Source of the DNA: Spiractinospora alimapuensis
GTDB taxonomy: Bacteria > Actinomycetota > Actinomycetes > Streptosporangiales > Streptosporangiaceae
DNA length: 64,000 nucleotides
Reading direction: 5' to 3'
Assembly (NCBI RefSeq): GCF_018437505.1
Contig: NZ_CP072467.1
Location: 930,001-994,000 of the forward strand
Shown here: positions 1-64,000 of the stretch, in pieces
Layout of the letters: every line of letters starts with the position of its first letter
Position numbering within the stretch: position 1 is the stretch's first letter
Position numbers and translations under genes: made by a program
The notes under the pieces: model-generated
Seen by the model: only the letters and a program-made list of their open reading frames with translations
Database searches by the model: none
What the model was told of the DNA's origin: nothing

Positions 1-103
1 CCGTCCCGCCACTGGCGCAACCGGCCAGGCCCAGGACGGTGACCATCGCGACGACGCCGACGGGCAGCGCCACGCGGCGGGGGAATCGGTGGGTGGGGCG
101 CAT
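1..103 (-). CDS. Lipoprotein, N-terminal fragment; probable substrate-binding protein of the TctA-type transporter
   Basis: Only the first 34 codons lie in the window; the gene runs off the left edge. The reading starts at an ATG ending at 103 with AGGAAAGGAAG just upstream. The peptide has an Arg-rich start, a hydrophobic core (VALPVGVVAMVTVLGLAG) and a lipobox LAGC followed by Ala-Ser-Gly-Gly, so it is a membrane-anchored extracytoplasmic lipoprotein. It is the fifth gene of a leftward set that includes a TctA permease, so a TctC-type solute-binding protein is the natural guess, but nothing of the binding domain is visible. Confidence 0.7.
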   Translation of the reverse strand, partial: MRPTHRFPRRVALPVGVVAMVTVLGLAGCASGGT

Positions 104-133
104 GATTGTCTTCCTTTCCTCGCTCACCGCACG

Positions 134-904
134 TCACGGCCTGACCGCCTCGCGCACGACCCGGACGTTGTCACTGGCCTGGTCGACGATGGAGTTGACG
201 TCGCTGCCGACCGAGCACATGGTGATGCCGTCGTGGATGAGTTCGATGGCCATGCGTGGGTCGAAGACGTGGATGGCCGCGACGAGACCCCGCTCGCGCG
301 CGGCGGCGATGACCCTGCGGTAGGCCCGGCGCAGCTCGTCGTGGGTGACGTCCGCGGGCAGGCCCAGGTCGACGGAGAGGTCGAACGGCCCGATGAGGAA
401 CCCGCCGAGGCCCTCGACCGCGGCCAGGGCGTCGACGTTGTCGACGGCGCGGGCCGTCTCGATCTGGACCAGCAACAGCGTCTCGCGGTCGGCCGCGCGC
501 ATGTACTCGGCGGCGGGGCCGGGAGCGTAGTCGCTGTGGGCGCGACGGAGGGCGACGCCGCGTCGCCCGCGGGGAGGGTAGAGGCCGTGGGCCACGACCT
601 CCTCGACCTGCTCCACCTCCTCCACCTGGGGGACGACGAGTCCGGCGGCGCCGGCGTCGAGCGGTTTGAGGATGGTCTCGCGGCGGATCTCCGGGACCCG
701 CACCAGGGGCGCCACGCCCCGGCCGCGCGCCACCGCGATGAGTCCGGCCATCTGGGAGTAGTCGTAGGTCCCGTGTTCCATGTCGATGATGAAGAAGTCG
801 AAGCCGGCCGTGGCCACCATGACCGCGGTGTTGGGGTTGGCGACTTCGGAGATCATGGTCCCGAGGACCGTCTCTCCCTCGTCGACCCGTTGACGGAACG
901 ACAT
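134..904 (-). CDS. HpcH/HpaI family aldolase
   Basis: A 256-residue protein of the HpcH/HpaI (citrate lyase/2-keto-3-deoxy-acid aldolase) family, a metal-dependent TIM barrel that splits 4-hydroxy-2-oxo acids into pyruvate (or an analogue) and an aldehyde. The diagnostic blocks are present: FFIIDMEHGTYDY near residue 40, LVVPQVEEVEQ near 90, YPPRGRRGVA near 110, and the metal-binding QIETARAVDN with its Glu near 150 followed by IGPFDLSVDLGL. Length is usual for the family. The start has GAGGAGG upstream. It lies 51 bp behind the hydroxyacid dehydrogenase in one operon, so it probably acts on the keto acid those enzymes make. The exact substrate cannot be read from sequence. Confidence 0.88.
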   Translation of the reverse strand: MSFRQRVDEGETVLGTMISEVANPNTAVMVATAGFDFFIIDMEHGTYDYSQMAGLIAVARGRGVAPLVRVPEIRRETILKPLDAGAAGLVVPQVEEVEQVEEVVAHGLYPPRGRRGVALRRAHSDYAPGPAAEYMRAADRETLLLVQIETARAVDNVDALAAVEGLGGFLIGPFDLSVDLGLPADVTHDELRRAYRRVIAAARERGLVAAIHVFDPRMAIELIHDGITMCSVGSDVNSIVDQASDNVRVVREAVRP

Positions 905-955
905 ACGTTTCCTCCTCGTGTCAGCGCGTGGTGCTGGACGCTCGGGGTGGCTGGG

Positions 956-1927
956 TCAGTCCGGACGGACGGGGGCGGCGGTGGGGTCGAGCGGGCGGTC
1001 GTCGAGCACGGCGGTGATCCCGTGGGCCGCGTGCAGGGACATCCGGCGCAGCGCCGCGGCCGTGTGCGCCGCGGTGTGTGGGGTGAGCACGACGGTGTCG
1101 AGGTCGAGCAGGAGCGAATCGTCCGGGGGTGGCTCCACGGCGTAGACGTCGAGGCCGGCACCACCGATCCGGCCGGCGCGGAGCCGTTCGACGAGCGCGG
1201 GTTCCTCCAGCACCCCGCCGCGCGCGGCGTTGACGACGACGGCCCCGTTGGCGAGCAGGTCGAGTTCCGTGGGCCCGATGAGCCCTCGGGTGTGCTCGGT
1301 CAGGGGAACGTGCAGGGTGAGTGCGTGTGCGCCGCGCAACGCGTCGGTGAGCGTCGCCGCGCGGGTGACGCCGGGCGGGGTCGTGGTGGCGGCTTCGGGC
1401 ATGTCGTGGCCGCGCACGTTCATCCCCATGGCCTGGGCGATGGTGGCGACCCGCCGGCCGACCCGCCCCAAGCCGATCACCGCGAGCGTGCTGTCGGCGA
1501 GCTCCAGCCCCGCCAGTCCGTCCCGCTCGAGGAACCGTCCGGAGCGGACGGCGTGGCTGGCCTGGGGGAACCGCCGTGCCGCCGCGACGAGCAGACCGAT
1601 GGTGTGCTCGGCGACGGACGCGCTGTTGGCCTCGGGGGTGACGAGGACGAGCACCCCCCGCTCGGCGGCCGTCCGCACGTCGATGGCGTCGGTGCCCACC
1701 CCGTGTCGGGCGATGACCCGCAGGTGGGGGGCCGCGTCGATCCGGGTGGCGTCGAACGTCCCGGTACGCACCAGGACGCCGGTCACGTTCGCGCACACGG
1801 CGTCGAACGGGGTCGCGTCCGGCCCGTAGCCGAGGGCGACCGGGCCGTGGCGGCGAAGGTGGTCCACGGCGTCGGGGTGGACGGGGTCGTCCACGTAGAC
1901 GAGGCCGGGGACTCCTCCGGCGGTCAC
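956..1927 (-). CDS. D-isomer-specific 2-hydroxyacid dehydrogenase
   Basis: A NAD(P)-dependent 2-hydroxyacid dehydrogenase of about 323 residues that interconverts a 2-hydroxy acid and its 2-oxo acid in the cytosol. The start is the GTG ending at 1927, sharing GTGA with the stop of the upstream gene; an ORF extends 16 codons further but would overlap that gene more. The nucleotide-binding loop VIGLGRVGRRVA is in the middle, and the catalytic triad is visible as Arg in NAARGGVL, Glu in YAVEPPP and His in LTPHTAAHT. The family includes phosphoglycerate, glyoxylate/hydroxypyruvate and (S)-sulfolactate dehydrogenases. Lacking an ACT domain, it is not a typical SerA. Beside an Ldh_2-type dehydrogenase it could handle the other stereoisomer of the same substrate. 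Confidence 0.88.
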   Translation of the reverse strand: MTAGGVPGLVYVDDPVHPDAVDHLRRHGPVALGYGPDATPFDAVCANVTGVLVRTGTFDATRIDAAPHLRVIARHGVGTDAIDVRTAAERGVLVLVTPEANSASVAEHTIGLLVAAARRFPQASHAVRSGRFLERDGLAGLELADSTLAVIGLGRVGRRVATIAQAMGMNVRGHDMPEAATTTPPGVTRAATLTDALRGAHALTLHVPLTEHTRGLIGPTELDLLANGAVVVNAARGGVLEEPALVERLRAGRIGGAGLDVYAVEPPPDDSLLLDLDTVVLTPHTAAHTAAALRRMSLHAAHGITAVLDDRPLDPTAAPVRPD

Positions 1928-3009
1928 CGCTCCACCCCGTCGGAGACCATCTCGGCCGGCGGCGGCAGCGGGCACGCGACGTCGGCGGCGAGCCGTTCCA
2001 GGGCCGCGAAGATGTCGTCCGGATAGTCGATGCCGTGCTCGTCGCGCCGGCGCGCGACCTCCGCCTCGCGCTCCCCCGGCAGCAGGACACGCTCGGCTCC
2101 GTCGGCGAGCGGGGTGGCCCGCATTGTCGCGGCCAGCGCCTCGATCCGGTCGGCGAACCCGGTCGGGTCGCCGAACGCGGAGACGTCCAGGGCGATACAG
2201 GTGTGGCTGGCGTCCACCGGTCCGTCCTGGTCGAGGCGTTTGACGTCGATCCCGGGCGCCCCTCCACCGAGGACGCTGGTGAGCAGATCGACGACGAGCG
2301 CCAGACCGTACCCCTTGTGGTCGGCGACCGGCCGCAACAGACCGCCCCCGGCGAGGACCTCATGGGGGTCGGTGGTCGGTCGGCCGCGCCGGTCCGCGCC
2401 CCAGGAGTCGGGGATGGACTCCCCTCGGCGCGCGGCGAGCATGACGCGTCCCGCGGCGACGGCGCTCATCGCGATGTCCAGGACGATCGGGAACTCGGAG
2501 AAGGGGACGGCGACGGCGATCGGGTTGTTTCCGACCCGGCGTTCTCGACCGCCGGTCGGAGCCATCAGTGGCGCCGCGTTGGTCATGGCGATGCCGACGG
2601 CGCCCTGTGTGGCGGCCATCGCGGCGTAGGCGCCCGCGGCTCCGAAGTGCCCGCTGCGGCGCACGGTGGTCACACCGACGCCGTCGGAACGTGAGCGTTC
2701 CAGGGCGTGGTTCATGGCGTAGTCGGCGGCGGCGTGGCCGAAACCGTGGTTGGCGTCCACCGTCGTCACGGCGCCGTGTCGGGCCTCGACGTGGGGGCGG
2801 GCCGTCGGGTCGAGGGTCCCGCGACGTACCCTCTCGACGTAGGCGGGGAGTCGGACCAGGCCGTGGGTCTCGGTGCCGCGCCGGTCGGCCCAGAGCATGT
2901 GGCGTGCGACCGGGTCGGCCGTCGTCGGCGGGGCACCGTGGGAGCGCAGGATCGTGGTGACGAAGGAGTGCATCGCGGCGACGGAGCGGGGGGCGACTCG
3001 TTGGGACAC
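1924..3009 (-). CDS. Ldh_2-family malate/L-lactate/sulfolactate-type dehydrogenase
   Basis: A 361-residue NAD(P)-dependent oxidoreductase of the Ldh_2 family (malate/L-sulfolactate/ureidoglycolate dehydrogenases), unrelated to classical LDH. Recognisable blocks are the N-terminal helical domain with DRRGTETHGLVRLPAYVERV near residue 45, the substrate/NAD block VRRSGHFGAAG near 115 with its conserved His, the VGNNPIAVAVP strand near 160, and the KGYGLALVVDLLTSVL helix near 235. GTG start with GGAGGT upstream. Sits 26 bp after tctA and overlaps the next gene by 4 bases, so it is translationally coupled in the operon. The family oxidises (R)-sulfolactate, (S)-malate or similar acids; which one applies here is open. 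Confidence 0.88.
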   Translation of the reverse strand: MSQRVAPRSVAAMHSFVTTILRSHGAPPTTADPVARHMLWADRRGTETHGLVRLPAYVERVRRGTLDPTARPHVEARHGAVTTVDANHGFGHAAADYAMNHALERSRSDGVGVTTVRRSGHFGAAGAYAAMAATQGAVGIAMTNAAPLMAPTGGRERRVGNNPIAVAVPFSEFPIVLDIAMSAVAAGRVMLAARRGESIPDSWGADRRGRPTTDPHEVLAGGGLLRPVADHKGYGLALVVDLLTSVLGGGAPGIDVKRLDQDGPVDASHTCIALDVSAFGDPTGFADRIEALAATMRATPLADGAERVLLPGEREAEVARRRDEHGIDYPDDIFAALERLAADVACPLPPPAEMVSDGVER

Positions 3010-3035
3010 GGTCGGACCTCCAGGGGTGGCGGTGG

Positions 3036-4742
3036 TCAGCTCGGGTCGTCGGGGCGGGGGCGTTCGGGGCCTGGCTCGTCTCGTTGGGCCGGATGCGCTG
3101 GGGCGTCGGATGGGTCGGATGGTCGGGGCGCGTCGGTCACGGTGCGGTCCGTCGCCGACGCAGCGGCCTCGGAGCTTGTGCCGGAGGTGGTGGTGTCGGT
3201 GCCCGTGGCGTCGTCCTCGTCGGCTCTCGTGTCGGTCGCGGTGGAGTCGGTGGTGGTCTCATGCGCCTTCGCGCGGGCGCGGCGCTTGGACCACACGTTC
3301 TGGGCGATCATGAGCAGGAGGAAGGCGATGAGGACGAGCCCGATCGGACGCGCCAGCATGGTGGCGAAGTCACCCTCGTAGGTGAGGATCGCGCGCCGTA
3401 GCGACTGGTCGGCGATGGGGCCGATGAGGACACCGAGGACGAGTGGTGCGAGGGGAAACCCGCGACTGCGTAGCAGGTACCCGACCAGCCCGGCGATGAG
3501 CACGACCTGGATGTCGAACACGGTGAAGCCGACGCCCCACGCGCCGATGAATCCCAACGCGACCGCGATGGGCAGGATGATGCCCCGTGGAATCGACAGC
3601 AGGCGGATGAAGTAGGTGGAGGCGAGGTAGGCCAGGACCCGCATGATGATCGCGGAGACGAGGAAGAGCGCGATCGTGGTCGAGATGAACCCGGGTTCCT
3701 CGACGATGAGGTTCGGTCCCGGACGCACGCCGTACATGAACAGCGCCGCGAGGAGGATCGCGGTCGGCCCGCTGCCCGGGATCCCGAGGGTGAGCGTGGG
3801 GATCAGCGCCCCGCCGGACGTCGACTGGTTGGCCGTCTCCGCGGCGATGAGCCCCTGGTGGGACCCACGTCCGAACTCCCGCGGCGTCTTGGACCGCCTT
3901 CGGGCGACGTCGTAGGCGATCCACGGTGAGGCCGACTCCCCGGCGCCGGGAACGATGCCCATGAACACGCCGATCAGGCCGGAGCGGACGATGTTGACCA
4001 CACTGGCGGGCTTGCGCAGGATGTCCCACCGGGTGATGGCGCGGCCCGGCCGGCCGGAGAGCGTGTAGGGCTGGCGGGACCGGAGTACGACGAGAATCTC
4101 GGCGACACCGAAGAGGCCGATGAGCACCGGCACGAAGTCGATTCCCCGCATGAGTTCGGGCGTGTAACCAAAACGCGGAGTTCCGAAAATGGGATCGGTT
4201 CCCACAGTGCTGATGGCGATTCCGATGAAGGCCGCGATCCAGCCGCGCAATGGACTGTTCCCGGCGAGACTCCCGGCGAGGAGAATGCCGATGATCGCGA
4301 CCAGGAACAGTTCCCAGTCGCCCAGACTGAGGGCGATGACGGCGACGAACGGCAGCAGGAAGAATCCGACTATCACCCCGATCCACTCGCCGAAGAAACT
4401 CGCCCAGGTGACGGTTCCCACGGCCTCGCGCGCCTTTCCCTTCTTCGCCAGCGGGAATCCGTCGAGTGTGGTCGCCGCCGCGGCGGGTGTGCCGGGGATG
4501 TTCAGCATGATGGCGGTGATACTGCCGGAGTAGATGGCCCCGCAGTAGACGCCGACCAGGAGCCCGAGCCCAGCTTCCAGCGGCAGGTTCAGCATGAACC
4601 CCAGCAGCAGCGACATGGCCATTACCGCGGTCAGGCCCGGCATCAGCCCGACCGCGATCCCGATGACCCCGCCCAGCACGAGCGCGATCATCACGACCAG
4701 GCTGGTCACGATGCCCAGATCGCGCTCGGAAAGAGTGCCCAT
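3036..4742 (-). CDS. tctA: TctA-type large permease of a tripartite tricarboxylate transporter
   Basis: A polytopic membrane protein of 568 residues. The TctA family signature NIPGTPAAAATTLDGFP is near residue 80, and about ten further hydrophobic segments run to residue 480, including repeats of GVGESAS-like and GIPGSGPTAIL motifs. TctA works with a small TctB and a periplasmic TctC protein to import di- and tricarboxylates or related acids with the proton or sodium gradient. No tctB is next to it; the lipoprotein cut off at position 1 may be TctC. The last roughly 80 residues are an unusual Thr/Asp/Ser/Pro-rich, charged cytoplasmic tail not typical of the family (usually about 500 residues). 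First gene of the operon, promoter about 130 bp upstream. Confidence 0.92.
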   Translation of the reverse strand: MGTLSERDLGIVTSLVVMIALVLGGVIGIAVGLMPGLTAVMAMSLLLGFMLNLPLEAGLGLLVGVYCGAIYSGSITAIMLNIPGTPAAAATTLDGFPLAKKGKAREAVGTVTWASFFGEWIGVIVGFFLLPFVAVIALSLGDWELFLVAIIGILLAGSLAGNSPLRGWIAAFIGIAISTVGTDPIFGTPRFGYTPELMRGIDFVPVLIGLFGVAEILVVLRSRQPYTLSGRPGRAITRWDILRKPASVVNIVRSGLIGVFMGIVPGAGESASPWIAYDVARRRSKTPREFGRGSHQGLIAAETANQSTSGGALIPTLTLGIPGSGPTAILLAALFMYGVRPGPNLIVEEPGFISTTIALFLVSAIIMRVLAYLASTYFIRLLSIPRGIILPIAVALGFIGAWGVGFTVFDIQVVLIAGLVGYLLRSRGFPLAPLVLGVLIGPIADQSLRRAILTYEGDFATMLARPIGLVLIAFLLLMIAQNVWSKRRARAKAHETTTDSTATDTRADEDDATGTDTTTSGTSSEAAASATDRTVTDAPRPSDPSDAPAHPAQRDEPGPERPRPDDPS

Positions 4743-4870
4743 TCCTGTACGACTAGTCCCCAGTCCATATCGTCACCCCTTGGTCGGGATTCGGTGGGAC
4801 AGGAAGTCGATGCGCCGGGCGACACATCGACCGTCACGTCTTATTCGCACGATGAGCTCATTCACTAGAT

Positions 4871-4898
4871 ACGGTACATAACGCATTTTAGGTGTCAA
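4871..4898 (-). promoter_or_regulatory. Promoter of the tctA operon with candidate GntR operator over the -10
   Basis: On the minus strand a perfect TTGACA (4898-4893) is followed after 16 bases by TACCGT (4876-4871), a fair -10. The 9-mer ATGTACCGT (4879-4871) covers the -10 and recurs exactly upstream of the gntR gene. A repressor binding here would block RNA polymerase. The local sequence is far more AT-rich than its surroundings. Promoter reading is by eye; the operator role is inference. Confidence 0.5.
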
Positions 4899-5250
4899 TA
4901 GCTGCGATTAGCCGAAACCAGTGTGAATCAAATCGAAAAACCCGCGCGATTGGAATTAGCGCATATCGGCTGGACTGGTGTCGATGTGGCACCAGCCGGC
5001 GGATGGATTGGATTCTTGCGGGGTCGGAAAAGCGACGACGCGAATTGGGCGGATACACGGAATCGACGCGGAGGGTGGGTCGGTCTCAGTGGATTCCGGA
5101 CTCGGGGTTGGTGGGTGACGGCTCAGGGAGTCGGCGGCACGGCCGGATGTCTGGTCGACGTGGTCGGGGAGGAACGCGCCGTGGTCCCGGACGCGACACG
5201 GCCCGTCGAGAGGGGGCCGCGCTGAGGGCCGACCGGGGAGGCACGGTCGC

Positions 5251-5280
5251 CGGCGGGGGCGCTCGGCGACGCCCCCGCCG
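5251..5280 (-). terminator. Hairpin downstream of the ThDP-enzyme gene
   Basis: A perfect 11-bp GC stem (CGGCGGGGGCG against CGCCCCCGCCG) with an 8-base loop lies about 50 bp beyond the stop at 5329. There is no T-run, as is common for hairpin terminators in GC-rich actinomycetes. The rest of the 586-bp gap between tctA and the ThDP gene holds the tctA promoter and no convincing gene. Confidence 0.5.
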
Positions 5281-5328
5281 TGGTGGAGGGTCCCGGCGGC
5301 ACCGAGCGCGCCGCGAGGAGAACACGAC

Positions 5329-6990
5329 CTAGTGGAGGTCGGTGGAGAGCCGGGCGCCGGGGGCGATGAGGTCGGGGTCGGTCACGATGTCCAGGACGGT
5401 CACGCCCGAGGGCGTGGTGCTGAGGCTGTCGAGCGCGGCGTCCAGCGCGGCCTCGTCACGCACGGTGAAGGCGCGCGCCCCGAGGCCGCGGGCGATGGCG
5501 GCGACGTCCACCTCTCCGATGTCGACCGCCGCGAGTTCTCCGTAGGTCATCGCCTGGTGCATGGCGATCGTGCCGTAGAGGCCGTTGCGGAACACCGCGA
5601 CGGTGAGGTCGACGCCGAGGCGGACCGCGGTCTCGACCTCCATTCCGGTCATCAGGAAGCCGCCGTCGCCGGCCGCGGCGAGGACGTGGCGGTCCGGCTC
5701 GGCGAGCGCGGCCGCGACGCCGGCGGGGACCGCGTAGCCCATGGCGCCGTTGACCGGCCCCAACTGGGTGCGTGGGTGGCTGAACCCCCAGTGGCGCTGC
5801 AGGAACGCCGCGAAGTTCCCGGCGTCGTTCGTGACGATCGTGTCGGCCGGGAGCCTTCGGCGCAGCGCCGCCACGGCACGGGCCGGGTGCACTCCCGTGC
5901 GTTGTTCGGCGTCGGGGATCCGCACCGACTTGGTGTAGGTGGCGCGGGCCGAGGTCCAGTCGCGGGAGGCGGACGCCGCGGCCCCCACGCGCCGCGCTAG
6001 GGCGGCCAGTGTGCTGGGGACGTCGGCGGTCAACCGCTGCACCGGGCGTCCCGGACTGCCGAGCGGCCCCGGTTCCACGTCGACCTGGACGACGTCGGTC
6101 TCGGCGCCCGGAAGGCTGTACCCCTGACTGGTGATCTCGTCGAGCCGGTTGCCCACGAGGACGACGAGGTCGGCCTCGCGCAGCGCGCGGGTGGTCGGGC
6201 CTCCTCCCAGTCCCAGGTGGCCCAGGTAGTGCGGGTGATCGTTGGGGAAGGTGTCCTGACGCCGGAACGCGGTGTAGACACCCAGACCGTACCCCTCGGC
6301 GACCTCGATCAGGGGGTCGTGGCACCCGCGTGCTCCGCTGCCCACGACGAGCACCGGGCTCCGTGCCGCCCGCAGGCGCTTGGCGAGCTCGTCGACGTCG
6401 GACTCGGCCGCGACGGGACGCCCGGCCCGACCGGCCTGGCCGTAGATCGGGAGAGGGGCCGCCACCTGGGTGAAGAGGACGTCGGCGGGAAGCGCGACGG
6501 CGACCGGCCCGGGGCGTCCCGACACGGCGATCTCGTAGGCCCGACCGACGAGTTCCGCGACCCGGTCCCCCCGGTGCACGGTGGTGACCCACTTCGTGAT
6601 GGGTCCGAGGAACGCCTCCAGATTCACCTCCTGGAACGCGCCCTTGCCCAGATGGTCGGTCTCCACCTGCCCGAGAAGCGCGATCAGGGGTGTCGAGCCC
6701 TCGTAGGCGGTCTGCAGTCCGATGGAGAGATTGCCGGCGCCGACCCCCCGAGTGGCCATGGCGACGGCCGGATGGCCGGTCAACGCGGCGTCGGCCTCCG
6801 CCATGAACGCCGCTCCCGACTCGTGCCGCGCGGAGACCAGTGTGAGCGCCGGGTCCCGTTCGACCGCCGCGAGAACGGGGAGGAAGCTCTCTCCGGGAAC
6901 CGTGTAGAAGCGGCGTACCCCCGCCTGGGCGAGTGCCTCCACGGCGGCCGCGCCGGCCTCGCGTGTTCCCTCGGGGCCGTGGTCGGTCAC
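5329..6990 (-). CDS. Thiamine-diphosphate-dependent enzyme of the acetolactate synthase-like family
   Basis: A three-domain ThDP enzyme of 553 residues. The cofactor-activating Glu is in SARHESGAAFMAEA near residue 50, the PYR domain glycine turn is in TRGVGAGNLSIGLQ, and the C-terminal ThDP/Mg motif runs from GDGGF to the Asn of FRNG near 470-500. The active-site Glu argues against glyoxylate carboligase, which has Val there. Possible activities include decarboxylation or carboligation of a 2-oxo acid (benzoylformate decarboxylase, acetolactate synthase, sulfoacetaldehyde acetyltransferase relatives). Start is the GTG ending at 6990, overlapping the previous stop as GTGA; the ORF upstream of it is a shadow. 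Third gene of the gntR operon, so it likely works with the dehydrogenase in front of it. Confidence 0.85.
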   Translation of the reverse strand: MTDHGPEGTREAGAAAVEALAQAGVRRFYTVPGESFLPVLAAVERDPALTLVSARHESGAAFMAEADAALTGHPAVAMATRGVGAGNLSIGLQTAYEGSTPLIALLGQVETDHLGKGAFQEVNLEAFLGPITKWVTTVHRGDRVAELVGRAYEIAVSGRPGPVAVALPADVLFTQVAAPLPIYGQAGRAGRPVAAESDVDELAKRLRAARSPVLVVGSGARGCHDPLIEVAEGYGLGVYTAFRRQDTFPNDHPHYLGHLGLGGGPTTRALREADLVVLVGNRLDEITSQGYSLPGAETDVVQVDVEPGPLGSPGRPVQRLTADVPSTLAALARRVGAAASASRDWTSARATYTKSVRIPDAEQRTGVHPARAVAALRRRLPADTIVTNDAGNFAAFLQRHWGFSHPRTQLGPVNGAMGYAVPAGVAAALAEPDRHVLAAAGDGGFLMTGMEVETAVRLGVDLTVAVFRNGLYGTIAMHQAMTYGELAAVDIGEVDVAAIARGLGARAFTVRDEAALDAALDSLSTTPSGVTVLDIVTDPDLIAPGARLSTDLH

Positions 6991-7907
6991 TGGTGGCCTC
7001 CGTTCGAGCCTCCGGCGAGGCCGTCGACGACCCGCGCCAGGGCGGAATGGTCCTCGTCGCCCCGCCCGGACGCGACGAGGGACCCCAGGAACTGGTGAAC
7101 GAGGGACGTGGTGGCGAGGGGCACTCCGGCGGCGGCGCCCGCCTCCAACGCGATGCCGAGGTCCTTGTGGTGGAGCCGGGCCCGGAAACCCGGCTCGTAG
7201 ACGCCGTCCACCATGCGCTGACCGTGCACCTGGAGGATCTTGCTCCCGGCGAGGCCTCCCGGGAGCGCCTCTCGCACCTGCCCGGCGTCGACCCCGCTGT
7301 GTCGCATCAGGGTCAGGGCCTCGGCCACCGCCTGGATCGTGCCCGCGACCACGATCTGGTTCGCGGCCTTGGCGAGTTGGCCGGCGCCGGTACCGCCGAG
7401 GTGGGTCACGGTGGTACCGAGCGCGGTGAGGATCGGCCACGCGCGCCGCACGTCCTCCTCGGCCCCGCCGACCATGACGGTGAGAGTTGCCTCCACCGCG
7501 CCGGTCTGGCCTCCGCTGACGGGCGCGTCCAGCAGGTGGATGTCCTTCGCCTCCAGCCGCGCCGCGAGTTCCTTGGTCTCCTCGGCGGAGATGGTGCTCA
7601 TGTCGATGACGAGACTGCCCGGACGGGCGGTGGAGGCGACCCCGTCGTCGCCCAGCACCACCGCGCGCACGTCCGGAGCGTCGGGGAGCATGAGGATGGT
7701 GACGTCCGCGTTCTCGGCCGCTTCGGCGGGACTGGCGGCCGTGGAGGCGCCGGCCGCGCGCAGACGGTCCATCGCGGGCTGGCTGCGGTTGTGGACCGTG
7801 ACGGCGAACCCCGCGGTGAGGAGGTTGCGGGCCATGGGTTCGCCCATGATCCCCAACCCCACGAACGCCACGCTCGTCTCTCCTGGCCGGTGCTGCTCTA
7901 CGCTCAC
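6987..7907 (-). CDS. 3-hydroxyisobutyrate dehydrogenase-family NAD(P)-dependent reductase
   Basis: A 306-residue beta-hydroxyacid dehydrogenase (HIBADH/GarR/TSAR family). Rossmann motif FVGLGIMGEPMARNLL lies at residues 15-30, the substrate-binding DAPVSGGQTGAVEATLTVMVGG block near 135, and the catalytic Lys in GAGQLAKAANQIVVAG near 185. These enzymes reduce or oxidise 3-hydroxy acids such as tartronate semialdehyde, 3-hydroxyisobutyrate or 3-sulfolactaldehyde. About 60 bp separate it from gntR with no promoter evident, and it overlaps the ThDP gene by 4 bases, so the three form one operon. The start is ATG; a signal for another start is not seen. Confidence 0.88.
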   Translation of the reverse strand: MSVEQHRPGETSVAFVGLGIMGEPMARNLLTAGFAVTVHNRSQPAMDRLRAAGASTAASPAEAAENADVTILMLPDAPDVRAVVLGDDGVASTARPGSLVIDMSTISAEETKELAARLEAKDIHLLDAPVSGGQTGAVEATLTVMVGGAEEDVRRAWPILTALGTTVTHLGGTGAGQLAKAANQIVVAGTIQAVAEALTLMRHSGVDAGQVREALPGGLAGSKILQVHGQRMVDGVYEPGFRARLHHKDLGIALEAGAAAGVPLATTSLVHQFLGSLVASGRGDEDHSALARVVDGLAGGSNGGHQ

Positions 7908-7968
7908 GACGTCCCTCCTGGTGGATGCTGTGTCCGGCGTGGGTCTGGGTCGGTTGGGCGCCGTCGCC

Positions 7969-8679
7969 TCAGGTCGTGTTCGTGGGGCCTCGGTCCTCGG
8001 CGGCGAGGCTGTCCATCAACTGTGTGACGAAACCATTCATGTGTGCCCGCGCCTCGGCCTCCGCCGCCGCGGCGTCCCTCGCGGCGACCGCGTCGAGAAT
8101 ACGTTGGTGTTCGGCGTGTTCCTGTTCCCAGGTGGTGCGCTGGGTCCAGCCCGAAAGGGAGATGAGGGCGACCAGATCCTGAAGGCCGTCCAGATAGCGA
8201 CACATCACGGGGTTTCCGCAGGCCCCGTAGAGGCGTCGGTGGAAGGAGCGGTTCAGGAGCTGCATGTCGATCCACGCTCCGCGCCGTCCGTGCTCTCCGG
8301 CCCGGTCCAGCACCGTCTGGGCCTCGGAGACGTCCGCGTCGTCGACACGGTGCGCGGCGAGGCCGATCGCGTACGGTTCGAGACGGTCGCGGGTCTCGAA
8401 CACGTCCCGCGCGAGCTCGGGCGACACCCTCTGTACGGTCATCCCGCGATAGTGGTGTTGGTCGACGAGGCCGGAGCCGACCAGACCGATCAGGGCCTCG
8501 CGTACGGGGGTCTTGGAGACACCGAACTGTTGGGACAGCTCCCGTTCCACCAACGGTTGGCCGGGCGCGAGCTTCCCGGACAGTATGGCCTTGCGGATCG
8601 AGTCGGCGACGACCTGGGACCGTGATCCTTGGAAGGTCAGCGTCGGCAGTCCTTCGTTCGCGTCGCTCATCGCACCCAT
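7969..8679 (-). CDS. GntR-family regulator with FCD ligand domain
   Basis: A transcription factor of about 236 residues. The N-terminal winged helix has the GntR pattern (IRKAILSGKLAPGQPLVE, then LSQQFGVSKTPVREALIGL, near residues 20-65). The C-terminal all-helical FCD domain carries the usual metal ligands, visible as Asp near DRLEPYAIGL, His in FHRRLYG and His in EHQRILDAV. FCD regulators usually sense small organic acids and derepress catabolic genes. I place the start at the ATG ending at 8679 (or 8670, three codons on): a reading from 8748 would use an unlikely Cys/Pro-rich leader and cover the promoter. It likely controls its own operon and the tctA operon through the shared 9-mer. Confidence 0.88.
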   Translation of the reverse strand: MGAMSDANEGLPTLTFQGSRSQVVADSIRKAILSGKLAPGQPLVERELSQQFGVSKTPVREALIGLVGSGLVDQHHYRGMTVQRVSPELARDVFETRDRLEPYAIGLAAHRVDDADVSEAQTVLDRAGEHGRRGAWIDMQLLNRSFHRRLYGACGNPVMCRYLDGLQDLVALISLSGWTQRTTWEQEHAEHQRILDAVAARDAAAAEAEARAHMNGFVTQLMDSLAAEDRGPTNTT

Positions 8680-8739
8680 CCACCGGTTCGGCGTCGGGCC
8701 GCCCGGTCCGACGGGAACACCTACGTCCTCAGGGCATGC

Positions 8740-8748
8740 ACGGTACAT
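8740..8748 (-). promoter_or_regulatory. Candidate GntR operator in the gntR/sixA-like divergent region
   Basis: The minus-strand 9-mer ATGTACCGT (plus ACGGTACAT) is identical to the one over the tctA -10 at 4871-4879. It sits in the roughly 150-bp region between the divergent gntR and histidine-phosphatase genes, next to an AT-rich TGGTATATGAG that could serve as an extended -10 on either strand. The recurrence is seen directly; that GntR binds it is inference from operon logic. Confidence 0.4.
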
Positions 8749-8828
8749 GGTATATGAGACACCACACCCCGGGAAGGGGCGTACGTCCTATGCTGGGACG
8801 TCGCGACCGCTGACCGGCAAGGGACTGA

Positions 8829-9344
8829 TTGTTCGTGTCTGACTCCGTACCGACGCCCGCCTCCGTCACCAGCGCCCCCCGTGGCGGTGTGCGGCGGCTG
8901 TTGCTGATGCGGCACGCCCGGGCGACGGGCACCCATCACGACGCGGAGCTCACCCCGGACGGCGAACGTCAGGCGGACGAGGTGGGGAGTCGGTTGCGCG
9001 CCGCGGGCCTCGTCCCGGACCTGGTGGTCTGCTCCGACGCGCGACGCACCCGCGCCACCGCCGACGGTGTGCTCGCGGGGCTCGGGGCCACGCCGCCCGT
9101 CGAGGCCGAGAGCGCGCTGTACGGCGCGTCCCCGGACACGACGCTGGAACTCGTGACGATGACCGAGCCCGCCGTGGGGACCCTGTTGGTGATCGGCCAC
9201 AATCCGTCCATGGCGCTGCTGGCGACCGGGTTCCTCGACGACGCGCCCGACTCCTTCCCGCCGGCCACGGTCGTCGTCGTGGAGCTGGAGGTCGAGTGGT
9301 TGTACGCGGCCCCGGGCACGGGCCGGGGCCGATTGCTGGTCTAG
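8829..9344 (+). CDS. Histidine phosphatase family protein (SixA-like)
   Basis: A 171-residue branch-1 histidine phosphatase. The catalytic RHG-type motif is RLLLMRHARAT near residue 25 with the phosphorylated His, a Glu in HDAELTPDGERQADEVG follows, the second Arg is in VCSDARRTRATA, and the second catalytic His in LLVIGHNPSMALL near 120. Short members like this resemble SixA phosphohistidine phosphatase, but substrates range widely. Start is uncertain: TTG at 8829 or GTG at 8835, both behind AAGGGA. It stands alone, divergent from gntR, and nothing ties it to the catabolic operons. Confidence 0.85.
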   Translation: MFVSDSVPTPASVTSAPRGGVRRLLLMRHARATGTHHDAELTPDGERQADEVGSRLRAAGLVPDLVVCSDARRTRATADGVLAGLGATPPVEAESALYGASPDTTLELVTMTEPAVGTLLVIGHNPSMALLATGFLDDAPDSFPPATVVVVELEVEWLYAAPGTGRGRLLV

Positions 9345-9362
9345 GGAGTGCTGTTGAGCGCT

Positions 9363-9470
9363 TTCGGATGAGGGAGTGGCCGTCGCCGACTGCAGCCGCT
9401 GCGCGATGATGCCTGAGCGTGGCCCAGGCCGCGGCTCACGGGACGATCCGTGCTGGGCATCCTGGTCGGC
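9363..9470 (+). repeat. Dispersed intergenic repeat, copy 1
   Basis: About 108 bp starting at TTCGGATGAGGGAG, 19 bp after the stop of the phosphatase gene. It matches 51378-51488 along its whole length, with blocks such as GGCCGTCGCC, CGCGATGA and GGCCCAGGC identical and roughly four of five bases shared by eye. Both copies are in plus orientation directly behind a plus-strand stop codon. It adjoins a transposase remnant. No convincing protein frame is shared. Confidence 0.6.
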
Positions 9471-9521
9471 CGCGTGACGCGCGAGGCGCAGCGGCGCAGC
9501 GGCGCAGCGGAGTACCGTCCA

Positions 9522-9767
9522 TCAACGCTGTCTCTCGCGCCAGGTCGGGACTGACTGGGGCCAGCGACACGACGGGCTGGAGCAGCGCGTCCGACGGCGT
9601 TCGGAGTCGTGGCGCGGCGGGACGTGAGCCAGGGCCACACACGTCGGTTCGGCCTTGGTGAGCACAGGCGCCGGCCCGCGCTCGCCGGGCCGCTCCGGCC
9701 ACGGAGTCACCTCGTCGTGCACGCGGACGTAGGGTCCGGTCAGAAGGGCGTCAAGGCCATTGGTCAC
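9522..9767 (-). pseudogene. IS982-type transposase remnant (N-terminal part)
   Basis: Reading leftward from a GTG ending at 9767 the peptide runs NGLDALLTGPYVRVHDEV, then after a short spacer GPAPVLTKAEPTCVALAHV and HDSERRR. This follows the N-terminal pattern of IS982-like transposases (a LDxLLTxxYVxxDD segment, then a PxLSDxELxCLAVAQ segment and SExRWLR), and then the frame is lost. A little further left, in another frame, ALMDGTPLRRC resembles the DSTPV region of the same family, so the element was both deleted internally and shifted. No inverted repeats were identified. The remaining part of the 476-bp gap (9345-9820) holds the dispersed repeat. The family match is from memory of its pattern, not a search. 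Confidence 0.5.
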
Positions 9768-9820
9768 ACACTGATCCTCGGCGCCCTCGTCATGAGCGCG
9801 GGCGATCCACCACGGCCCCG

Positions 9821-10669
9821 TCAACCATCCAGCACCCCCACCCCGACCCCGGCGTGACGCGGGTCCGCGGCCCGGCCGTGGGCGTCCGTCTCCGCGTCCT
9901 CACGGGTGTGGGCACCGAGTCCGAGGCGTCCGGGCGACAGGTGGTCACGCAGCACCAGGTCGTCGTCGTACTCGCCTCCTCGCTCGTGCCGGTAGGCGAG
10001 GGTCGGGGTGTGCGGCAGCGTGCGCAGGCGACGCCGCAGCTCCTGGCCGTACTCCACGGCATCGGCCGGCGTCGCGCGGTCGGCGCCGTAGACCACCATC
10101 GGTGGCACGGCGGCGACGCCGGTGTACCACATGACGCCGTGCAGCACCGGGAACAGTACCTCGTCCACGTGGCCGTGGATTCCGCGCGGGCCGAAGGCCG
10201 ACTCCCGCGCGCCGACCGAGGTCACGACGAGGCCCCGTTTGCCGGCCAGTCCCCCGTCGCCGTACCGCCGGACCTGCCCCTCCGCCCCGCGTAGCCCGAA
10301 GGCGAACCCCTGCACCAGGACGCGGTCGAACCATCCCTTGAGGATCGCGGGTGGCCCGAACCACCACAGCGGGAACTGGAGGACCAGCGTGTCCGCGCGG
10401 GCGATCTTCTCCTGTTCGGCCCGGATGTCGGCGCTGAGCCGGCCAGCCGCCTGTGCCTCCTCCTGTGCCGCTCCGACCAGGAACCGAGCGTTGTCGTTCG
10501 TTCGTGGCGCCATGTCGTCCGCGTCGAGGACCGCCTTCCACCCCATGGCGTAGAGGTCGGACACCTCGACCTCGTGGCCCTGGCCTCGTAGCTCGTCCAC
10601 GCCCTGACGCATCAGTGTCCCGTTCAGCGACGCCGGTTCGGGGTGTGCGAAGATCCAGTGAACTCTCAT
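9821..10669 (-). CDS. NAD(P)H-dependent flavin oxidoreductase (NQO/MdaB-type flavodoxin fold)
   Basis: A 282-residue FMN/FAD-dependent quinone reductase-like protein. It begins WIFAHPEPASLNGTLM, the phosphate-binding start of the flavodoxin fold; ADTLVLQFPLWWFGPPAILKGWFDRV near residue 100 and the GKRGLVVTSVGA strand are classic for the NQO1/Kef ancillary group. Such enzymes make two-electron reductions of quinones. The start is the ATG ending at 10669; longer readings run into the promoter region. The last 35 residues are a His/Asp-rich tail beyond the fold. It is divergent from a GlxA-type regulator with about 70 bp between starts, a usual arrangement for a target and its regulator. Confidence 0.87.
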   Translation of the reverse strand: MRVHWIFAHPEPASLNGTLMRQGVDELRGQGHEVEVSDLYAMGWKAVLDADDMAPRTNDNARFLVGAAQEEAQAAGRLSADIRAEQEKIARADTLVLQFPLWWFGPPAILKGWFDRVLVQGFAFGLRGAEGQVRRYGDGGLAGKRGLVVTSVGARESAFGPRGIHGHVDEVLFPVLHGVMWYTGVAAVPPMVVYGADRATPADAVEYGQELRRRLRTLPHTPTLAYRHERGGEYDDDLVLRDHLSPGRLGLGAHTREDAETDAHGRAADPRHAGVGVGVLDG

Positions 10670-10740
10670 GCCCTCGAGGATCGCGCCTCCTCGGGCGCGG
10701 AAACAGTGGCGCGCCAGCCAATGACTGACAGGATCTGGCC

Positions 10741-11775
10741 ATGACCTCCCGTCCACGCCACCAGGTGGCGGTACTGGTCCGCCACGGGGTACTGCCCCTG
10801 GAGCTCGGCCTGGTCCACCAGATGTTCGACGCCGCGACCGACGCCAACGGCGAGCCACACTACGACGTCCTCACCTGCGCCACTCGGCCCGGCGCGATCC
10901 GGACCAACGCCGACTTCCCCATCACCGTCACCCACGGCCCACCGGCTCTCGCGTTCGCGGACACGGTCATCGTCGTGGCGACGCACGAGGAGGGGCCGCC
11001 GGAGACGACCGGCGAGCTGGACCGGGACCTGCGGGACGCGCTGGAGCTCGTCCGTCCCGACGCGCGGATCGCGTCGATCTGTACCGGCGCGTTCGTTCTC
11101 GCCGCGGCGGGGCTGCTCGACGGTCGGCGCGCGACCACGCACTGGAAGTCGACCACGCGGTTCCGGTCCCTCTTCCCCTCAGTGGCGTTGGACCCGGACG
11201 TGCTGTACGTGGACGAGGGCGACGTCCTCACCTCCGCGGGTGAGGCCGCCGGATTCGACCTGTGCCTCCACCTGGTGCGACGTGACTTCGGGGTCGCGGT
11301 GGCCAACCGTGCGGCCCGAGCCACGGTCGTCCCTCCACACCGGGAGGGCGGTCAGGCCCAGTACATCGCGCTGCCCGTCCCCGACACCGGCGAGGACTCC
11401 ACCGCGCCGGCGCGCTCGTGGGCGTTGTCGAACCTGCGGGACCCACGCATCAGCCTGGAGGACTTGGCGCACCGCGCGACGATGAGTGTCCGCACGTTTT
11501 CGCGCCGCTTCCACCAGGAGGTCGGCGTCTCCCCCGGCGTGTGGCTACGGCAACAACGGGTCGCGCACGCGCTACACCTGCTGGAGCGCACCGACCTCCC
11601 GATCGACCAGGTCGCCGCGGAGGCCGGGTTCGGCAGTGGCGGTGCCCTCCGAACCCGGGTGTTCTCCGCGATCGGGGTCTCACCCCGCGCCTACCGGGCC
11701 ACCTTCCGCGGCGTCGTCCCCACCTCCTCGGCCGCGTCGGTGCCCAAGTCGTCCGGCCCTCATCGGGGCCAGTAG
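10741..11775 (+). CDS. GlxA/FtrA-type transcriptional regulator (DJ-1/PfpI + AraC HTH)
   Basis: A 344-residue regulator with two parts. Residues 5-190 form a class I glutamine amidotransferase-like (DJ-1/PfpI) sensor with the nucleophile-elbow block SICTGAFVLAAAGLLDGRRA and TTHW after it. Residues 225-325 form the AraC double helix-turn-helix (LEDLAHRATMSVRTFSRRF, then PIDQVAAEAGFGSGGALRT, then ISPRAY-like end SPRAYRATF). It probably controls the divergent oxidoreductase. The 3' end overlaps that of the amidase gene on the other strand by 16 bp. The inducer is unknown. Confidence 0.9.
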   Translation: MTSRPRHQVAVLVRHGVLPLELGLVHQMFDAATDANGEPHYDVLTCATRPGAIRTNADFPITVTHGPPALAFADTVIVVATHEEGPPETTGELDRDLRDALELVRPDARIASICTGAFVLAAAGLLDGRRATTHWKSTTRFRSLFPSVALDPDVLYVDEGDVLTSAGEAAGFDLCLHLVRRDFGVAVANRAARATVVPPHREGGQAQYIALPVPDTGEDSTAPARSWALSNLRDPRISLEDLAHRATMSVRTFSRRFHQEVGVSPGVWLRQQRVAHALHLLERTDLPIDQVAAEAGFGSGGALRTRVFSAIGVSPRAYRATFRGVVPTSSAASVPKSSGPHRGQ

Positions 11776-12914
11776 AAGACGTCCGATGTGGCGGCGGTGA
11801 GTCGGGCGGTGGTGTCGCCGAACTGGGCGACGCGGACGCGTACGCGGCGGCCGGCGGCGAGGTTGCCCTTCCAGGCGTAGGTGAAGTGTCCGCCGCCGCC
11901 GACGTGGGCGGGCGAGTGGATGGGTCGGTTGCGGGCGATCTTCCAGGAGTCGCCGTCGGGTTCGTACTCGGTGGCGCGCACCTGGATCTCGGCGCCGGGT
12001 GCGAGGTCCTGGATGGTGAGGCCGACGGAGAAGTCGTAGAGTGCCCCGTCCTTCTCGTAGACGCCGACGAGTGAGTAGAGCTCCTCGTCGTTCTTGTCAC
12101 CGTGGACCGAGTCGGCGACGGAGTCCAGTCGGACGCTCTTCCAGGATCCGGGCGGGAGTTCGAGTTCGGTGCGTCCTTCGTAGCGGCGGTGCTTGGGCAT
12201 GTCGTCCTCCAATGCGTCGTCGAGTGCGGCGCGTGTGTCGGGACCGACGATCCCGTCGGCCTCCAGACCCGCGCTCCGCTGGAACTTCTTCACCGCGGCC
12301 TCGGTCTCCGCACCGAAGTCACCGTCCGCGCCGTGTTCGGGCAGCGCGTAGCCCAACGCCAGGAGGTCCTTCTGCAGGGCCTCGACCAGGGCGCCGGAGT
12401 CGCCGCGGCGCAACACCACGCCGCCGCCCCCTCCCCCTCCTCCGCCGCCGGCGACGTCGCGGTAGTTCGAGGACTTCCACCACGAGTAGTTGCCGCTGCC
12501 CGGACACGACGTGGAGTTGATGTCCCGGTGGCCCTTGCGCGCCAATGTGCGGCCCGCCCGCCGGTTCGCCTCGTCGTAGATCGCGATCACGGCGCGCTTC
12601 GCCGCGTCCGACATCCCATCGGAGCCAATGAAGCAAACTCCGATCCCCTGCCGGTTACGCGGCGCCGCGTGCGCCCCCTGCACGTTCCACCCACGCCCCT
12701 CATAGGCGTTGCCGTCATTGTCGACCAGGAAGTTGTAACCGATATCCACCCAGCCACGAGAATCCATGTGGTAGTTCTGAATCTGACGCGGCGTCTGCGA
12801 CGTGGAACCCGTGGAATAGTGCAGCGTCACCTCCACCCGCTCCGACATCCCCACCGACGTCTGGGAACGCGCCGCCCGCGCCCCCCACTGGGCTCGAGAG
12901 ATGATCGTCGCCAT
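11760..12914 (-). CDS. Phage-type endolysin: N-acetylmuramoyl-L-alanine amidase with peptidoglycan-binding domain
   Basis: A 384-residue cell-wall hydrolase without a signal peptide. Residues 1-155 are a PGRP/amidase_2 domain with zinc ligands visible as His in TLHYSTGS, His and Cys in GHRDINSTSCPG, and the IGYNFLV catalytic Tyr region. A run of ten glycines follows, then a PG_binding_1 domain (LQKDLLALGYAL to GPDTRAALDD, about 170-235). The final 140 residues, from RRYEGRTELELP on, are a beta-rich domain I do not recognise. The ATG shares one base with the stop of the upstream small membrane protein (TGATG), so the two are coupled. Absence of a secretion signal plus a holin-like partner indicates a phage-derived lysis enzyme rather than a secreted autolysin. 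Confidence 0.88.
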   Translation of the reverse strand: MATIISRAQWGARAARSQTSVGMSERVEVTLHYSTGSTSQTPRQIQNYHMDSRGWVDIGYNFLVDNDGNAYEGRGWNVQGAHAAPRNRQGIGVCFIGSDGMSDAAKRAVIAIYDEANRRAGRTLARKGHRDINSTSCPGSGNYSWWKSSNYRDVAGGGGGGGGGGVVLRRGDSGALVEALQKDLLALGYALPEHGADGDFGAETEAAVKKFQRSAGLEADGIVGPDTRAALDDALEDDMPKHRRYEGRTELELPPGSWKSVRLDSVADSVHGDKNDEELYSLVGVYEKDGALYDFSVGLTIQDLAPGAEIQVRATEYEPDGDSWKIARNRPIHSPAHVGGGGHFTYAWKGNLAAGRRVRVRVAQFGDTTARLTAATSDVFYWPR

Positions 12915-13156
12915 CAGTGATCACTTCCGTTCAGGTCGCGCAGCAGCCGGTCCACTGACTCGGGCGCTGTTACCGTGGCCCGGATTCCGAACGCCATCAG
13001 CGCGGCGACCGCGTAGCCATACCATTCCTCGATCATCAATTCCGATAGGTCCGCACCACCCGCGACCCGCGCCGCGGTGATGATGAGAGCTGCGAGCGAA
13101 AACAGATAGACGACTGGTTCTCTTCGGAACGCGAACGCACCAAGGAATCGACGCAC
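12914..13156 (-). CDS. Small holin-like membrane protein
   Basis: An 80-residue protein with GTG start and GGAGG five bases upstream. It has a basic start (RRFLGAFAFRREPV), a first membrane segment of about 20 residues (VVYLFSLAALIITAARVAGG), a short acidic loop, a second segment around YGYAVAALMAFGIRATV, and a charged C-terminus. The RREPV start and two-helix form resemble holins of actinophages as I remember them. Position directly in front of, and coupled to, an endolysin-like amidase supports a holin role: pores that let the amidase reach the wall. No other phage gene is nearby. Confidence 0.65.
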   Translation of the reverse strand: MRRFLGAFAFRREPVVYLFSLAALIITAARVAGGADLSELMIEEWYGYAVAALMAFGIRATVTAPESVDRLLRDLNGSDH

Positions 13157-13635
13157 GGCTCCTCCCTTGAACGTCTGCGGATGAACACCGCCGAGTCACT
13201 ACAGATCGTATGCACAGGCCCGCGTTGCGTGTCTGGCGTTTATCGGAATCACCCGAGAAAAACACTGTCCGGAATCACATCAATACACTCAGCAACGAAT
13301 TGGCCGACCGTGGCCACAGGGACGTTCGTCGACTCAGCCACTGGTCCACAAAACAGAATGTGCCTGCCGATTCCGAGACAGAAGTGTCTGAAGTGCGGGG
13401 ATGGACATGGCACCACCCACCGCCCGCACGTCCGCCCTCCCGCCCGGGGCGGTGGGGACCGCCCGGGCGCCAAGGTCGCGATGGAACCCAGTTCGTCTTT
13501 CCCGCGTTCATTCCGCGAGCCGAGCCACATGACGCCACCCCTCCACAGCCTGATCACGTGATTGGCCCGCTTGTGGCTCGCCGGACGACGCGCGCCGGCC
13601 CGGCGCGACTGACCGAAACGACGGGAGTGTGAGCG
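13157..13635 (+). other. 479-bp gap upstream of the lysis pair
   Basis: This stretch is clearly less GC-rich around 13205-13400 than its neighbours. Open frames exist on both strands but none has a good ribosome site or recognisable sequence. It should contain the promoter of the holin/amidase pair (leftward) and of the broken gene at 13636 (rightward). The AT-richer base content would fit either regulatory DNA or a decayed foreign gene. Confidence 0.4.
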
Positions 13636-14845
13636 ATGGCGTGGCACGAGCGCTTCGGCGGTGTGGGCAGGAGAATCGGCCTGCGGGGAACGGCACCGGC
13701 CCAGACGGCGACCGTGCGGGACGCGGTGGAGCCCGCCAGCGACGACACCGAGAACGGACTCGGCGGTCCGGCGCAGGACACGCTCGTTCCGCCGGCCGAG
13801 GCGACCGCGACCCCGGGTGAGTGCGACGGGTCGGAGCGCCCCGTCGATCCCGACGAGTCGACCTCGCGGGAGGTCCTCGACCCCGAGGGCACCGGGCCGG
13901 AGCCTGACGGCGAGGAAACGACGCCGTGGGAGTCCCCGGCCGGCGAGCCCGTCGACGCCCCGGCGCCGAGACCTCGGAGGGGGTGGTGGTCGAGGGCGAC
14001 GACGAGTGGCTTCGGTGGGCACTGCTCACCTATCCGCAGCCCGAGTACCCCCTGGAGGAGGACTGGAGCGTCTCGGTCGCCGCGCTCCTCGCGAAGATCC
14101 CCAGGTTTCCGCGGTTCGCGGTGCGGCTGCTCGGCGTGCTCGACCGGTTCGGAGCCGTCCGCATCGGACCCCAACGGCTCGGATTCGACGGCTCGGAGCT
14201 GGACTGGGACCGGGTCACCGAGATCCGGTTGCACAACCCCGCCGACCTGCTCACCGAGCACGTCCTCGAGGCGGAGCTCAACCGGCTGCTGTGGATCGTC
14301 CCCCGGTCCCGGGGCGGCGCTGGCTCCTGCGCCGCGTCGGACGTCTCGTTCTCACTATGTACCTGATCGTCGAGGGCGGGACACGGGACTTGCTCGACGC
14401 CAAGGAGGCGGACGGGGAGAACACCGCCGACGGGCTGCCCGCCGGCGTGCCCGCGGAGATCGTCTACCGTCGCCGGCTCCTCGGCGAGACCTCACAGGAG
14501 GCCGGGCTCGTCTCGGTACTGCTGCTGGCGTTGATGCCACGGACGAAGGAGGTCATCCACCAGATCGCCCAGGAGCGCGGTATCCCCATCGTCGCGGCAG
14601 AACGGGACGGGACGCTCACGGCCTCGGCGAACGACGCCGAGGCGGTACGTGGCCGGGTGGGCGGGCTCTGGCGCCGCTGGTCGGGGGAGGTCGCCGCGGA
14701 CTCCGGACCGGACGAAGGATCCCTCGAGCCGCACGAGCTGGAGCCGGCGACGGAGGGCGAGACACGCGAGGCCCTGACGTCCCGACCGACGACGGACGAC
14801 ACCGGGGACCGTGACCACGGCTCCCCCGCGCCAGGGCGTCCGTGA
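13636..14845 (+). pseudogene. Hypothetical protein gene interrupted by two single-base frameshifts
   Basis: Protein-like sequence continues across three frames. Frame one (13636 to about 13960) begins MAWHERFGGVGRRIGLRG and is Glu/Asp/Pro-rich. Frame two (about 13968-14300) reads WLRWALLTYPQPEYPLEED to LLTEHVLEAELNRLLWIVP. Frame three (about 14316-14845) reads RRVGRLVLTMYLIVEGG, LVSVLLLALMPRTKEVIHQI and an acidic tail. Both shifts are equivalent to one missing base, near 13957-13968 and near 14299-14316, the latter within C and G runs. Joined, the product would be about 400 residues. I do not recognise the family. It may be a decayed gene or carry sequencing errors at homopolymers. Confidence 0.6.
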
Positions 14846-14899
14846 GATGAGAGGATGCCACCGGGCCCGCCTTCCATTGGCATCCAGCCTCGGGGGCGT

Positions 14900-15643
14900 C
14901 TAGACCGTCACGTCCGCGCGCTGCACCTTCGCCGCTCCCAGGATGAGCAGCCCCACGGCGATGCCCGCGAACAGCACTCCCGCCGTCTGCGGGGTGTGCA
15001 GGTCCGAGTTCGGGAACCCGGTCAGCGCGGTCGACGCCTCACCAGGGAGCCATCGGCCGAGCGTCGTGGAAGCGCTGGCGAGGATCGGCTCGATCAGCAG
15101 GAACCATCCCAACGCCACGACGACGCCGATCACCGGGTTGCGCACGAGCGCGCCGACCGCGACACCCAGCACGCCGAAGACGGCCGCCGCGAGCACGACC
15201 CCCAGCAGCGAGTACCACACGGCCGCGCTGTCGAAGGGGAAGACCAGGTTCTCCGCCCGGTAGGAGCCCCAGGCGGCGACCAGCGCGATGCCGGAGGCCA
15301 CGACACCGTAGACGACGCCGAGTGCCCCGTAGACGCCGGCCTTGGACGTCACTACCCACCAACGCCGCGGCGTGGACATCAGGGTCTGGTTGATCTGGCC
15401 GGTGCGCCACTCCCCGGCGATCCCGATGACTCCGACCGCGGCCATCAGGATCGACCCGCCCGCGGCGCCGTGCATCGTCTCCCGCAACTGGTTGTCGGTG
15501 AGGAGCGCGTCACCCTCGGCGTCGCTCAGGCCGACGGCGAGGAAGGTCCCCAGGGCGACGATCCCGGCCGCGGTCAGGAGCAGCCACCAGATGGTTCCGG
15601 TCGCGGCGACCTTCCGGGTCTCCGACCGAAGGGTAGTGATCAT
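14900..15643 (-). CDS. ABC-2 type transporter permease
   Basis: A 247-residue membrane protein with about six hydrophobic segments: WWLLLTAAGIVALGTFLAV near residue 20, GGSILMAAVGVIGI near 65, a pair around 110-140, VWYSLLGVVLAAAVFGVLGVAV near 150, VIGVVVALGWFLLIEPI near 180 and a last one near 230. The motif GEWRTGQINQTLMSTPRR after the second segment is typical of ABC-2 exporter permeases of the bacteriocin/antibiotic-resistance type. It starts at the ATG ending at 15643, overlapping the ATPase stop (ATGA), so the pair is coupled. Substrate unknown. Confidence 0.85.
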   Translation of the reverse strand: MITTLRSETRKVAATGTIWWLLLTAAGIVALGTFLAVGLSDAEGDALLTDNQLRETMHGAAGGSILMAAVGVIGIAGEWRTGQINQTLMSTPRRWWVVTSKAGVYGALGVVYGVVASGIALVAAWGSYRAENLVFPFDSAAVWYSLLGVVLAAAVFGVLGVAVGALVRNPVIGVVVALGWFLLIEPILASASTTLGRWLPGEASTALTGFPNSDLHTPQTAGVLFAGIAVGLLILGAAKVQRADVTV

Positions 15644-16425
15644 CGTGCGGCTCCCCGGGGCGTGGTCCTGGTGGAGGTGTCCGCGAGGGATCCGGCGAGT
15701 TCGAAGTAGACGTCCTCCAAGGACCGTCCCTCGGCGAGTTCCTCGACCGTGGCGTCGGCCTTGATGACCCCGTGGTCGATGATGACCACGCGCTCGGCGA
15801 TCTGGTCCAGTTCGGACAGGAGGTGGCTGGACACCAGGACGGCCCTTCCCTCCCCGGCGAGTTCGTTCAGTAGGTCGCGCATCCACAGGATTCCGCGGGG
15901 GTCGAGACCGTTGACCGGCTCGTCCAGCAGGAGCACGTCGGGGTCCCCCAGGAGGGCCGACGCGAGGGCGAGGCGCTGCTTCATCCCCAGGGAGAACCCG
16001 CCGACGCGTCCCCGCGCGTAGGCGGTGAGGTCGACGCGGTCGAGGACCTCGGTCACGCGCTGGTGGGACACCCCCATCGCGGTCGCGAGAATCCGCAGGT
16101 GCGTACGGGCCGAATGGCGCGGGTGGGCACCAGGGCCGTCGATGACCGCGCCCACGGTGCGACGGGGACGGACGAGCTCCCGGTAGGGCTGGCCCATGAT
16201 CAGGGCGTCACCCGCGGTCGGGGTGATCAGGCCGAGAAGCATGCGCATCGTGGTGGTCTTCCCGGCACCGTTCGCGCCCACGAACCCGGTGACGCTTCCG
16301 GGCGCCACCTCGAAGCTGACGTCGTTGACCACGGCGACACCGCGGTACTTCTTGGTCAGGGAGTGACAGGTGATCGCGGACGTTGGTGAGGAGGCGCTTC
16401 GTGAGTCTGTGGTCATGGCGCCCAT
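15640..16425 (-). CDS. ABC transporter ATP-binding protein
   Basis: An ABC ATPase of about 261 residues. Walker A is GANGAGKTTTMRM near residue 45, the Q-loop region follows at VGAVIDGPGAHP, the signature is FSLGMKQRLALASALL near 140, Walker B is DVLLLDEPVNGLDP, and the H-loop His is in VSSHLLSELDQ. The GFSLGMKQR signature is common in exporters of the BcrA/NatA group. It pairs with the permease behind it. The start is either MGAM ending at 16425 or the ATG ending at 16416; neither has a strong ribosome site, and the longer reading is not family-like. Confidence 0.88.
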   Translation of the reverse strand: MGAMTTDSRSASSPTSAITCHSLTKKYRGVAVVNDVSFEVAPGSVTGFVGANGAGKTTTMRMLLGLITPTAGDALIMGQPYRELVRPRRTVGAVIDGPGAHPRHSARTHLRILATAMGVSHQRVTEVLDRVDLTAYARGRVGGFSLGMKQRLALASALLGDPDVLLLDEPVNGLDPRGILWMRDLLNELAGEGRAVLVSSHLLSELDQIAERVVIIDHGVIKADATVEELAEGRSLEDVYFELAGSLADTSTRTTPRGAAR

Positions 16426-16683
16426 GGTGGGCTCGGGACCGTCGGTGGGGCGTCGTCCCCGAGGGGGCAATCGCGGCTACCCTGCCGAGGTACGGTTACC
16501 GCCCCGATACTCCCGCGGCGGTAGCCGCCCTCCCCCCGACCACGGATTCCGGTCCCGCGCGTGGTCGGACGCGTGGCCCGCGTTGTTACCGGCGGGCGCG
16601 CCGCGGGCAGGAGCCTCACAGGGGTGACGGACGCGACGCACCCGGGAACCGGTCGTTGACCGGCGAGGAACGGAGTACCGGAC

Positions 16684-17562
16684 ATGGCGAAAGAGATCCT
16701 GGTCGCCTACGGCGTCGACGTCGACGCCGTAGGCGGATGGCTTGGCTCCTACGGGGGCGAGGACTCCCCGTGCGACATCTCACGTGGGCTGTTCGCCGGC
16801 GAGGTCGGGGTGCCGAGGATGCTGGAGCTGTTCCGACGCAGGGAACTACGCACCACGTGGTTCTGGCCCGGGCACTCGATCGAGACCTTCGAGGAGGAGT
16901 TCGCGGCGTGCCACCGCGCCGGTCACGAGATCGGAGTCCACGGCTACAGCCACGAGAACCCGATCTCGATGTCCCGGGAGCAGGAGGAGGCCGTCCTGGA
17001 CCACTGCGTCGGGCTGATCGAGTCGCGGACGGGGCGACGGCCCACCGGGTACGTCGCGCCGTGGTGGGAGTTCTCCGCGGTCACCAACGAGCTGCTCCTG
17101 GAACGGGGCATCAAGTACGACCACTCACTGATGCACCGCGACTTCGAGCCGTACTACGTGCGCGTGGGCGACGCCTGGACCCGGATCGACTACGAGCGGC
17201 CCGCCGCGGAGTGGATGCGACCACTGGTGCGCGGCGAGGAGACCGACCTGGTGGAGATCCCGGCGTCCTGGTACCTCGACGACCTGCCGCCCATGATGTT
17301 CATCAAGGCCAACCCGAACAGTCACGGCTTCGTCAACCCACGCGACCTGGAGCAGCAGTGGCGGGACCAGTTCGACTGGGTCTACCGCGAGCACGACTAC
17401 GCCGTCTTCACCATGACGGTCCACCCGGACGTGTCGGGCCGGCCGCACACCCTGCTCATGCACGAACGGCTGATCGACCACATCTCCGCCCACGACGGAG
17501 TGCGGTGGGCGACCTTCGACGACATCGCCGACGACTTCCTACGGCGCCGGCCCCGGAGCTAG
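16684..17562 (+). CDS. Polysaccharide deacetylase/PuuE-like NodB-homology hydrolase
   Basis: A 292-residue cytosolic metal-dependent hydrolase of the NodB-homology superfamily. The metal-ligand Asp is in [13 protein letters not shown] near residue 12, the HxxxH motif is [10 protein letters not shown] near 90, and [11 protein letters not shown] near 120 supplies the RxxPW-like strand. The overall pattern ([14 protein letters not shown], then HPDVSGRPH near 245) is that of the PuuE/HpPgdA subgroup, which includes uric-acid-pathway and peptidoglycan enzymes and cyclic-amide hydrolases. With no signal peptide or transmembrane segment, a soluble small-molecule or cytosolic substrate is more likely than wall polymer. 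It stands alone with GAGGAACGGAG upstream. Confidence 0.85.
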
Positions 17563-17578
17563 GCACGGTCCGACCACG

Positions 17579-18193
17579 CTACTTCGGTACGTCCCGCGCG
17601 TCGTCGTGGCGCAGCACGCTCACCACGAACTCGGCGTCGTCGGACCACGCGCGCAGGTCCCAGGTCGCGAAACGGTGCTCCAGGCGCAGGCCAGCGGCGG
17701 CGACGTGCCGGTCGAAGTCGGCCACGGTGAGCGTGCGCCCCAGTCCGAAGCCCACGACGACCACACCATCGGCGCGAACGTGGCGGGCGACCGAGGTCAA
17801 CACGTCCGTCTCGGAGTCGGGGGCGACGAAGCACATCACGTTGCCGGCGAGGATCGCGGCGTCGAACGGGTCGTGGGTGTCACCCAGGTCGAGGTCGGCG
17901 AGATCGGCGACGAGGTACTCCGGCCCCGGATGGTCCTCCGCGGCCGCCACGACCAGCGCGGGGTCGACGTCCACGCCGACCACGTGGTGTCCTCGGTTGG
18001 CCAGCTCCACGGCGATCCGACCGGTCCCGCACCCCGCGTCGAGCACACGGGCGCCCCGAGGCAGCAACGCGTCCAGCGTCCGCGCCTCACCGGCCAGGTC
18101 GGCGCCCTCGGCGGCCAACGCGCGGAACCGGTCGATGTACCACTGCGAGTGGCCCTCGGAGGTTTCGGTCATCCAGCGGGGTGGAGTCCTCAT
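17579..18193 (-). CDS. Class I SAM-dependent methyltransferase
   Basis: A methyltransferase of about 204 residues with the Rossmann-like fold. Motif I is VLDAGCGTGRIAVELANRG near residue 50, the acidic loop ending strand 2 is VVGVDVDPALV, motif II lies around FDAAILAGNVMCF near 110, and motif III around ADGVVVVGFGLGRT. The start is the ATG ending at 18193 with GAGGT in front; MTETSEG seven codons on is an alternative. The gene converges on the deacetylase with 16 bp between stops and follows a small membrane-protein gene by about 10 bp. The substrate cannot be told. Confidence 0.87.
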   Translation of the reverse strand: MRTPPRWMTETSEGHSQWYIDRFRALAAEGADLAGEARTLDALLPRGARVLDAGCGTGRIAVELANRGHHVVGVDVDPALVVAAAEDHPGPEYLVADLADLDLGDTHDPFDAAILAGNVMCFVAPDSETDVLTSVARHVRADGVVVVGFGLGRTLTVADFDRHVAAAGLRLEHRFATWDLRAWSDDAEFVVSVLRHDDARDVPK

Positions 18194-18203
18194 ACCTCGA
18201 ACA

Positions 18204-18722
18204 TTAGTCCCCCCGCTCCGTGGACGGGTCACGCCCCAGGGGCGTCGCCGGCCGGAGGCGACCAGTCCGGGCACGCGTGGCGTGGCAGTACCACCAGAAC
18301 GCGAGGGTGAGCACGAGGATGCCCACGTCCCAGAGGTTGGTGAACGCGCCCAGCGCCGCCCACCGGTCCATGAACGTGAAGGTGATCACCATCAGTAGCG
18401 CCAGGGCGCCGGCGGCGGTCGCGGCGACCGGCGCGGCGTAGCGGGAGCGCAGCAGAAGAAGCACCGGCCCGGCGAGCCCCGCCGCCACGTTGAGCGTCCA
18501 CAGGACCTGGACGGCCCCCGGGTAGTCCGAGAAGTACGCGACCGCCTCGGCCCCCCACCCCTGGCTCTCGATGTAGGCCACGCGGGGTTCCAGCAGGTTG
18601 ACGTAATCCCATGCCCCCGCCGCGTAGAGCGCGAACATCGCGACGCCCACCACCCACAGGTGCCAGGGAGCTCGCGACGGGCGCCCGCCGGGACGCGGCC
18701 GCTCAGTGGTGTCGTCAGGCAT
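18204..18722 (-). CDS. Four-helix hypothetical membrane protein
   Basis: A 172-residue integral membrane protein that I do not place in a named family. After a Pro/Arg-rich cytosolic start it has hydrophobic segments at about 22-40 (LWVVGVAMFALYAAGAWDY), 70-92 (VLWTLNVAAGLAGPVLLLL), 95-115 (AATAAGALALLMVITFTFM) and 125-145 (LWDVGILVLTLAFWWYC), with a basic tail. The aromatic loop between helices one and two is extracytoplasmic by charge rule. It ends just before the methyltransferase start and may be co-transcribed with it. Confidence 0.75.
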   Translation of the reverse strand: MPDDTTERPRPGGRPSRAPWHLWVVGVAMFALYAAGAWDYVNLLEPRVAYIESQGWGAEAVAYFSDYPGAVQVLWTLNVAAGLAGPVLLLLRSRYAAPVAATAAGALALLMVITFTFMDRWAALGAFTNLWDVGILVLTLAFWWYCHATRARTGRLRPATPLGRDPSTERGD

Positions 18723-18950
18723 GGGTGGCTCTTTCAGAGGGAAGGCAGGGGCGACTCGGGGACACTGATTCTACGAACGTCGGCGCGGGAGGGACTCCCC
18801 CGTGCGGGTGAGCCCCCACCCCGCGATCGGGGTCGTTTCCCCGCTGCCTTCGGGGGTCGCGGTGGGATTGACCAACGCTCGCGCGGGGTCGACACTCTTG
18901 GTGCCAGCGCAGCCCACTGGCCCCCGATCGGCTCTCCCCCGAGGAGCTCG

Positions 18951-20096
18951 ATGGCACACGCGGATGACCTACCCCCGAGCTCGGCGCCGCCGGAGGAGAA
19001 CCGGAGATGGTGGGATGAGCTGGATCCGGCCCGTCGTGACACGTTTCTGGCCCAACCCCCGACGGAGCTCGGCGCCCGCGACGGCCTTCCCGCCGAGGTC
19101 CGGGACGCGGCCAACCGCGCGGCCCTGGACCGGCACATCGAGCGCACCGACGATCCCGACGCCGTCCTGCTCCGGGACAGCATCGGCTCCACGACGGCCC
19201 CTCCCCACCAGCGGAGTTATCTGCTTCGGTTCGAACCGCCGTCGACCACCGGGGCGACGGACGCGCTCGTCGCCGTCTCCATGGGCCAACCCGACACGGC
19301 GGACCGGACGTGCGTCTACGTTCCCGGCGCCACGAACACCATGGGGAACATCGACTACGGGATCGACTTCGCACGGCAGCTCAAGAGTGAGGTGGACGCG
19401 CACTCCGACGGTCACGCCACCTCGGCCTGCGTCGTCTGGCTGGGGTACAACGCCCCCGACTCCGCCGTCCCCGGTGCCCTGCGGCGCCAACCGGCCCGTG
19501 AGGGCGGCGAACGCCTCAACGAGTTCCTCGCCGGCCTGGCCGCGTCGACGACGATCCCTCCGTCCGACCGGAGTACCACGGTGTACGGACACAGCTACGG
19601 TTCGGTCGTCGTGGGGAACGCCGCCACGGGTGACCGCGCGTTCCACGCGTCCCGCGTCGTCGTCGCGGGGAGCCCGGGCATGGGGCGCCATGTCCGATCG
19701 GCGCGGGATCTCAACGTCCCCGAGGGCCAGGTCTTCGCCGCGGCCGCCGACCTCGACGTCGTCACCCACGCCCCGCGGGTGATCCACGGGACCGACCCCG
19801 CCTCGAGGGAGTTCGGGGCCCGGGTGTTCAGCGCCGAACAGGGTGGCCACGAGGCGTACTTCCCCCAGGGGTCCGGTGGGATGCGCAACCTGCGCAACAT
19901 CGTGACGGGCCGGTTGGACCGCGTGCGCTACGTCGAACCCCGCGTCACGAGCGGGTTGACGGCGATCATGCGCACGCCCGAACTCCGACAGAGCGTCAAG
20001 GACCGGGCGGCCCAGGCCGGAGGGAAGGACGGCGCGCCACAGTTCCGCTCCCGACGCGGCCCGCCGTCGGTCGATCGGCGGGGGCCACGCCGATAA
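18951..20096 (+). CDS. Alpha/beta hydrolase of the DUF1023 type
   Basis: A 381-residue hydrolase. The start has GAGGAGCTCG before ATG; upstream reading frames are not coding. Near residue 20 WWDELDPARRDTFLAQPP and GLPAEVRDAANRAALDRHI match the linker that leads into DUF1023 domains. The catalytic serine is in VYGHSYGSVVVGNAA near 215, a candidate Asp in AADLDVVTHAPRV near 265 and His in EQGGHEAYFPQG near 295. In actinomycetes this domain often sits behind WXG100-like modules; this form lacks one and has no signal peptide. The C-terminal 60 residues are basic. Function is probably ester or lipid hydrolysis but unproven. Confidence 0.82.
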   Translation: MAHADDLPPSSAPPEENRRWWDELDPARRDTFLAQPPTELGARDGLPAEVRDAANRAALDRHIERTDDPDAVLLRDSIGSTTAPPHQRSYLLRFEPPSTTGATDALVAVSMGQPDTADRTCVYVPGATNTMGNIDYGIDFARQLKSEVDAHSDGHATSACVVWLGYNAPDSAVPGALRRQPAREGGERLNEFLAGLAASTTIPPSDRSTTVYGHSYGSVVVGNAATGDRAFHASRVVVAGSPGMGRHVRSARDLNVPEGQVFAAAADLDVVTHAPRVIHGTDPASREFGARVFSAEQGGHEAYFPQGSGGMRNLRNIVTGRLDRVRYVEPRVTSGLTAIMRTPELRQSVKDRAAQAGGKDGAPQFRSRRGPPSVDRRGPRR

Positions 20097-20140
20097 TCTG
20101 CGGCGGTACCAGCAGGTAACCCCCCGACGGAAAGGCGAAC

Positions 20141-20567
20141 GTGGTGGAGACGGTTGCGAAACAGACGGCGGCCGAACGGGTCATGGCGCGCGGGACCGCT
20201 CTTGGCCCGCTGTTCCCCGTGCCGCTGGAGTTCACCTTCGCCGGCCCCGGCCCCTGCTCCCCCCTCGGCCCCGAGGAGGAGGCCAAGGACACCTACGCCA
20301 TGAGCGCCCTGTACGTCGCGGTGGTCGGTGCGCCGAACGTACTCCCCACCCTGCGACGCCTCCACTCCCACTGGTCCGCCGAGGGCTGGTCCAGCGACCG
20401 AGTTCTTCGCGACCGGCGGCGTCGTCACCGCCCACGACCCCCACGATGGGTTCACCTACACCGTCGAGGACCGCGAGTCGGGAGACGCCGTCGTGGTCCG
20501 GATCTCCAGCCCGTGCTACCGCGACCCCCACCCCCGTTCGGTGTTCACCGGCATCTACCCGGAGTGA
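20141..20567 (+). pseudogene. Hypothetical protein gene with a single-base frameshift
   Basis: Starts at a GTG with GGAAAGGCGAAC upstream, 44 bp behind the hydrolase gene. Frame one reads ETVAKQTAAERVMARGT, FPVPLEFTFAGPGPC, MSALYVAVVGAPNVLPTLRR and SHWSAEGWSSD. From about 20394 the sense moves to the +1 frame as EFFATGGVVTAHDPHDGF, YTVEDRESGDAVVVRISS and a stop at 20567. Joined, it is about 140 residues, possibly a hydrolase partner or immunity-type protein, but I do not recognise it. The shift is one extra base near 20391-20400, with no slippery sequence, so mutation or read error is likelier than programmed shifting. Confidence 0.55.
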
Positions 20568-20784
20568 CACGGCGACCCCTGACTGGGCGCGGCACGACGA
20601 CCAGCCCCGACGGACAGCGTCCGGCCAGCGGGCGCTCGGTGGGCACGGAGGACGGGGACCGTTCGACCGCGCCGGCGGGACGGAAGGATTCCTTTGGGAG
20701 CCGAACTGGCGAAAGACCGGAGTTGATCACGACCGCGGTCGTACGCTCCCGGGAGACACGACTGAGGCCGGAGGGAGTCCCCCG

Positions 20785-22041
20785 ATGTCCGTCCCGAACG
20801 GTCACCCACCCCCGACCCCGACATCGACGGTCGGGACGGCAGGACACCGCGGCCTCCCCACCGGAGCGCCGCCACGTATCCGCGGCAATCGACTGTGCGC
20901 CGCCGCGACGACGCTCACCGTCGTGGCCGTCGGCGTGTCCTGTGCGTCCGATCCTGAGCCCACGCCCGACACCAACCCGGCGCCCCCGGAGCTCGGTCTC
21001 CCGGACGTCGAGCCACCGCCATGTGTGAACGGGGAGCTGCCGCAACTGGAGTCGACGGCGGACTTCTCGCTGCCCGAGGAGTGGGTACTGGTCGACGGCG
21101 AGACGGGGCCCTCCGAGCCCGGCGTCGGACTGGACCAGGAGTGGCATCTCTCGACCGCCGACACGGAGGGAGGGGACGACGAATCCGACGGCGGGGACCA
21201 GGTGGTCCTCAAGGTGGCGATCGACCATTCCGCCGGGCTCGCCGACGACACGGATTGGGGGCCGGACGAACGGCGCATCGACTGGACCCCCGCGGACTTT
21301 CATGAACTCGACGCCTACCTCGGCGATGGGACGCAGGGAAGCACCCCCTTCATACTTCGTCTCGGCAACTGGGAGGTGGCTCTGGACCTGGACGCGCCGG
21401 ACACCGTCGAGGCGCACGAGTTCCTGCGGGCCGCGGCCCTACGCGTGGACTTCGATCCAACGGTTCCCGCCGATGAGGCCGAGCTGAACGTGCTGGAGCC
21501 CGACACCGACCTCGCCCAGGTGTGCGAGGGGGCGCGTTTCGCCAACGCCGCGCCGCACGAGGGCGACGCTCCGCACCCGACCCAGATCTTCAAGTACGAC
21601 GAGGACGAGGACACCTGGATCGAGGAACAGTGGACGGCACACTGGCCGGATGAGTGGAGACCCGGGGAAGCCGACTCCGGGGACATCCAGCTCGCCCTGT
21701 GCGTCGACCGCCGCGATCGTGGGGTGCGGCCGATCGGAACCCCGTGTTACTACGTCACCGATTCCACCGATCCGATCACCGGACTCGAGGAGGGCACGGA
21801 GTTCACGGCGACCTTGGCGGTGATCTCGGAACCGATCACGCTCCACGAAGTGGAGACCGGTTCGATCGTCGCGGAAACGACCCTCGAGAGCCTGGCCACA
21901 TGCCCTGAACGCGCCTACAGCGACGGCAGGTCGTATTCCGGGGACAGCGACCCCGCCGATGACGGAACCCCGACGACCGTGCACAACTTCCTCGACTCCA
22001 ACGACTACGCCGAGGCCGTCGAGACCCACGTCCTCGACTGA
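20785..22041 (+). CDS. Hypothetical secreted, probable lipoprotein
   Basis: A 418-residue protein of unknown function with GGAGGGAG in front of its ATG. After a long Pro/Thr-rich N-terminus, ATTLTVVAVGVSCASDPEP near residue 45 looks like a lipoprotein signal with Cys, although the -3 residue (Gly) is not canonical. The mature part is acidic, with 50 or more Asp/Glu, no membrane segment and four further Cys. Two similar Asp-rich blocks (around HELDAYLGDGTQGSTP and HEFLRAAALRVDFD) suggest an extracellular beta-rich fold. The acidity would suit a salt-adapted secreted protein. It follows the DUF1023 and broken genes on the same strand. Confidence 0.7.
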   Translation: MSVPNGHPPPTPTSTVGTAGHRGLPTGAPPRIRGNRLCAAATTLTVVAVGVSCASDPEPTPDTNPAPPELGLPDVEPPPCVNGELPQLESTADFSLPEEWVLVDGETGPSEPGVGLDQEWHLSTADTEGGDDESDGGDQVVLKVAIDHSAGLADDTDWGPDERRIDWTPADFHELDAYLGDGTQGSTPFILRLGNWEVALDLDAPDTVEAHEFLRAAALRVDFDPTVPADEAELNVLEPDTDLAQVCEGARFANAAPHEGDAPHPTQIFKYDEDEDTWIEEQWTAHWPDEWRPGEADSGDIQLALCVDRRDRGVRPIGTPCYYVTDSTDPITGLEEGTEFTATLAVISEPITLHEVETGSIVAETTLESLATCPERAYSDGRSYSGDSDPADDGTPTTVHNFLDSNDYAEAVETHVLD

Positions 22042-22226
22042 GCGGCGCCCGTGCCAGGCGTCCGCTCGGGAGCGGGTCGCTTCGATATCGACCGGGCGTG
22101 ATCCTGCGAGGGCCCGGTCCTCACCGCGGGCCCACTCCGTCGCCCCGGAAACACGGCTCGGCGGGACAGACCCCACCTTCGGCGACGACTTCCACGAGAA
22201 AAATTCTCGAAATCGGCCCAAACAGA

Positions 22227-22258
22227 AACGAGCCCCTCCGTTTCCGGAGGGGCTCGTT
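22227..22258. terminator. Bidirectional terminator between the lipoprotein gene and tRNA-Pro
   Basis: A perfect 14-bp stem (AACGAGCCCCTCCG with CGGAGGGGCTCGTT) closes a TTTC tetraloop. It lies 186 bp after the plus-strand lipoprotein stop and 22 bp past the 3' end of the minus-strand tRNA, with a TTCTGTTT tract on the minus-strand side, so it best serves the tRNA transcript. Confidence 0.8.
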
Positions 22259-22279
22259 CGCTGACCTGCTATTTCTCTG

Positions 22280-22353
22280 TCGGGACGGCGGGATTTGAAC
22301 CCACGACCCCTTGACCCCCAGTCAAGTGCGCTGCCAAGCTGCGCTACGTCCCG
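22280..22353 (-). tRNA. tRNA-Pro (anticodon GGG)
   Basis: On the minus strand the acceptor 5' half is CGGGACG and pairs with CGTCCCG, followed by discriminator A. The D arm (GCGCAGCTTGGCAGCGC), the anticodon stem-loop TTGA-CTGGGGG-TCAA giving GGG at positions 34-36, and the T loop GGTTCAAATCC are all complete. No CCA is encoded. It lies just downstream of der and upstream of a strong hairpin. Confidence 0.95.
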
Positions 22354-22420
22354 GCGTCATCGGGGGTTGCGGCCCCGAAGACGTTCACTACTGTATCGCA
22401 CCTTCGGCGGTGCCTCGTAC

Positions 22421-23818
22421 TCAGGATTTGCGGGTGGGCTTGCGGTTCTTGCCGCCTTGCTTCTTCTCGCGGATGCGCATGCTGAGTTGGATCGGGGACC
22501 CCTCGAAGCCGAAGTCCTCCCGGAGACGGCGGGTGATGAAACGCCGGTAGGCGTCCTCGAGGAACCCCGTCGTGAACAGGACGAAGCGGGGTGGGCGGAC
22601 GTCGGCCTGGGTGGCGAAGAGGATCTTGGGCTGTTTGCCGGAGCGGGCGGGGGGTGGGGTGGCGGCGACGAGGTCCTTGAGCCAGCCGTTGAGGCGTCCG
22701 GTGGAGATGCGCTGCTCCCACCCCTCGAGGCTGCGGTGGATCGCCGGCACCAGCCGCTCCACGTGGCGGCCGGTGGAGGCGGAGATGTTCACCCGCGGGG
22801 CCCAACTGGCGCGGCCCAGTTGGCGGTCCAGCTCCTTCTCCAGACGCTCGCGGCGTTCCTCGTCACTGGCCAACAGGTCCCACTTGTTGCACGCCAGGAC
22901 CAGCGCCCGCCCCGAGTCCACGACCTGCTCGACGACTCGGACGTCCTGCTCCGACAGGGGCTCGCTGACGTCGATCAGCACCACCGCGACCTCGGCCCGT
23001 TCCAGGGCGGAGGAAGTCCGCATCGTGGCGTAGTAGTCCGCTCCCTGCAGGGAGCGGAAGCGACGGCGGATGCCGGCGGTGTCGATGAACGTCCACTCCT
23101 CCCCGCCGAGCTGGATGACCTCGTCCACGGCGTCCCGGGTGGTGCCGGCGACCGAGTCGACCACGACCCGGTCCTCCCCCGCCAACCGGTTCAACAGGCT
23201 GGACTTGCCCACGTTGGGGCGGCCCAGCAGCGCGATCCGACGCGGCCCCACCTCGGGCTCCAGCGTCTCCGGTGGCGCCTCCTCGGGCATCGCGTCCAGG
23301 ACGGCGTCCAACAGCTCCCCGGTTCCCCGGCCGTGCAGGGCACTGATGGGGAACGGTTCGCCGACGCCGAGGCTCCACAGCGCGTGCGCCTCGTGCTCCT
23401 GGGCCTGTCCGTCGACCTTGTTGGCGGCGAGGACGACCGGGCGGGCGGAGCCACGCAGAACACGGGTGACGGCGCTGTCGGTGTCGGTGGGGCCGACCGT
23501 GGCGTCCACGACGAACAGGACGACGTCGGCCGTCTGGGCCGCGTACTCGGCCTGCCGGGCGACGAGGGCGGCCATACCGCTCGCGTCGGCCTCCCAGCCT
23601 CCGGTGTCCACCAGGGTGAACCGGCGCCCGCGCCACGTGGCGTCGTAGGCCACCCGGTCCCGTGTCACGCCCGGAACGTCCTCGACCACCGCCTCACGGC
23701 GGCCGATGATCCGGTTCACCAACATTGACTTGCCGACGTTGGGTCGGCCAACCACCGCGACCACGGGCTGCGTGGTCTGGTCCTCGGTCTCCGCCGCGAG
23801 CGTCTGCTCTTCGGACAC
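22421..23818 (-). CDS. der: Ribosome-assembly GTPase Der (EngA)
   Basis: A 465-residue protein with the two tandem GTPase domains unique to Der, which acts in late 50S subunit assembly. The first domain has P-loop [13 protein letters not shown] near residue 25, DTGG near 72 and NKVD near 130. The second has [13 protein letters not shown] near 205, DTAG near 250 and NKWD near 320. The C-terminal KH-like domain contains [18 protein letters not shown], and the end is Lys/Arg-rich. It follows cmk by about 80 bp on the same strand, the usual actinomycete order. Confidence 0.97.
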
Positions 23819-23899
23819 GGTTCCCCCTGTGTTGTCCCTGGTACTGACATCCCCACGCGCCCAGGTCGCGTACCGCGGGGAGCGATGCGTCGGTCGTCC

Positions 23900-24607
23900 T
23901 CAGCCCGTGGGCGAGGACTGTTCGGCCTGTTCGGCCAGGCGAACGATGTGGTCGATCACCTCGGGCAAGGTGAGTCCCGTGGTGTCCAGCTCGACGGCGT
24001 CCTTGGTCTGCCGCAGCGGGGACGTGGCCCGGCTGGAGTCCAGGGTGTCGCGGCGGGTGAGCGACTCCAACGTCGCGGAGACGTCGCTGCCCTCGACCTC
24101 CGCGCTGCGCCGGTTGGCCCGCGCCTCCTGGCTCGCGGTCAGGAACACCTTGACCGGCGCGTCCGGGGCGACGACCGTGGTGATGTCACGCCCCTCCACG
24201 ACGATCCCACCCGTCTCCCGGCCCGCCAGCGTGATGATGGCCCGCTGGTCGGCGAGCATCCGCGCCCGGATCTCCGGAACGGCCGAGACCGCGCTGACGT
24301 GGCCGGTCACCTCCTCGCCGCGGATCTCGGTGGAGACGTCGACGCCGTCCACCTCGATGCTGGGCGCCGACGGGTCGGTGCCGACGGTGATCACGGGCTC
24401 GGGGACGTGCTTGGCCACCGCGACGGGGTCCCCGGTGTCGACGTCGTGTCGGAGCATCCACCAGGTCATCGCCCGGTACATCGCACCGGTGTCGAGGTAG
24501 CGCAGGCCCCGCGCGTTCGCCACACCGCGTGAGGTGCTGGACTTACCCGACCCTGAGGGACCGTCAATCGCGATGACCAGTCCCCCGTCTCGGTGATGCT
24601 CGCCCAC
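23900..24607 (-). CDS. cmk: Cytidylate kinase
   Basis: A 235-residue CMP/dCMP kinase that phosphorylates CMP with ATP in pyrimidine salvage and DNA precursor supply. P-loop IDGPSGSGKSSTSRGVA is near residue 15, LRYLDTGAMYRAMTW is the CMP-binding block near 40, GIVVEGRDITTVVAPDAPVK near 135 binds CMP phosphate, and the lid RRDTLDSSRATSPLR near 185 carries catalytic arginines. The start is the GTG ending at 24607 with AAGGGGG eight bases upstream; an ATG 36 codons earlier gives a low-complexity leader that no family member needs. Confidence 0.96.
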   Translation of the reverse strand: MGEHHRDGGLVIAIDGPSGSGKSSTSRGVANARGLRYLDTGAMYRAMTWWMLRHDVDTGDPVAVAKHVPEPVITVGTDPSAPSIEVDGVDVSTEIRGEEVTGHVSAVSAVPEIRARMLADQRAIITLAGRETGGIVVEGRDITTVVAPDAPVKVFLTASQEARANRRSAEVEGSDVSATLESLTRRDTLDSSRATSPLRQTKDAVELDTTGLTLPEVIDHIVRLAEQAEQSSPTG

Positions 24608-24771
24608 CGGACCCCCTTCGTCCACTGCCACGGCCAGTTCCACCGCCAGCGTAGCGCCGCGTGCGAGCGTTCCGTCCCGGCTTGTCGTACTGGTCGGACT
24701 CCGCCCATGCCCCACGTCGGCGCCGGCGGCCCGAGCCGCCGACGAGGAGGGTCGAGGGTGTGAAGGTCACC

Positions 24772-25845
24772 TCACCCGTGCACGGCCCACCCGTCCGCCG
24801 CGAGCGCCTGGGCGAGCTCCCGAAGCTCCTCGACCCGGACCGACAGTTGGGCGACACCCACCGGAAGGCCGGGCGAGTGGTCGATGCGCACGTCCTCGAT
24901 GTTCACACCGGCCGCGCCGGCGCTGTCGAAGAGCCGCGCCAGCGTCCCCGGTTGGTCGGGGATGACGACGGGCAGCATCGCGAACTCCGGCTGCCGCTCC
25001 GCCCCATGCTTGCCAGGGATGCGCTCCTGCCCCGAGCGCCCACGGTCGAGCAGGTCCCGCACGGTCGGCTCGGTCGCGTCGCTCCGCAGCGCGGTGGCCG
25101 AGGCTCGCAGGTCCTCGGCCACGGCGGCGAGCACGTCGGCGACCGGCTCGGCGTTGTATCGCAGGATCTCCATCCACATGTCGGGGTCCCCGCCCGCGAC
25201 CCGCGTCACGTCCCGCAGTCCCTGTCCCGCGAGTCGCAGGGCGGTGGGGTCGCCCCCCAGCAGGCGGGCCGCCACCGCGGAGGACGCGACGTGGGGTGCG
25301 TGCGACACCAGCGCCACGGCCCGGTCGTGGGCCTGGGCGGCGAGGGTGAGCGGAACCGCGCCGCACAGTTCCGCCAGTCGAGTGACCACGGCGATGGCGT
25401 GGGTGTCGGTCTTCTCCGTCGGGCAGATGGCCCAGGACCGTCCGAGGAAGAGGTCGGCGCGGGCCGCCCCGGGTCCGGCCTTCTCCCGGCCGCCCATGGG
25501 ATGGGACGGCACGAACGTCGACAGGTCACAGCCCAACCGGTCGGCTTCCCGCGTCACCCAGGTCTTGACGCTCGCGACGTCGGTGTAGGCGTGAGCGAGG
25601 CCCCGTTCCTGGGCGCGGTGCAGAACAGCGGGGACGACCGCGGGCGGGGCTGCCACCAACGCGACGTCGGCGGGAGCGTCATCCTGGGTGAGCCGCGTCC
25701 CGGCCCCCAGGTCCACCGCCATCGCCACGGCGGCGGGATCGGGGTCCTCGAGGGTGACCACCACCCCGCGTTCGGCCAACGCCAACGCCACGGACGTGCC
25801 GATCAGCCCGGTACCCAGCACCACCGCACGGTGAATCTGACCCAC
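24772..25845 (-). CDS. tyrA: Prephenate dehydrogenase with ACT domain
   Basis: A 357-residue enzyme that converts prephenate to 4-hydroxyphenylpyruvate in tyrosine synthesis. The NAD loop VVLGTGLIGTSVALALAERG is near residue 10, TDVASVKTWV near 85 and the substrate motif VPSHPMGGREKAG near 110, with its His. LVSHAPHVASSAVAARLLGG lies near 190. The last 70 residues form an ACT domain (VVIPDQPGTLARLFDSAG), which suggests feedback by an aromatic amino acid. GTG start at 25845 with GGAGAG six bases upstream. It sits 79 bp behind aroH, linking two steps from chorismate. Confidence 0.95.
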   Translation of the reverse strand: MGQIHRAVVLGTGLIGTSVALALAERGVVVTLEDPDPAAVAMAVDLGAGTRLTQDDAPADVALVAAPPAVVPAVLHRAQERGLAHAYTDVASVKTWVTREADRLGCDLSTFVPSHPMGGREKAGPGAARADLFLGRSWAICPTEKTDTHAIAVVTRLAELCGAVPLTLAAQAHDRAVALVSHAPHVASSAVAARLLGGDPTALRLAGQGLRDVTRVAGGDPDMWMEILRYNAEPVADVLAAVAEDLRASATALRSDATEPTVRDLLDRGRSGQERIPGKHGAERQPEFAMLPVVIPDQPGTLARLFDSAGAAGVNIEDVRIDHSPGLPVGVAQLSVRVEELRELAQALAADGWAVHG

Positions 25846-25924
25846 TGCTCTCTCCGATGTCACTCCCGCCCCCGTCCCCGTCCGACGGCTCCGCGCCCCC
25901 ACGCGGCCCCGTCCGGGCTCCGTC

Positions 25925-26287
25925 CTACTGCGCGATGTCCAACCGCAGTGCCTGCGCCCCACGCAGGTACACGTGCTTGACCTCCGCGCGGGGACGCTCG
26001 GTCTCGACGTGGGCGAGCAGACGGACCACCCGGGGCAACGCCCCGGGGACGTCCATCTCCACGGCGCACATCAGCGGGACGTCGGTGAGTCCGACCTTCC
26101 GGGCGGCCAACGCCGGAAACTCCGACGTCAGGTCCGGTGTGCCGGTGAACACCACGCTGATCAGGTCCTCTGCGGTCAGCTCGTTGCGTCGCATGACCTC
26201 CGAGACCAGCTCAGCGGTGGCCTCGATGACGAGCTCCCGCTCGTCGGCGTCCACCTGGACCGCTCCACGGATCGCCCGTACCGTCAC
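25925..26287 (-). CDS. aroH: Monofunctional chorismate mutase, AroH class
   Basis: A 120-residue AroH-type chorismate mutase, which turns chorismate into prephenate as a pseudo-alpha/beta-barrel trimer. The N-terminal VRAIRGAVQVDADERE has the catalytic Arg7-type residue; the middle has LISVVFTGTPDLTSEFPALA; the Arg in PRVVRLLAHV and the Tyr in KHVYLRGAQALR complete the active site. Length equals the family norm. Placed 67 bp behind rluB and directly ahead of tyrA, so its product feeds the next enzyme. Confidence 0.95.
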   Translation of the reverse strand: MTVRAIRGAVQVDADERELVIEATAELVSEVMRRNELTAEDLISVVFTGTPDLTSEFPALAARKVGLTDVPLMCAVEMDVPGALPRVVRLLAHVETERPRAEVKHVYLRGAQALRLDIAQ

Positions 26288-26354
26288 TGCCGTGCCCTTT
26301 CCGGATTGTCGCCGGCGGTCGGCCGTTCGGGTGGCCGCCGCGTCGCCCTTCGAT

Positions 26355-27561
26355 TCACATTCCCGCCGCGGTGTACAGCTCGCTGACCTCGCGTGAGGTC
26401 AGCGCACGCACCGTGCCGGTCTTCAGGGTGTGCAGCCCGATCGGCCCCACCTGCGTGCGCGCCAGGTCCTGGACCGGCAGGCCGACGGACTCCAGGAGCC
26501 GGCGCACGATGTGCTTTCGCCCCTCGTGCAGCACGACCTCGACCAGGGCGCGGGGCTCGGCGTTGTCCACGACACGGAAGCTGTCCACCTGGACGGGGCC
26601 GTCGTCGAGCTCCACGCCCTTGGACACCTCGGTGACGAGGTGGCGCGGCACCGGTCCCGGCACGGTCGCGATGTAGGTCTTCAGGATCCGGTACCGAGGA
26701 TGGGTGAGTCGGTTGGCCAGCTCGCCGTCGTCGGTGAGCAGGATCAGCCCCTCGGTCTCGGTGTCCAACCGTCCGACGTGGAACAGGCGGCCGGTGGTCT
26801 GGCTGGTGTAGTCGGCCAGCGTCGGGCGTCCCTCCGGGTCGCTCATGGTGCTCACCACGCCGCGTGGCTTGTTCAGGGCGTAGTAGTGGCGTCCCGGTTC
26901 GGTGACGACGGTCATCCCGTCCACGCGGATCTCGGAGGCGGTGACGTCCACCCGGGCGCCGAACCTGCGCACCACGTGGCCGTCCACGGAGACCCGGCCC
27001 TGCGCGATCATCTCCTCGCTGGCACGCCGGCTGGCGACCCCGGCCTGCGCGAGCGCCTTCTGGAGTCGGATTCCGCCGGGCACGTCGACGTAGGAGTCGC
27101 GCTCGCCCGCGGGACGGTCGTCGTCGCGAGGCGTGTACTCGTCGCGCAGCCGCCGAAGCCGCGCCTGCGCCTCACGCGACAGGTTGCGCTCGGCGTTGGA
27201 GGCGCGCTGCCCGCCGCCCTGGCGGGCGCCGGATCGCGTGTTCGGGCGGGCGCCGCGGCCGGCGCCACCGTCCCGCCTCTGCGCGTCCCGACCGTCTCGG
27301 CCGTCCCGCCGCTGGCCCTCTTTGTTGTCCCTGCGCTGCCGACCGTCCCGGCCATCCCGACCATCCCGGTCGTCGCGGCTGTCGCGGCGGCCTTGGTTGG
27401 AGCCGTCGCGTGGACCGGAGCGGGCGCCGTCGCGCCGCTGGGCGGAATCGGTTCGGGAGTCACGCGCGGGCTTGCCGCCCGTGCCGGACGTGGAACCGCG
27501 TCCGGACCGTTGAGCGTGCGCGCCGTCGCGCCGGCCCCGGGGCGCGTCGCCGCCAGGGGTG

Positions 27562-27587
<26 letters not shown>
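26355..27587 (-). CDS. rluB: 23S rRNA pseudouridine synthase (RluB/RsuA family) with long disordered N-terminus
   Basis: Residues 170-410 are a complete RsuA/RluB enzyme: S4 RNA-binding domain RLQKALAQAGVASRRASEE with GRVSVDGHVV, catalytic Asp in HVGRLDTETEGLILLTDDGE, YIATVPG, and HEGRKHIVRRLLESVGLPV. It modifies large-subunit rRNA. The first 165 residues are Arg/Asp/Gly-rich low complexity, with repeats of RDGRDGRDG and many Gln/Asn, as in several actinobacterial homologues, and may bind RNA non-specifically. The GTG start ending at 27587 lies inside scpB (26-bp overlap) and has AGGTGGG-like sequence nearby. Part of the scpA-scpB-rluB set found in many bacteria. Confidence 0.92.
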
Positions 27588-28250
<663 letters not shown>

Positions 28251-28254
<4 letters not shown>

Positions 28255-29144
28255 TGTGCTGCGTCCCCCGTGTCCGCGTCGTCGTCGGTCGGTCCGGCTC
28301 CGTCGGCGTCCGCCCCGTCGCCGCCGTAGTCCTCGGCCACCTCGATGGGTGTCTCGTCCTCGCCCGTCCAGGTGAGCAGCAGGTCCCCCAGCGGCTCGGG
28401 CTGGTCGAACGCCACGAAGGCACCACGGTAGAGCTCCAGCAGCGCCAGGAACCGCGCGATGACCTCGAAGGTGCCGTCACAGTCGGCCACCAGGTCGGCG
28501 AACGACGTCGGCCCCCACTCGCGCAGCCTCGTGGCGACGACCTCGGCCTGCTCCTGGACGGAGGTCTTGGGCTGGTGGATGTGCGACACCGGGACGCTCG
28601 GCGGCTCTTTCGGCGTCAAGGCGCGCGCCGCGAGGGCGGCGAACTCGCGTGGGCCGAGGCGGATGAACACGTCGGGCCGCGCCTGGGCGAACCGTTCCTC
28701 CAGCGGCACGGCGCGCGCCACCCGACGTCCGGCCTCCGCGGCCCGGACGGAGAGGATCCCGGCGATCTCCTTGTAGGCACGGTACTGCAGCAGTCGGGCG
28801 AACAGCAGGTCCCGGGCCTCCAGCAGCGCGAGGTCGTCCTCGTCGTCGACCTCGCCGCGGGGCAGCAGGCGCGCGGCCTTGAGGTCGAGCAGGGTCGCCG
28901 CGACGAGAAGGAAGTGGCTGGCCTGGTCGAGGTCCCACCCGTCCTCGTGCGCCGCGATGTAGGCGATGAACTCGTCGGTCACCCGCGACAGCGACACCTC
29001 GGTGATGTCGAGCTTGTGCTTGGCGATGAGCCCCAAGAGCAGGTCGAAGGGGCCTTCGAAGTTGTCGAGGTGGACCTGGAAGCCGGCGGTGACCCCAGCG
29101 TCGTCGGGATCGGCGCCGGTCAGTGTCTGCGTGGTGTCCGTCAT
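28251..29144 (-). CDS. scpA: Segregation and condensation protein ScpA (kleisin)
   Basis: A 297-residue kleisin that bridges the Smc heads. The N-terminal Smc-neck-binding region reads FQVHLDNFEGPFDLLLGLI near residue 25 and KHKLDITEVSLSRVTDEFIA; the middle has FLLVAATLLDLKAARLLPRG; and the C-terminal winged helix includes DLVADCDGTFEVIARFLALL and LYRGAFVAFDQ. Start is the ATG ending at 29144; the 51-codon upstream extension is not family-like. The acidic Asp/Gly-rich tail extends beyond the usual end. Follows the RHH gene by about 50 bp. Confidence 0.95.
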
Positions 29145-29193
29145 GCGCGGCGGGACTCCGGGGAGGTGCTCACACCTCCCAGGGTCCCATGCC

Positions 29194-29586
29194 TCAGCCG
29201 CTGGCGAGCCGCTGAACGAGGGTGCTGGACGCGCCGCGCTCGTCGAAGTCGGCGAGCAGGGTCGCGACCGCCTCCCGCACGATCCGTCCCCGGTCACAGG
29301 CGATGCCGTGCTCCACGCGCAGGCTCAGCCGCGCCTGCTCCAGCGCCACGAGTTCCGCGGCGGAGATGTAGACCGTGATCTTCTCTTCGTGCCGTCGGCG
29401 TCCACTGGGCCGCACCGATGTCTCCTGCGCCGTGCGCGTGGGCACACTCGCCGGCTCGGCCGGGGCACGCGTCTCGGCCACCGGGGTGACCGGAGCGAGC
29501 TGGACCGACTCCGCCGCCTGCGGCTGCGCGGCGCCCGCGGCACTGCCCGTGGGCCGGAACAGTTCCGAGGCCCCGGGAAGGTTCAT
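29194..29586 (-). CDS. Ribbon-helix-helix protein, partner of the ParA-type ATPase
   Basis: A 130-residue protein. The first 65 residues are Ala/Pro/Glu-rich and probably unstructured. The last 65 form a likely ribbon-helix-helix fold: KITVYISAAELVALEQARL supplies the beta strand and first helix, and GRIVREAVATLLADFDER the second helix. The ATG overlaps the stop of the ParA ATPase gene, so they are made together. In plasmid systems small RHH proteins such as ParG work with ParA ATPases as centromere binders; by analogy this could be the DNA-binding partner of the orphan ParA upstream of scpAB. That role is inference. Confidence 0.75.
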   Translation of the reverse strand: MNLPGASELFRPTGSAAGAAQPQAAESVQLAPVTPVAETRAPAEPASVPTRTAQETSVRPSGRRRHEEKITVYISAAELVALEQARLSLRVEHGIACDRGRIVREAVATLLADFDERGASSTLVQRLASG

Positions 29587-30548
29587 CCGTGGAGACCGTT
29601 GTCTGGCCACCGGGCCAGCACCTCCTTGGCCAGGTCCCGATAGGCGTTGGCACCGGCGGACGAGGAGTCGAACTGGGTGATCGGTTCGCCCGCCACCGTG
29701 GCGTCGGGGAACCGCACCGTCCTGTTGATGACGGTGTTGTAGACGCGTTCGCCGAAGCCGTCGATGATGGTCGCCAGGACCTCCCGCGCGTGCAGCGTAC
29801 GCGGATCGTACATCGTCCCGAGGAAACCGTCGATGACCAGGTCGGAGTTCAGCCGCTCCTGGACCTTGCCGATCGTGTCCATGAGCAGCGCGACCCCACG
29901 CAGTGCGAAGAACTCGCACTCCAGGGGAACCACGACGCCGTGCGCGGCGGTGAGCGCGTTGACCGTCAGCAGACCCAGGGACGGCTGGCAGTCGATCAGG
30001 ACGACGTCGTAGTCGTCGGTGACCTCCGACAGCACCCGACTGAGCATCTGCTCCCGGGCCACCTCGCCGACCAGTTGAACCTCGGCCGCCGACAGGTCGA
30101 TGTTGCTCGGGATGAGGTCCAGGCCGTCGACGTTGGTCTTGAGCAGGACGTCCTCGACGCCGATGTCCCGCTGCATGAGCAGGTTGTAGATGGTCAGGTC
30201 CAGTTCCCGCGGATCCAGCCTGCCCAGTCCCACGGACAACGCCCCCTGGGGGTCGAAGTCCACCAGCAGCACGCGCCGACCGTACTCGGCGAGCGCCGCA
30301 CCGAGGTTGATCGTCGTGGTGGTCTTACCGACACCACCCTTCTGGTTACACAGCGCGATGATCCGGGCGGGCCCGTGTTGGTCCACACGCGCCGGCTCGG
30401 GAAAGTCTGGTTTCGGTCTGTTGGTTGTCAGTTCCGCCCCCGATTTCTGGTCCCCCCAGGGGTTGCGTGGCGCGGCCGCGGCCGCCGTCTCCTCGTGCGC
30501 GGAGCGGGCGCCATGGGCACCCCTACCAGCTTGCTCGGACCTGCTCAC
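29583..30548 (-). CDS. ParA/Soj-family ATPase
   Basis: A 321-residue deviant-Walker ATPase. Walker A is CNQKGGVGKTTTTINLG near residue 70 with the signature Lys, Walker A' is VLLVDFDPQGALSVGLG, and Walker B is YDVVLIDCQPSLGLLTVNAL near 165. The first 60 residues are a basic, Pro-rich extension that may bind DNA non-specifically. GTG start with AGGGAGG upstream. This is a second, scpAB-linked ParA rather than the origin-linked parAB pair, since no ParB gene follows; its partner is probably the RHH protein. Likely job: chromosome organisation or segregation. Confidence 0.92.
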   Translation of the reverse strand: MSRSEQAGRGAHGARSAHEETAAAAAPRNPWGDQKSGAELTTNRPKPDFPEPARVDQHGPARIIALCNQKGGVGKTTTTINLGAALAEYGRRVLLVDFDPQGALSVGLGRLDPRELDLTIYNLLMQRDIGVEDVLLKTNVDGLDLIPSNIDLSAAEVQLVGEVAREQMLSRVLSEVTDDYDVVLIDCQPSLGLLTVNALTAAHGVVVPLECEFFALRGVALLMDTIGKVQERLNSDLVIDGFLGTMYDPRTLHAREVLATIIDGFGERVYNTVINRTVRFPDATVAGEPITQFDSSSAGANAYRDLAKEVLARWPDNGLHG

Positions 30549-30759
30549 AACCCTTGACCTCCCTACGGACCGGCCTGTCGAACGCCGTAACGCCGCCGGG
30601 TCCAGCCGTCGGAATCACTTGATTTGTCGACAGTGCGATACCGTCGTGCGGCGACTCTAGAACCTCGCCCCTGATGATTCAACGCAACACTCACGGGCGA
30701 GTGTTCGCGGTCGGGGACCTTCAGCAATTATGCCGCCAACGTGACCCCGCCGCGGCCCC

Positions 30760-31830
30760 TCAGACATCGTCGGCGGCCACGCCCCTCGCCCCCGCCCGTG
30801 GATGGCTGTGCGCGTAGACCTCACGCAGGTGATCCACGGTGACCTGTGTGTAGATCTGTGTGGTGGTGACCGACGCGTGGCCGAGCAGTTCCTGCACCAC
30901 CCGCACGTCGGCGCCGCCCTCCAACAGGTGGGTCGCGAAGGAGTGGCGCAGGGTGTGAGGGCTGACCGCGCCGGCCGTCGCCTCCGTGGGGGCCGCTCCA
31001 CCCGCCCGGTCGGACTCGCGGGTGGCGAGCCCGGCGCGTTCGGCCGCCGCCCGCAGGACCGCCCACGCACCCTGTCGGGTCAGACGTCCACCACGCGCGT
31101 TGAGGAACAGCGCGGGGGTGGTACGTCGGGCCGACACGAGTGAGGGTCGGGCGCGGACGAGGTAGGCGTCCACGGCGTCGCGCGCGTAGCGGCCGACCGG
31201 GACGATCCGCTGGCGCCCGCCCTTGCCCCGGAAACGCACCAGGTTCGCGCGGGTCGTGGCATCGTCGGTGTCCGCGGACACGCCCAGGTCGTCCACGTCG
31301 AGCCCCACCGCCTCGGAGATGCGCGCGCCCGTGCCGTACAGCAGTTCCAGCAGCGCCCGGTCGCGCAGCCCTCGGGGATCCTCGCTCGGTCCCGCGGCCG
31401 CGAGCAACGCCTCCACCTGCGACAGTGACAACGCCTTGGGCAGTGGCCGCGCCGGCGTGGGGGGGCGCACGTCGATCGCGGGGTCGGGGACGGCGATCCC
31501 CTCACGGGCGGCGAACCGGTGCAGGCCACGCACCGCCGCGAGGGTTCTACCGGCCGAGGTGACGCCCAGCGGGGCGCGCTCCTCGGTCCCCTCCCGGATG
31601 TCGCGCAGGAAGCCGCTGATGTCGTCCGGGGTGACCTCGGCGAGCTGGCCGTACCCCCGCTCGGCGAGGTAGGCCAGGTAGCGGCGCAGGTCCCGTCGGT
31701 AGGACAACAGGGTGTTGCGGGCGAGGCCGCGTTCGACCGCGAGATGGTCCAGGTAGGCCTCGACCACGGTGACGAGCGCGTCGGCGGGTTCCGACCCGCC
31801 CGGAACGTCCATGGTCGACGGAAGGTTCAC
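30760..31830 (-). CDS. xerD: Site-specific tyrosine recombinase XerD
   Basis: A 356-residue tyrosine recombinase that resolves chromosome dimers at dif. The N-terminal SAM-like domain reads [20 protein letters not shown] and [13 protein letters not shown]; the catalytic domain has Arg in [17 protein letters not shown], Lys in [15 protein letters not shown], His/Arg in [17 protein letters not shown], and nucleophile Tyr in [16 protein letters not shown]. At about 50 residues longer than E. coli XerD, it carries two inserts in the catalytic domain (around [11 protein letters not shown] and [13 protein letters not shown]). I chose the GTG ending at 31830, behind AGGGGG; ATG at 31812 is possible. 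Adjacent to ParA and scpAB. Confidence 0.93.
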
Positions 31831-32304
31831 CAATTCCCCCTGGGGGTGGCCCCGGCCCTGGAGCCGGGGAGGAATCCGGTGTGGTGCTGGTACATGTGTC
31901 GCTTTCCCGTAGACACCTAGGTCGTGCTTCGTGAACCGCTGTGTTCTCTGGGAGCGCTGGGGACTCGCGACCGGGACGGCCCGCTCCCCTGTCCGATGGG
32001 CCTCGAGAGCCACTCCCCACGCGCGTTCGTCCGACGCGGGCGTAACGACGCCCGGTCCACCGCACGGGTCCCGGCCGTGACGTGGCCGGGGTGGAGAACG
32101 CCCCCGCGGTTGGTCGGGGCGCGGCGCGGGGACACCCGGGCGATGCGCGTGGCACCGGTGTCCAACGGCACGGGGTCCCCCTTTTCCGCGACTGGCGATG
32201 AGACAGGAAACCCACCCCCGAGAGAGGGTGGACTCCACTCCCCTCGTGGGAGGAAGCCGAGGCGACGATGATGTCACACGACGTGGGTGTCGGCGCCACC
32301 AACG
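31831..32304. other. Gap between xerD and the met operon terminator
   Basis: About 470 bp with no convincing gene on either strand. It should hold the xerD promoter. Around 32211-32265 there are short stems (CCCACCC with GGGTGG, and CTCCCCTCGTGGGAG) that could form RNA structure, but nothing I can name. Confidence 0.4.
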
Positions 32305-32380
32305 AACGCCGATCGCGATGTCCACGATCGGCGTTGGCACGACGGGCGGCGCGGTGGTGTCACCACCGCGCCGCCCGTCG
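32305..32380 (-). terminator. Tandem hairpins ending the metNIQ operon
   Basis: Two stems lie 50-125 bp past the metQ stop. The first one met has a perfect 20-bp inverted repeat (32340-32359 with 32361-32380) of GC-rich sequence; the second pairs AACGCCGATCG (32305-32315) with CGATCGGCGTT (32325-32335). Neither is followed by a T-run. Their strength and place support transcription termination of the leftward met operon. Confidence 0.7.
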
Positions 32381-32429
32381 CCTCGGTCGGGGCGGTGCCG
32401 TCCGCGGCCCCGACCGCCCCTCACGCGGT

Positions 32430-33263
32430 TCAGTCCTGGACCGGGATCACCACGCCGTCCCAGGTCTCCTCCATGTAGTCGCGCACCTCGGCGGAGTGCA
32501 GGAGGTCGTTGAGGGTGGCGATGTCCGGGTCGTCGGCGTCGCCGGAGTTGACGACCAGCCCGTTGGCGTACGGGTTGTCCTCGGTGTCCTCGAACCCGAG
32601 CACGTTCGCCGTCTCGGCGAGGTCGGTCTCGATCGCGAAGTTGCCGTTCACCACCGCGGCGTCCATGTCCTGCAGCGACCGGGGAAGCTGCGGCGCCTCC
32701 AGCGGCACGATCTCCAGGTCGCGCGGGTTGTCGGCGATGTCGTTCTGTGTCGCCAGCTCCCCGGCGTCGTCGTCCAGGGTGATGAGCTCCTTCTCCTCGA
32801 GGAGGAGCAGGGCCCGTCCGAGGTTGGACGCGTCGTTGGGGACACCGATCTCGGCGCCGTCCTCGATGTCGTCCAGGTCCTCCAGCCCCTCGGAGTACAG
32901 TCCGAAGGCCTCGACGTGGATGTCCTCGACGTAGGTGAGGTCGGCGTCGTCGTTGCCCTCCAGGTACTCCTCGAGGAAGGGCCGGTGCTGGTAGTAGTTC
33001 ACGTCCAGCTCGCCCTCGACCAGTGCCGCGTTGGGCTGGTTGTAGTCGGTGTACTCCACGATGTCGAGGTTGAGGCCCGCGTCCTCGGCGAGGTTGTCCT
33101 GCACGAAGTTCAGGATGTCGGCCTGCGGAACCGGGGTGGCCCCCACACGCAGGGTCGTCAGGTCGCCGTCCGCGCCCCCGTCGTCGGCACGTTCGCTCGG
33201 GCTGGAGCAGGCGCTCAGGCCCATGGCGAGTGCCACCGGGACGACGATCCACGTCTTGCGCAC
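32430..33263 (-). CDS. metQ: Methionine ABC transporter substrate-binding lipoprotein
   Basis: A 277-residue lipoprotein of the NlpA/MetQ family, which binds methionine outside the membrane. The signal [19 protein letters not shown] has lipobox LSAC. The mature domain shows [38 protein letters not shown] with [12 protein letters not shown], and [20 protein letters not shown], all MetQ landmarks, and [10 protein letters not shown] near 205. It is strongly acidic. Third gene of the operon, 45 bp behind metI, and followed by strong hairpins. D-Met, L-Met or a sulfoxide could be the ligand. Confidence 0.93.
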
Positions 33264-33308
33264 GTTCTTACTCCCTAATGCGTTGGTGGTTCGGGTGAAC
33301 CGTTGGTG

Positions 33309-33989
33309 TCACCGGCGGGACACCCGCCGGACGACCACATCGCCCAGGCTCTGCACGCCCTGCACGATGACGATGAGGAGGACGACGGTCGCGGCCAGGT
33401 ACAGGTCGTCGAAACGTTGGTATCCGTACCGGATCGCGATGTCGCCCAGTCCGCCACCGCCGATCGCCCCGGCCATGGCCGAGTAGGAGATCAGGGTGAC
33501 GACGGTCATGACGAGACCGGCCACGAGTCCGGGCAGCGACTCGACCAGCAGCACCTTGCCGACGATGGTGAGCCGCCGCGCCCCCATGGCGTGCGCGGCC
33601 TCGATCACCTCGCGGTCGACCTCGCGCAGCGAGGTCTCCACGAGTCGAGCGAAGAAGGGGATCGCGCCGATACTCAGGGGGACGATCGCCGCGGTCGGAC
33701 CGAACGTGGTCCCGGTGATGAGGCGCGTGAGCGACAGCACCGCCACCATCAGCACGATGAACGGAAGGGACCGTCCGACGTTGACCACGGCCCCCAGGAC
33801 GACCTTCACCCAGCGGGCCTGTGCGAGGCCACCGCGGTCGGTGACGACGAGCAGGACACCCAGCGGCAGGCCGAGGAGGATCGTGAACACCGTCGCCCAC
33901 GCCACCATGTACAGGGTGTCGAGGGTCCCCAACCACAGTTCCGGCCACATGTCCGGCCACCGTTCGGGAAGCTCCGCGAGCCACTCCAT
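33309..33989 (-). CDS. metI: Methionine ABC transporter permease
   Basis: A 226-residue permease with about five membrane helices. LGTLDTLYMVAWATVFTILLG and LPLGVLLVVTD form the first, NVGRSLPFIVLMVAVLSLTR the second, and VAGLVMTVVTLISYSAMAGAIGGGGL the later ones. The EAA loop that meets the ATPase is EVIEAAHAMGARRLTIVGKV near residue 130. Shares one base (TGATG) with metN upstream. Together with MetN and MetQ it imports methionine. Confidence 0.93.
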   Translation of the reverse strand: MEWLAELPERWPDMWPELWLGTLDTLYMVAWATVFTILLGLPLGVLLVVTDRGGLAQARWVKVVLGAVVNVGRSLPFIVLMVAVLSLTRLITGTTFGPTAAIVPLSIGAIPFFARLVETSLREVDREVIEAAHAMGARRLTIVGKVLLVESLPGLVAGLVMTVVTLISYSAMAGAIGGGGLGDIAIRYGYQRFDDLYLAATVVLLIVIVQGVQSLGDVVVRRVSRR

Positions 33990-35014
33990 CAGTCCGTCCC
34001 CTCCACGCCCAGCCCGGTCGCGCCCTGCTCCACCCCGAGGCCGAGGCCGCGCAGGTACTCGACGGCCTCCGCGCGACGATCGCCGGTGATCGTCACGCTC
34101 AAGCGTCCGACGGGTCCCTCGGCCACGGTCTCCACCGAGCCGCCCAGGATGTTGACGTCCACGCCGAAGCGCCGGGACACATCGCTGATCACCGGATCGT
34201 CGGCACGTTGGGCGTAGGTCAGCACCACGCTGTCGGGACCGCCGTCGGTGAGGGGGAAGAGGGAACGGGCGAGCAGTGACCCCGGTGTGCGCAGGAGATC
34301 GATCACCCGCCCCTTCTCCAGGAACCGGCCACCGGACATGATCGCCGCGGAGTCACACACCCGCTTGATCACGTTCATCTCGTGGGTGATCAGCAGGATC
34401 GTGATGCCGAGGTCCCGGTTGAGCTGGCGCAGCAGGTCCAGGATGGAGTCCGTCGTCGCCGGGTCCAGGGCGGAGGTCGCCTCGTCGCACAGCAGCACCG
34501 CGGGGTTCGCCGCGATCGCCCGCGCGATACCGACGCGCTGCTTCTGTCCTCCCGACAACTGGGCGGGGAAGGAGCGGGCCTTGTCCCCGAGCCCCACGAC
34601 GTCGAGCAACTCCGCCACCCGGCGCCGTCGCTCGGCCCGTCCCATCCCCATCACCTCCAGGGGGAAGGCGACGTTCCCGGCCGCGGTGCGGGCGGAGAGC
34701 AACGCGAAGTGCTGGTGCACCATACCGATGTCGCGACGCGCCGCCCGAAGCTCGGAACCGGCGAGGGACGTCAGCTCCCGACCGTGCACCCGCACCGTCC
34801 CGGAGGTCGGCCGCTCCAACAGGTTCACGCTGCGCAGCAGGGTGCTCTTCCCGGCGCCGCTCTGTCCGACGACGCCGTAGACCTCACCCGGCTCCACGTG
34901 CAGGTCGACCCCGTCCAACGCGGTCGTCTCCTGACCACGGGAGCGGAAGACCTTTCTCAGTTGTGTCGCTTCAATCACTCGGATCCTCGACGGGTTCACC
35001 GGCACGTGTGTCAC
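33989..35014 (-). CDS. metN: Methionine ABC transporter ATP-binding protein
   Basis: A 341-residue ABC ATPase. Walker A is VGQSGAGKSTLLRSVN near residue 50, the Q-loop Gln is in GMVHQHFALLSA, the signature is LSGGQKQRVGIARAI near 150, Walker B is AVLLCDEATSALDP, and the switch His is in LLITHEMNVI. The C-terminal 90 residues are the NIL domain (SVTITGDRRAEAVEYLRGLG at its end), through which intracellular methionine inhibits transport. GTG start; a second GTG at VIEATQ eleven codons on is an option. First gene of the operon. Confidence 0.94.
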   Translation of the reverse strand: MTHVPVNPSRIRVIEATQLRKVFRSRGQETTALDGVDLHVEPGEVYGVVGQSGAGKSTLLRSVNLLERPTSGTVRVHGRELTSLAGSELRAARRDIGMVHQHFALLSARTAAGNVAFPLEVMGMGRAERRRRVAELLDVVGLGDKARSFPAQLSGGQKQRVGIARAIAANPAVLLCDEATSALDPATTDSILDLLRQLNRDLGITILLITHEMNVIKRVCDSAAIMSGGRFLEKGRVIDLLRTPGSLLARSLFPLTDGGPDSVVLTYAQRADDPVISDVSRRFGVDVNILGGSVETVAEGPVGRLSVTITGDRRAEAVEYLRGLGLGVEQGATGLGVEGTD

Positions 35015-35259
35015 ACGACGACCGGGGGATAGTCAGGTTCGGTCACCGTCTGTCGGCAACGTGGGCCGCCACGCCGAAGCCGGCGGGACCTCTCGACCGG
35101 AGACCGGGCGGCCGGGCAGGCCGGCAACGGGCGTCACCGCCCGCCACAGGCCCTCACCCGACGTTCGTCCCTGGTCGATGTCCACACACGGGTGCAACAG
35201 CCAGAAACACCCGACCATTCCGGTAGGAAATGTGATCTAGCGAACACCCGTGTGGTGGA
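35015..35259 (-). other. Leader/promoter region of the metN operon
   Basis: A 245-bp GC-rich region between the Nudix stop and metN. On the minus strand it contains several stems (for example GGGCG-GTGA-CGCCC, and GCCGGC-TTC-GGCGTGGCGGC), which would make a structured leader. I looked for SAM-I and SAM-IV conserved cores and did not find a match, so no riboswitch is claimed. Confidence 0.3.
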
Positions 35260-38055
<2,796 letters not shown>

Positions 38056-39050
38056 CTAGCGCAGCGCCAGGGCGGGGCGGACCTCCCAGGTCGTCCACAG
38101 CGGACGGTAACCCATCCGGTGCCAGAACGGGCCGGACAGCGGGTTCTGGATGGCGTAGTGCAGCAGGCTCACGTCGAAGCCGTGCGCGTCCATCGCGTGG
38201 TGCGCCTGGTTCACCAACATCGTCCCGATGCCCCGGCCCCGCGCCTCCTCGGCGACCACCATGTAGCCCACGTAGGCGGCCGGCGCCGCGTTGACCAGAG
38301 GGGTGATCCAACGGGCACGGTGTGGCGGCAGCACCCACAGCAGGCCGGTGGGACTACCGCGCCGCTCGGCGATCCACACCCACGAGGGGCGTTCGCTAGG
38401 GCTCGGGTCACCACGCGGCGGGTCTGCTCCGCGGTCTCCGGCTGGATGAACACCCCACCGAAGTGCTCCTCGTAGCGGTGTTCCTCCATCACCAGGGAGA
38501 CGACCGCCGCCACGTCGTCGAGGTCGGCCAGACGCACGGTGACGTCGCGGGGCGGCAACGACGGTGGTACCCCCCGCCCCCGACCGCGCACCGCGAGCAC
38601 CGTCTGGGGCTGCAGACCGTGGCGGCGCAGGGGACGCACACCGGCGACGTCACGCGCCGGCCAGGTCAGCAGGGCCGCCGACTCCGCGCCCACCCCGGTG
38701 GGCGCGGTCTCCAACTGATCGCGCCACAGGGTCAGCAGCTCGTCGAAGGCGACCTCCGGGTCGGGGCCGCCCACCAGCGGCGTGAGCCAGTTCTGGTCGG
38801 GAACGCCCCAGGTGCGCCCGGCCTCGCCCGGCTGGAACCAGGAGTAGCGCATGGTGCCGGCCGCGACCGGACGGTCGGCCGCGTCGCTGACGGTCAGCAG
38901 CGGGTTGGTGCTCGCCGCCGGGTTGAACGGCGGCGCGAGATAGGCGTCGGTGGTGGACCAGCGCCGGGCGACCGACCGGATCAGCGGATCGAACCGGGCG
39001 GTCGTGCCCGGGCCGTCCTCGTGGTCGACCCGCGTGACGAACCCACCCAT
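38056..39050 (-). pseudogene. GNAT-family acetyltransferase gene with a single-base frameshift
   Basis: Reading from the ATG ending at 39050, frame one gives about 220 residues with WSTTDAYLAPPFNPAAST, MRYSWFQPGEAGRTWGVPDQ and VTVRLADLDDVAAVVSLVME. Near 38390-38400 the sense passes to the neighbouring frame: SERPSWVWIAERRGSPTGLL, then GYMVVAEEARGRGIGTMLVN, the acetyl-CoA-binding motif A, then FWHRMGYRPLWTTWEV and stop at 38056. The shift equals one missing base in GCCCTAGCG. An intact protein would have about 330 residues with a C-terminal GNAT domain. Either a recent pseudogene or a sequence error. Confidence 0.7.
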
Positions 39051-39345
39051 TGCCCGTGCCCTCCAAGCGGTAACGCGGTAGCCCGCACGCGACCAGAATC
39101 ACGAGTCCCCAGAAGAACTAACGTGACGTGGTGGGGACGCCACTCGACATTACCGGTATTTCCCGGGGTTTCGTGGAAACTTCAAACAGCCCGTTGCCCA
39201 ATCGACGCATTGCACGTGCTGATGGTTTTGCACCATGCACGTGCACGAGAAAGCCCGCTACACAGGCGTTTCTCGTACGCGATGCGCACTCGACCACCCC
39301 GCGCCGAGACGGGAGTGACACCCGCCCCCCACCCCGCGCCGACGG

Positions 39346-41448
39346 TCAGTCCACTCCAGCGGTCTCCATGCCACGCAGCTCCCGCTTCAGCTCCTTTACC
39401 TCGTCACGGATCCGCGCGGCCAACTCGAACTGCAGGTCGGCCGCCGCCTGGTGCATCTGGTCAGTGAGCTTGTCGACCAAGGTGGTCAGCTCCGCCCGCG
39501 GCATGGAGGACACGTCCCCGGCCACACCCGACTCGGCCGCGGCCAGAGTGGGCACCGGCGCGCTGGAACCGGCCTGACGGTACCCGGACCGCATGAGCTG
39601 CTCGGTGTCGATGTCCTCACGCGTCAAGGAATCCAGGATGTCGGCGATCTGCTTGCGCAGCGGCTGGGGGTCGATCCCGTGCTCGGCGTTGTACTCCAAC
39701 TGCTTCGCCCGCCGCCGGTTGGTCTCGTCGATGGCGGCCCGCATCGCCTCGGTGACCTCGTCGGCGTACATGTGCACCTGACCGGCGACGTTCCGCGCCG
39801 CGCGCCCGATCGTCTGGATCAGGGAGGTCGCGGACCGGAGGAACCCCTCCTTGTCGGCGTCGAGGATCGCCACCAGGGACACCTCCGGCAGGTCCAGTCC
39901 CTCACGCAGCAGGTTGATGCCGACCAGGACGTCGAAGGAGCCCACACGCAGTTCCCGGAGCAGTTCCACCCGGCGCAGCGTGTCGACCTCGCTGTGCAGG
40001 TAACGCACCCGAACCCCGACCTCGGTGAGGTAGTCGGTCAGGTCCTCGGCCATCTTCTTGGTGAGCGTGGTCACGAGCACTCGCTCGCCGCGTTCGCCGC
40101 GCGTCCGGATCTCGTGCAGCAGGTCGTCGATCTGGTCCTTGGTCGGCTTGACGACGACCTCGGGGTCGACCAGGCCCGTGGGACGGATCACCTGCTCCAC
40201 GACGTCACCGCCGACCTGGCGCAGCTCGTAGCCGCCGGGGGTCGCCGACAGGTACACCGTCTGTCCGATGCGTTCGACGAACTCCTCCCACTTCAACGGC
40301 CGGTTGTCCAGCGCCGAGGGCAACCGGAACCCGTGCTCCACCAGGGTGCGCTTACGCGACGCGTCGCCCTCGTACATGCCGCCGATCTGCGGCACCGTCA
40401 CGTGGGACTCGTCGATGACGAGCAGGAAGTCCTCGGGGAAGTAGTCCAGAAGGGTGTTGGGGGCGCTGCCCGCCTCGCGCCCGTCGAAGTGACGCGAATA
40501 GTTCTCGATGCCCGAACAGGTCCCGATCTGGCGCATCATCTCGATGTCGTAGGTGGTGCGCATGCGCAGCCGCTGCGCCTCCAGCAGCTTGCCGCCCCGC
40601 TCCAGTTCCCCGAGGCGTTCGGAGAGCTCGGCCTCGATGTCGCCGATGGCCCGCTCCGTGCGTTCGGGGCCGGCGACGTAGTGCGACGCGGGGAAGATGT
40701 AGAGCTCCTGGTCCTCCCCCAACACCTCGCCCGTCAACGGGTGCAGGGTGAGCAGACGCTCCACCTCGTCGCCGAACAGCTCGATGCGCACGGCGAGCTC
40801 CTCGTACACCGGGATCACCTCCACGGTGTCGCCGCGCACCCGGAACGTTCCGCGGGTGAAGGCGGTGTCGTTGCGGGTGTACTGCATGTCGACCAGGCGA
40901 CGCAGCAGGTCGTCGCGGTCGACCCGCATTCCGACCTTGATGCTCGCCATCCGGTCCACGTACTCCTGCGGCGTGCCCAGGCCGTAGATGCAGGACACCG
41001 ACGAGACCACGACGGTGTCCCGACGCGTCAACAGCGAGTTGGTCGCGGAGTGCCGCAGGCGCTCCACCTCGTCGTTGATCGAGGAGTCCTTCTCGATGTA
41101 GGTGTCGCTCTGTGGGACGTAGGCCTCGGGTTGGTAGTAGTCGTAGTAGGAGACGAAGTACTCGACCGCGTTGTTGGGCAGCATCTGGCGCAGTTCGTTG
41201 GTGAACTGGGCCGCGAGGGTCTTGTTCGGCTGCATGACCAGGGTCGGCCGCTGGACCCGCTCCATCAGCCACGCCACGGTGGCGGTCTTGCCGGTCCCCG
41301 TCGCTCCGAGCAGCACCGCGTTGCTGTCGCCCGCCTCGATCCGCCGGGTCAGCTCCTCGATGGCCCGGGGCTGGTCACCGGCCGGGGACATGTCCGAAAC
41401 CACCTCGAAGGGTGCCAGCTTGCGTTGGATGTCGGTGACCGGGCGCAC
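39346..41448 (-). CDS. uvrB: Excinuclease ABC subunit B
   Basis: A 700-residue nucleotide-excision-repair helicase-like subunit that loads damaged DNA from UvrA and recruits UvrC. Walker [17 protein letters not shown] is near residue 45, the damage-probing beta-hairpin includes [20 protein letters not shown] near 100, motif II is [13 protein letters not shown] near 345, and motif VI is QTIGRAARN near 545. The C-terminal UVR domain ([20 protein letters not shown]) binds UvrC. Start is the GTG ending at 41448, with GGGGAG nine bases upstream; longer readings lack family sequence. A LexA-box-like site lies just upstream. Confidence 0.97.
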
Positions 41449-41474
41449 GAAAGACCACTCCCCACAGCGAGAAC

Positions 41475-41488
41475 CGTACTCACGTTCA
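41475..41488 (-). promoter_or_regulatory. Candidate LexA (SOS) box upstream of uvrB
   Basis: On the minus strand TGAACGTGAGTACG differs at two positions from the actinobacterial/Gram-positive CGAACNNNNGTTCG box and lies 27-40 bases before the uvrB start. uvrB is a known SOS gene in several actinobacteria. Identification is by pattern only. Confidence 0.4.
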
Positions 41489-41573
41489 ACGGTAGCGGGC
41501 ACCGGCGCCATTCCCGCCCGGCCGCGGGCCCGGTGAGAGGCCGCGGGACCCCCCGACGGCCGGACGGACGGCG

Positions 41574-42167
41574 TCACCCTCCGGGGACGATCTCCCGCCA
41601 CAGGGCCTCGACCCGGGAGTCGAGGTCGGTCAGGGCCCCGGAGTTGTCGATGACGTGGTCGGCGGCGGCCAGTCGTCGTTCGCGGGAGGCCTGCGCGGCG
41701 ATCCGCTCCTTGGCGTGCGCCTCGTCCATCCCACGGTCCCGGACGAGCCGCGCCAGCCGCACGTCCTCGGGAGCGTCGACCACCACCACGACGTCGAAGT
41801 CCGGGCCGAGGTCGTTCTCCACCAGAAGTGGCACGTCGTAGACGACGACGGCGTCGTCGGGCGCCGCGGCCACCAACTCCTGGGTGCGGGCGGCCACGCG
41901 GGGGTGCACGATGGCGTTCAACGCGGCGAGTTCGTCGGCGTCGGCGAACACCAGCCGCCCGAGGCGCTCCCGGTCCAGGGCACCGTCGGGACGCAGGACC
42001 TCCGTCCCGAACCGTTCGACCACCGCCCGCAACCCCGGCGTGCCGGGGGCGACCACCTCACGCGCGACTTGGTCGGCGTCGACCACGACCGCGCCCCGGG
42101 CGGCGAGCCGCCGCGCGACCTCGCTCTTGCCCGAACCGATTCCTCCGGTGAGTCCAACCCTTCGCAT
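41574..42167 (-). CDS. coaE: Dephospho-CoA kinase
   Basis: A 197-residue kinase for the last step of coenzyme A synthesis. It starts [22 protein letters not shown] with the P-loop, then [19 protein letters not shown], and [21 protein letters not shown] with [11 protein letters not shown]; the lid Arg-rich block is [20 protein letters not shown]. Typical length. It lies 125 bp behind uvrB on the same strand and next to rpsA, as in many actinobacteria. Confidence 0.95.
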
Positions 42168-42230
42168 GGACCGCAGCCTACGGGGTGACGGCGGGGTCCA
42201 CGGCGTCCGGTCGCCTCCAACGGGGCCTGG

Positions 42231-42755
42231 CTACGCGGACGGCAGCGACTTGCGCATCTGCACCAGCGAGAGGTGGTCCGCGGCCCGTTCCGTGCTCACC
42301 TCGCTGTAACCCAGCCCTCGGTAGAGGGCGCGCCGCGCGTCGCACACCGGCGCGACGAAGGAGGCGAGCGACGCCACGCGCGGATACTGGTCCCGCACCC
42401 GCCACTCCAGTTCCTCCATCAGCTTCCGGCCGACCCCGCGTTGCCGCCGGTCGGGGGCGACCGCGAGCCGGCTCACGAGGAACGTGGCGTCCTGGGCCAC
42501 CCCGCGCACAGTGCCGACGATCCGGGAGCCGTGCGTGGCTTTCAGGAGGATCGCGCCGCGGTCCAGTTGTTGGCGGACCTGGCCCTGACTCTCGGTGAGG
42601 GGCAGGATGAAGGGGTCACCGAAGAACTGCGCCTCGTCGACGAACGCCGCGCGCATGAGGGTCCAGACCTCCCCCACGTCCTCGGGCTCCACCGGGTCGA
42701 CGACCGTTTCGGGCAGCCGGGTGGACACGTCGGACCGTCGCGGGGGCTGGCTCAT
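42231..42755 (-). CDS. GNAT-family N-acetyltransferase
   Basis: A 174-residue single-domain acetyltransferase. Motif A reads LVSRLAVAPDRRQRGVGRKL near residue 95, ending the acetyl-CoA pyrophosphate loop, and ALYRGLGYSEVST near 155 is the C-terminal motif B. GSRIVGTVRGV forms the central strand before it. I use the ATG ending at 42755; the six-codon-longer reading has no better ribosome site. Substrate unknown. It lies between coaE and rpsA, all leftward. Confidence 0.85.
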   Translation of the reverse strand: MSQPPRRSDVSTRLPETVVDPVEPEDVGEVWTLMRAAFVDEAQFFGDPFILPLTESQGQVRQQLDRGAILLKATHGSRIVGTVRGVAQDATFLVSRLAVAPDRRQRGVGRKLMEELEWRVRDQYPRVASLASFVAPVCDARRALYRGLGYSEVSTERAADHLSLVQMRKSLPSA

Positions 42756-42850
42756 GCGCCAATTCAAGCACAATCGGGCCGCCCCGAGTGGGACGGCCCG
42801 ATCGTTACCTGCTGTGCGCTGTCATCCCGTCACCGGGACGCGGTGGAGCC

Positions 42851-44362
42851 TCAGGCGTCGCCGCCGCCGGCCAGTTTCTCCCGCAGCGCCGCGAGCGCCT
42901 CGTCCGTCGCGAGAGCGCCACCGCTCTGCGCGCCGCCGGAGGAGGAGCCACGCTGGGCACCGCCACCGGAGGAGGCACGCGGAGCCTCGGCTTCCTCGAC
43001 CTCGTCGACCGGCTCGGCCGGTGCCTCGGCGTCGGCCTGGCGGGCTTCCTCCACCTGCTTGCGGTGGGCCTCGAAGCGGGACTGGGCCTGCGCGTATTGC
43101 GCCTCCCACTCCTCGCGCTGAGTGTCGTAGCCCTCCATCCACTCGCCGCTCTCGGGGTCGAAGCCCTCGGGGTACTTGTAGTTCCCCTCGTCGTCGTACT
43201 CCGCGGCCATGCCGTAGAGCGTCGGGTCGAACTCCTCCTGGTCGGGGGAGACGCTCTCATTCGCCTGCTTGAGCGAGAGGCTGATCCGACGACGCTCCAG
43301 GTCGATGTCGATGATCTTGACGAAGATCTCGTTGCCGACCTGCACGACCTGCTCGGGAATCTCGACGTGGCGCTCGGCCAGCTCCGAGATGTGCACCAGA
43401 CCCTCGATGCCCTCCTCGACACGCACGAACGCGCCGAAGGGAACGAGCTTGGTGACCTTGCCGGGAACGACCTGGCCGATCTGGTGAGTGCGCGCGAACT
43501 GCTGCCAGGGGTCCTCCTGGGTCGCCTTCAGCGACAGGGAGACGCGCTCGCGCTCCATGTCCACGTCCAGGACCTCGACCGTGACCGGCTGGCCGACCTC
43601 GACGACCTCGCTGGGGTGGTCGATGTGCTTCCAGGACAGCTCGGAGACGTGCACCAGACCGTCGACCCCGCCGAGGTCCACGAACGCACCGAAGTTGACG
43701 ATCGAGGAGACCGTGCCCTTGCGGATCTGGCCCTTCTGCAGGGTGTTGAGGAAGGTCTGGCGGACCTCGGACTGCGTCTGCTCCAGCCAGGCACGGCGGG
43801 ACAGGACCACGTTGTTGCGGTTCTTGTCCAGCTCGATGATCTTGGCCTCGAGCTCGCGTCCCACATACGGCTGCAGGTCGCGGACACGGCGCATCTCCAC
43901 CAGGGAGGCGGGCAGGAAGCCCCGCAGGCCGATGTCGAGGATCAGACCGCCCTTGACGACCTCGATCACCGTACCGGTGACGATGCCGTCCTCTTCCTTG
44001 ATCTTCTCGATCGTGCCCCAGGCGCGCTCGTACTGGGCGCGCTTCTTGGAGAGGATGAGGCGGCCTTCCTTGTCCTCCTTCTGGAGGACAAGCGCCTCGA
44101 CGTGGTCGCCGACCGCGACGACCTCGTTCGGGTCCACATCGTGCTTGATGGACAGTTCCCGGGACGGGATGACGCCCTCGGTCTTGTAGCCGATATCGAG
44201 CAGGACCTCGTCTCGATCGACCTTCACTATGGTGCCTTCGACGATGTCACCGTCGTTGAAGTACTTGATGGTCTCGTCGATCGCGGCGAGGAAGGCTTCC
44301 TCGGACCCGATGTCGTTGATCGCTACCTTGGGTGTCGAGGTGGCCTCGGTGCTGCTCGTCAT
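42851..44362 (-). CDS. rpsA: 30S ribosomal protein S1
   Basis: A 503-residue S1 protein with four S1/OB repeats, as is usual in actinobacteria (E. coli has six). Repeat one starts GDIVEGTIVKVDRDEVLLDI near 40, repeat two GIVTGTVIEVVKGGLILDIG, repeat three IRKGTVSSIVNFGAFVDLGG and repeat four VVPGKVTKLVPFGAFVRVEE. The tail from residue 390 is Glu/Gln- and then Ala/Gly/Ser-rich. S1 brings mRNA to the small subunit. Start is the ATG ending at 44362 with GGAG about ten bases upstream. A leader of about 200 nt separates it from a good promoter. Confidence 0.97.
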   Translation of the reverse strand: MTSSTEATSTPKVAINDIGSEEAFLAAIDETIKYFNDGDIVEGTIVKVDRDEVLLDIGYKTEGVIPSRELSIKHDVDPNEVVAVGDHVEALVLQKEDKEGRLILSKKRAQYERAWGTIEKIKEEDGIVTGTVIEVVKGGLILDIGLRGFLPASLVEMRRVRDLQPYVGRELEAKIIELDKNRNNVVLSRRAWLEQTQSEVRQTFLNTLQKGQIRKGTVSSIVNFGAFVDLGGVDGLVHVSELSWKHIDHPSEVVEVGQPVTVEVLDVDMERERVSLSLKATQEDPWQQFARTHQIGQVVPGKVTKLVPFGAFVRVEEGIEGLVHISELAERHVEIPEQVVQVGNEIFVKIIDIDLERRRISLSLKQANESVSPDQEEFDPTLYGMAAEYDDEGNYKYPEGFDPESGEWMEGYDTQREEWEAQYAQAQSRFEAHRKQVEEARQADAEAPAEPVDEVEEAEAPRASSGGGAQRGSSSGGAQSGGALATDEALAALREKLAGGGDA

Positions 44363-44574
44363 GTGTAGGTGGACTCCGGATACGGACATGGACAGAGAAT
44401 GGTGAGCTGCGCGCCCGCGGCCGCCGGCCCTCTCGGACCCACGCCACCCCGAACTCCGGGGGCCCAACACCTCCGGAAAGGAGTATGACAACAGACACCA
44501 ACAGGGGCGAAGCCCCTCACCTGTCGCGACACCGCACCAGTGAGCTGGACATGCGAACACACAACGCTCCGGCA

Positions 44575-44603
44575 AGGATAGAAGAACGCCGCGCGTTGGT
44601 CAA
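44575..44603 (-). promoter_or_regulatory. rpsA promoter
   Basis: Minus-strand TTGACC (44603-44598), 17-base spacer and TATCCT (44580-44575), close to the housekeeping sigma consensus. Transcription from about 44567 would give a 5' leader of some 205 nt, which contains a small stem AGGGGC-GAA-GCCCCT at 44503-44517 and could allow autogenous control by S1. Confidence 0.7.
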
Positions 44604-44662
44604 TCTGAGAGCCCGCACATCACCTAAAAAGTCGGATATTTCGCCCGCATAGTACCAGCCGA

Positions 44663-44694
44663 TGTGCCCTCCCCCGTGCTCGCACCGACGAGGG
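44663..44694 (-). terminator. Hairpin downstream of polA
   Basis: TGCCCTC and GAGGGCA pair across an 18-base interval, 20-50 bp beyond the polA stop on the leftward strand. It is a modest stem with no T-run, so only a candidate. Confidence 0.35.
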
Positions 44695-44713
44695 CACCCT
44701 CCGGCGTGGGTGA

Positions 44714-47500
44714 TCAGTGCGCCGCCGACTCCCAGTCCCGCCCCGACCCGAGGGACACCGCGAGCGGCACGCGCAGGTCATAGGCCCCGGCCATCTCGCG
44801 ACGCACCAGCTCCGAGACGGTGTCCAGTTCGCCGGGCGCGACCTCCAGCACGAGCTCGTCGTGGACCTGCAGGAGCATGCGGGACCGAACGTCGGCCGCG
44901 CGCAGCGCGCCTTCGACGCGGAGCATGGCGACCTTGATCACGTCGGCGGCCGACCCCTGGATCGGGGCGTTGAGCGCCATCCGCTCCGCCATCTCGCGAC
45001 GCTGGCGGTTGGTGCTCGTCAGGTCGGGCAGGTAGCGGCGTCGCCCCAGCATGGTCTGGGTGTAGCCGTCCTGGCGTGCCCGGTCGACCGCCGCGCGCAG
45101 GTAGTCGCGCACGTCGCCGAACTCGGCGAAGAAGTCGTCCATCAGGGTGCGCGCCTCGTCGGGCGCCACCCCGAGCTGTTGGGCGAGCCCGAAGGCGCTC
45201 AGGCCGTAGGCCAGGCCGTAGTTCATGCCCTTGATGCGGGCCCGCGCCTCGGCGTCGACCTGTTCGCGGTCGATCCCGAACACCCGCGCCGCCGCCTCGG
45301 TGTGGAAGTCGTGTCCGCTCTGGAAGGCCGCGATGAGGGAGTCGTCCTGCGAGAGGTGCGCCATGATCCGTAGTTCGATCTGGCTGTAGTCCGCGGTGAG
45401 CAGTGTCTCGTAGCCCTCGCCCGCGACGAACGCCCGGCGGATACGGCGCCCCGCGTCGGTGCGCACGGGGATGTTCTGCAGGTTGGGATCGGTCGAGCTG
45501 AGCCGGCCCGTCGCCGCGACGGTCTGGTTGTAGGTGGTGTGGATCCGGCCGTCCACCCCGATCGTCTTGACCAGGCCCTCGACCGTCGTGCGCAGTTTGG
45601 TCTGGTCCCGGTGCCGCAGCAGGATGACGGGCAGGTCGACGTCGGGGCGCTGTTCGGCCAGCCAGGCCAACGCGTCGGCGTCGGTGGTGTACCCGGTCTT
45701 GATCTTCTTGGTCCGGGGCAATTCCAGCTCGTCGAACAGGATGCCCTGAAGTTGTTTCGGGGAGCCCAGGTTGAAGCTGCGGCCCACCGACTGGTGCGCC
45801 TCCTGTTCGGCCTGTCGGACCGCGGACGCGAACTCCGACTCCAGGCCGTCGAGGTAGTCGCGGTCCACGGCGATCCCGCGGCGCTCCATCGCCGACAGCA
45901 CGGAGACGAGTGGGAGTTCCAGGTCGCTGAGTAGTGCGGCCTCGCCCCGTCGGCCGAGCTGGGCGTCGAGCTCGGCCGCGAGTTCGACGGTGGCGCGCGC
46001 CCGGGCGGCCAGGGCCGCGCCGCCGGGCTCCTCGTCACCGGAGATGTCCAGGGCGAGCTGGCCGTCGCCGGACCCCTCGGAAAGCTCGCGCCCCAGGAAT
46101 CGTTGGCACAGCTCGGCGAGGTCGTAGGCGCGCTGGCCGGGGGTGAGAAGGTAGGCGGCGAGACGGGTGTCGGTGTCCAGCCCGGCCAGGGTCCAGCCGC
46201 GCCCGGCGAGCGCCGACATCGGTCCCTTCGCGTCGTGCACCGCCTTCCTCCGCGCGGGATCGGCCAGCCACGTCGCGAGCGCGGACTCGTCCTCGTCGGT
46301 CAGTCGGGTAGGGTCCACCAGGACCGCGCCGCCCGCCGCGTCACTGATCGCCAACGCCTCGACGTCGGTCGTTCCCTCGACGGCGAGGCCGAGACGGCGG
46401 TCGTCGGTGGCGTGCTCGGCCAACCAGGCGCCGAGCCGCCCGGGTTCGGTGGTGGCGACGTCGACGGGGAAGCCGGCGGCGACGGCGGACTCCGACGCCT
46501 GGATCTCGGTCTCCGTGCCGCGGACCAGGTCGAGCGCGGCGATGAGGCGGTCCCGCAGGCCGGCGCCGAACTCGAGCAGGTCGAACAACCCGTTGACCCC
46601 GCTCTGGTCGAACGCGCCGAAGGTGAGGTCCTGGACCGCGAAGCCGGTCGCGACGTCCCGCAGGAGCCGGTTGAGCTGGTAGTTGCGCAGGACGTCACCG
46701 AGATGCGCCCGCAGGTTCTCCCCCGCCTTGCCGGTGATCTCGTCCGCGTGGTCGACGATGCCGTGGATCGAGCCGTACTTGGCGATCCACTTGGCCGCGG
46801 TCTTGGGCCCCACCCCGGGAATGCCCGGGAGGTTGTCACTCTTCTCCCCGACCAGCGCGGCGAGGTCCCGGTATCGCTCCGGCGGCACACCGTACTTGGC
46901 CTCCACCGCGTCCGGCGTCATGCGCGCCAGGTCGGCGGGAGTCCGACCGGGATAGAGCACGGTGCAGCGGTCGGTGACCAGTTGGAAGGCGTCACGGTCC
47001 CCGGAGGCGATGACGACCTCGACCGACTCCTCCCCCGCCAAGGTGGCGAACGTCGCGAGGATGTCGTCGGCCTCGAAACCCGCGACCGACACACCCCTGA
47101 TCCCGATCAGGTCGAGGAGTTCCTGCATCAGTTCGACCTGACCGGCGAACTCCGGCGGACTCTCGTCGCGTCCCGCCTTGTACTCCGTGTACCCCTCGTG
47201 CCGGAACGTCGGCTCCGACCGGTCCCAGGCGACCGCCACGTGCGTCGGCCGCTCGTCGGCGAACAGCTTCACCATCATGGAGGTGAAGCCGTAGACGGCG
47301 TTGGTCGACTGTCCGGTGCTGGTGGTGAACTTCTCCACCGGCAGGGCGTAGAAGGCGCGGAACGCCATGGAGTGCCCGTCGATCAACAGCAGCCGTCGCC
47401 CGCCGTCCCCGGTCGCGCCCGGGGGCGCCGATACTGGGAGGGATTCGCTGCCGGTCGTGCTGCTTGCCTGGGGGTTCTCCGATGCATTGGCCACGGCCAA
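44714..47500 (-). CDS. polA: DNA polymerase I
   Basis: A 928-residue family A polymerase for Okazaki-fragment maturation and repair. Residues 35-330 are the 5' flap nuclease (LLLIDGHSMAFRAFYALP, GFEADDILATFA, ASGDRDAFQLV, GIPGVGPKTAAKWI). Residues 350-560 are the 3' exonuclease-like domain, but the DxE motif is replaced (LGLAVEGTTDVEAL), so proofreading is probably lost, as in other actinobacterial PolA. The polymerase domain has LLTADYSQIELRIMAHLSQ, KGMNYGLAYGLSAFG and LQVHDELVLEVA with its catalytic Asp. The start ATG may be preceded by alternatives but fits the length norm. Confidence 0.97.
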   Translation of the reverse strand: MAVANASENPQASSTTGSESLPVSAPPGATGDGGRRLLLIDGHSMAFRAFYALPVEKFTTSTGQSTNAVYGFTSMMVKLFADERPTHVAVAWDRSEPTFRHEGYTEYKAGRDESPPEFAGQVELMQELLDLIGIRGVSVAGFEADDILATFATLAGEESVEVVIASGDRDAFQLVTDRCTVLYPGRTPADLARMTPDAVEAKYGVPPERYRDLAALVGEKSDNLPGIPGVGPKTAAKWIAKYGSIHGIVDHADEITGKAGENLRAHLGDVLRNYQLNRLLRDVATGFAVQDLTFGAFDQSGVNGLFDLLEFGAGLRDRLIAALDLVRGTETEIQASESAVAAGFPVDVATTEPGRLGAWLAEHATDDRRLGLAVEGTTDVEALAISDAAGGAVLVDPTRLTDEDESALATWLADPARRKAVHDAKGPMSALAGRGWTLAGLDTDTRLAAYLLTPGQRAYDLAELCQRFLGRELSEGSGDGQLALDISGDEEPGGAALAARARATVELAAELDAQLGRRGEAALLSDLELPLVSVLSAMERRGIAVDRDYLDGLESEFASAVRQAEQEAHQSVGRSFNLGSPKQLQGILFDELELPRTKKIKTGYTTDADALAWLAEQRPDVDLPVILLRHRDQTKLRTTVEGLVKTIGVDGRIHTTYNQTVAATGRLSSTDPNLQNIPVRTDAGRRIRRAFVAGEGYETLLTADYSQIELRIMAHLSQDDSLIAAFQSGHDFHTEAAARVFGIDREQVDAEARARIKGMNYGLAYGLSAFGLAQQLGVAPDEARTLMDDFFAEFGDVRDYLRAAVDRARQDGYTQTMLGRRRYLPDLTSTNRQRREMAERMALNAPIQGSAADVIKVAMLRVEGALRAADVRSRMLLQVHDELVLEVAPGELDTVSELVRREMAGAYDLRVPLAVSLGSGRDWESAAH

Positions 47501-47574
47501 ATCCTAGGGCCCCTCGCGGACAACCGTGCGGCGCGACATTGTGATCCACAGAGAGTGAAGAGGCGCGGAACCCG

Positions 47575-47991
47575 ATGCAGACGGACATCGCAGAGCTGGT
47601 CAAGTCACTGGGAACGAACCCCGGTGGCCGCTTGGGCGAGAAGATGGGGATCGAACTGCTGGAGTTCTCCCCCGACCGCGTCGTGGGCCGGATGCCCGTC
47701 ACCGACAACACCCAGCCCTACGGGCTGCTGCATGGTGGGGCGTCCTGCGTGCTGGCCGAAACCCTGGGGTCGGTCGCCGCCGCGGCGCACGCCGCCCCCG
47801 ACCGCGTCGCGGTGGGCATCGAGCTCAACGCCACTCACCACCGCAGCGCGACGGGAGGACACGTCACGGGGGTCGCGCTTCCGCTCCATCTCGGTCGGAC
47901 TCTGGCGACCTACGAGATCGAGATCGTGGACGACGCGGAGCGTCGCGTGTGCTCGGCGCGCCTGACCTGCATGCTCCGCGACCCGCGCTGA
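47575..47991 (+). CDS. PaaI-type hotdog-fold thioesterase
   Basis: A 138-residue acyl-CoA thioesterase-like protein. The hotdog motif GLLHGGASCVLAETLGSVAA near residue 50 holds the conserved HGG and the catalytic Glu position; NATHHRSATGGHVTGVALPL near 85 is the second strand pair. These enzymes hydrolyse aryl- or acyl-CoA. It is divergent from polA, with the two starts 74 bp apart, a linkage retained in many actinomycetes. The real substrate is unknown. Confidence 0.88.
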   Translation: MQTDIAELVKSLGTNPGGRLGEKMGIELLEFSPDRVVGRMPVTDNTQPYGLLHGGASCVLAETLGSVAAAAHAAPDRVAVGIELNATHHRSATGGHVTGVALPLHLGRTLATYEIEIVDDAERRVCSARLTCMLRDPR

Positions 47992-48240
47992 ACCCGCCGT
48001 GGCCTGCGTGTCCCCCTGCCCGGTTGGCTACGACCGCATAACATCATGAAGGCGACTCGGCAGCGACTTCCAGTCCCATCTTCCTCGTCAGCACCGTTTC
48101 TGCTTAGGTTCAACCAGGACGCACCTAATTCGTACTGAATTGTGCGAACAACACCCGGATGCCCGTTTGATTGCCGAGGAACCGGCAGACGCGGCGGCCA
48201 CTGTGAACGCACATGACGCTGGTTGAACGGAGAGACATCA

Positions 48241-49488
48241 ATGTCCAGGAGAAAGGCCCTTGGCTACTCGGCGGCAGTCGCCGCGCTGGCCCTCGGACTG
48301 GCTGCGTGTGACTCCGGTGGGAATGGTGACGGCGGAAACGGTGACGCCGACGTCGATCCCCTGGTGATCGGGCAGATCGCTCCGGAGTCCGGTTCGCTGG
48401 CCTTCCTCGGCCCGCCCCAGATCGCCGCCGCGGAACTCGCCGTGCAGGACATCAACGACGCCGGTGGGATCCACGGGACCGAGATTCCCGACATCGTCAA
48501 CGGTGACGAGGGCGACGACGCGACCCTCGCCCAGGAGGCCGCCGACCGCATGGTGACCGAGGGCGTGTCCGCGGTCATCGGCCCCGCCGCCTCGGGCATG
48601 GCCGCCGCGACCTACGACACCATCACCGGTGCCGGGATCGTGCAGTGCTCGGGCTCGACGACGGCGCCCGACCTCTCCGACATCGACGACGACGGCTACT
48701 TCTTCCGTACCGCGCCGAGCGACGACCACGCCGGACCGGCCATGGGGCAGGTCATCGTGGGCGACGGCCACAGCACGGTCGCGATCGGGTACCGCGCCGA
48801 CGACTACGGCGAGGGCTACGCCGACAGCCTCGAGGCGGAGCTGGAGTCCGTGGGTGCCGAGGTCACCGCCAAGGTCGGCTACGACCCCGACACCACGAAC
48901 TTCGACCCGATCGTCAGCGACATGACCGACGGCGACCCCGACGCCTTCGCCCTGGTCGCGTTCGAGGAGGGCACCGGCGTCCTCGCCGGCCTGTTCGAGG
49001 CGGGCGCCGAGGGTGACCAGATGTACGTCACCGACGGCATGCAGGTCGACGACCTCGGCGAGCGGATCGACGAGTCCGACCCGGGCATCGTCGACGGCGT
49101 GTCCGGTGTCGCCCCGGGCGCGGACGCCCCGGAGTTCTCCGAGGCCCTGCAGGAGCACACCGACGGTCTTGACTCCGAGCAGTTCGCCGCGCAGGTCTAC
49201 GACTGTGTGACGATCATCGGTCTGGCCGCGGAGGCCGCGGAGAGCACCGACCCGACCGAGTACGTCAACGAGATGGCCGGCGTCACCCAGGACGGCACGG
49301 AGTGCTCGGACTTCGCGGAGTGCCGCGACCTCCTGGCCGACGGTGAGGACATCGACTACCAGGGCAAGAGCGGTGGCATCGCCTTCGACGACAACGGCGA
49401 CCCCACGCAGTCCACGTACCAGAACTTCGGGTACGACGACGGTGGCGATCAGACCGTCTTCGGTTACGAGGACATCGGCGGCGAGTAG
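48241..49488 (+). CDS. livK: Branched-chain amino acid ABC transporter substrate-binding lipoprotein
   Basis: A 415-residue type I periplasmic-binding-fold lipoprotein. The signal AAVAALALGLAACDSGGNGD has lipobox LAAC and a Gly/Asp-rich linker. The mature domain begins LVIGQIAPESGSLAFLGPPQ, with AELAVQDINDAGGIHG and SAVIGPAASGMAAATYD as in LivK/Leu-Ile-Val binding proteins; C-terminal YVNEMAGVTQDGTECSDFAE ends with a short Cys-containing loop. Very acidic. GGAGAG lies before the ATG. Its permeases and ATPases are encoded 3.1-8.7 kb to the right on the opposite strand, separated by unrelated genes. Confidence 0.93.
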   Translation: MSRRKALGYSAAVAALALGLAACDSGGNGDGGNGDADVDPLVIGQIAPESGSLAFLGPPQIAAAELAVQDINDAGGIHGTEIPDIVNGDEGDDATLAQEAADRMVTEGVSAVIGPAASGMAAATYDTITGAGIVQCSGSTTAPDLSDIDDDGYFFRTAPSDDHAGPAMGQVIVGDGHSTVAIGYRADDYGEGYADSLEAELESVGAEVTAKVGYDPDTTNFDPIVSDMTDGDPDAFALVAFEEGTGVLAGLFEAGAEGDQMYVTDGMQVDDLGERIDESDPGIVDGVSGVAPGADAPEFSEALQEHTDGLDSEQFAAQVYDCVTIIGLAAEAAESTDPTEYVNEMAGVTQDGTECSDFAECRDLLADGEDIDYQGKSGGIAFDDNGDPTQSTYQNFGYDDGGDQTVFGYEDIGGE

Positions 49489-49564
49489 GCGGGCACGGCG
49501 GCCGGATCCGCGTCGGACACCGGCCGCCCCCGTCTCACGGCGGTGAACGCCGCGTACGGCAGAG

Positions 49565-49602
49565 GACGGGTGGATCGCGGGAACGACCGCGGCCCACCCG
49601 TC
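49565..49602 (+). terminator. Terminator behind livK
   Basis: A stem GACGGGTGG with CCACCCGTC, extended by an inner CGCGG/CCGCG pair, is followed by TTT on the plus strand, 77 bp past the livK stop. It also separates livK from the convergent XRE-cupin gene. Confidence 0.75.
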
Positions 49603-49629
49603 TTTCGCGTATGAGGGACCCGCTCTCGG

Positions 49630-50250
49630 CTAATCCTCGCCGTGATCCGCCGACGACCGCGTGGCCGGCCGGGCCCGCACGTGCGCGCGCTCGCCCTGTT
49701 GGCCGAACAGACTGAGGAACTCCACCGGGGCCTCGTCCGCGCAGCCGAACCAGTGCGGAACGTGGGTGTCGAACTCCGCGGCCTCCCCGGGCGCCAGCAC
49801 GATGTCGTGTTCCGCGAGCACGAGGCGCAGCCGACCGTTGAGGACGTAGAGCCACTCATATCCCTCGTGCGTCTGCGGGACGGGGACCGACGGAGGGTTC
49901 GTGGGCGTGATCACGAACTTGTAGGCCTGGATGCCACCAGGGCGGCGGGTCAACGGCAGCAGCGTCATGCCGTCGCGGGTGATCGGCCGCAGGTGGATCC
50001 GCGGGTCTCCGGTCGCCGGCGCGTCGACGAGGTCGTCCAGGGTGACGCCGTGCGCCCGCGCCAACGGGAGCAACTGTTCCAACGTGGGGCGGCGCCCGCC
50101 GGACTCCAGGCGCGACAGTGTGCTCGCCGAGATCCCGGTCGCCTCCGACAGGTCCGTGAGTGTCGTCCCGTGGCGTCGCCGCAGCGCGCGCAGTCGGGGC
50201 CCCACCGCGTCCAGCGCCCGCTCCAGCCCCTGTGCGTCCGGCTCCTCCAT
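49630..50250 (-). CDS. XRE-family regulator with cupin domain
   Basis: A 206-residue regulator. Residues 15-70 are the Cro/CI helix-turn-helix (LRALRRRHGTTLTDLSEATG, then SASTLSRLESGGRRPTLEQ). Residues 110-190 are a cupin_2 barrel (TPTNPPSVPVPQTHEGYEWL, LRLVLAEHDIVLAPGEAAEF and DTHVPHWFG) with His and Glu metal positions. Such proteins bind a small metabolite and repress neighbouring genes. It is divergent from the oxidoreductase gene, with 81 bp between starts, and a strong palindrome in that gap is the likely operator. Confidence 0.92.
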   Translation of the reverse strand: MEEPDAQGLERALDAVGPRLRALRRRHGTTLTDLSEATGISASTLSRLESGGRRPTLEQLLPLARAHGVTLDDLVDAPATGDPRIHLRPITRDGMTLLPLTRRPGGIQAYKFVITPTNPPSVPVPQTHEGYEWLYVLNGRLRLVLAEHDIVLAPGEAAEFDTHVPHWFGCADEAPVEFLSLFGQQGERAHVRARPATRSSADHGED

Positions 50251-50263
50251 ACCTCGGATTTTG

Positions 50264-50295
50264 CCAGATCAGCAACGAATGTTGCAAGGATCTGG
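50264..50295. promoter_or_regulatory. Palindromic operator between the XRE-cupin and oxidoreductase genes
   Basis: CCAGATC (50264-50270), GCAAC (50272-50276), GAAT, GTTGC (50281-50285) and GATCTGG (50289-50295) form two nested inverted pairs. The inner GCAAC-GAAT-GTTGC is a perfect 14-bp interrupted palindrome, centred in the shared promoter region. A dimeric XRE protein binding here would control both genes. Confidence 0.65.
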
Positions 50296-50331
50296 GTGGG
50301 GTACGCATCCTCGTGTGTGGAGGTGTTCATC

Positions 50332-51336
50332 GTGACTGACCAACTCAACGACAACTACGACGTGATCGTGATCGGTGGAGGCGCCGCCGGCCTGAACGGC
50401 GCCCTGATGCTGGGACGAGCCCGGCGGTCCGCCGTCGTGATCGACGCCGGCTTCCCACGCAACGAACCGGCCGCCGGAGTCCACGGCCTCCTCGGCCGGG
50501 AGGGGGTGAGCCCCACCGCCCTACTCGAACGAGGACGCGCGGAGGTCCGCGGCTACGGGGGCCACATCGTGACCGGCGCCGTGGCGACGGTCACCCCAGA
50601 CACGCGCGGACCACACGACGCGGAATCACCCACCGGCTTCACCGTCACCCTGGCCGACGGACGCGGCGCCCACGCGCGCCGGATCCTCGTCACCAGCGGC
50701 CTGGTCGACGAACTCCCCGACATTCCGGGAGTTCGCGAACACTGGGGCCGCGGGGTGCTGCACTGTCCCTACTGCCACGGGTGGGAGGTGCGCGACCAGC
50801 CGATCGGGGTCCTGGCGACGGGTCCGATGTCGGTCCATCAGGCACTCCTCTTCCGCCAGTGGAGCGATGACGTCACCTACTTCGCCCACACACTCCCGGA
50901 GCCGAACGCGGAACAGGCCGAGCGACTCGCCGCACGCGACATCCGCGTCGTCTCGGGAGAGGTGACGCACGTGACGGCGGAGAGCGAGCGCGTCACCGGC
51001 GTCCGTCTCGCCGACGGCACCCTGGTCGAACGGCACGCCGTCGCCGTCGCGCCGCGGATGGTGGCACGGACGGACTTCCTCGCAGGGATCGGGCTCAGCC
51101 CCGAACCACACCCGTCCGGGATGGGCGAACACATTCCCACCGACGTCACCGGACGGACGACCGTCCCCGGTGTGTGGGCCGCGGGCAACGTCACCGACCT
51201 GTCGGCGCAGGTCGGCCCGGCCGCGGCCGCCGGAGCGAACGCCGCCGCCCAGATCAACGCCGACCTCGTCACCGAGGAGACCGACCACGCCGTGGCCCGA
51301 CGCCGCACCGCCGAGGCGCCCGCCCCCACCGTGTGA
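50332..51336 (+). CDS. Thioredoxin-reductase-like FAD/NAD(P) oxidoreductase
   Basis: A 334-residue pyridine nucleotide-disulfide oxidoreductase of the low-molecular-weight thioredoxin-reductase group. The FAD loop VIVIGGGAAGLNGALMLGRA is at residues 10-30, the redox pair is CPYC in VLHCPYCHGWEV near 145, and the C-terminal FAD block is VPGVWAAGNVTDLS near 285. The NADPH loop (GVLATGPMSVHQALL) does not match GxGxxA/G well. The HCPYCHGWE type acts in small-molecule dithiol or sulfur chemistry rather than as the main thioredoxin reductase. GTG start with GGAGGT eight bases upstream. Probably controlled by the divergent XRE-cupin protein. Confidence 0.9.
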   Translation: MTDQLNDNYDVIVIGGGAAGLNGALMLGRARRSAVVIDAGFPRNEPAAGVHGLLGREGVSPTALLERGRAEVRGYGGHIVTGAVATVTPDTRGPHDAESPTGFTVTLADGRGAHARRILVTSGLVDELPDIPGVREHWGRGVLHCPYCHGWEVRDQPIGVLATGPMSVHQALLFRQWSDDVTYFAHTLPEPNAEQAERLAARDIRVVSGEVTHVTAESERVTGVRLADGTLVERHAVAVAPRMVARTDFLAGIGLSPEPHPSGMGEHIPTDVTGRTTVPGVWAAGNVTDLSAQVGPAAAAGANAAAQINADLVTEETDHAVARRRTAEAPAPTV

Positions 51337-51377
51337 CCGACGCGCTGGGCCGCCGGCGTAGGAGCGCGATCGCGGGT

Positions 51378-51488
51378 TTCGGATCAGGGAGCGGCCGTCG
51401 CCCCTCCTGGGGCCGCTTCGCGATGACGTCCGAGCGGCGGCCCAGGCGTCGGCTCGCATGGCGATCCGAGCTGAGCGTCCTGGTGGGC
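51378..51488 (+). repeat. Dispersed intergenic repeat, copy 2
   Basis: About 111 bp starting at TTCGGATCAGGGAG, 42 bp after the oxidoreductase stop. It pairs with copy 1 at 9363-9470 along its length, including shared GGCCGTCGCC, CGCGATGA and GGCCCAGGC blocks. Same orientation and same setting behind a plus-strand stop. Confidence 0.6.
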
Positions 51489-52608
51489 TGTCTGAGCTGG
51501 GTGTGCGAAAAGGATCGGCGCGGCGAACGTCGTCCTCGCGATCGCGAACCTCCAGCACCCCCGATGCACACGTCGGTGAGAAAAGCGCGACCCAGGGTCG
51601 GCGCCCATGGTCGGAGGGCGGTTCGGACGCCCAGACGCCCGTCTCCACCACACCACCATGGGCCGAACGCCAGTCGGGATTCGCCGTCCGGCACCGAGGT
51701 CCACCTCCGCCGAGACAACGACACGGTACGAGAGGCCATCGCGCCGAACACGCGCCGGGGCGAGGGGGCGTGACTCCCCGAGCCCTCTCGGCCCGCGCGG
51801 CCTGAGGACCCAACAGGCACGAGGGAGTCCGCCGGCCACCGGGCCGAGGACGCGGTCCTCCAGGGCGTGGGTCCCGTCCGTCAGTCCCCGCCAGAGGCGG
51901 TCCGCACCCGCCGGCCACGCCCTGTCGGTCGAGGCTCCGTACGGGGGAACACCCCAATTCGCGCCGCGGGGGAACCCCGACACCGGTCGGAACAAGGCCA
52001 CGGCAGGAGGAGAGACAGGCACATCGAACCACGGGGGCGCCATCGCCAGTACGGGCCACCGGTGAGGCACACACCCGGAGCGGAGTCCGCCGCTCACCGA
52101 CAAGGACCACCGGATCGCTGGTGATGGCACAGCCACCCCCACTCACCGGACCCACGGCCACGCCACCACCGACCGCTCCCCCGGGCCGCCACCGAACGCG
52201 GCCCGAACCCGGGTGCGCCGACCAACGAAACGAGGTCACCGCGGGACCCGCCCGCGAGGCTTGGCGCTGCCGGGGCGGAGAACCGCCGTGCAGGCAACGT
52301 CCGCTGGCCGAGGCAAGGGAAGCCAGGGAAGAGAGAAGAAGGCGGCCGGGTCGCCCTCGTTCGACCCGACCTACGAGGAGACCGGGTACCGCCACGCCCG
52401 CGCCGTACCTCGTGGAGGGCGTGCCACGGCCCGCCGGTCGGCGCGTGCTGGCACGAGACAGCGACGGGGCCGACGCGCCGTGGCTGGCGAGCCACGGGTG
52501 AGGCCGTCCCCCGAGGTGTCGCGCAACCCGCTCGTCGCGGGTGCGCGGAGGATCCGCGACGTGGCACGTCGGGCCCCACCGGCGCGGGCGACCAGGCGCC
52601 GACGGGGC
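51489..52608. other. 1.1-kb gene-free region between convergent transcription units
   Basis: Very GC-rich sequence with long open frames on several strands, all without family-like sequence, good ribosome sites or balanced composition; they look like by-products of base bias. It lies between the oxidoreductase and the livF terminator. It might be remains of a deleted gene or an untranslated RNA locus; I see nothing definite. Confidence 0.5.
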
Positions 52609-52645
52609 GTCCCCGGGGTGCACCCCTGTGAGGCACCCCGGGGAC
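52609..52645 (-). terminator. Terminator of the livHMGF operon
   Basis: A perfect 13-bp stem, GTCCCCGGGGTGC with GCACCCCGGGGAC, and an 11-base loop, begin six bases past the livF stop on the minus strand. Confidence 0.8.
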
Positions 52646-52650
52646 ACCGG

Positions 52651-53487
52651 TCACGCCTTGGCCAGCGTGCCCAGGTAGAGCTCGATCACGTTGGGGTCGT
52701 TGAGCAGGTCCGCGCCGGTGCCGGTGTAGGCGTTGCGTCCCTGGTCCAACACGTAGCCCCGGTGGCAGATCTGCAGACAGCGCCGGGCGTTCTGCTCCAC
52801 CATGATGATGGAGACCCCGGAGGAGTTGATCTCCTTGACCCGCTGGAAGACCTCGTCCTGGTAGATCGGGGACAGACCGGCGGTCGGCTCGTCCAGCAGG
52901 AGCACCTGCGGCTCCATCATCAGCGCCCGCCCCATGGCGACCATCTGACGCTCACCACCCGACAGCGATCCGGCCTTGGCCTTGCGCCGGTCCCACAACA
53001 GCGGGAACAGGGCGGCCACGGCCTTGATGCGTGCCTGAACCTGGCGGGGGCGCAGGTACGCGCCCATCTCCAGGTTCTCCTCGATCGTCAGCGACGGGAA
53101 CACGTTGCGGGTCTGGGGGACGTACCCGACCCCGCGTTCCACCAGCGCGTGCGCCTCCAGCCCGGCGATGCTCTCACCACGCAGCTCCAACGAGCCACCG
53201 CGGATCCCCAACAGACCGAAGACCGTCTTGATCAGGGTGGACTTCCCGGCGCCGTTCGGCCCGATGATGGCCACGACCTCGCCGTCGGAGAGGGTCAACG
53301 TGCAGCCGTCCAGGATGTTCACCCCGGGAACGTAGCCCGCCACCAGGTCCTCCGCCACGAGGAGGTAGTCCTGGGACCGGTCCACCGTCACGCCGCCGGC
53401 CTGGTCCAGCACCTCCTCACGGACGCGCTGGATCTCCGCCTCCGTGGCGTCGGGAACCTCCTGCTTGTCCGACTCCTCGCCGCTCAC
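52651..53487 (-). CDS. livF: Branched-chain amino acid ABC transporter ATP-binding protein LivF
   Basis: A 278-residue ABC ATPase of the LivF type. Walker A is IIGPNGAGKSTLIKTVFGLL near residue 80, the Q-loop is in VPQTRNVFPSLTIEENLEMG, the signature is LSGGERQMVAMGRAL near 165, Walker B is VLLLDEPTAGLSP, and the switch is VEQNARRCLQI. The N-terminal 40 residues are an acidic extension. GTG start overlapping the livG stop by 4 bases. Last gene of the leftward liv operon. Confidence 0.95.
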   Translation of the reverse strand: MSGEESDKQEVPDATEAEIQRVREEVLDQAGGVTVDRSQDYLLVAEDLVAGYVPGVNILDGCTLTLSDGEVVAIIGPNGAGKSTLIKTVFGLLGIRGGSLELRGESIAGLEAHALVERGVGYVPQTRNVFPSLTIEENLEMGAYLRPRQVQARIKAVAALFPLLWDRRKAKAGSLSGGERQMVAMGRALMMEPQVLLLDEPTAGLSPIYQDEVFQRVKEINSSGVSIIMVEQNARRCLQICHRGYVLDQGRNAYTGTGADLLNDPNVIELYLGTLAKA

Positions 53488-54356
53488 TCGTCCTCCGTAC
53501 TGGACGCGTCCGCGCCCGGATCGTCGTGCTGCGTCCCCAGGTAGGCGTCGATCACCGCTTGGTTGGAGCGAATGTCCTGCGGCCGCCCCTCGGCGATCAC
53601 CGACCCCTGCGCGAGAACCACCACCCAGTCACTGATACCCATCACGACGTCCATGTCGTGTTCGACGAACACCACCGACATGCCGTCGTCCCGCAGACCC
53701 GTGATGTGCCCCAGCAGTGACTGCACCAGCGCCGGGTTCACCCCCGCCATCGGCTCGTCCAACATCACCATGGAGGGACGCACCATCAGCGCGCGCGCCA
53801 TCTCCAACAGCTTGCGCTGCCCACCCGACAGCCCGTTGGCGAGCTCATCACGCATGTGCGCGAGGTTGAACCGTGCCAGCAGCTCCTCCGCCCGCGCCCG
53901 GTTCTCCTCCTCCTGCGCCCGCCACCCGGATCGCAGGAACGCGCCGAGGAAGTGCTCACCCTTCTGCCCCGGCGCGGCGAGCAGCATGTTGTCCAGCACC
54001 GTCATCCGGGTGAGCGCCTTGGTGAGCTGGAAAGTACGCACCAGCCCACGCCGCGCCGCCTTGTGGCCGGCGACACCGTCGAGCCGCTCCCCCTCGAACC
54101 ACGACCTGCCCTCGTCCATCCGGTCGAAACCGGTCAACAGATTGAACAGCGTGGACTTCCCCGCACCGTTCGGACCGATGAGAGCGGTGATCGTGCCCCG
54201 TTGCACCTCCAGGCGTCCGACGTCCACCGCCGTGAGACCACCGAAGGAACGGCGGACCCCCGCGCAGCTCAGGATGGGGTCCGGCTTGCTGACGCCCGGC
54301 TCCGCCGCCAGACCTTCCAGCCCCGGACCAGGATCGGTGACCGCGTCACTTGACAT
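53484..54356 (-). CDS. livG: Branched-chain amino acid ABC transporter ATP-binding protein LivG
   Basis: A 290-residue ABC ATPase of the LivG type. Walker A is LIGPNGAGKSTLFNLLTGFD near residue 58, followed by the LivG-specific RTFQLTKALTRMTVLDNML; signature LSGGQRKLLEMARAL near 175; Walker B SMVMLDEPMAGVNP; and the switch VEHDMDVVMGISDWVVVL. Overlaps livM by 11 bases and livF by 4. Pairs with LivF as the motor of the importer. Confidence 0.95.
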   Translation of the reverse strand: MSSDAVTDPGPGLEGLAAEPGVSKPDPILSCAGVRRSFGGLTAVDVGRLEVQRGTITALIGPNGAGKSTLFNLLTGFDRMDEGRSWFEGERLDGVAGHKAARRGLVRTFQLTKALTRMTVLDNMLLAAPGQKGEHFLGAFLRSGWRAQEEENRARAEELLARFNLAHMRDELANGLSGGQRKLLEMARALMVRPSMVMLDEPMAGVNPALVQSLLGHITGLRDDGMSVVFVEHDMDVVMGISDWVVVLAQGSVIAEGRPQDIRSNQAVIDAYLGTQHDDPGADASSTEDE

Positions 54357-55371
54357 TGATCAACATCTCCCTGCGATCTCCGAGGAGGCCCTGGGGCCGG
54401 TAGATAATGAGCAGCACCAGCACGAGGCCGACCACGGAGTGCCGCACCGCCCCCAACTGGTCGCCACCGCTGATGAAGGGAAGCATTCCCATCGAGTCCA
54501 GGCCACGCACCACCCCGTCAGTCAGGGCGAGGAAGAACCACAGCACGACCGGCCCCACGATGGGACCCCAGGTCCGTCCCGCTCCACCCAACAGCAGCAT
54601 CGCCCAGACGTAGAAGGTGATCTGCGGCCAGAACTGGTCCGGGGTGATCGCCGCCTGGTTCACGGCCATCAGACAACCGGCGAGGGCACCGAGCACACCG
54701 CCGATGACGAGACTCTGCAGCTTGTACCCGAACACGTTCTTGCCGAGGCTGCGGACCGCCTCCTCGTCCTCACGGATGCCCTTGATGACCCGCCCCCACG
54801 GGCTGTGCACCAGCATCCACATGATGACGCTGGCGATGGCCACCATGCCCCACCCGAGCACCATCACCCACAGGTTGGTGTGGGTGAAGGTGATCCGGTT
54901 CAGCACCGGCACGAACTCCAGGAGCGGCAGGTCCCCCGGACCGTAGCGCCCCGAGGGGATGGGGTTCAGGTCCTGCCACCCGCCGGACAGGTTCTGCCGA
55001 CCGTAGACACCACCGGTGAGGTCACGCGAGAACGGCGCGCGGTAGATCATCCGCAGCACCTCCGCGATCGCGATCGTGGCGATCGCCAGGTAGTCGGCCC
55101 GCAGCCGCAGCGTCGGGATGCCCATCAGGAGCGCGAGCACGATCGCGCACCCGACCCCGGCGAGGAAACCCGCCCACAACGGCCAACCGAAGGTACCGAC
55201 CCCGATGCCCACACCGTAGGCACCCACCAGCATGAAACCGACCTGACCGAAGTTCAGCAGGCCCGTGTATCCGAAGTGCATGTTCAGACCGATGGCGGCT
55301 AAGGCGTACGTCGCCGCGATCGGACCCAGGGCCGTGGCGATGCTCACGGCGAGGACTTGCGCGATATCCAT
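54346..55371 (-). CDS. livM: Branched-chain amino acid ABC transporter permease LivM
   Basis: A 341-residue permease with about nine membrane segments. ALAAIGLNMHFGYTGLLNFG near residue 25 is the family signature, GIPTLRLRADYLAIATIAIA near 95 and RVIKGIREDEEAVRSLGKNV near 205 (the loop to the ATPase) are also typical, as is LLLGGAGRTWGPIVGPVVL near 265. The end reads IYRPQGLLGDRRE. I start at the ATG ending at 55371 with GGAG close upstream; an upstream in-frame extension lies in the livH end and is not coding. Confidence 0.94.
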   Translation of the reverse strand: MDIAQVLAVSIATALGPIAATYALAAIGLNMHFGYTGLLNFGQVGFMLVGAYGVGIGVGTFGWPLWAGFLAGVGCAIVLALLMGIPTLRLRADYLAIATIAIAEVLRMIYRAPFSRDLTGGVYGRQNLSGGWQDLNPIPSGRYGPGDLPLLEFVPVLNRITFTHTNLWVMVLGWGMVAIASVIMWMLVHSPWGRVIKGIREDEEAVRSLGKNVFGYKLQSLVIGGVLGALAGCLMAVNQAAITPDQFWPQITFYVWAMLLLGGAGRTWGPIVGPVVLWFFLALTDGVVRGLDSMGMLPFISGGDQLGAVRHSVVGLVLVLLIIYRPQGLLGDRREMLINVK

Positions 55372-55379
55372 GTGAGCTC

Positions 55380-56963
55380 CTAGCCGACCCGTTCCCGGCG
55401 GCCCAGGATGCCCTGGGGCCGGACCAGCAACATGACGATCATCAGCGCGAGTGCCCACGCCTCCATCAACTGAATGGGGAACCACAACGTGGAAAGCTGC
55501 GCGATGAGCCCGATGAATATGCCGCCCACCATCGCGCCGTAGGCGGTCCCCAGGCCGCCGAGGATGACCGCCGCGAACATGAGGAGCAGGAGGAAGAAGC
55601 CCATCTCATAGAACACGGCCACGTTCAGACCGAACAGCACACCACCCAGCGCGGCCAGACCACCTCCGAGCATCCACACGTACAGCGTCACGCGGTCCAC
55701 GTTGATCCCGGAGGACTCCGCGAGGTCGCGGTTGTCCGAGACGGCACGCATCGCCTTACCGATCCGGGTGAACTGCAACATGCTCGCCACGGCCACCAGC
55801 ACCACGATCGCGACGACCATGATCGTCAGGTCGCGCGGCGTGATCGAGAACGGCCCCAGGGACATCGGCTCCTGGATCCGGTACTCACGGAAGTTCATCC
55901 GACCGCCACCGAACATCACCAGCATCACGTGGCGCAGCAGGATCGCGAACCCGATCGACACGATGAACATCTGGATCAACGCGACGTGCCGCTTACGCAG
56001 CGGACGCCAGATGAAGTGCTCCATCCCGCCACCCAGTGCGGCGCCCAAGGCCACCACCAGGACCGCGGCGAGCGCCACCGGGACGCTCCAACTGAGCCAG
56101 TCGCCGTATATCCCGAGGAAGACCACCGAGGTCCCGATCCCCACCAGCGCCACCGCCAGCGGAACCCCGGTACGCACGGCGCGGCTCGCCTGCCCCTTGA
56201 GGAAGTGCTTCGCGCCCAGCGCCAACAACACGCTGGCGACGATGCCCAGGATCGAGTTACCGAGGCCGGCCGCGTTCACGGTGAACATCAGGGCGAACAA
56301 GGCCCCGAAGGTGACCAGGTCGCCGTGCGCGAAGTTGATCATCCGCGTGGTGCCGAAGATCAGCGAAAGGCCGATCGAGCACAGCGCGATGATCAGACCG
56401 TAGAGCAGGCCCGTCAGGGCCGTCTGGGCCAGGCGCTCGCCGAAGGGGGCGCCACGCTGAACGTCAGGTTCCAGCCCCGCCCCGGCGGCGTCCTCGTCCT
56501 CCTCCGCGGCGTCTGCCTCCTCGTCCGCGGCTTCCGTCTCCTCCTCTGCGGCGTCGGCCTCCTCGTCGTCGGCCTGCCACTCCTGGCCCGGCTCACCGAG
56601 GTTGAAGATGACGCGTGACTCGCCGCGGACGGTCACGGAGGCGTGTTCGGGGCCCGGGTTGGCGATGACGTACTCGTCCGGGACGGTGTCCTCGTCGAGT
56701 ACGACGCGGTACTCCCCGGCCTCGGGTAACTCCATCTCCCACGCGCCGTCGGAGTCGGTTTCGGTTGTCGCGACCTCGGTGTCGCCGGAGTAGGCGGTGA
56801 TCCGCAGGCCCTCGACCGGTTCGGGCTGTTCAACGGATCCCCACAGCCTAGCTTCACCGCCGTCGTCGTCGGCGACCGCTCCGCCCGGCGCCACGATGAA
56901 CGTGACGGCCAGGCTGAGCAGAACTATCGCGAGGCGTCTGAGCACACGCGCTCCCTTGCCCAT
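55380..56963 (-). CDS. livH: LivH permease with secreted carboxypeptidase-regulatory-like N-terminal domain
   Basis: A 527-residue protein. Residues 1-31 are a signal peptide (VLRRLAIVLLSLAVTFIVAP then GGAVADD). Residues 35-130 look like a carboxypeptidase regulatory or SdrD-B beta-sandwich (LWGSVEQPEPVEGLRITAYS, TETDSDGAWEMELPEAGEYR). A 40-residue Glu/Asp/Ala linker follows. From residue 180 it is a normal LivH: LYGLIIALCSIGLSLIFGTT, RMINFAHGDLVTFGALFAL, GKAMRAVSDNRDLAESSGIN as the ATPase loop, and RPQGILGRRERVG at the end. A usual LivH has about 290-310 residues. First gene of the operon, 9 bp ahead of livM. The start could be a few codons later at GTG behind AAGGGAGC. Confidence 0.88.
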   Translation of the reverse strand: MGKGARVLRRLAIVLLSLAVTFIVAPGGAVADDDGGEARLWGSVEQPEPVEGLRITAYSGDTEVATTETDSDGAWEMELPEAGEYRVVLDEDTVPDEYVIANPGPEHASVTVRGESRVIFNLGEPGQEWQADDEEADAAEEETEAADEEADAAEEDEDAAGAGLEPDVQRGAPFGERLAQTALTGLLYGLIIALCSIGLSLIFGTTRMINFAHGDLVTFGALFALMFTVNAAGLGNSILGIVASVLLALGAKHFLKGQASRAVRTGVPLAVALVGIGTSVVFLGIYGDWLSWSVPVALAAVLVVALGAALGGGMEHFIWRPLRKRHVALIQMFIVSIGFAILLRHVMLVMFGGGRMNFREYRIQEPMSLGPFSITPRDLTIMVVAIVVLVAVASMLQFTRIGKAMRAVSDNRDLAESSGINVDRVTLYVWMLGGGLAALGGVLFGLNVAVFYEMGFFLLLLMFAAVILGGLGTAYGAMVGGIFIGLIAQLSTLWFPIQLMEAWALALMIVMLLVRPQGILGRRERVG

Positions 56964-57206
56964 CAGGTTTTGGATCTCCTTCGGCGACTCGCGCGAAGGC
57001 GGCCGGCCGGAGGACCCGGCCGGGATGGGCGTGATTTTAGTCCGTTTTACCTGGGGTTCCAGTGGCACTAAGCGGTCACTGCACGCACGTAACCCAAACG
57101 TCACCCCAGTTGCCCAAAATGAGTCCAAATCGCGATTTTTCGGATATCCGGACCGCCGCGAGCGACCTCACCACACGGGAGAACACAGGACCCGACTCAG
57201 ACCGAC

Positions 57207-57788
57207 TCAGTCACTGAGGGTGTCGATCACCGTCTCGGCGACCTTGCGCATGGTCAACCGACGGTCCATCGAGTTCTTCTGGATCCACCGGAACGCCTCA
57301 GGCTCACTCAAACCATGCTGGCTCTGCAGCAAACCCTTGGCCCGCTCGACCAGTGTGCGCGTCTCCAGACGCTCCGCCATCGAACTGACCTCGGCCTCCA
57401 GCGCGGCACGCTCGGCGTAGCGGCTCATGGCCATCTCCACCGCGGGCACCAGGTCACTCTTGGTGAACGGCTTCACCAAGTAGCTCATCGCTCCCGCCGC
57501 ACTCGCGCGCTCGACCAGGTCCCGCTGGGAGAAGGCCGTCAGTATCACGACCGGAGCGATCCGGTCCGCCGAGATCCGCTCCGCGGCCGACAGCCCGTCC
57601 AGGATCGGCATCTTGATGTCCAGGATCACGAGGTCGGGCTCCAACTCCCGGGCCAGCCGCACAGCGGCCTCGCCGTCACCGGCCTCCCCCACAACCAGAT
57701 AGCCGTCCTCCTCAAGCATCTCCTTGAGGTCCAGGCGGATCAGGGCCTCATCCTCCGCGATGACTACGCGGCTCTGCGTCTTGGTCAC
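57207..57788 (-). CDS. ANTAR-domain response regulator (PdtaR-like)
   Basis: A 193-residue RNA-binding response regulator. The receiver has the acidic pair in VIAEDEALIRLDLKEMLEED, phospho-acceptor Asp in DLVILDIKMPILDGL near 58, Thr/Ser in VILTAFS and Lys in SYLVKPFTKSDL near 107. Residues 130-190 are the ANTAR RNA-binding domain (LVERAKGLLQSQHGLSEPEA, RWIQKNSMDRRLTMRKVAE). ANTAR proteins act by antitermination on paired hairpins. GTG start. It stands between liv genes and pyk, as in several actinomycetes, and no cognate kinase is in the window. Confidence 0.95.
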   Translation of the reverse strand: MTKTQSRVVIAEDEALIRLDLKEMLEEDGYLVVGEAGDGEAAVRLARELEPDLVILDIKMPILDGLSAAERISADRIAPVVILTAFSQRDLVERASAAGAMSYLVKPFTKSDLVPAVEMAMSRYAERAALEAEVSSMAERLETRTLVERAKGLLQSQHGLSEPEAFRWIQKNSMDRRLTMRKVAETVIDTLSD

Positions 57789-57893
57789 AACACGAGGGTA
57801 TCGGGATGCGTTAGTATGCTTGGGACGGGCACCCCGAGCACGGTGCTCTTCCCACCTTCACAACTCGGACACATACCCCGATGTCCGAATAAT

Positions 57894-57979
57894 GCCGGAA
57901 TGGTGGAATGGTAGACACTATGACCTCAAAAGTCATTGTCCGAAAGGGCGTGTGGGTTCGAATCCCACTTCCGGCACCA
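57894..57979 (+). tRNA. tRNA-Leu (anticodon CAA)
   Basis: Acceptor GCCGGAA pairs with TTCCGGC, then A and encoded CCA. The anticodon arm is ATGAC-CTCAAAA-GTCAT giving CAA. A long variable arm (TGTCCGAAAGGGCG) marks a class II tRNA, and the T arm GTGGGTTCGAATCCCAC is complete. The D loop is somewhat short (GGTGGAATGGTAGACAC). Confidence 0.95.
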
Positions 57980-58049
57980 CCCAAGTAGTTATCCACAGAG
58001 AATTCAGGGCGCCTAGACAACATATGCGGCGCCGCGCACGCTCGACGGT

Positions 58050-58850
58050 ATGTATTCACGTGAAACCGTTGATGTCGCCCTTCGACTCCACTCACAAGGC
58101 TTCAACGATCGCCAGGTAGCGGAACGCTGCGGGGTGTCCATCGGCGCGGTACGCCACTGGCGGACGGGTCGGCGCCGCTCACCGGAGGCAGGGCATTCGC
58201 TCGCCGAACGCACCACGTACTGCCCGGTCTGTGCCAACGGTCCACTCGACGGCGAGGCCTACGCATATCTGTTGGGACTTTACCTCGGCGACGGACACAT
58301 CTCGAAATCGCGGCGAGGTGTTTACTTCCTCTCCATTTACTGCGCCAATGAATATCCCACCCTGATGAAAATGTGCGCTGACGCCATGGGGGCCGTTTTT
58401 CCGGTCTCGTCGTTCCAGGTCGCGCGCCCCGGTTGCGTGGAGATCAAATCCGCGTCCAAACACTGGCCCTGTGTCTTCCCGCAGCACGGTCCGGGAATGA
58501 AGCACAGTCGGCGCATCGTGTTGGCGGGGTGGCAGGAGGACGTCGTGACGCGTCACCCCGGGGCGTTGGTACGGGGACTGATCCACTCCGACGGGTGTCG
58601 GTTCACCAACCCGGTGCGGCGTCGGGTGGCCGGCGAGTGGAAGCACTACACCTATCCCCGGTACATGTTCAGCAACACCTCGGCCGACATCATCGCGATC
58701 CTCGGCCACGCGCTGGACCGGTTGGGGATCGCGTGGCGGCTGCGGTGGCGGACCCACACGCACCCCAACCACCAGCCCACCGGGACTCTGTCCGTCGCCC
58801 GACGCGAGTCGGTCACCCGGTTGGACGCGCTGGTCGGTCCGAAACGGTGA
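58050..58850 (+). CDS. HTH-LAGLIDADG protein, homing-endonuclease-like
   Basis: A 266-residue protein in two parts. Residues 1-50 form a helix-turn-helix of the resolvase/Hin type (ALRLHSQGFNDRQVAERCGV, GAVRHWRTGRRR). From residue 65 it has LAGLIDADG endonuclease motifs: AYLLGLYLGDGHISK near 72 and ALVRGLIHSDGCRF near 172, each keeping the last Asp-Gly that coordinates metal. It is free-standing: no intron or intein is present, and it begins 71 bp after tRNA-Leu(CAA). Base use near 58310-58400 is more AT-rich than its neighbours, which suggests transfer. It may be a mobile endonuclease or a domesticated regulator in the manner of WhiA. RBS not strong. Confidence 0.85.
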   Translation: MYSRETVDVALRLHSQGFNDRQVAERCGVSIGAVRHWRTGRRRSPEAGHSLAERTTYCPVCANGPLDGEAYAYLLGLYLGDGHISKSRRGVYFLSIYCANEYPTLMKMCADAMGAVFPVSSFQVARPGCVEIKSASKHWPCVFPQHGPGMKHSRRIVLAGWQEDVVTRHPGALVRGLIHSDGCRFTNPVRRRVAGEWKHYTYPRYMFSNTSADIIAILGHALDRLGIAWRLRWRTHTHPNHQPTGTLSVARRESVTRLDALVGPKR

Positions 58851-58880
58851 CCGGCCCCCGGGGTTTCCCCCGAGGGCCGG
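58851..58880. terminator. Bidirectional hairpin between the LAGLIDADG gene and pyk
   Basis: CCGGCCCCCGGGG and CCCCCGAGGGCCGG pair around TTT with one mismatch. It begins directly after the plus-strand stop at 58850 and lies 32 bp past the leftward pyk stop, so it can end both transcripts. Confidence 0.7.
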
Positions 58881-58911
58881 TGTGGTCACGCGGGTGTCGC
58901 GGTGCGTCGCG

Positions 58912-60342
58912 TCACTCTCCGTGCGCGATCACGTCGCCGATCCGGTGCACGCGCAGCGCGTTGGTCGAACCGGGGGATCCGGGCGGGCTGCCCGCGACGA
59001 TCACGACCTTGTCGCCCTTGTGGAACCGTCCACTGGCCAGTAGGCCGTTCTCGACCTGGCGCACCATCTCGTCGGTGTGCTCCACGAACGGCGCGCTGAA
59101 GCACTCCACGCCCCAGGTCAGCGACAACTGGGCGCGGATCGAGTCGTTGGCGGTGAAGGCCAGCAGCGGGATCCGGGAACGGTACCGGGCCAGCCTGCGC
59201 GCGGTCTCGCCACTCATGGTGAACGCGACCAGGGCCTTGGCACCGATGGTGGCACCGACCTCGGCCGCGGCGCGCGCGATGGCTCCGCCCACGGTCTCGG
59301 GAATGCGGTCGAGCATGTGGCTCGCCCGCAGGGTCTCCTCCTCCGCCGCCATGATGATCTGGCTCATGGTGCGCACGGCCTCGACGGGGTACTCCCCCAC
59401 ACTCGTCTCCGCGGAGAGCATCACGGCGTCCGCCCCGTCCAACACGGCGTTGGCGACGTCGGACACCTCCGCCCGGGTCGGGCGGGGCGCGTGAATCATC
59501 GACTCCAGCATCTGGGTGGCGACGATGACCGGGTGCGCCTTGTCACGGCAGCGTTCGATCGCACGCTTCTGCACCATGGGGACCTTCTCCAGGGGCAGCT
59601 CCACACCGAGGTCACCGCGGGCGACCATGACGGCGTCGAAGACGGCGCAGATGTCCTGCAGACGCTCGACGGCCTGCGGCTTCTCGATCTTGGCAATGAG
59701 GGGGACGCGCACCCCGACCTCGTCCATGATGGCGTAGCAGGCGTCGGCGTCGGCGGGGCTGCGGACGAAGGAGAGGGCGACCATGTCGACCCCTCGTCCC
59801 AGCGCCCAGCGCAGGTCCTCGGTGTCCTTCTCGGTCAGCGCCGGGACGCTGACCGCGACGCCGGGCAGGTTGATGCCCTTGTGGTTGGAGACCGTTCCTC
59901 CGACGACCACGCGGGTGTGGACCTCGGTGGCGGTGGTCTTGAGGCACTCCAGGACGATGCGTCCGTCGTCGACGAGGACGCGGTCCCCCGGCTGCACGTC
60001 GCCGGGCAGACCCTTGTAGGTGGTGGAGGCGCGGCGCGCGTCTCCGGGAACGTCCTCGGTGGTGATGACGAACTCGGCGTCCACCTCGAGCTCGGCCTCT
60101 CCCTGGGCGAACGTTCCCAGGCGGATCTTCGGGCCCTGGAGGTCGGCGAGAACTCCGACACTGCGACCGGTGGCGGCCGACGCGGCCCGGACGTTGTCGT
60201 ACAGGGCGTCGTGTGCGTCGTGGTCGCCGTGACTGAGGTTGAGTCGGGCGACGTCCAGGCCGGCCTCAACCAGGCTCTGGATACCTTCTCGACTCGAGGC
60301 GGCTGGCCCCAGCGTGGCGACGATCTTTGCTCTGCGTCTCAC
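58912..60342 (-). CDS. pyk: Pyruvate kinase
   Basis: A 476-residue glycolytic enzyme making pyruvate and ATP from phosphoenolpyruvate and ADP. It begins AKIVATLGPAASSREGIQSL, has RLNLSHGDHDAHDALYDNVR, the active-site Lys block VPLIAKIEKPQAVERLQDIC near 220, the metal-site MVARGDLGVELPLEKVPMVQ, and IVATQMLESMIHAPRPTRAE near 270. The C-terminal regulatory domain carries LVAFTMSGETARRLARYR. Near the usual length. ATG start; the promoter lies in the short gap to 60415. Confidence 0.97.
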   Translation of the reverse strand: MRRRAKIVATLGPAASSREGIQSLVEAGLDVARLNLSHGDHDAHDALYDNVRAASAATGRSVGVLADLQGPKIRLGTFAQGEAELEVDAEFVITTEDVPGDARRASTTYKGLPGDVQPGDRVLVDDGRIVLECLKTTATEVHTRVVVGGTVSNHKGINLPGVAVSVPALTEKDTEDLRWALGRGVDMVALSFVRSPADADACYAIMDEVGVRVPLIAKIEKPQAVERLQDICAVFDAVMVARGDLGVELPLEKVPMVQKRAIERCRDKAHPVIVATQMLESMIHAPRPTRAEVSDVANAVLDGADAVMLSAETSVGEYPVEAVRTMSQIIMAAEEETLRASHMLDRIPETVGGAIARAAAEVGATIGAKALVAFTMSGETARRLARYRSRIPLLAFTANDSIRAQLSLTWGVECFSAPFVEHTDEMVRQVENGLLASGRFHKGDKVVIVAGSPPGSPGSTNALRVHRIGDVIAHGE

Positions 60343-60414
60343 ATGACCACTCTAGAGCCTCCGAACCCCGGATTGGTCTAAACCAGATGATCGATCACGT
60401 GTTGTGACCTCTGA

Positions 60415-61293
60415 TCACACAGTGTCGAGTCGCCCGAAGTTCCGTAGCGCGCACAGTGCGCGCACGGTGCGCATGCCGCGCCACTCCGCGGTGGCGGCGG
60501 TACACCAGGCCTCCTTGCTCGCCGGCCACCCGCCGTCGGCCTGCTGCGCGCCGACCAGCCCGTCGAGGGCGGTCTCGAGTTCCTCGTCGGTGAACAGGGC
60601 GCAGGCGATGTGGTTGGGGTGGGGGGCGAGGTCGAGGGGTTTGGGCGCCTCTCCGACGGAGTGCGGATTGAAGTCGATCTCACTGCGGATCATGGGACGC
60701 AGCCGGTCGAGTTCCGCGCGGGCCCGTACGGGGTCGTTGACCCGGTCGAGGAAGTCGCAGATCGCGACCGCGTCGACGGCCGGGACGCGGAACAGGACTT
60801 TCAGGGCGTTCCACGCGAAGGCGGTGGCCCGGTCACGCCAGGGGTGGGCGACGTGGTGCGTGTGGAGGATTCCCGCGAGCGGCCCGGTCGGGTTCAGGGA
60901 CGCGGAGTAGTCGTCGTACTCCCGCCACCACGGCGCCGACTCGGTGTGGCGCGCGCTGGGCAGGACGCGGGGGACGCCGCCGGCGGGCCTGCTGATGCTG
61001 GTGAGGTAGGTGGCGATGTGGTCGGCGGTGTCCCCGGGCATGTCGCCGAGCTCGTCGAGGATGGACAGGGCGATGAGCACGGCCCGGGGTTGGCTTCCGT
61101 GTCCTCGGAGGTCCGGGTGCAGCCCGTTTCCGTACCCACCGTCGACGTTCCGGTAGGCCTCGAGGCTGGTCCGCACGGGGCGGACGGGACCGTCCTGGAA
61201 GTGGTACGCGAAGCGGTGTCGGTCGAGGAGCCGGGCCTCGCGCATGATGAAGTGATCCGCCGCGTGCAACATGTCGGTACTGACCGTGATCAT
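60415..61293 (-). CDS. Prenyltransferase/squalene-cyclase-like alpha-alpha barrel protein
   Basis: A 292-residue all-helical protein with repeats related to the squalene-hopene/prenyltransferase beta-subunit barrel. Repeat-like segments include EAYRNVDGGYGNGLHPDLRG near residue 45 and VGAQQADGGWPASKEAWCTA near 250, the latter a QxxDGGW motif. No DXDD cyclase motif is seen, so catalysis of terpene cyclisation is unlikely; it may bind or modify a lipid or be an accessory protein. ATG start. Its stop region is 72 bp from pyk. It overlaps the DUF2784 gene as ATGA, so the two are coupled. Confidence 0.72.
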   Translation of the reverse strand: MITVSTDMLHAADHFIMREARLLDRHRFAYHFQDGPVRPVRTSLEAYRNVDGGYGNGLHPDLRGHGSQPRAVLIALSILDELGDMPGDTADHIATYLTSISRPAGGVPRVLPSARHTESAPWWREYDDYSASLNPTGPLAGILHTHHVAHPWRDRATAFAWNALKVLFRVPAVDAVAICDFLDRVNDPVRARAELDRLRPMIRSEIDFNPHSVGEAPKPLDLAPHPNHIACALFTDEELETALDGLVGAQQADGGWPASKEAWCTAATAEWRGMRTVRALCALRNFGRLDTV

Positions 61294-61697
61294 AGGTTGA
61301 CATTACGACGATTCGCCGCGAATTCGGCGTGCGTCGCGCGCGCGTGTCGCCGGCGCCACCAGACGGCGCCCGCGTAGGAGAACACGACCACGACGCCCGC
61401 GGCGAACTGGAGGGGGACGTAGTAGTTCTCGGGGTAGACGACACCGGTGAGGTAGTGGTCGATGAACCCGGTGGGTTCGAGTTCGCCCTGTCCCGCGTTG
61501 CGGCGTGCCCAGTTCTCCACGTAGGTGAGGGGGCAGTCCCAGCCGATGAGGGCGATCCCCAGGCCGTAGAGGGCCACGGGAGCGTGCGCGAACACCGTGC
61601 GGGGCCAGCGCCAGGCGAGGAACCCGCCGAGTACGACGAAGCACAGGAAGCCGAAGTGCGCCGCCATCGCCGCCTCGCCGATGATTCGGTACCCCAC
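61290..61697 (-). CDS. DUF2784 family membrane protein
   Basis: A 135-residue membrane protein with four hydrophobic segments: AAHFGFLCFVVLGGFLAW, VALYGLGIALIGWDCPLTYV, the region after PENYYVPLQFAAGVVVVFSY, and a short one near residue 60. WDCPLTYVENWARRNAGQGE and the GFIDHYLTGVVYP loop are the hallmarks of DUF2784, whose function is unknown. GTG start. Overlap with the downstream gene by 4 bases suggests joint expression. Confidence 0.85.
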   Translation of the reverse strand: MGYRIIGEAAMAAHFGFLCFVVLGGFLAWRWPRTVFAHAPVALYGLGIALIGWDCPLTYVENWARRNAGQGELEPTGFIDHYLTGVVYPENYYVPLQFAAGVVVVFSYAGAVWWRRRHARATHAEFAANRRNVNL

Positions 61698-61839
61698 GAT
61701 TCCAGCGTACGGCGTGGGGGGCGCCTGTGCCGAGGACCCGTCGGGCGCTCCCGTGCGGGGCGGGCTGGCGGGGGGCGTCGGGTGGTTGGCCGCGGGGACC
61801 GGCGTGTCGTCGCACGTGCCGGTCCCCGCGGGGTTCGGG

Positions 61840-63294
61840 TCACACCAGGGCGCGTGCCGTTGGTGGGATGGGTGCGGGCAGTTCGGTGTGGCCGCTGAGG
61901 GCGCGGTCGACGGCCGCGGCGGCCGACCGTCCCTCGGCGATGGCCCACACGATCAGCGATTGTCCCCGGCCCATGTCGCCGGCGCAGTACACGCCGTCGA
62001 CGGAGGTCCGGTAGGCGTCGTCGCGGGTGACCACGCCCCGACCGTCGAGCTCGACGCCGAGGTCGGTGAGCAGACCGTCGCGTTCGGGGCCGGTGAAGCC
62101 CAGGGCGAGGGTGACCAACTGCGCGGGGATGTCCCGTTCGGTGCCGGGGACGGCCTCGAAGCCCGTCTCACCGCGTCGGACCTCCACGAGGCGCAGTCCG
62201 CGCACGTGCCCTTGGTCGTCGCCGAGGAACTCCTGGGTGTTGACGGAGTAGACGCGTTCGCCGCCTTCCTCGTGGGCGCTGGTGACCTTGTAGAGCATCG
62301 GGTAGGTGGGCCAGGGCTGGGCGTCGGGGCGTTCCCTGGGTGGCTTGGGCATGATCTCGAGCTGGGTGACGGAGCGGGCGCCCTGGCGGTGGGCGGTGCC
62401 GACACAGTCGGCGCCGGTGTCCCCTCCGCCGATGACGACGACGTCCTTGCCGGCCGCGGTGATGGGCGGGGTGTCGAGGTCGCCTTCCTGGACCTTGTTG
62501 GCCAGGGGTAGGTACTCCATGGCCTGGTGGACGCCGTGGAGTTCCCGTCCGGGGACGGGGAGGTCACGCCAGAGGGTGGCTCCGCCGGCGAGGAGCACGG
62601 CGTCGTGTTCGGCGCGTAGTTCGCGCACGGTGAGGTCGTTTCCGACGTCCACTCCGGTGCGGAACTCCGTGCCCTCCGCGCGCATCTGTTCGAGGCGTCG
62701 GTCGAGGTGGCGCTTCTCCATCTTGAACTCGGGGATGCCGTAGCGCAGCAGCCCCCCGGGCCGGTCGGCGCGTTCGTAGACGGTGACCGTGTGTCCGGCG
62801 CGGGTGAGTTGTTGGGCCGCGGCGAGGCCGGCGGGGCCGGATCCGACGACGGCGACGCGCTTGCCGGTGCGCTCCTCCGGGGGGTGTGGTCGGACGACGC
62901 CTTCGTTCCAGGCGCGTTCGATGATGGAGGCCTCGACCTGCTTGATGGTGACGGCGGGTTGGTTGATGCCGAGGACGCAGGCGGCTTCGCAGGGTGCGGG
63001 GCACAGCTTCCCGGTGAACTCGGGGAAGTTGTTGGTGGCGTGGAGTCGTTCGATCGCCTCGCTCCAGTCGGAGCGGTACACGAGGTCGTTCCACTCGGGG
63101 ATGAGGTTCCCGAGTGGGCATCCGTTGTGGCAGAACGGGATCCCGCAGTCCATGCAGCGGGCGGCCTGGCGTTCGACGGTGCGGTTTTCGATCTCCTCGT
63201 ACACCTCGCGCCAGTCCTGGATTCGGATGTCGACGGGGCGGCTCGCGGGGAGTTCCCGTGAGGTGACGTTGAGGAAACCCTTGGGGTCGGCCAT
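61840..63294 (-). CDS. gltD: Glutamate synthase, small (beta) subunit
   Basis: A 484-residue FAD/NADPH flavoprotein that feeds electrons to GltB. The N-terminal cysteine clusters for iron-sulfur binding are CMDCGIPFCHNGCPLGN near residue 45 and CPAPCEAAC near 95. FAD binding is VAVVGSGPAGLAAAQQLTRA near 145, NADPH binding VVVIGGGDTGADCVGTAHRQ near 285, and the C-terminal VDGVYCAGDMGRGQSLIVWA near 440. ATG with AAGGAGGGACAG upstream. Follows gltB by 29 bp. Confidence 0.96.
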   Translation of the reverse strand: MADPKGFLNVTSRELPASRPVDIRIQDWREVYEEIENRTVERQAARCMDCGIPFCHNGCPLGNLIPEWNDLVYRSDWSEAIERLHATNNFPEFTGKLCPAPCEAACVLGINQPAVTIKQVEASIIERAWNEGVVRPHPPEERTGKRVAVVGSGPAGLAAAQQLTRAGHTVTVYERADRPGGLLRYGIPEFKMEKRHLDRRLEQMRAEGTEFRTGVDVGNDLTVRELRAEHDAVLLAGGATLWRDLPVPGRELHGVHQAMEYLPLANKVQEGDLDTPPITAAGKDVVVIGGGDTGADCVGTAHRQGARSVTQLEIMPKPPRERPDAQPWPTYPMLYKVTSAHEEGGERVYSVNTQEFLGDDQGHVRGLRLVEVRRGETGFEAVPGTERDIPAQLVTLALGFTGPERDGLLTDLGVELDGRGVVTRDDAYRTSVDGVYCAGDMGRGQSLIVWAIAEGRSAAAAVDRALSGHTELPAPIPPTARALV

Positions 63295-63323
63295 GTCTGT
63301 CCCTCCTTTCTGTTCTGGCCCGG

Positions 63324-64000
63324 TCAGCCCTGGGCGGAGGCCATGATGGCCTCGTTGACGTCGCGGCCTTCGCGTTCGGCGGCGCTGCGCGCTTGGAGTA
63401 CGCGCTTGTAGTCGCGCGGCATGATCTTGGTGAAGCGCGCGAGCGCGGCGTCGCCCTCGGTGAGGAGTCGCTGGGCGACCTCGGAGCCCGTCTCGGCGTG
63501 GTGGCGCTCCAGGACGGTGGTCAGGAACTCGGTGTCCTCGTCGTCGAGTGCTTCCAGTTCGACCATTCCGGGGTTCACCCGTGTCGGGTCGAGGTCGAGG
63601 ACGTAGGCGATTCCGCCGGACATTCCGGCGGCCAGGTTGCGGCCGGTCCGGCCCAGGATGACGGCACGCCCCCCGGTCATGTACTCGCACCCGTGGTCGC
63701 CGATCCCCTCGGCGACGGCGAGCGCGCCGGAGTTGCGGACGCAGAAGCGTTCTCCCACGATTCCGCGGAGGAACAGTTCCCCGGAGGTCGCTCCGTAGCC
63801 GATGACGTTGCCGGCCACGATGTGTTCCTCGGCGCGGAACGGCGCCTGCGCGGGCGGACGCACGGTGACGCGTCCTCCGGAGAGGCCCTTGCCGACGTAG
63901 TCGTTGGCGTCTCCGGTCAGTCGCAGGGTGACGCCCTGGGGGATGAACGCGCCGAGGGACTGTCCCGCCGAGCCGGTGAGGCTGACGTCGATGGTGTCGG
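63324..64000 (-). CDS. gltB: Glutamate synthase, large (alpha) subunit, C-terminal fragment
   Basis: The gene enters from the right edge; only the last 225 codons are present. They form the GXGXG beta-helix domain: [73 protein letters not shown] and [14 protein letters not shown]-like [15 protein letters not shown]. GltB makes two glutamates from glutamine and 2-oxoglutarate. The frame continues unbroken across 63863, where an internal ATG occurs. Confidence 0.96.

Follow-up and report, generated by a model that had tools for sequence, protein, structure and literature searches.

What does a free-standing protein that joins a helix-turn-helix (HTH) domain to two LAGLIDADG motifs do directly behind a tRNA gene? 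The question is raised by a locus in the window, the whole 64,000-nucleotide stretch of Spiractinospora alimapuensis DNA analysed here, where a 266-residue protein of this kind follows tRNA-Leu(CAA). We use "HEL" as a label for this protein and its relatives. The first-pass annotation had offered two answers, a tRNA-associated mobile endonuclease or a new regulator family. The locus is laid out as follows.

57207..57788, minus strand: left flank, a response-regulator gene that we take to be pdtaR (ORF call); it adjoins the tRNA/HEL pair in most loci of the host's class
57894..57979, plus strand: tRNA-Leu(CAA) with a long variable arm (class II) and encoded CCA (ARAGORN; Rfam RF00005; class II model)
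57980..58049, no strand assigned: 70-bp spacer from the tRNA to the HEL start (sequence read)
58050..58850, plus strand: HEL gene, 266 aa, HTH plus double LAGLIDADG (ORF call, Pfam, AF2 model)
58851..58880, plus strand: GC-rich inverted repeat directly 3' of the HEL stop, a possible terminator (read by eye)
58912..60342, minus strand: right flank, presumably a pyruvate-kinase-like gene, pyk (ORF call); it lies near many class loci

As described at first pass, the HTH-LAGLIDADG frame lies just behind tRNA-Leu(CAA), and ARAGORN and the ORF calls put the gap at 70 bp. The tRNA scores 59.8 bits with Rfam RF00005 (57894-57976) and 95.9 bits with class II model R2, whose own training set included this tRNA. 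The spacer is 59% GC (measured over 57977-58049). The AT-richer codons that had been remarked on are borne out by a GC3 of 0.79 in HEL compared with 0.87-0.90 in five neighbouring genes. The gene also lies outside any intron or intein, as had been claimed: the tRNA is intact, the Pfam matches of HEL include no intein domain, and Rfam at gathering scores finds only the tRNA family, and no intron family, between 57000 and 60000. An intron remnant was considered for this locus and rejected on the ARAGORN and Rfam results. Within its own 5.86-Mb genome, the HEL protein has one match only.

The protein contains the following elements.

58059..58166, plus strand: N-terminal HTH domain, residues 4-39 (HTH_23; helices 4-15, 20-27 and 31-39 in the model)
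58272..58295, plus strand: LAGLIDADG motif 1, LGLYLGDG, residues 75-82, with the invariant catalytic-type D81
58461..58511, plus strand: family signature HWPCVFPQHGPGMKHSR, residues 138-154, conserved in alignments
58575..58595, plus strand: LAGLIDADG motif 2, GLIHSDG, residues 176-182, with the invariant catalytic-type D181 (LAGLIDADG_3)

Pfam detects LAGLIDADG_3 above its cut-off (E 1.1e-8, residues 172-263) and HTH_23 slightly under its cut-off (E 7.4e-5, residues 10-38); no GIY-YIG model is among the Pfam matches. The HTH had been called resolvase-type; the HTH itself stands, but the resolvase label was rejected, as HTH_7 reaches E 0.16 and HTH_23 fits better. Across 43 aligned HEL members 22 columns are invariant, D81 and D181 among them, and HEL has the two motifs with retained acidic residues, recognised at first pass, that mark LAGLIDADG homing endonucleases. 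Between the HTH and LAGLIDADG domains lies a CPxC motif (residues 58-61, 58221-58232) that is common in bacterial members, 26 of which share an invariant C58.

The AlphaFold (AF2) model of the window protein has a pLDDT of 93.1, and the predicted fold is I-DmoI-like. The best structure matches of one predicted HEL model, at Z 15-16.6, are homing endonucleases, including the TliVMA intein (Z 16.6), I-Tsp061I (15.8) and I-DmoI (15.6), with WhiA among them (8dy7, Z 15.5). HEL would thus resemble I-DmoI and I-Tsp061I in fold, in its two motifs and in its acidic residues; those enzymes are intron-encoded, whereas HEL has an N-terminal HTH and a locus in which Rfam finds no intron family. The comparison with WhiA, which the first-pass annotation had proposed, points to a fold common to both proteins, and with it to the idea that HEL is a domesticated WhiA-like regulator beside tRNA-Leu, controlling transcription of the tRNA or of its own gene. 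WhiA (DUF199) likewise combines an HTH with a LAGLIDADG fold in Gram-positives. The dN/dS values of 0.085-0.25 among the 60 closest HEL pairs listed indicate purifying selection, as expected of a regulator. However, the HTH of WhiA is C-terminal and that of HEL N-terminal, both motif aspartates are kept in HEL, its distribution is patchy and mobile, and Pfam and NCBIfam list no WhiA model for it at E values up to 10, with filters that drop most weak matches.

The association with tRNA-Leu is nearly universal. HEL was matched in 74 of 345 genomes sampled from the host's taxonomic class, and we read all 74 loci: tRNA-Leu adjoins HEL in 72 (66 CAA and 6 UAG, the latter in one genus and at a different locus from the CAA cases). 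The other two are L089, a weak match (E 7e-5) with no tRNA, and L004, at a contig edge, where the contig ends 98 bp above the HEL start so that any tRNA there would be invisible. A search of relatives found HEL in 19 of 60 genomes; the 12 not previously counted all have tRNA-Leu(CAA). Among named genomes, tRNA-Leu(CAA) lies beside HEL in 80/80 of the top-ranking relatives (out of at least 558), all actinobacterial and partly the same genomes as in the other samples. Finally, 141 of 142 non-identical HEL copies matched over at least 230 residues have tRNA-Leu on the locus, the exception being L004; six of the 142 are flagged for odd or short frames. Because the arrangement recurs in relatives, chance is excluded.

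The distance between tRNA and HEL is 35-205 bp in 139 of these 141 loci and about 980 bp in two, both second tandem copies. HEL is downstream on the same strand in 129/141 class loci and upstream and divergent in 12/141, and its start therefore faces the tRNA, a point in favour of the regulator. As a general rule this orientation was rejected, since loci outside the class and some phage loci depart from it. Tandem HEL pairs occur at L003 and L009, and also in G411 and G423; in L003 and L009 both copies stand behind a single tRNA-Leu(CAA), and the HEL tree places them on different branches.

Outside the class we found 11 strong HEL loci (E 2e-70 or better) in 10 genomes: seven at CAA, one at UAG, two at CAG and one at tRNA-Trp. 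One of these genomes (G541) has two HELs, one at tRNA-Leu(CAA) and the other at tRNA-Leu(CAG). With several isoacceptors and loci involved, HEL follows tRNA-Leu and not one locus. The link is to tRNA-Leu specifically, a point absent from the first-pass annotation. That annotation would have been refuted by relatives lacking a tRNA association, and the opposite is seen: 72 of the 74 class genomes and 10 of the 11 strong out-of-class loci have it. The strong relative at tRNA-Trp (L252:1336-1411) has a tRNA-Leu(UAG) about 1.2 kb off; its location is possibly a change of target. Matches excluded as weak, none adjoining tRNA-Leu, were L089, L187-L190 (E 7e-5 to 9e-5) and L235-L239 (E 3e-10 to 8e-5; L236 is the contig of L187). 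Out-of-class matches at E 2e-5 to 9e-4 were also excluded; the five that were read (L254-L258) are not by tRNA-Leu. A search of the bacterial HEL loci for tRNA-Leu fragments gave none that was convincing.

In Streptomyces HEL is matched in 110 of 150 genomes, with no match in the other 40, and 22 of the 110 matches look broken in sequence, being split, interrupted by stops or limited to 165 or fewer of 252 residues; among the short ones, a few may have diverged instead. We compared HEL and rpoB trees for 23 Streptomyces genomes (24 were taken; G301 was left out for its short HEL match). Two of 20 splits are common to both (shuffled mean 0.2, maximum 3), and the distances correlate weakly, with a Spearman coefficient of 0.28, a value reached in 10 of 2000 permutations. 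Since this is above chance and the family-scale HEL tree agrees with taxonomy, vertical residence is part of the story. Within the genus, the HEL phylogeny nevertheless conflicts with that of the host: HEL subfamily A (11 genomes) requires seven switches when mapped on the rpoB tree, and as a clade it is rejected by the rpoB data (AU p 7.7e-5); G340 and G039 are 98.1% identical in rpoB and 57% in HEL, and the HEL data reject their pairing (p 1.6e-5). These AU values are indicative only, as the groups were named once the trees had been seen.

Empty sites, which the first-pass annotation had suggested looking for, do exist. Among HEL-free genomes we found the flanking locus in 29 of 30, and tRNA-Leu(CAA) is present in 29/29. 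HEL is thus gained, damaged and lost, and in many species it is absent or broken with the tRNA kept. This argues against a regulator, as do the two invariant aspartates, and we regard that explanation as very unlikely. Comparing L049, which has HEL, with L195, which does not, the tRNAs are identical and the HEL-bearing segment runs, by eye, from about 22 bp past the tRNA to the 3' end of pyk. Since many mobile elements attach at tRNA genes, it is conceivable that the tRNA is the integration site of a larger integrase-type element with HEL as cargo. In this one aligned pair, however, the extra segment consists of HEL and its leader and ends at pyk, and inspection by eye of the ORFs at 53-63 kb revealed none resembling an integrase; such an element is barely credible.

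The HEL-adjacent tRNA(CAA) is itself variable: it either has the usual long arm of class II or belongs to class I, with a variable loop of 5 nt. Class I sequences fold into a sound cloverleaf, with 99.0% of cells pairing in 34 sequences and 16 of 20 pairs changed on both sides. Comparisons of close relatives, restricted to alignment-checked pairs because some HEL-minus labels mark duplicate or truncated loci, indicate that sister species hold different tRNA+HEL cassettes between conserved flanks. In L007 and L101 the upstream flanks are 97.6% identical and the HELs 90%, and the tRNA with its near flanks is of class II type at one locus and of class I type at the other. In L060 and L071 (the latter the G301 copy with a short HEL match) identity is 91-100% on the pdtaR side, falls to 21-75% over a stretch that opens about 85 bp ahead of the tRNA, closes about 600 bp past the tRNA start and comprises the tRNA and the first half of HEL, and beyond this is 83-100%. 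Likewise, L020 and L021 are 38-80% identical from about -83 to about +620 and have recovered by about +920. As a control, CAG, GAG and UAA tRNA-Leu are 98-100% identical in Streptomyces sister pairs; in the same two pairs tRNA-Leu(CAA) is 61% and 68% identical, and tRNA-Leu(UAG), comparable in one pair, is 73% identical. Such tracts are consistent with conversion of a HEL-lacking allele in a cross.

The class of the tRNA is not strictly tied to HEL, as L007/L101 and two further results show. On the HEL tree (141 rows) it switches 24 times. In the 23 Streptomyces genomes, subfamily A has three class I and eight class II tRNAs and subfamily B 12 and none (Fisher 3.4e-4), and on independent pairs the association is 3:0 with one tie (p 0.25, not significant). 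The short arm was also tried as a mark of HEL and failed: the 29 HEL-free loci include 23 class I and six class II tRNA-Leu(CAA). Class I tRNA-Leu is common, with short-arm model matches (E 1e-16 or better) in 38 of 41 genomes (28 loci read, all short-arm tRNA-Leu), so its presence alone does not indicate HEL. Searching six genomes with both tRNA models, we saw no isoacceptor represented by class I and class II genes at once; neither list included UAG of G182. In the window genome UAG and UAA are class I and CAA, CAG and GAG are class II, and with both models no long-arm UAG or UAA was found there. Its short-variable-loop tRNA-Leu(UAG) and (UAA) lie at L270 and L280 (G000:C1:2394506 and 4671715).

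HEL is also found in phages. A first viral scan gave 16 relatives, 12 strong and four weak. In 11 of the 12 strong cases ARAGORN places a tRNA-Leu (UAA, CAA or UAG) beside or within HEL, and in the twelfth, L175, tRNA-Leu(UAG) was read by eye just upstream, so that the survey of neighbours proposed at first pass gives 12/12 here, beside the 80/80 of the named genomes. L176, L177 and L178 are near relatives, which lowers the number of independent cases. No tRNA lies on the loci of the four weak relatives. A second scan gave 20 relatives: the same twelve strong contigs; a new type on three contigs (L232-L234) with tRNA-Met adjoining and tRNA-Leu(UAA) about 0.8 kb off; and five weaker ones in which no tRNA was seen. 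Against named phage and plasmid collections the window protein had no match; three HEL relatives gave one weak match among named phages (E 2e-4), to a gene annotated as a DNA helicase.

Some phage copies lie beside pieces of tRNA-Leu, all read by eye. The HEL frame of L185 is flanked by a 5' part that ends after the D-arm and a 3' part with T-arm and acceptor; L181 and L182 have 5' fragments upstream of HEL, ending at GGTAGACA; and L184 has a somewhat longer 5' fragment beyond its own complete tRNA-Leu. The fragments end at or just past the D-arm, which bears on the candidate target. At gathering scores Rfam found only the tRNA family in four phage loci. A complete short-arm tRNA-Leu lies in frame inside the HEL ORF of L182:4794-5561 (UAA) and L185:5001-5738 (CAA), between the HTH and LAGLIDADG parts; it is possibly a built-in replacement. 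Phage tRNA arrays contain both HEL relatives and tRNA-Leu genes, which would also suit a host defence nuclease that cuts the tRNA-Leu genes of incoming phages and spares a resistant host allele, as would the conserved active-site residues and purifying selection. PADLOC, however, gives a single weak match (E 0.0086, 17 residues of the HTH), and phages bear HEL too, as a selfish element would predict; we think a defence role highly improbable.

HEL is not the only nuclease gene in this position. At tRNA-Leu(UAG) of G301 lies an HNH-motif protein unrelated to HEL (L368:1643-2707, minus strand), which matches HNH_3 (7.2e-5) and HNH (0.0012) slightly under the Pfam cut-offs. By eye, it has repeated HTH-like segments. 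Of 150 Streptomyces genomes, 90 have a relative with E 1e-15 or better, and in the best-matching 30 loci (L384-L413), all Streptomyces, tRNA-Leu(UAG) adjoins in 30/30. The closer type (at least 50% identity to the G301 protein) has a class II tRNA in 16/16 loci, the more distant type a class I tRNA in 12/14; the Fisher value of 1.1e-6 is indicative only, because the loci are related and the groups were chosen afterwards. This gives a second, independent case in which a nuclease gene goes with a variable tRNA-Leu.

These data bear on a further explanation, that diversifying selection on tRNA-Leu, for example by phage or toxin nucleases, acts through ordinary recombination, with HEL a passenger or later beneficiary. 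Classes I and II do alternate with and without HEL, and tRNA-Leu(UAG) is highly variable in Streptomyces too. Such selection would, however, leave unexplained why HEL tracks several tRNA-Leu isoacceptors into phages and other classes, and why an unrelated HNH protein stands at UAG. We consider it very unlikely.

We think it likely instead, on the sequence evidence, that HEL is a free-standing homing endonuclease that targets tRNA-Leu genes and replaces the tRNA allele. In this model, the HTH would aid DNA binding, and D81 and D181 in the pseudo-symmetric LAGLIDADG core would serve to cut a tRNA-Leu allele that lacks HEL or is unlike the donor's. Repair from a HEL-bearing donor would copy the donor tRNA allele along with HEL, so that the resident tRNA-Leu would be overwritten by an uncut allele. 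Repeated rounds would flip tRNA-Leu(CAA) between class II and class I at one locus while most other tRNA-Leu stay fixed. The proposal draws on the tRNA-Leu association, the intact active-site residues, the mobility within Streptomyces, the broken copies and the empty sites visible in these genomes, as well as on the cassette replacement between conserved flanks and the tRNA-Leu fragments beside some phage copies; we infer from these the cleavage by HEL, its exact target and the resistance of the linked tRNA allele. The tRNA-associated mobile endonuclease suggested at first pass is thus strongly supported by sequence evidence, in particular the tRNA-Leu association and the empty sites. Counting against the homing model are the taxonomy-like HEL tree at family scale, the above-chance correlation of HEL and rpoB distances in Streptomyces, the lack of convincing tRNA-Leu fragments in the bacterial loci, the loose tie between tRNA class and HEL, the occurrence of short-arm tRNA-Leu where HEL was not found, the varying orientation of HEL, and the locations of L252 at tRNA-Trp and of the phage copies L232-L234 at tRNA-Met.

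We extend the model more tentatively, at somewhat less than even confidence, to both unrelated nucleases: HEL and the HTH-repeat HNH protein may be cut-and-replace gene drives on essential tRNA-Leu genes, each destroying the resident tRNA-Leu and installing its own uncleavable allele. HEL would act at CAA, CAG and UAG, and in phages at UAA, and the HNH protein at UAG in Streptomyces. Together they would rebuild the actinobacterial tRNA-Leu set, switching class II and class I in both directions and passing alleles between phage and host.

Homing endonucleases are textbook selfish genes. The homing model accounts for the facts through the known behaviour of free-standing enzymes of this kind, for which SegB offers a parallel in the portions of the source available (PMC13096335). 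According to these, SegB, from the tRNA region of phages T4/T6, is a free-standing homing endonuclease of the GIY-YIG type whose cleavage peaks lie inside tRNA genes, with the reported motif RAWTSGAAC (PMC13096335); by our comparison this motif resembles the complement of the T-loop. Like HEL, SegB is a free-standing nuclease gene adjoining tRNA genes; it is GIY-YIG and described there in phage (PMC13096335), whereas HEL is LAGLIDADG plus HTH, tied to tRNA-Leu and mainly on bacterial chromosomes. Mycobacterial phage-like tRNA gene clusters, as far as the accessible part of their description goes, also pair a homing-type nuclease, an HNH enzyme, with an unusual short-variable-loop tRNA-Leu(UAG) (PMC6582537). 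Unlike HEL loci they are large and have an HNH gene, and that part describes no HTH-LAGLIDADG protein or cassette replacement (PMC6582537). In listings and passages of open-access literature, we found no description of the HEL family or of tRNA-Leu turnover.

HELs are apparently a family of selfish DNA-cutting enzymes found almost only at tRNA-Leu, in actinobacteria and phages, and judging from the loci compared, their gain and loss go with replacement of the tRNA gene. A HEL drive would make testable why CAA and UAG diverge so strongly between the two Streptomyces sister pairs examined while CAG, GAG and UAA do not. If HEL does drive allele replacement, essential tRNA genes would be a battlefield, the divide between class I and class II tRNA-Leu would be fluid over evolution, and nature may offer a set of meganucleases with specificities for tRNA-Leu.
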